From Deltaproteobacteria bacterium RIFOXYA12_FULL_61_11 (lineage in GTDB: Bacteria > Bdellovibrionota_F > JAHFAK01 > YA12-FULL-61-11): a stretch of DNA of 11,397 nucleotides. The notes beneath the pieces are model-generated. The model worked only from the letters and a program-made list of their open reading frames with translations. It did not search any database and had not been told where the DNA came from. The DNA lies in contig MGSU01000002.1 of NCBI GenBank assembly GCA_001799195.1, positions 23,273 through 34,669 of the forward strand, written 5' to 3'. Numbering within the stretch: position 1 is the stretch's first letter; each line of letters opens with the position of its first letter. The translations under genes and the position numbers were made by a program. Below, piece by piece: positions 1 through 11,397 of this stretch.

Positions 1-2
1 TG

Positions 3-2963
3 GACTTACTGGAAAGGAATTTCCCGCTTCAGGTCGAACGCTCTTTGCGATACCGGGCCAGGCTCGAGGGCACGAACTCACTGCCTGAGCTGCTCTCTCT
101 GCTCGGGACCGAGCTCGGGGAAGGCCGATTGCGTTGGGATGCCCGGGGTTGGCATCTCGGGGAAGATCGGCTGGAGAGCCTCAGTGCGGGCGGGGACGAA
201 CACAGGATAGAGAACGGTGCAGGTCCGGCCCATGAAGACGACGGTTCCGGGTACCTCGCGGAGTGCCTCGCGTTGCTCGGGGGCGAAGACGCCGAGGCTA
301 CGGTGCCCTTCCTCCTGGGACGTCTGTTCCAGCGCGGCCTGTATGAGGTTCTCGAACGTTGTTGTGCGCTCGTGTCGGCGAGGAGCCATGAGGACAGGTG
401 TACGGCCTTTGCGACGCTCTACCTTGCCAGAACGGCCGCGGTCCGCGGGCAGGACCAGGCCGCGGAGGAACTGCTGCAGGCTCTTCCGAGGGAGGCAGGG
501 GAAGAACTGGAGCTGGAGAGGGCTATTGTCGCCGCGACCCTGGCGGGCCGGAAAGGGGATTTCGACCGGGCTGAGCACCTCCTCCTCGAGAACTTGCACC
601 ACCCCGGCAGGGACCGGTATCCCCATGCTCTCTCGAATACGCTGCTCAATGTCGGTATCATCCGGGCCAAGCGTGGGGAATACGATAAAGCCCTGGCGTG
701 TTATTACGATGCCCTCGAACTGAAACGCCGGCATGCAGATCCTTCCGGTGTGGTGTCCCTCTACAGCAACCTGGGGGCCTGTCATCACCTGAGGGGAGAT
801 GCCGAGGCGGCCCTCGTCCACTACCGAAGGGCGGCTGCCGAGGCCCAGCGCATTGGCGATCTCAAGAGCTATGCCATCGCGAGCTTCAATCAAGGCGACC
901 TCCTGTTGGATCGGGGGGAATTGAACGAGGCCGGCACCGTCTTGAAAGCGGCCGGGAGCATGGCGGAGCGCCTGGGTCTCGAGCCCGTGGCAGAGAGGGC
1001 CGCTCTGAACCTGTGCTTTCTCGAGGCGCTTTCCGGAACACCTCAAGGCGAGGCGCTGCGGCGGCTCGGGGAAGCGGAGACAACCGCTCGAGCCCGCGGG
1101 CATGTAGAACAGGAACTCTTGGCCATCGTACTCCAGGGCAAAACGTTGCAAGCTCACGGTAACCTTGGGGCCGCGGTCGCAGACTATCGCCGGGCCTTGC
1201 GTCGGGCCTTGGAAATACGGCATAGCCGGCTCATCCGGGAAATCGATCGGTTGCTCTCCGACGCCGAACGCGCCGCGGCAACCGCTGCAGCACCGGAGGT
1301 ACCCGGGGAACCTTCCGGGGGGGGTGTTCCGAGCAAAGCAGTGACGCTCGACGGAGCTGAAGCGTCCGATGGTCTCCTGCTGGTCTGGAACTCCTCGAGA
1401 GTCCTGAGGGAAACTCAGCCCGAGCCCGAACGTCTCCGAGACCTCTTGGGATATTTCACCGAGGTGCTTGGGTTTGCCCGGGCGGCCTATGTCGTTCGGG
1501 AGGCAGCCGGGCAATGGACCGGCCTCGGTCTCGGGTACGACGGTGGCCAGATCCTGGAGCTCGGACAAAAATTGCCGCTCGAGGGGTTGCTGCGGCCCGG
1601 TCCCTATCCTCGTTTGGTGGGCAACCTGGAACTGCTCGAGGGTTTGACGGAGGAGGTCGACGGTTCGCGGTTCGGCCTGAAAACGGTCCTCGTGGCGTGG
1701 TTCCCCGCTCTGCTGCCTCGTGGTTTGTATCTGGATCACCGTTTCCTCGCCCCGGCGGGTTTCCTCACCCCGGCGAAACGAGCTCTGCTCGAGTCCGTGC
1801 TGGGACTTCTGACCCAAGGCTGGACCGGACCGGGGGGGCTTCCTCCCTCCCCAGGGAACAGAGAGGCCCTTGTCCAGCCACCGCAGTCTTCCCGTGAAAG
1901 GACCGTCGCCTTGCTCTCGCGCAGTATCACCTTTTCCCTGACCGACCGGGTGCTGGGACGAGAGCCGCAGAGGATTGGGCAGCTCGGGTACCTGGTGGGG
2001 ACCTCTCGTCCACTGGAGGACCTCTATCGCCGGATGGAACAAGTGGCGCCGACCGATGTCCCGGTGCTACTGCTCGGCGAGAGCGGGGTGGGCAAAGAAG
2101 TTGTGGCCAGGGGACTGCATGACCTGAGCGGCCGCCGCGACCATTCCCTGGTGATCCAGAACTGCGCGGCCATTCCAGAAGCACTGGCCGAGAGCATCCT
2201 GTTCGGTCACGTCAAGGGTGCCTTCACCGGTGCGCACGAGGACCGGGCAGGCGTCCTGGCCGAGGCGGATCGCGGAACCCTCTTCCTCGACGAGGTCGGA
2301 GAGCTGCCCTTGCCGTTGCAGGCGACCCTCTTGCGCGTGTTGCAGGATCGACGGGTCCGTCCGGTGGGGGGGCAAGGTGAGAGGGCGGTCGATTTCCGGC
2401 TCTTGGCCGCGACCAATCGACCGTTGCGGGACTTGGTCGAGGGCGGCACCTTCCGCGAGGACCTCTATTTCCGTTTGCAGGTGGTGGTCTTGCGTGTGCC
2501 TCCCCTGCGGGAACGCCGCGAGGACATTCCCTTGTTGGTGGAGTACTTCAATACCACCGAGAGCCAGGCCCTGGGGCTGAAGGCCTTGACCTTTTCCACC
2601 GGCGCGATGGAAGTTCTGCTCGGCCACCCTTGGCCGGGCAATGTCCGGGAGTTGAAAAACGTTATCAACCGGTTGTTGGTGTTTTCTCAGGGGGCTCGCG
2701 TCGATGCCGAACAAGTCGGGCGACAATTCGAATGCGACCGCCCCCCCCGGGAGACGGCCATGCGCGAGGCGAGCGGTCCGTTGCGTCAGTACTTACAGAG
2801 GAAGGAACGTGCATATATCGAGCAGACCCTCGAACAGACCCAGGGCAATGTGACCGTGGCCGCGGAACGCCTGGGCATGTCGAGGGTGAATCTCTACGGG
2901 AGATTACGAGCGCTGGGTCTACCGCTGCCTGAACGGGGAGGGAGGGGCAAGAAGGATCGGTGA
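3..2963 (+). CDS. sigma-54-dependent transcriptional regulator, STAND/TPR-GAF-AAA+-Fis mosaic (5' partial)
   Basis: This is an enhancer-binding protein that would use ATP hydrolysis to open sigma-54 RNA polymerase promoters. The visible 986 codons are open to the left edge; a TTG at 45 could start, but the frame reads through it, so I take the gene as 5'-truncated. The first ~60 residues resemble the end of an AAA_16/STAND NTPase module seen in kinase-STAND-TPR regulators (inference). TPR-like helices follow at about 630-1260, then a GAF-like sensor region at about 1360-1810. The AAA+ domain (about 1986-2690) has Walker A GESGVGKE (2076-2099), an intact GAFTGA sigma-54 contact loop (2217-2234), Walker B LFLDE (2280-2294), the REDLYFRL segment and NVRELKN. 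A Fis-type helix-turn-helix (about 2844-2918) ends the protein. There is no receiver domain in the visible part. Four G/C runs of 7-8 nt lie in the gene. It converges with the sulfotransferase gene. Confidence 0.93.
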   Translation, partial: DLLERNFPLQVERSLRYRARLEGTNSLPELLSLLGTELGEGRLRWDARGWHLGEDRLESLSAGGDEHRIENGAGPAHEDDGSGYLAECLALLGGEDAEATVPFLLGRLFQRGLYEVLERCCALVSARSHEDRCTAFATLYLARTAAVRGQDQAAEELLQALPREAGEELELERAIVAATLAGRKGDFDRAEHLLLENLHHPGRDRYPHALSNTLLNVGIIRAKRGEYDKALACYYDALELKRRHADPSGVVSLYSNLGACHHLRGDAEAALVHYRRAAAEAQRIGDLKSYAIASFNQGDLLLDRGELNEAGTVLKAAGSMAERLGLEPVAERAALNLCFLEALSGTPQGEALRRLGEAETTARARGHVEQELLAIVLQGKTLQAHGNLGAAVADYRRALRRALEIRHSRLIREIDRLLSDAERAAATAAAPEVPGEPSGGGVPSKAVTLDGAEASDGLLLVWNSSRVLRETQPEPERLRDLLGYFTEVLGFARAAYVVREAAGQWTGLGLGYDGGQILELGQKLPLEGLLRPGPYPRLVGNLELLEGLTEEVDGSRFGLKTVLVAWFPALLPRGLYLDHRFLAPAGFLTPAKRALLESVLGLLTQGWTGPGGLPPSPGNREALVQPPQSSRERTVALLSRSITFSLTDRVLGREPQRIGQLGYLVGTSRPLEDLYRRMEQVAPTDVPVLLLGESGVGKEVVARGLHDLSGRRDHSLVIQNCAAIPEALAESILFGHVKGAFTGAHEDRAGVLAEADRGTLFLDEVGELPLPLQATLLRVLQDRRVRPVGGQGERAVDFRLLAATNRPLRDLVEGGTFREDLYFRLQVVVLRVPPLRERREDIPLLVEYFNTTESQALGLKALTFSTGAMEVLLGHPWPGNVRELKNVINRLLVFSQGARVDAEQVGRQFECDRPPRETAMREASGPLRQYLQRKERAYIEQTLEQTQGNVTVAAERLGMSRVNLYGRLRALGLPLPERGGRGKKDR

Positions 2964-2991
2964 ACTCCTCGGGAAGGGGGAGCAGGAGTTC
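2962..2991. terminator. hairpin between convergent genes, possible bidirectional terminator
   Basis: A perfect 8-bp inverted repeat, GAACTCCT (2962-2969) and AGGAGTTC (2984-2991), encloses a 14-nt loop. It overlaps the stop codon of the regulator gene and ends 5 nt before the stop of the convergent sulfotransferase gene. No U-tract follows on either strand, so it is not a canonical intrinsic terminator. Position and symmetry are the only support. Confidence 0.4.
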
Positions 2992-2996
2992 GTTGC

Positions 2997-4055
2997 TCAG
3001 CACCAGGTCAGGAGGGGAAAATCCTTGCCGCTCGCCGTGAAGGCGGTACGTACGCGTTCCATGGCTTCCTCACAGGCTTCGGGGGCGAGCAAGGGGGTCC
3101 CCGTCGCCGGTGGGGCATGGAACTCGCTCGCGCGATGGCCGGTGCCGCGGCCTGCTGCGGTGCGCCGAACCAGGTCCGTGTAGGCCGAGCCGTAAGGCAC
3201 GACCTCGAGGGAACCCGTGAGAGGCAGAGATTTTGCGATGGCGAGATGGTAGGCCTCCCACAGGGCGAGATGCCTTTGGGCGTAGGAGAGCTCCTTCCAG
3301 GGTTCCTGTTCCATGCCCAGGTAACGGTGAGTCACGTCGAACCAGTAGGTCGGGGTATCGGCACCCTCGGGTACGGTTATTGGTAGTCCGAGCATCTTCA
3401 GGATCGAGCGCAGGGATGTCTCGGGATGGCGCACGCTGAGCACATAGCTCGCGTTCCCGCCGAAGAGGGCTTCGATGAGGGGGAGAGCGTAAGCGAGGGA
3501 GATGTTCTTCTTCACCACGAACGGTCCCTGGGTTTTCTTCACCCAGACGAGGAACTGAGCAAGCTCGAAGAGGAGGTTCAGCCAGCGCGAGGGGTGGCCT
3601 GCATAGACTAGGGGCTCGCGGCTGGGGACGTCATCGTGGAGCATGGGCAGGGAGTGGGTGGACCACTCGATGCCGTTGGCCGCGGCCAGCTCGGTGAGCA
3701 GGTAGGTGCCGCCGGTCCGGGCGAAACCCAGGACGAACACAATGCGACGTTCTTCGCCGAGAAATGAGCGGAGCCAGGCAGCATCTCCGCGGAGGAGGCC
3801 GACGAAGACCGTGGCCGCTTCATCCAAGAAGGAGCGGAGTTCCTTCGAGAGTGCTAGGTCGCCTCCCAGCTTGGTAAGGACTTCCCGCTTGCGCTCTTCG
3901 AGTCGTTCCGGCGCCCCCGACTGACGATCGGCGGTGTGCCCGGTCAACCCGCGAGCCGCCCATTGCAGCGAGGGTTCGACACCTCCGACGTGCCAGACCG
4001 TGGCTTCGTGGATAGGCAAGTGGAGCTCGTTCCAATGGATGGTGTAGGTCGCCAT
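2997..4055 (-). CDS. sulfotransferase-like protein
   Basis: A putative PAPS-dependent sulfotransferase of 352 aa, likely cytoplasmic, with no signal peptide. After an N-terminal region of about 100 residues with no family I recognise, a hydrophobic beta strand leads into GFARTGGTYL (residues 110-119). This fits the 5'-phosphosulfate-binding loop in the RSGTT/RTGGT style of the Sulfotransfer_3 group. A second motif, VRHPETSLRS (residues 208-217), sits where the 3'-phosphate-binding Arg/Ser (R209, S214) are expected. The ATG at 4055 is preferred over a longer open frame to 4307 because GAGG lies 8 nt upstream and the extension is Pro-rich and unlike a protein start. Acceptor substrate is unknown. 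It stands alone: convergent with the regulator and divergent from a small secreted protein gene. It could instead be a sulfotransferase-fold protein with another role. Confidence 0.75.
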   Translation of the reverse strand: MATYTIHWNELHLPIHEATVWHVGGVEPSLQWAARGLTGHTADRQSGAPERLEERKREVLTKLGGDLALSKELRSFLDEAATVFVGLLRGDAAWLRSFLGEERRIVFVLGFARTGGTYLLTELAAANGIEWSTHSLPMLHDDVPSREPLVYAGHPSRWLNLLFELAQFLVWVKKTQGPFVVKKNISLAYALPLIEALFGGNASYVLSVRHPETSLRSILKMLGLPITVPEGADTPTYWFDVTHRYLGMEQEPWKELSYAQRHLALWEAYHLAIAKSLPLTGSLEVVPYGSAYTDLVRRTAAGRGTGHRASEFHAPPATGTPLLAPEACEEAMERVRTAFTASGKDFPLLTWC

Positions 4056-4174
4056 GGGCAGGACCTCGAAGAGTAACCCCGGATGCTTGCTACCACGGAG
4101 CCGTCGAGCGGGCAATGAGAATGGCCGGGAACACCACCCCACCTTTGCACGTTTGGATAGACCATGCGGGAAGT

Positions 4175-4212
4175 TCCCATCCTCCACAAGATGGCGCTGC
4201 CCTGGGATGGGA
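4175..4212. promoter_or_regulatory. 8-bp inverted repeat in divergent promoter region
   Basis: TCCCATCC (4175-4182) and GGATGGGA (4205-4212) are perfect inverted copies separated by 22 bp, about 30 bp centre to centre, or roughly three helical turns. An overlapping shorter palindrome GGGAAGTTCCC sits at 4168-4178. The repeat lies about 90-127 bp upstream of the sigma-54-like element at 4302, a usual distance for an enhancer-binding-protein site. It is also upstream of the divergent sulfotransferase gene. Binding of any regulator is inference. Confidence 0.35.
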
Positions 4213-4301
4213 GGGTCGCAGTGCGGAGGAGGTGGAACGCCTCGCAAGGGTGCAGAGTGAGGCATGAGTGTTTCATTCCAAGGTGATATGGCACAGCTTT
4301 C

Positions 4302-4317
4302 TGGCATGGTCCTTGAT
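4302..4317 (+). promoter_or_regulatory. sigma-54-like -24/-12 promoter element
   Basis: TGGCATGGTCCTTGAT matches the consensus TGGCACRNNNNTTGCW at 10 of 12 defined positions with exact GG-to-G spacing. The two mismatches are T at the last base of the -24 box and, more seriously, A in place of the conserved -12 C. A start site about 12 nt downstream would give a leader of about 25 nt containing the GGAGG at 4343-4347. I see no convincing sigma-70 alternative. Confidence 0.4.
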
Positions 4318-4354
4318 AGGCTGGTGTTCGGGTTTCGTCCGCGGAGGTCCTCGT

Positions 4355-4699
4355 ATGCTTTCTCGTGTACTGCTCTCGTTGCTGTGGTTGAGCCTTATTC
4401 CCCGTATCGCGCAGGCCGAAGACGACATCGTGGTCGAGATCGAAGGCGAGGAAAGGACCAGGGTGTCGATCGAACTCGGTGCCGATGATCCTGATCTCCT
4501 CGATCGGGACTGTCAGGAACTCGGCAGGCAGGTCGCCGCGGTGATCCAGAAGCTGGCCGGAACAGAGGTTCGGCCGGAGGCAAAGCTTGAGCCCGGTGAG
4601 GCTATCGATCTCGGTCAAGGCCGGGTCCTCTACGCTGCCGATTGTACCGTCGAGTTCTCCCCTGCAGCGCAAGTGCAAGAGTCCAAGTTCCGTCGCTGA
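4355..4699 (+). CDS. small secreted hypothetical protein
   Basis: Encodes 114 aa that I do not recognise. Residues 1-21 form a clear Sec signal peptide (Arg near the start, Leu/Trp-rich core, AQA before the predicted cut at E22), so the mature ~93-residue product should be periplasmic or exported. The mature part is acidic at first, with two cysteines (C53 and C97) that could form one disulfide, and ends KFRR. The ATG at 4355 is chosen over an in-frame ATG at 4268 because it begins the signal peptide and has GGAGG about 7 nt upstream. A sigma-54-like element lies just upstream. Its 3' end is convergent with the CoA-transferase gene, leaving 32 bp with no evident hairpin. Confidence 0.7.
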   Translation: MLSRVLLSLLWLSLIPRIAQAEDDIVVEIEGEERTRVSIELGADDPDLLDRDCQELGRQVAAVIQKLAGTEVRPEAKLEPGEAIDLGQGRVLYAADCTVEFSPAAQVQESKFRR

Positions 4700-4731
4700 C
4701 GCTTCGCCCCATCGCAGGAAACCCCAAGACC

Positions 4732-6114
4732 TTACCTCACCATGGCTTCTTCGTACGGCGTGAAGCCGGGGACGCGGCCGGAGCGATGTCGCCGGGGTTT
4801 GTGGAACTCGGGGCTGTCGGTGATCAGGCGCAAGAGGTTGTCCCTGCTCTGCGGTTCCGCCAGATGGGCAATGGCCACGGCCCGCTCGCCGATGCTCAAC
4901 CGCTGCGGGTCGAAGATGCCGTATTCGCTGACCAGGACGACCCGGTCCGAGGGCGTGGCGGTGGTGGTGATACCGGCCGGGGCCTTGTCCACGATCTTGG
5001 AGATGCCGGTCGCCGTGGTCGCCTTCAGCGCGATGATCGCCACTCCGCCGGGGGAGTATTGCACGCCGCGCAAGAAATCGCTCTGGCCGCCGACCCCACT
5101 GTAAATACTGCGAGCGGCCAGGGAATCGGCCCACACGTTGCCGTGCAGGTCCACGCCGATGGCGCTGTTGATGGCCACCATATTGGGCTGTTCCGCGATC
5201 TTGAACACGCTGTTCGTGTAATCGCAGGGGCGGCTCTGGACCGAACTGTTGAGATTGAACCAGGCGTAGCCCGCCGTATCCTCCGCCAGGAAGATCGAGG
5301 AGACCGAGAAATTGATCCCCCGTTTCCAGCGGTTCGAGACGCATCCTGCCTGCACCAGGCGGATCATGCCGCTGGAGAATAACTCGGTGTGAATGCCGAG
5401 GTCTCGGAAGCCGCGAGCCACGATCGCCTCGGTTACGGCCTCGGGCACTTCGCCGATACCAAATTGCAAGGTAGAGCCGGGGACCGTGCCGGAGCCGTCG
5501 TGGAGGAAGGTCGATGCGATCTGGGTGCCGATGCGACGGGCAGCCTCGTCGGGGCGGTGGACGGGAGTTGCGGGCAGAGGGTAGGAGGTGTCGACCAGGT
5601 AGTCGATCGCGGACTCGGGAATGGTGGTGCCCAGAATGAAGGGCATCGTGGCGTTCCGTTCGGCGATGACCACGCCGCCTCGTTGTTTCACAACGTGAAT
5701 CGCCGCGAGCACGGCCTCGACCGTGGTGCCGAGGCTGTAGTTGCCGCCGTTGTCCGGTCCTGCGACGGAAATCAAGGCGGCATCGAGTCCTCGGCTCCGA
5801 GCAAGGTTTGCCGGTACTTGGGACAGGTGCATGGGGTGGTACTTGGCCCAGCCCCTATTGACAGCTTGGCGGGTGAGATGACTGGCGAAGATGACCCGGT
5901 GGGTGATGCGTCGACAGGTCGCTTCGGAGAACAGGGGCTCGAGGCCTTCGCCGAGGAGGAGGATCCCGAACAGGTCGAGGCGTTTGAGAGAGGTGTCCTC
6001 GGCCAAGCGGCGCAACAGGACAGCCGGGGTGGCGGCGTTGCCGGTCGTATAGACCACGCTTCCTGGTCGGAGGACACGAGGATTGATGGCTTGGTCGACA
6101 CTGACTCGCTGCAT
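4732..6114 (-). CDS. acetyl-CoA hydrolase/transferase family protein (4-hydroxybutyrate-type CoA-transferase)
   Basis: A cytoplasmic class I CoA-transferase of 460 aa, moving CoA between an acyl-CoA (often acetyl-CoA) and a carboxylate through a glutamyl-CoA thioester. The family signature is full length: LQFGIGEVPEAV (216-227); GIHTEL (240-245), whose E244 aligns with the catalytic glutamate of AbfT-type enzymes; the Gly-rich CoA loop GVGGQSDFLRG (340-350); and SEYGI (396-400) followed by the usual GERA...LAEP segment. Length is normal to slightly long for the family. Whether the acceptor is 4-hydroxybutyrate, another short acid or water cannot be read from sequence. The ATG at 6114 begins the family N-terminus, but only a weak GAG precedes it. 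The gene stands apart, with 292 bp upstream and no pathway partners in view. Confidence 0.88.
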   Translation of the reverse strand: MQRVSVDQAINPRVLRPGSVVYTTGNAATPAVLLRRLAEDTSLKRLDLFGILLLGEGLEPLFSEATCRRITHRVIFASHLTRQAVNRGWAKYHPMHLSQVPANLARSRGLDAALISVAGPDNGGNYSLGTTVEAVLAAIHVVKQRGGVVIAERNATMPFILGTTIPESAIDYLVDTSYPLPATPVHRPDEAARRIGTQIASTFLHDGSGTVPGSTLQFGIGEVPEAVTEAIVARGFRDLGIHTELFSSGMIRLVQAGCVSNRWKRGINFSVSSIFLAEDTAGYAWFNLNSSVQSRPCDYTNSVFKIAEQPNMVAINSAIGVDLHGNVWADSLAARSIYSGVGGQSDFLRGVQYSPGGVAIIALKATTATGISKIVDKAPAGITTTATPSDRVVLVSEYGIFDPQRLSIGERAVAIAHLAEPQSRDNLLRLITDSPEFHKPRRHRSGRVPGFTPYEEAMVR

Positions 6115-6406
6115 GGTTCGCGCTCAGATGGGGAAGACCTAGGAGATCCTAGAAAAGCGAGAAGAGGAGGTCAAGACGAGGTTGGGGTGTATGCTTTCAG
6201 TCTTGGTTGGTTCGAAGGGTCCTGTCACCTCACACCCCCACCATGCTCATCCTTGCGCGTGGCGGGGGACCCCCGTCGGTGCCACCCAGGCGAGGTAGAG
6301 TCACCCCAGGGCACTACACCCAAGACTGGACTGTTACCTTGTATCCTGGCTTTTCAGTAAGAAGGGATAGTTGGGGTAGGGAAGGTGACAGAGGGGAGTG
6401 TGACGT
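6115..6406. other. 292-bp intergenic region between two minus-strand genes
   Basis: No convincing gene lies here; plus-strand frames across it are antisense shadows of the CoA-transferase and the repeat protein. It contains the palindrome at 6139-6152 and a strong hairpin at 6259-6285: GTGGC/GCCAC outer arms around GGGGGACCCCC. The hairpin lies about 120-150 nt downstream of the repeat-protein stop and lacks a U-tract. I found no sigma-54-like element reading toward the CoA-transferase gene. Confidence 0.5.
6139..6152. promoter_or_regulatory. 14-bp palindrome upstream of CoA-transferase gene
   Basis: CTAGGAGATCCTAG has perfect 6-bp arms around a 2-bp centre and lies 25-38 nt upstream of the CoA-transferase start codon, where an operator could overlap the promoter or leader. 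CTAG-rich symmetry is uncommon in GC-rich DNA. There is no regulator gene nearby to assign to it. Confidence 0.3.
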
Positions 6407-7267
6407 TCAACCGCGCCGGCGCAGGGCGACCAGCCCGACCAAGGTGGTCAGGAGGAGCAGGGCAAGACTGCCGCTCTGGGCGTTGGTGTTGACCACGCCG
6501 CAGCTACCACCCTCGCCGCCGCTGACCGGTTGGGTGGTCGGACGGACGGGCTCGGAGGTCGGAGGTGCAACCACGACCGGTTCTTCGACGATCACGATCG
6601 GCTCTTCTTCCAAGTCGTCGAGATCGAGCGGCTCGGTCGGGATGATCGGCTCTTCGATGATGATGACCGGTTCGTCCTCGAGGTCTTCGAGGTCGAGCGG
6701 TTCGGTCGGGACCACGGGCTCTTCCTCGAAGCCCCACTCTTCCTCGGTGTCCCACTCTTCCTCTTCTTCTTCGCCGTAGAATTCCTCGTAGCCATCTTCG
6801 TCGTAGAACTCGCGGTACTCATCATCATAGTAGAAGTCCCAGGCATCGTCCTCGATCCAGGTCATGTAGGGCATGCGGATTGCCATCAGACATTCGTTGG
6901 TGCGCGTGGTGGTAGTATAACTGTCGCAATCTTCGAGCAACCAGGGATCGAAACTGTGATTGGCCACGATGGCGAGGCAGGTCATGGTTTCGGTCGCGGC
7001 GCTGTAACGGGAACAGACCGCGATGGCACCCTCTTCATAATATTCGTCGGCGACCAGGTCCAGACATTCCACGGTGAGCGCGGCGTCCACGAACCGATCG
7101 CATTCGTTGACTGCGGCCTGGTTGAAGTAGCGGCCGACGATGACGCTGTAGCACTCCGTGCGGAGGGAGTAGCTGTTGATTCGGTCGCAGGCGCCCTTGG
7201 GGGAAATTGCCCAGGCGCTGCTCGCGCACAAGGCTGCGAAGAGAATGGTACAGACGAGTGTCTTCAT
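6407..7267 (-). CDS. secreted C-x11-C repeat protein with acidic region and MYXO-CTERM-like C-terminus
   Basis: A 286-aa exported protein not recognised as a named family. Residues 1-20 are a Sec signal peptide ending AWA. Residues 27-142 are four repeats of exactly 29 residues, each with cysteines 12 apart: C27/C39, C56/C68, C85/C97, C114/C126. Residues 139-232 are strongly acidic (a run of six Glu, many Asp/Tyr/Phe) and include two copies of a 23-residue EEP..PTEPLDL unit. A Pro/Thr/Gly linker leads to S255-C256-G257, a hydrophobic stretch at about 266-281 and RRRG at the end, the layout of MYXO-CTERM/GlyGly-CTERM-type sorting signals. The ATG at 7267 is chosen for the signal peptide and the GGAGG about 8 nt upstream; a longer frame to 7351 is rejected. 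A sigma-54 promoter candidate lies upstream. Likely surface-anchored by inference. Confidence 0.85.
   Translation of the reverse strand: MKTLVCTILFAALCASSAWAISPKGACDRINSYSLRTECYSVIVGRYFNQAAVNECDRFVDAALTVECLDLVADEYYEEGAIAVCSRYSAATETMTCLAIVANHSFDPWLLEDCDSYTTTTRTNECLMAIRMPYMTWIEDDAWDFYYDDEYREFYDEDGYEEFYGEEEEEEWDTEEEWGFEEEPVVPTEPLDLEDLEDEPVIIIEEPIIPTEPLDLDDLEEEPIVIVEEPVVVAPPTSEPVRPTTQPVSGGEGGSCGVVNTNAQSGSLALLLLTTLVGLVALRRRG
6587..6724 (-). repeat. two tandem 23-residue acidic repeats
   Basis: Residues 182-204 and 205-227 of the secreted repeat protein are near-identical units (EEP-[VI][VI]-PTEPLDL-x-DLE-x-EP), with a third partial copy EEPVV after them. In DNA this is two diverged 69-bp copies. 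The alternating Pro/acidic/Val-Ile pattern suggests an extended, negatively charged stalk between the folded repeat domain and the membrane anchor. Confidence 0.85.
6842..7189 (-). repeat. four tandem 29-residue C-x11-C repeats
   Basis: Units start at C27, C56, C85 and C114 of the secreted protein, with no insertion or deletion in the cysteine spacing. Shared features are C-[DS]-[RS] at the start, [ET]-C-[LY] at the second cysteine, and a hydrophobic [IVL]-[VA] stretch just after it. Exact spacing suggests one disulfide per unit in a short helical or hairpin repeat. Confidence 0.9.
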
Positions 7268-7368
7268 GGAATACTCCTCCTTTTCTATGTTCACTGTTCT
7301 TCCAGTTACCACCGTGGATCGTGCTGTGGGGGCCACACCTGTGGCGACCACCCGTGGCCATGGCTTTG

Positions 7369-7384
7369 TGCAAGGGTGAGGCCA
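7369..7384 (-). promoter_or_regulatory. sigma-54 -24/-12 promoter candidate
   Basis: Read on the minus strand this is TGGCCTCACCCTTGCA: TGGC, correct spacing, then TTGCA. Both the near-invariant GG and GC dinucleotides are present, and 9 of 12 defined consensus positions match. The predicted start is near 7357, giving a leader of about 90 nt before the ATG at 7267, which has its own GGAGG. An AT-rich stretch with a small AATAT/ATATT repeat lies immediately upstream. This is the best sigma-54 match seen in the window. Confidence 0.6.
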
Positions 7385-7449
7385 AAATATTAGAAGATAT
7401 TACCTATTGAAAAAACTAGGCAATCGATGGTGAATTAACGCGTTGCGGT

Positions 7450-7482
7450 GCCGAAGGCGGAGGTGCCCGGTAGCGCTTCGGC
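7450..7482. repeat. 7-bp inverted repeat downstream of permease gene
   Basis: GCCGAAG (7450-7456) and CTTCGGC (7476-7482) are perfect inverted copies with a 19-nt spacer. They lie 10 nt past the permease stop codon and 66-98 bp upstream of the sigma-54 candidate at 7369-7384. It could be a weak terminator for the permease transcript, though the nearest U6 run is about 35 nt further on. It could equally be an activator site for the next gene. Confidence 0.35.
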
Positions 7483-7491
7483 TCCGATCCT

Positions 7492-8748
7492 TCACGCTTG
7501 CCAGACTGCGACTTGATACCCGGCTCGCTGGATGGTGGCTTCGAGCAGAGCCCGATCCAGGTTCTTGCCGTGTACCTCGACCCGGCCGGACGTGAGTTCG
7601 ATATCGACCTCCTGGATACCGGGCAGGGAGCCGACCTGCTGCCGGAGGTTCGCGACGCAGCGGTGGCAACTCATCCCGGTAACGGTGAGAACGAGTCTCT
7701 CGTTCGAGGGAGCGAGGAGCGAACTGCTCCTAGGAAAACGCACCCTGCGCAAGATTCTCAGACCGAGCAGATAGACCAGGAGTGCGAGGAGGAGCAGAGC
7801 GGAGAGGAGTGAGAGGAAGCCGGAGTGGTGGAGCCCTTGGTGGAGGTGCTGGACCTCGTTCGCTCGGGGGAGGATCCAATCGAAAGCAATTCCCAGAAGC
7901 AGACTCATGCCGGCCACGGTGCCGAGATAGATGGCGAGGATGCGTGGGCCGAGGACGCGACCGATGATGCCGAGGGTGGCGATATTGGTCGCAGGACCGG
8001 CCATGAGGAACACCAAGGCTGTGCCGGTGGGGAGGCCGGCGGCGACCAAAGCCGCTGCGATGGGCACCGAACTGGTGGTACAGACATAGAGGGGAATGGA
8101 GAGCAGCAGCACCAGGAGGAGGCCCGTGGGACCAGTTGCCCAGGTTGTTCCTGCCAGGAGCTGAGGTGGGAGCAGGGTGGTGATCGCCGCTGCCGCCAAT
8201 ACCCCGCCCAATAGCCAGAGGTCGATGGCTGCTAAGATATCGAACAGGGCATACCGCAGGGCTTCGAGCAGCTTTGGTATGCCACGGGAGTGGCTGCTGA
8301 CAGGAGGTAGTGGGCAGGACACTGGCAACTCCTGCGTCGAGTTGCCGCCGAACCGCTCGGCGAGCAGGCCGCCGAGCAGGCCCGTGACAAAGGCGGCGAA
8401 GACCTTGAACAAGGCGAAAGGCCAACCGAGGAAGGAAGCCGAGACCAGGATCGAATCCACGCCGGTCTGCGGGGTACTGATGAGGAAGCCTATCGCCGCT
8501 CCCCGCGAGGCCCCGGCGTTGCGCAGCCCCATGGCGGTGGGAACGACCCCGCAAGAGCAAAGGGGCATCGGAATACCCAACAGTACGGCGCGTAGGATGC
8601 TCGGCAATCCCGGACGGGAAAGGTTGGCCCTGATCAGGCTCGGCGGCAGGAGGACGTGAAGGAGTCCTGCCAGGAACAAACCGAGGAGCATCGGAGGGGC
8701 GAGTTCGAGCATGATACTCCAGGTGTTGAGTGCGTAGGCTTGCAGCAT
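7492..8748 (-). CDS. SO_0444/DUF318-type metal efflux permease with C-terminal HMA domain
   Basis: A 418-aa inner-membrane permease with about eight to ten hydrophobic segments in two halves. Half 1 carries PMPLCSCGVVP (60-70), with C64 and C66. Half 2 carries YVCTTSSVP (221-229) followed by ALVFLMAGPATN (244-255). This paired cysteine arrangement is typical of the SO_0444 Cu/Zn efflux group and related DUF318/ArsP permeases. A His-rich segment (H301, H303, H307, H308) precedes the last membrane segment. Residues about 352-416 form an HMA ferredoxin-like domain with GMSCHRC (358-364), a CxxC soft-metal site that could pass metal to the pore. The ATG at 8748 is preferred over an in-frame TTG at 8778 because GGAG/AGGG lies upstream. 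Substrate (Cu, Zn or another soft metal, perhaps As) is not decided. No metal regulator is adjacent. Confidence 0.87.
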   Translation of the reverse strand: MLQAYALNTWSIMLELAPPMLLGLFLAGLLHVLLPPSLIRANLSRPGLPSILRAVLLGIPMPLCSCGVVPTAMGLRNAGASRGAAIGFLISTPQTGVDSILVSASFLGWPFALFKVFAAFVTGLLGGLLAERFGGNSTQELPVSCPLPPVSSHSRGIPKLLEALRYALFDILAAIDLWLLGGVLAAAAITTLLPPQLLAGTTWATGPTGLLLVLLLSIPLYVCTTSSVPIAAALVAAGLPTGTALVFLMAGPATNIATLGIIGRVLGPRILAIYLGTVAGMSLLLGIAFDWILPRANEVQHLHQGLHHSGFLSLLSALLLLALLVYLLGLRILRRVRFPRSSSLLAPSNERLVLTVTGMSCHRCVANLRQQVGSLPGIQEVDIELTSGRVEVHGKNLDRALLEATIQRAGYQVAVWQA

Positions 8749-8948
8749 GGGTCGCCCTCTCCAGTGGTCGAGGGTCAACCATGGATAGTTGATCGGGGGG
8801 TGTCAAGGAGCAAGGGCGCAACCGGGTACTCGAGCACCGCGGAGGATCGGAGCAAACGCCTGCTGCTTGATCCTTCTCGTCCGCTGTGGCACTCTTCCCA
8901 GTCCAGGCCCTGTCATGGGAACAACCACGGTCATTGAGGAGACCAGTA

Positions 8949-11397
8949 ATGAAGCTTTTTTTCCTCCTTCCGCTCCTCGCGCTCTCGGCCTGTCAGTTGC
9001 CGGGAACCGAGACGACAACCCCTGTGCAACCCCAAGCCCCCTCGGGCTATGCCCAGCCCTTCGTCTTCGACGGAGAACCGGTGCGTTTCGCCGTGGACGA
9101 GGAGTGCTTCGATGAATGCAGAACGCATATCAATATCAGTGGATTGAGAACACAGGCCAATCTGGACTGTTCCCAATACGAAGAATACACCCCTCCCCAG
9201 ATGGTCGCCTGCGCGAACGACACCTACAATGCCCTCTATGATGGAGAGATCGAGGCTTGCCGTCACGAATGTAACCTTCCCGACGACAACGACGGTGGGA
9301 CGACCGGCGGCGGTGGGACGACCGGCGGCGGGACGACCGGCGGCGGTTGTGGCGTGGGCACTGTGGTCGGTTGTCTCTATTACAGTTGCACCATGAAGCT
9401 CGACGTTTTCTCCGGTGGTCAGCGCTGCATCGTGGCCGGTTTCTGTGACGAAGGGTATCCGAACACGGACCCATGTAATCGCGGTACCGAGGACGACGAT
9501 GACGACAATGCCGATGACGGTGAGGACGACAACGGCGGGAACGGCGATGATGGAAATGACGACGGCGGGAACGATAACGGCGGAAACGACGGTGACGGGG
9601 ACGACGATGGCGAAGACCCTCCGGCACCGATCCCGAACCCCTGCGCTGCTTACATCGGTCCTGGGACCGGCGAAGGCAACGGTCCGATCGACTTGGCGGG
9701 CAAGGGTTCCATCCAGTGCCAGAGTGGGTTCGTCCTCGGGGACACGCTCTATCAAGGCTACTGGCGCAGTAACGAAGGTTGGTCCAGGACCGTGCCGCTC
9801 CGCGATTGCCGACCGCAGTGGGCCGAAGCCTCGGTCTGGGCAGGCCCGATAGCGGTCGACGATCTACCGGGCAGCGGCGACATGCAAGCCCAGAGCGGGT
9901 ATGTGATCGGCCAGACCCTGCACCAGGGTTTCTGGCGGGGTAACAAGGGGTATGTGCGAGAGGTCCCCGTGGTCAATGGGGCGCCGGGTTGGGCTCAGGC
10001 TAAAGCTTGGTCCGCTCCTATCGAACTCGACGGTCTGCCCGGGACCGGCGAGGTGGAGAGCCTGACCGCCTATGTCCTCGGTACGACCCTGCACCAGGGG
10101 ATGTGGAGAGGAGGCCTTGGCTATATGAGGACCGTGCCGATCGTCGAGGGCGTGGTTACCTGGGCCGAAGCCTCGGTCTGGGGCGAACCGCTCCAACCCG
10201 ACAGCGTCATCGGTGTCGGCCAGATGCAATCCCAGAACGCCTTCCCCATCGGAGGTACCTTGCACCAGGGGTTCTGGCGCGGTGACCAGGGCTGGTACCG
10301 CACCGTGCCGATCGTCGCCGGGGTGGTCACGTGGACCGACGCCGGCTATTGGCACGGACCTATGACCTACGGTGGCGAGGAGACCCCGCCGGGGCTGCCC
10401 ACCTGCCTGACCGGTCTCGAATGCAGCGGAGATGCAGGTCTCGACGGGTACCTGCATCATTGCCTTGACGGTGATGGAAGCGAGAAGTTCTGTTGTGCCT
10501 TCGACAAGGTGCTCAACGAGGCTGACACGGCCTGCGTGGTTCCGGTCACCCTGCCGCTCTGTCCCGTGGGGCTAGCGTGTTCGGCCAATGCCGCACTCGC
10601 GGGTCAACAACACCACTGCGCGACTGCCGAGGGTGCAGAGCGTTTCTGTTGCGCCACGGGCATGGACCTCAATGAGGCCGGAACCGCTTGTATCGCCCCG
10701 CCGATCCTGCCGGACTGTCCGGGTGGCGTGCAATGCACGACGAACGTCGCTCTGCAGGCCCCGGCGTACCATTGTCTCAACGCCGCCGAACAGGAAGTCT
10801 ACTGCTGTGCCCTGGGCAAGGTCCTCGATGGCCTGACCTGCGTCGTGCCCTTGCCAAGCGCCGGTCTTGCCGGTAGCGGGACCATGCGTTCCCAGGACGG
10901 TTTCGTTCTCGGCACCACCCTGTACCAAGGGTATTGGCGTGGTACCCAGGGCTGGTCGCGCACCGTACCGATCGTCTCCGGTACCCCGAATTGGAACGGG
11001 GCCACGGCCTGGTCGGGCCCGATAGCCCTCACCGCGCTCGCCGGCACGGGCGATATCCAGAGCCAAGCAGCGTATGTCCTCGGCGGCAAGGTCTACCAGG
11101 GCTATTGGCGGGGCAACCAGGGGGATACCCGAGAGGTCCCGATCGTGAACAACGCGCCCGACTGGGCTCACGCGACTGCCTGGGCCGGTCCCATCGCCAT
11201 CACCGCCCTGCCCGGGAGCGGGGACATGCAAGCTCAGGCCTCGTATATACTGGGGGCCTCCTTGCAACAGAGTTACTGGCGCGGCGGGAAGGGGTATTAT
11301 CGCAGCGTGCCCATTGTCGACGGTGTGGTGAAATGGGCCGACGCCGGAGCCTGGTCCGCACCGCTCGAACTCACCACCCTGCCCGGCGCGGGCGAGA
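8949..11397 (+). CDS. large modular repeat lipoprotein (3' partial)
   Basis: The frame is open to the right edge (816 codons visible). Residues 1-15 are a lipoprotein signal peptide with lipobox LSAC and lipidated C15; +2 is Gln, compatible with outer-membrane sorting. GAGGAG lies 7 nt before the ATG. Domain order: N-terminal six-cysteine segment with twin CX3C (C53/C57, C104/C108, plus C74 and C88); Gly/Thr linker (114-133); second Cys-rich patch (C134-C176); Asp/Asn/Gly linker (181-222); four 57-residue repeats (249-476); three six-cysteine modules (486-631); three more 57-residue repeats (640-810); start of an eighth at 811. The 57-residue unit has LG-x4-QG[YF]WRG, then R-x-VP, then W-x2-A-x2-W. 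Four short beta strands per unit would suit a beta-propeller, but this is inference and I know no matching family. Likely a cell-surface binding protein. Confidence 0.88.
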   Translation, partial: MKLFFLLPLLALSACQLPGTETTTPVQPQAPSGYAQPFVFDGEPVRFAVDEECFDECRTHINISGLRTQANLDCSQYEEYTPPQMVACANDTYNALYDGEIEACRHECNLPDDNDGGTTGGGGTTGGGTTGGGCGVGTVVGCLYYSCTMKLDVFSGGQRCIVAGFCDEGYPNTDPCNRGTEDDDDDNADDGEDDNGGNGDDGNDDGGNDNGGNDGDGDDDGEDPPAPIPNPCAAYIGPGTGEGNGPIDLAGKGSIQCQSGFVLGDTLYQGYWRSNEGWSRTVPLRDCRPQWAEASVWAGPIAVDDLPGSGDMQAQSGYVIGQTLHQGFWRGNKGYVREVPVVNGAPGWAQAKAWSAPIELDGLPGTGEVESLTAYVLGTTLHQGMWRGGLGYMRTVPIVEGVVTWAEASVWGEPLQPDSVIGVGQMQSQNAFPIGGTLHQGFWRGDQGWYRTVPIVAGVVTWTDAGYWHGPMTYGGEETPPGLPTCLTGLECSGDAGLDGYLHHCLDGDGSEKFCCAFDKVLNEADTACVVPVTLPLCPVGLACSANAALAGQQHHCATAEGAERFCCATGMDLNEAGTACIAPPILPDCPGGVQCTTNVALQAPAYHCLNAAEQEVYCCALGKVLDGLTCVVPLPSAGLAGSGTMRSQDGFVLGTTLYQGYWRGTQGWSRTVPIVSGTPNWNGATAWSGPIALTALAGTGDIQSQAAYVLGGKVYQGYWRGNQGDTREVPIVNNAPDWAHATAWAGPIAITALPGSGDMQAQASYILGASLQQSYWRGGKGYYRSVPIVDGVVKWADAGAWSAPLELTTLPGAGE
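9297..9344 (+). repeat. three 15-bp repeats encoding a Gly-Thr-Thr-Gly linker
   Basis: GGGACGACCGGCGGC occurs three times (9297, 9315, 9330), the first two separated by GGT. They encode the Gly/Thr-rich linker after the first Cys-rich domain of the lipoprotein. Perfect short tandem copies like these can vary in number by slippage. Confidence 0.85.
9489..9614 (+). repeat. Asp/Asn/Gly low-complexity linker
   Basis: Residues 181-222 of the lipoprotein are almost entirely Asp, Asn, Gly and Glu, built from repeats of GAC/GAT/AAC/GGC codons. This is probably an extended acidic spacer, perhaps Ca2+-binding, between the N-terminal domains and the 57-residue repeats. It does not match the RTX nonapeptide spacing. 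Confidence 0.8.
9693..10376 (+). repeat. first block of four 57-residue (171-bp) repeats
   Basis: Units begin at L249, L306, L363 and V420 of the lipoprotein, with no length change between units. Shared positions include G at 3 and 5, LG or IG near 15-16, QG-x-WR at 21-25, VP at 34-35, W at 43, A at 46, W at 49 and P at 52. The first unit alone carries two cysteines (C257, C287). Confidence 0.93.
10404..10841 (+). repeat. three tandem six-cysteine modules
   Basis: Modules begin at C486, C538 and C590, spaced exactly 52 residues. Each follows C-x5-C-x12-C-x9-CC-x12-C; the last is shortened to x10 before the final cysteine. Hydrophobic/Pro linkers join them. The invariant pattern implies three disulfides per module. 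The array sits between two blocks of 57-residue repeats. Confidence 0.93.
10866..11397 (+). repeat. second block of 57-residue repeats, running off the window
   Basis: Units begin at L640, L697 and L754, and an eighth begins at L811 just before the edge. Period and key residues are the same as in the first block. Unit 5 is closest to unit 1 by eye (33 of 57 identical); unit 6 shares REVP with unit 2, and unit 7 shares GVV-x-W with units 3 and 4. Confidence 0.93.

Follow-up and report, generated by a model that had tools for sequence, protein, structure and literature searches.

A family of 29-residue C-x11-C repeats in secreted proteins, mainly of Bdellovibrionota, with a member that carries a MYXO-CTERM-like tail

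The window (the whole stretch of DNA analysed here, 11,397 nucleotides) contains at 6407..7267 of the minus strand a gene for a 286-residue secreted repeat protein with a C-terminal anchor tail. Profile and pairwise comparisons identify its cysteine repeat as a true homologue of an unnamed family of secreted proteins, occurring mainly in Bdellovibrionota. This repeat family, referred to below as CX11C, is absent from Pfam, NCBIfam and PHROGs, and its sequences are common among the secreted proteins of Bdellovibrio-like bacteria. We consider it about 70% probable that the protein is exported by Sec and consists of a disulfide-stapled, four-hairpin solenoid head on a stalk, anchored at the surface by a Cys-TM-Arg tail and likely serving as a binding module. 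Of this reading, the exact repeat, the kinship with the family, the prediction of a helical-hairpin fold and the occurrence of the tail type in the genome are shown.

The Bdellovibrionales are a group known for predators, and to our knowledge their secreted proteins are largely uncharacterised. A literature search found nothing that ties CX11C or cysteine-rich disulfide repeats to Bdellovibrio.

Gene layout and cysteine lattice

The ORF list starts the gene at an upstream GTG, and the ATG at 7267 is the better start because a Shine-Dalgarno sequence, AGGAGG, is read directly from the sequence before it at 7276..7281 (minus strand, as for all features of this gene). The putative signal peptide MKTLVCTILFAALCASSAWA (residues 1-20, 7208..7267) is assigned from its composition and an A-W-A cleavage motif, and lacks a lipobox. 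Four repeat units follow, defined by the translation and the cysteine lattice and each forming an alpha-hairpin in the AlphaFold2 model: unit 1 (residues 27-55, Cys 27 and 39, 7103..7189), unit 2 (residues 56-84, Cys 56 and 68, 7016..7102), unit 3 (residues 85-113, Cys 85 and 97, 6929..7015) and unit 4 (residues 114-142, Cys 114 and 126, 6842..6928), the final residues of the last being modelled with low confidence. The repeats are followed by an acidic, Pro-rich, low-complexity stalk (Glu/Asp/Pro-rich, residues 143-250, 6518..6841), which holds a 23-residue duplication encoded by a 69-bp tandem repeat at 6576-6724, and by the Cys-TM-Arg sorting tail SCGVVNTNAQSGSLALLLLTTLVGLVALRRRG (residues 252-286, with Cys 256, 6410..6514). 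The layout supports the first-pass annotation, which had read the coupling of the repeat to an acidic stalk and to a Cys-TM-Arg sorting tail as the architecture expected for a displayed domain.

The translated protein has cysteines at positions 6, 14, 27, 39, 56, 68, 85, 97, 114, 126 and 256. The eight in the head fall exactly at 27+29n and 39+29n, giving a C-x11-C-x16 unit with a period of 29 and an offset of 12, and nucleotides 6842-7189 correspond exactly to residues 142 to 27, the four units. For eight cysteines in 122 residues, this exact lattice accounts for 23 of ∼9.6e11 placements (a chance of 2.4e-11), and a two-per-unit lattice of any period has a chance of 2.4e-8. Non-cysteine identities at offset 29 number 16 compared with 5.5 expected (p ∼1e-4), so the repeat goes beyond the cysteines. 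The lattice count and the translation thus bear out the exact 29-residue repeat with eight periodic cysteines that had been noticed at first reading.

Homologues and a look-alike with the same spacing

A genome collection with one genome per species (84,980 species) was scanned for a DNA pattern that fixes just the eight cysteine codons at this spacing. Among the matches listed, the open frames are of three kinds: arrays of thrombospondin type 3 (TSP3) repeats, many low-complexity cysteine runs, and one true relative, the six-unit protein L013 from a Bdellovibrionales MAG (contig SXUH01000362.1). BLASTP aligns the window protein with L013 without gaps over 106 residues at 33% identity (E 2e-15). 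An HMM built from the relatives only, with the window protein left out, scores that protein at 92.5 bits, compared with maxima of 43 bits for shuffles with fixed cysteines (n=3000) and 77 bits for shuffles that also preserve residue class (n=3000), and the homology to the family therefore goes beyond the cysteines. With its cysteines replaced by X, the window protein still scores 27 bits.

Most of the non-repetitive open frames among the matches listed are arrays of the type CPTVPGVAKYDGCPIPDTDKDGINDEEDK, assigned by Pfam to the thrombospondin type 3 repeats. Arrays with identical spacing occur in OmpA-like proteins at L008, L012, L018, L031, L034, L035 and other loci, and have no homology to the window protein. 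The C-x11-C-x16 spacing of these OmpA-like TSP_3 repeats, being the same as in the window protein, could suggest that the head is a calcium-binding TSP3 array, but the window units lack DxDxDG motifs, the window protein has no TSP_3 (PF02412) match, the TSP3 arrays score below zero with the relatives-only HMM (-2.0 and -1.4 bits), and the predicted model of the head is helical. We reject this assignment as almost certainly wrong; on the sequence comparison, TSP3 is unrelated and shares its cysteine spacing with the window protein by coincidence. Contrary to the initial impression that no repeat family has such a period and spacing, two do, the CX11C family by descent and TSP3 by coincidence. 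Cysteine spacing alone cannot tell them apart, which makes it a trap for spacing-based searches.

A two-sequence profile finds the family in 56 of the 290 sampled genomes of the phylum to which the L013 genome belongs, phyla being named here from record titles. A larger profile of 23 sequences (A3), seeded mostly from that phylum and with the window protein among its sequences, finds it in 83 of the same 290 (∼29%) and in 4 of the 195 genomes of a Corallococcus-centred phylum, with matches there down to E 6e-16. None of the 398 genomes of a Legionella-centred phylum has a match, a zero that could in part reflect bias, since A3 is seeded mostly from the phylum of L013. In the window's own phylum (two genomes), A3 finds no member besides the window protein itself. 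A query with a single sequence, run against 58 other genomes from across the domain, finds no homologue, and none is found in 19 assorted genomes. Exact five-cysteine pattern matches elsewhere in the window's genome are not recovered by sequence or profile searches. In viral contigs, the eight-cysteine DNA pattern matches only low-complexity or out-of-frame stretches, and a peptide-pattern scan gives no relative.

The consensus of the family unit is A-L-x-V-C-x-R-[ILF]-S-[FY]-x-S-[DE]-[KR]-[LI]-x-C-L-x-A-[IV]-[AG]-[ND]-K-x-[YF]. The spacing within pairs is 11 in 117 of the 159 pairs counted (12-13 in some), and between pairs it is mostly 16 (77) or 17 (18). The window protein has the family pattern of tandem C-x11-C (11-13 allowed) with x16 (16-17) between units. 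Nearly all relatives start with an N-terminal signal-like hydrophobic stretch, and the window protein also has an export signal. Proteins of the L013 type share with the window protein the 29-residue unit, the C-x11-C-x16 spacing and the signal peptide. They differ in having arrays of three to six units (two arrays in some), and in lacking the acidic stalk and the Cys-TM-Arg tail, often having a different C-terminal helical region instead. The first-pass annotation had asked whether hits to the repeat share C-terminal sorting tails, and none of the relatives examined has one.

Two further loci carry paralogous genes. At L336:6018-8226 (G270), two CX11C-repeat genes lie within a cell-wall and cell-division cluster, between a murC-like Mur ligase gene and ftsQ/ftsA. 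At L333:3935-9177 (G116), tandem paralogous secreted repeat proteins have a common N-terminal motif (EATKVFDYEK), and several of them have degenerate CX9-11C units.

Predicted fold and disulfide pairing

The AlphaFold2 model of residues 21-143, built with three aligned sequences (pLDDT 89.2, pTM 0.79), has eight helices that form four alpha-hairpins, one per unit (helix A of ∼7 residues and helix B of ∼11), with the final residues unstructured. The corresponding model of L013 has six hairpins (pLDDT 79, pTM 0.68). Foldseek finds nothing at E < 0.3 in the PDB, hence nothing significant, and nothing significant among viral models; sequence searches of the PDB also return nothing significant. In VIA-align, helical repeats designed de novo head the list (Z up to 7.6), a result that by the tool's own yardstick may reflect just a common arrangement. 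No solved natural relative was seen, and the modelled head may still adopt a known natural solenoid fold (TPR, HEAT, ankyrin or others).

Since a hydrophobic signal stands at the N-terminus of nearly all relatives, the cysteines are expected to lie in an oxidising compartment. One disulfide per hairpin, linking the two cysteines of the C-x11-C within a unit (C1 and C2), is favoured. With an HMM of the unit that is blind to cysteine, both cysteines are present in 130 of 131 units, the remaining unit having the second only, and the arrays consist of complete rather than half units, which argues for pairing within units. Such pairing is also favoured by the pattern of loss, in which C1 and C2 of one unit are missing together, and never C2 with the next C1: L262 and L263 contain seven gaps of 46-48 residues, each holding a whole unit that lacks both cysteines, and the degenerate relatives have no gap that matches the loss of C2 and the next C1. 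These missing-pair cases are few, all in four related proteins, three of which belong to one locus. In the related proteins of L262 and L263, C-x13-C units alternate with units that lack both cysteines.

The same helical solenoid could instead be linked between neighbours, C2 to the next C1 (C-x16-C), as a covalent ladder that leaves a single unpaired cysteine at either end. For SEL1-type repeats of Helicobacter, covalent bonds from motif to motif are described (PMC2581425), and in the AlphaFold2 model, helix limits read naively as antiparallel place C2 nearer to the next C1 than to its own C1, with helices H13-23 and H30-37 bringing model Cys19 and Cys36 roughly opposite each other. We regard this arrangement as unlikely and retain it because of these helix limits; against it, the first C1 and the last C2, which would be orphans, are nearly always kept in the arrays, and pairs are lost as C1 and C2 of one unit. 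With the favoured pairing inside each unit, a disulfide-stapled hairpin of 29 residues would make a repeat module of very small size, fit for use outside the cell and perhaps as a scaffold on which to design binders.

Surface display, proposed role and known systems

The tail of the window protein (residues 252-286) has the layout of MYXO-CTERM, with an invariant Cys, a TM helix and an Arg-rich end, and scores 14.0 bits with the NCBIfam MYXO-CTERM model TIGR03901, below its cut-off of 20 bits. The same genome has ten further candidate tails (L278-L287), one of which is over the cut-off (22 bits) and nine under; eight of the ten visibly consist of a Cys, a hydrophobic stretch and a terminal Arg cluster. 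These sequences suggest that the lineage, which is poorly sampled (its phylum is represented by two genomes), has a sorting system of the MYXO-CTERM kind. For the MYXO-CTERM proteins of Myxococcus, lipidation at the Cys is predicted; they are cleaved by the myxosortase MrtX (NF040593), and their surface display needs type II secretion (PMC11980579). The window protein resembles them in its signal peptide and its C-terminal Cys, TM helix and Arg cluster, and differs from MYXO-CTERM proper in scoring below the model cut-off; by analogy, it is probably lipidated, cleaved and displayed through type II secretion in the same way. Among the relatives examined, the window protein alone combines CX11C repeats with a MYXO-CTERM-like tail.

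In the proposed mechanism, the protein would be exported via Sec, and its head would form a rigid solenoid in which four short alpha-hairpins of 29 residues follow one another, the two cysteines within each hairpin being joined by a stapling disulfide. The acidic, Pro-rich stalk would hold the head off the membrane, while the C-terminal tail would be lipidated at Cys256 and cleaved after it, with type II secretion carrying the protein to the outer surface. The solenoid, withstanding the extracellular milieu, would most likely bind a protein or glycan on its surface, or act as a spacer. We infer the formation and topology of the disulfides, the surface location and the binding function; a stable extracellular helical-repeat module on a stalk, for binding, is the most likely role.

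The neighbouring gene on the same strand (7492-8778, minus) encodes a Cu/Zn efflux transporter of the SO_0444 family (NCBIfam NF033936, 310 bits, cut-off 300), which ends in a copper-chaperone-like HMA domain. It raises the idea that the repeat protein binds metal as a partner of the transporter, using its thiols to chelate extracellular copper or zinc. This is improbable: a 224-bp gap separates the two genes, no such transporter is apparent among the listed neighbours of the relatives, the units lack a CxxC motif, a pair of cysteines 12 residues apart suggests a disulfide where the compartment is oxidising, and whole cysteine pairs are dispensable (L262/L263). The neighbourhoods of the relatives differ and have no conserved neighbour, most neighbours being judged by N-terminal sequence only.

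Other genes in the window encode a regulator with TPR repeats, a sigma-54 activator domain and a Fis-type HTH (3-2963, plus strand, its N-terminus lying beyond the window), a weakly sulfotransferase-like protein (2997-4307, minus; Sulfotransfer_3 20.4 bits, cut-off 27), and a CoA-transferase of the acetyl-CoA hydrolase family (4732-6114, minus) that scores far under all named-subfamily cut-offs (156 vs 675 bits for butyryl-CoA:acetate CoA-transferase). The gene at 8946-11397 (plus) encodes a large putative lipoprotein (MKLFFLLPLLALSACQLPG), without a Pfam or NCBIfam match, that contains two repeat types, one of ∼60 residues with the motif QGYWRG...VPIV...W and the other Cys-rich, with CPxGxxC...HHC...FCCA...C.

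No family in Pfam, NCBIfam or PHROG covers the repeat in the window protein or its relatives, and the first-pass view that it matches no known cysteine repeat family, such as Sel1-like, stands for Pfam and NCBIfam. DUF6184 (PF19682) is rejected, as the window protein scores 15.9 bits (E 0.015), under the 25-bit cut-off. DUF4476 (PF14771) does not match the window protein. One relative, L254, passes its cut-off (24.6 vs 22.5 bits) and also exceeds that of PAN_1 (30.4 bits), but both matches rest on its repeated YSYASDK motif, and most members do not share them. DUF4476 resembles CX11C in its period of ∼29-31 and a similar F-S-F-x-S-x-K hairpin motif, and differs in lacking the conserved Cys pair; hhalign of DUF4476 against a subset of the family gives an in-register alignment that scores barely above shuffles (13.15 vs a maximum of 12.61). 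Kinship with DUF4476, as far as these alignments go, is a lead only.

A bolder proposal is that CX11C repeats form a natural alpha-solenoid class of their own (a 29-residue hairpin with one internal disulfide per unit, and no solved relative), which would provide predators and related bacteria with a stable scaffold for recognition outside the cell and would be coupled in the window's lineage to a MYXO-CTERM-like anchor. We hold this as a speculative possibility, with the odds against it.

Disulfide-bridged alpha-helical repeats are an already known kind, and the CX11C family itself is without an entry in Pfam, NCBIfam or PHROGs. The Helicobacter cysteine-rich proteins (Hcp) are secreted and consist of disulfide-bridged alpha/alpha repeats (PMC2581425), as is proposed for the window protein with its putative disulfides. 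Their unit is of the SEL1/TPR type and has 36 residues; membership in Sel1-like/Hcp is rejected, as Sel1 matches neither the window protein, at E up to 1, nor the relatives, and the unit is 29 rather than ∼36 residues long. The repeat region of Helicobacter CagY is composed of alpha-helical, cysteine-rich modules with a 38-39-residue A motif (PMC2581425). No CagY Pfam family matches the window protein at E up to 1 or any relative, and the unit length differs (29 vs 38-39), so that CagY membership is also rejected. CagY resembles the window protein in its tandem alpha-helical modules with regular cysteines and its extracellular location, with disulfides that stabilise it (PMC2581425), and differs in that its A motif is Lys/Glu-rich and forms part of a type IV secretion machine.

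What the first reader, a model, noticed from the sequence alone, without database searches (positions are those of the whole stretch)
8949..11397. Mosaic surface lipoprotein built on an unrecognised 57-residue repeat
At least seven units keep an exact 57-residue length while sequence diverges to about 50-60% identity, which implies a strict structural unit. The conserved QG[YF]WRG, R-x-VP and W-x2-A-x2-W positions suggest a four-stranded blade, and 4 + 3 or more units would suit a propeller or two. I do not know a named family with this signature. The lipobox places it on the cell surface or in the periplasm, so adhesion or glycan binding is plausible.
Basis: partly seen in the sequence, partly recalled or inferred. 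Interest (0 to 1): 0.75.

Follow-up and report, generated by a model that had tools for sequence, protein, structure and literature searches.

The report
New four-bladed propeller in bacterial lipoprotein
A bacterial surface lipoprotein carries a repeat that appears to fold into a four-bladed propeller ring, a shape otherwise known from the hemopexin family, with an unrelated sequence that other bacteria attach to secreted enzymes and toxin-like proteins, probably to help them stick to targets.

Summary
An ORF (8949 to contig end) encodes a lipoprotein with seven complete 57-residue units (aa 251-478 and 642-812) plus the first residues of an eighth, separated by three 6-Cys modules. Pfam, NCBIfam and PDB sequence searches find no known family. 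A DNA-pattern scan and genome searches found true relatives only in Chloroflexota (two orders). There the module sits on RHS/YD-repeat proteins, an alkaline phosphatase, S1-type proteases and an M10-like metalloprotease. All nine complete arrays in those relatives, and window array 1, amount to exactly four units. The ring is cut either before unit position 1 or after position 12, as expected for a closed ring. AlphaFold2 models of both registers (pLDDT 88-89, pTM 0.83-0.84) match four-bladed hemopexin-fold structures best (Z up to 15.6 and 13.4), clearly above 5- to 7-bladed propellers. Profile comparison finds no sequence relation to hemopexin domains, although two hemopexin-fold families detect each other. 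So this is a new sequence family of four-bladed propellers, most likely a mobile, non-catalytic binding/targeting module. The fold is well supported (by prediction); ligand and function are inferred.

The parts
8936..8941 (+). probable ribosome-binding site GAGGAG, seven bases before ATG 8949
   Evidence: sequence
8949..11397 (+). CDS of the mosaic lipoprotein, 816 aa read, 3' end missing at the contig end
   Evidence: contig G000:C2 ends at this base
8949..8993 (+). signal peptide with lipobox LSAC (lipidated Cys15)
   Evidence: sequence reading of the translation; no signal-peptide predictor was available
8994..9485 (+). N-terminal Cys-containing region, no family match
9486..9641 (+). Asp/Gly/Asn-rich linker
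9699..9869 (+). propeller 1, blade unit 1 (aa 251-307)
   Evidence: AF2 model
9870..10040 (+). propeller 1, blade unit 2 (aa 308-364)
10041..10211 (+). propeller 1, blade unit 3 (aa 365-421)
10212..10382 (+). propeller 1, blade unit 4 (aa 422-478)
10404..10535 (+). 6-Cys module 1 (aa 486-529)
10560..10691 (+). 6-Cys module 2 (aa 538-581)
10716..10841 (+). 6-Cys module 3 (aa 590-631)
10872..11042 (+). propeller 2, blade unit 1 (aa 642-698)
11043..11213 (+). propeller 2, blade unit 2 (aa 699-755)
11214..11384 (+). propeller 2, blade unit 3 (aa 756-812)
11385..11396 (+). first four residues (GAGE) of the expected fourth blade of propeller 2
   Evidence: sequence; matches the unit start G-x-G; inferred

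Best explanation
The 57-residue unit is one four-stranded blade, and four units form a closed four-bladed beta-propeller with the hemopexin fold but no detectable hemopexin sequence relation. The window lipoprotein carries one complete ring, three small disulphide modules, and a second ring whose last blade is cut off by the contig end. In other bacteria the same ring is fused to secreted proteases, a phosphatase and RHS toxin-like proteins, so it most likely works as a non-catalytic binding or targeting module that holds its carrier on an extracellular or cell-surface polymer or protein, much as hemopexin domains target matrix metalloproteases. Shown by computation: repeat, four-unit arrays, predicted fold, module shuffling. 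Inferred: surface exposure, binding, ligand. About 0.93 for the fold, about 0.6 for a binding/targeting role.
For: Nine complete arrays in eight Chloroflexota proteins, and window array 1, each amount to four units (in L094, L096 and L098 part of the units were counted by eye). Eight begin at unit position ~13 and end with positions 1-12; L067 and the window keep the first strand at the N-terminus: two ways to close one ring. AF2 of window aa 236-480: pLDDT 88.3, pTM 0.84; VIA puts only hemopexin-fold proteins in ranks 1-23 (Z 11.7-15.6), then GH32/GH43 five-bladed propellers at Z 10.5 or less. AF2 of the L068 ring: pLDDT 88.7, pTM 0.83, last strand 231-239 at the C-terminus; 13 hemopexin-fold rows Z 11.2-13.4, next 8.8. 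Partners: alkaline phosphatase PF00245 E 3e-56, RHS repeats, weak M10 and trypsin matches. Blades of L068 and L095 pair 2-2, 3-3, 4-4 in the tree, so the ring moved as a whole between carriers.
Against: No experiment, no ligand. Both AF2 models use the same 12 related sequences, so they are not fully independent. The models' coordinates could not be read here, so closure was judged from strand order, confidence and fold matches. Raw Foldseek TM-scores are low (0.3-0.5) and its first ranks mix propellers of many sizes. The protein is incomplete and propeller 2 is seen only in part. Partners are diverse, so the binding role could differ between them or the ring could be only a spacer.
Confidence: 0.75

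Rival explanations
1. It is a remote but true member of the hemopexin family (common descent with PF00045), diverged beyond sequence recognition.
For: Same four-bladed fold with Z up to 15.6; by eye the unit parallels the hemopexin motif order (inner strand, xWR/YWR strand, W-x-G-x-P turn).
Against: No Pfam hit at E<=10 and no hemopexin match among family members; profile comparison Prob 0.2 and 0.05, whereas MMP and plant albumin hemopexin domains find each other at Prob 84, E 8e-6 with even shallower profiles.
Confidence: 0.3
2. A single seven-bladed (4+3) propeller, interrupted by the Cys-rich insert.
For: Seven complete units are seen in the window.
Against: Residues GAGE start an eighth unit before the contig ends; four units alone are predicted as a ring at high confidence; all relatives have arrays of four, and the eight-unit relative L066 has a closing strand after each four.
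Confidence: 0.03
3. A tectonin/PLL/AAL-like lectin propeller with one sugar site per blade.
For: Conserved W and R in each blade; such lectins appear among lower structural matches.
Against: Those match at Z 7.4-8.3 and mostly partially, against 11-15.6 for four-bladed proteins; no PDB sequence match at E<=10.
Confidence: 0.04
4. The ring is only a rigid spacer or protease-resistant scaffold without a ligand.
For: Conserved residues may simply be blade-packing residues; no ligand site was shown.
Against: It is the terminal domain in L068, L093, L096 and L098, which a spacer would not be; it moves between unrelated carriers.
Confidence: 0.2

Closest known systems
Hemopexin-like domain (PF00045; SCOP b.66.1.1: MMP C-terminal domains, hemopexin, vitronectin)
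   Same: Predicted four-bladed propeller fold, about 50-60 residues per blade, used as an accessory module on secreted proteins including metalloproteases.
   Different: No detectable sequence or profile similarity; strict 57-residue blades that still resemble each other; found here in Chloroflexota and one other bacterial phylum.
Plant PA2 albumins (LS-24, CP4, Cicer hemagglutinating albumin)
   Same: Four-bladed ring with Z 15.1-15.4 to the window model.
   Different: Single free domain in seeds; profile comparison Prob 0.05.
PLL/PHL, AOL/FleA and other 6- to 7-bladed lectin propellers
   Same: Repeated-blade propellers with aromatic residues in each blade.
   Different: Six or seven blades; weaker and mostly partial structural match; no sequence match.

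Membership tests
Hemopexin family (PF00045) | four-bladed beta-propeller fold | tested here: met
   AF2 models and VIA comparison, (prediction, not an experimental structure)
Hemopexin family (PF00045) | match to the hemopexin repeat profile | tested here: not met
   no Pfam match at E<=10 for the window protein, none to hemopexin among 12 family members at E<=1; hhalign Prob 0.2 / 0.05 with positive control 83.7
Hemopexin family (PF00045) | ion or heme in the central channel | not testable with these tools
   needs an experimental structure
PLL/AAL/tectonin lectin propellers | five to seven blades per ring | tested here: not met
   all complete arrays have four units
PLL/AAL/tectonin lectin propellers | profile or sequence similarity | tested here: inconclusive
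   no PDB sequence hit at E<=10 and no Pfam hit; deep profile comparison was not run
PLL/AAL/tectonin lectin propellers | glycan binding | not testable with these tools
   needs a binding assay
Bacterial lipoproteins | N-terminal signal with lipobox ending in Cys | tested here: met
   MKLFFLLPLLALSAC, read by eye

The most novel reading that the evidence does not exclude
A second, separately amplified sequence family of four-bladed propellers, independent of hemopexin, that spreads between bacterial phyla as a plug-in targeting module and has produced, by convergence, a bacterial metalloprotease-plus-four-bladed-propeller protein resembling animal MMPs in composition, though with the domain order reversed.
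Probability: 0.4. Interest if true: 0.65.

Novelty: new variant of a known kind. Interest (0 to 1): 0.55.

Why it matters
Four-bladed propellers have been represented by essentially one family: Kopec and Lupas 2013 (PMC3797127) name one four-bladed cluster, Hemopexin-like b.66.1.1, and the papers found for 'four-bladed beta-propeller' are, judged from titles and abstracts, mostly about hemopexin-type proteins. A bacterial four-bladed family with unrelated sequence and still-recognisable blade repeats offers a test of whether the smallest propeller arose more than once. It would also annotate a so far unnamed module on secreted proteases, phosphatases and RHS proteins of Chloroflexota.

Tried and rejected
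Protein searches of plasmids and phages: none. Relatives across the domain: weak single hits at E 0.004-0.009 among 386 genomes, as expected by chance. The window's phylum is represented by only two genomes, the other without the repeat. Weak Pfam and PHROGs hits of family members do not recur consistently and were dismissed. PDB phmmer hits of the full protein are low-complexity or chance. Seven-bladed ring, known lectin family and spurious ORF: considered and rejected. A tree of single blades is too short to date the domain duplication or prove transfer between phyla (17 of 25 branches open).

Full report
Observation. The window's last ORF begins at ATG 8949 behind GAGGAG, carries a lipobox (LSAC) and runs to the end of contig C2 of its genome, so the 3' end is missing. 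Seven complete units of exactly 57 aa lie in two blocks, aa 251-478 and 642-812, with 40-61% identity; identity at lag 57 is 0.485 against at most 0.151 at any lag that is not a multiple of 57. The DNA pattern of the core motif hits all seven and none in shuffled sequence. The units differ most at third codon positions. The last four residues (GAGE) look like the start of an eighth unit.

Search for relatives. Pfam and NCBIfam gave nothing at E<=10, and plasmids and phages nothing. The repeat occurs in one gene only of its own genome. A degenerate DNA pattern for QGxWRGxxGxxRxVP scanned over one genome for each of 84,980 species gave 16 stretches, of which three carry real arrays: Anaerolineae bacterium CHL1 (L046/L066), Ardenticatenaceae bacterium MO_167.B30 (L043/L067) and Caldilineaceae bacterium HKST-UBA29 (L044/L068). 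Profile searches of two orders of that class added five genomes. A sample of 396 genomes of the class gave 7 positives, all already known, but only 16 candidates per genome were scored there, so rarer or weaker cases may be missed. The module is therefore patchy: two Chloroflexota orders plus the window's phylum.

Four units make a ring. In the relatives, arrays that can be read completely are L066 (two), L067, L068, L093, L094, L095, L096 and L098: nine arrays, each of four units (in L094, L096 and L098 one or more diverged units fall below the profile or match only in part and were counted by eye from the spacing). Eight start at unit position about 13 and finish with the first 12-13 positions of a fifth unit, as in L068, which ends ...GSGTVQTQANYVFP-stop. 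L067 and window array 1 instead keep that strand at the N-terminus and stop after unit 4. Both cuts give the same set of strands, which is what closure of a ring by either terminus predicts. L066 shows a closing strand after each of its two groups of four, which argues against an eight-bladed ring there and, by analogy, against a seven-bladed ring in the window.

Fold. AlphaFold2 on window aa 236-480 with 12 related sequences gave pLDDT 88.3 and pTM 0.84, with three long strands per unit and a short fourth in some. The L068 ring gave pLDDT 88.7 and pTM 0.83 with strands A-D in regular order and a final strand 231-239 that replaces the missing strand A of blade 1. Foldseek's own ranking is a mixture of propellers with low TM-scores. 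In the second comparison the hemopexin alignments stop at model residue 225-229, before the closing strand, as a circular permutation by one strand would give. AOL/FleA and PLL/PHL lectins reach 7.4-8.3. These are predictions; coordinates could not be inspected here.

Family membership. Sequence profiles of the new module and of MMP or plant-albumin hemopexin domains do not match (Prob 0.2 and 0.05), although those two hemopexin-fold groups, with only three and two sequences, find each other (Prob 83.7; sequences taken from PDB hits). PDB sequences give no hit at E<=10 with either the blade or the ring profile. The fold is that of hemopexin; membership of the hemopexin family is not supported, and distant common descent is not excluded.

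How it probably works. The ring is joined to an alkaline phosphatase (PF00245, E 3e-56; L093), to RHS/YD-repeat proteins (L066 with a C-terminal glutamine-deamidase domain, L067, L094), to serine proteases with a GDSGSP motif (L096, L098; only weak or no family matches) and to a protein with HEMGHVFGLYH (L095; weak M10 match, E 0.005). Several carriers end with the ring. Blades of L068 and L095, which have different carriers, pair 2-2, 3-3 and 4-4 in the tree, so the ring was already mature when it moved. This is the behaviour of an accessory binding module. I infer that it holds its carrier near a surface, matrix or partner, as hemopexin domains do for MMPs. Which ligand, and whether the conserved Trp/Arg positions are binding or packing residues, was not determined. 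For the lipoprotein, the acidic linker would let two rings and three 6-Cys modules reach out from the membrane; this is inference.

Cys modules. The 42-46-residue pattern C-x-x-G-L-x-C...C...CC...LN...C occurs 18 times by a regular-expression count in four proteins of this genome: the window protein, two neighbouring ORFs on C93 and one on C128. No Pfam match. Their presence ties contig C2 to the rest of the assembly.

Verdict. A real, unnamed repeat; a new sequence family with a known fold (four-bladed propeller); function as a binding/targeting module is the most likely reading but unproven.

Noticed in passing
window 10404-10841; L105 (C93), L106 (C128): A lineage-specific 6-Cys module (CxxGLxC...C...CC...LN...C), 18 copies in four proteins of this genome, without a Pfam match.
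   Followed up: partly
window 6410-7351 (-): Secreted Cys- and Glu-rich protein with a C-terminus resembling a MYXO-CTERM sorting signal (SCGVVNTNAQSGSLALLLLTTLVGLVALRRRG); no Pfam match.
   Followed up: no
window 7495-8778 (-): ArsP_1-type permease with a heavy-metal-associated (HMA) domain fused at its C-terminus.
   Followed up: no
L095:1729-3198 (-): Chloroflexota protein with the four-bladed ring followed by an HExxHxxGxxH metallopeptidase-like region: MMP-like composition in reversed order.
   Followed up: partly
L096:3455-5410 (-), L098:4263-6224 (-): S1-type protease tails carry a diverged ring in which two blade types alternate (A-B-A-B), with extra Cys residues in the A blades.
   Followed up: no
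L093:2-244 (+) and 639-2531 (+): The end of a second, nearly identical ring lies just upstream of the phosphatase gene at the contig start, suggesting a tandem gene duplication.
   Followed up: no
L066:2916-11804 (+): RHS protein with two tandem, nearly identical rings before its RHS C-terminal core, and a Gln_deamidase_2 domain at the C-terminus.
   Followed up: partly
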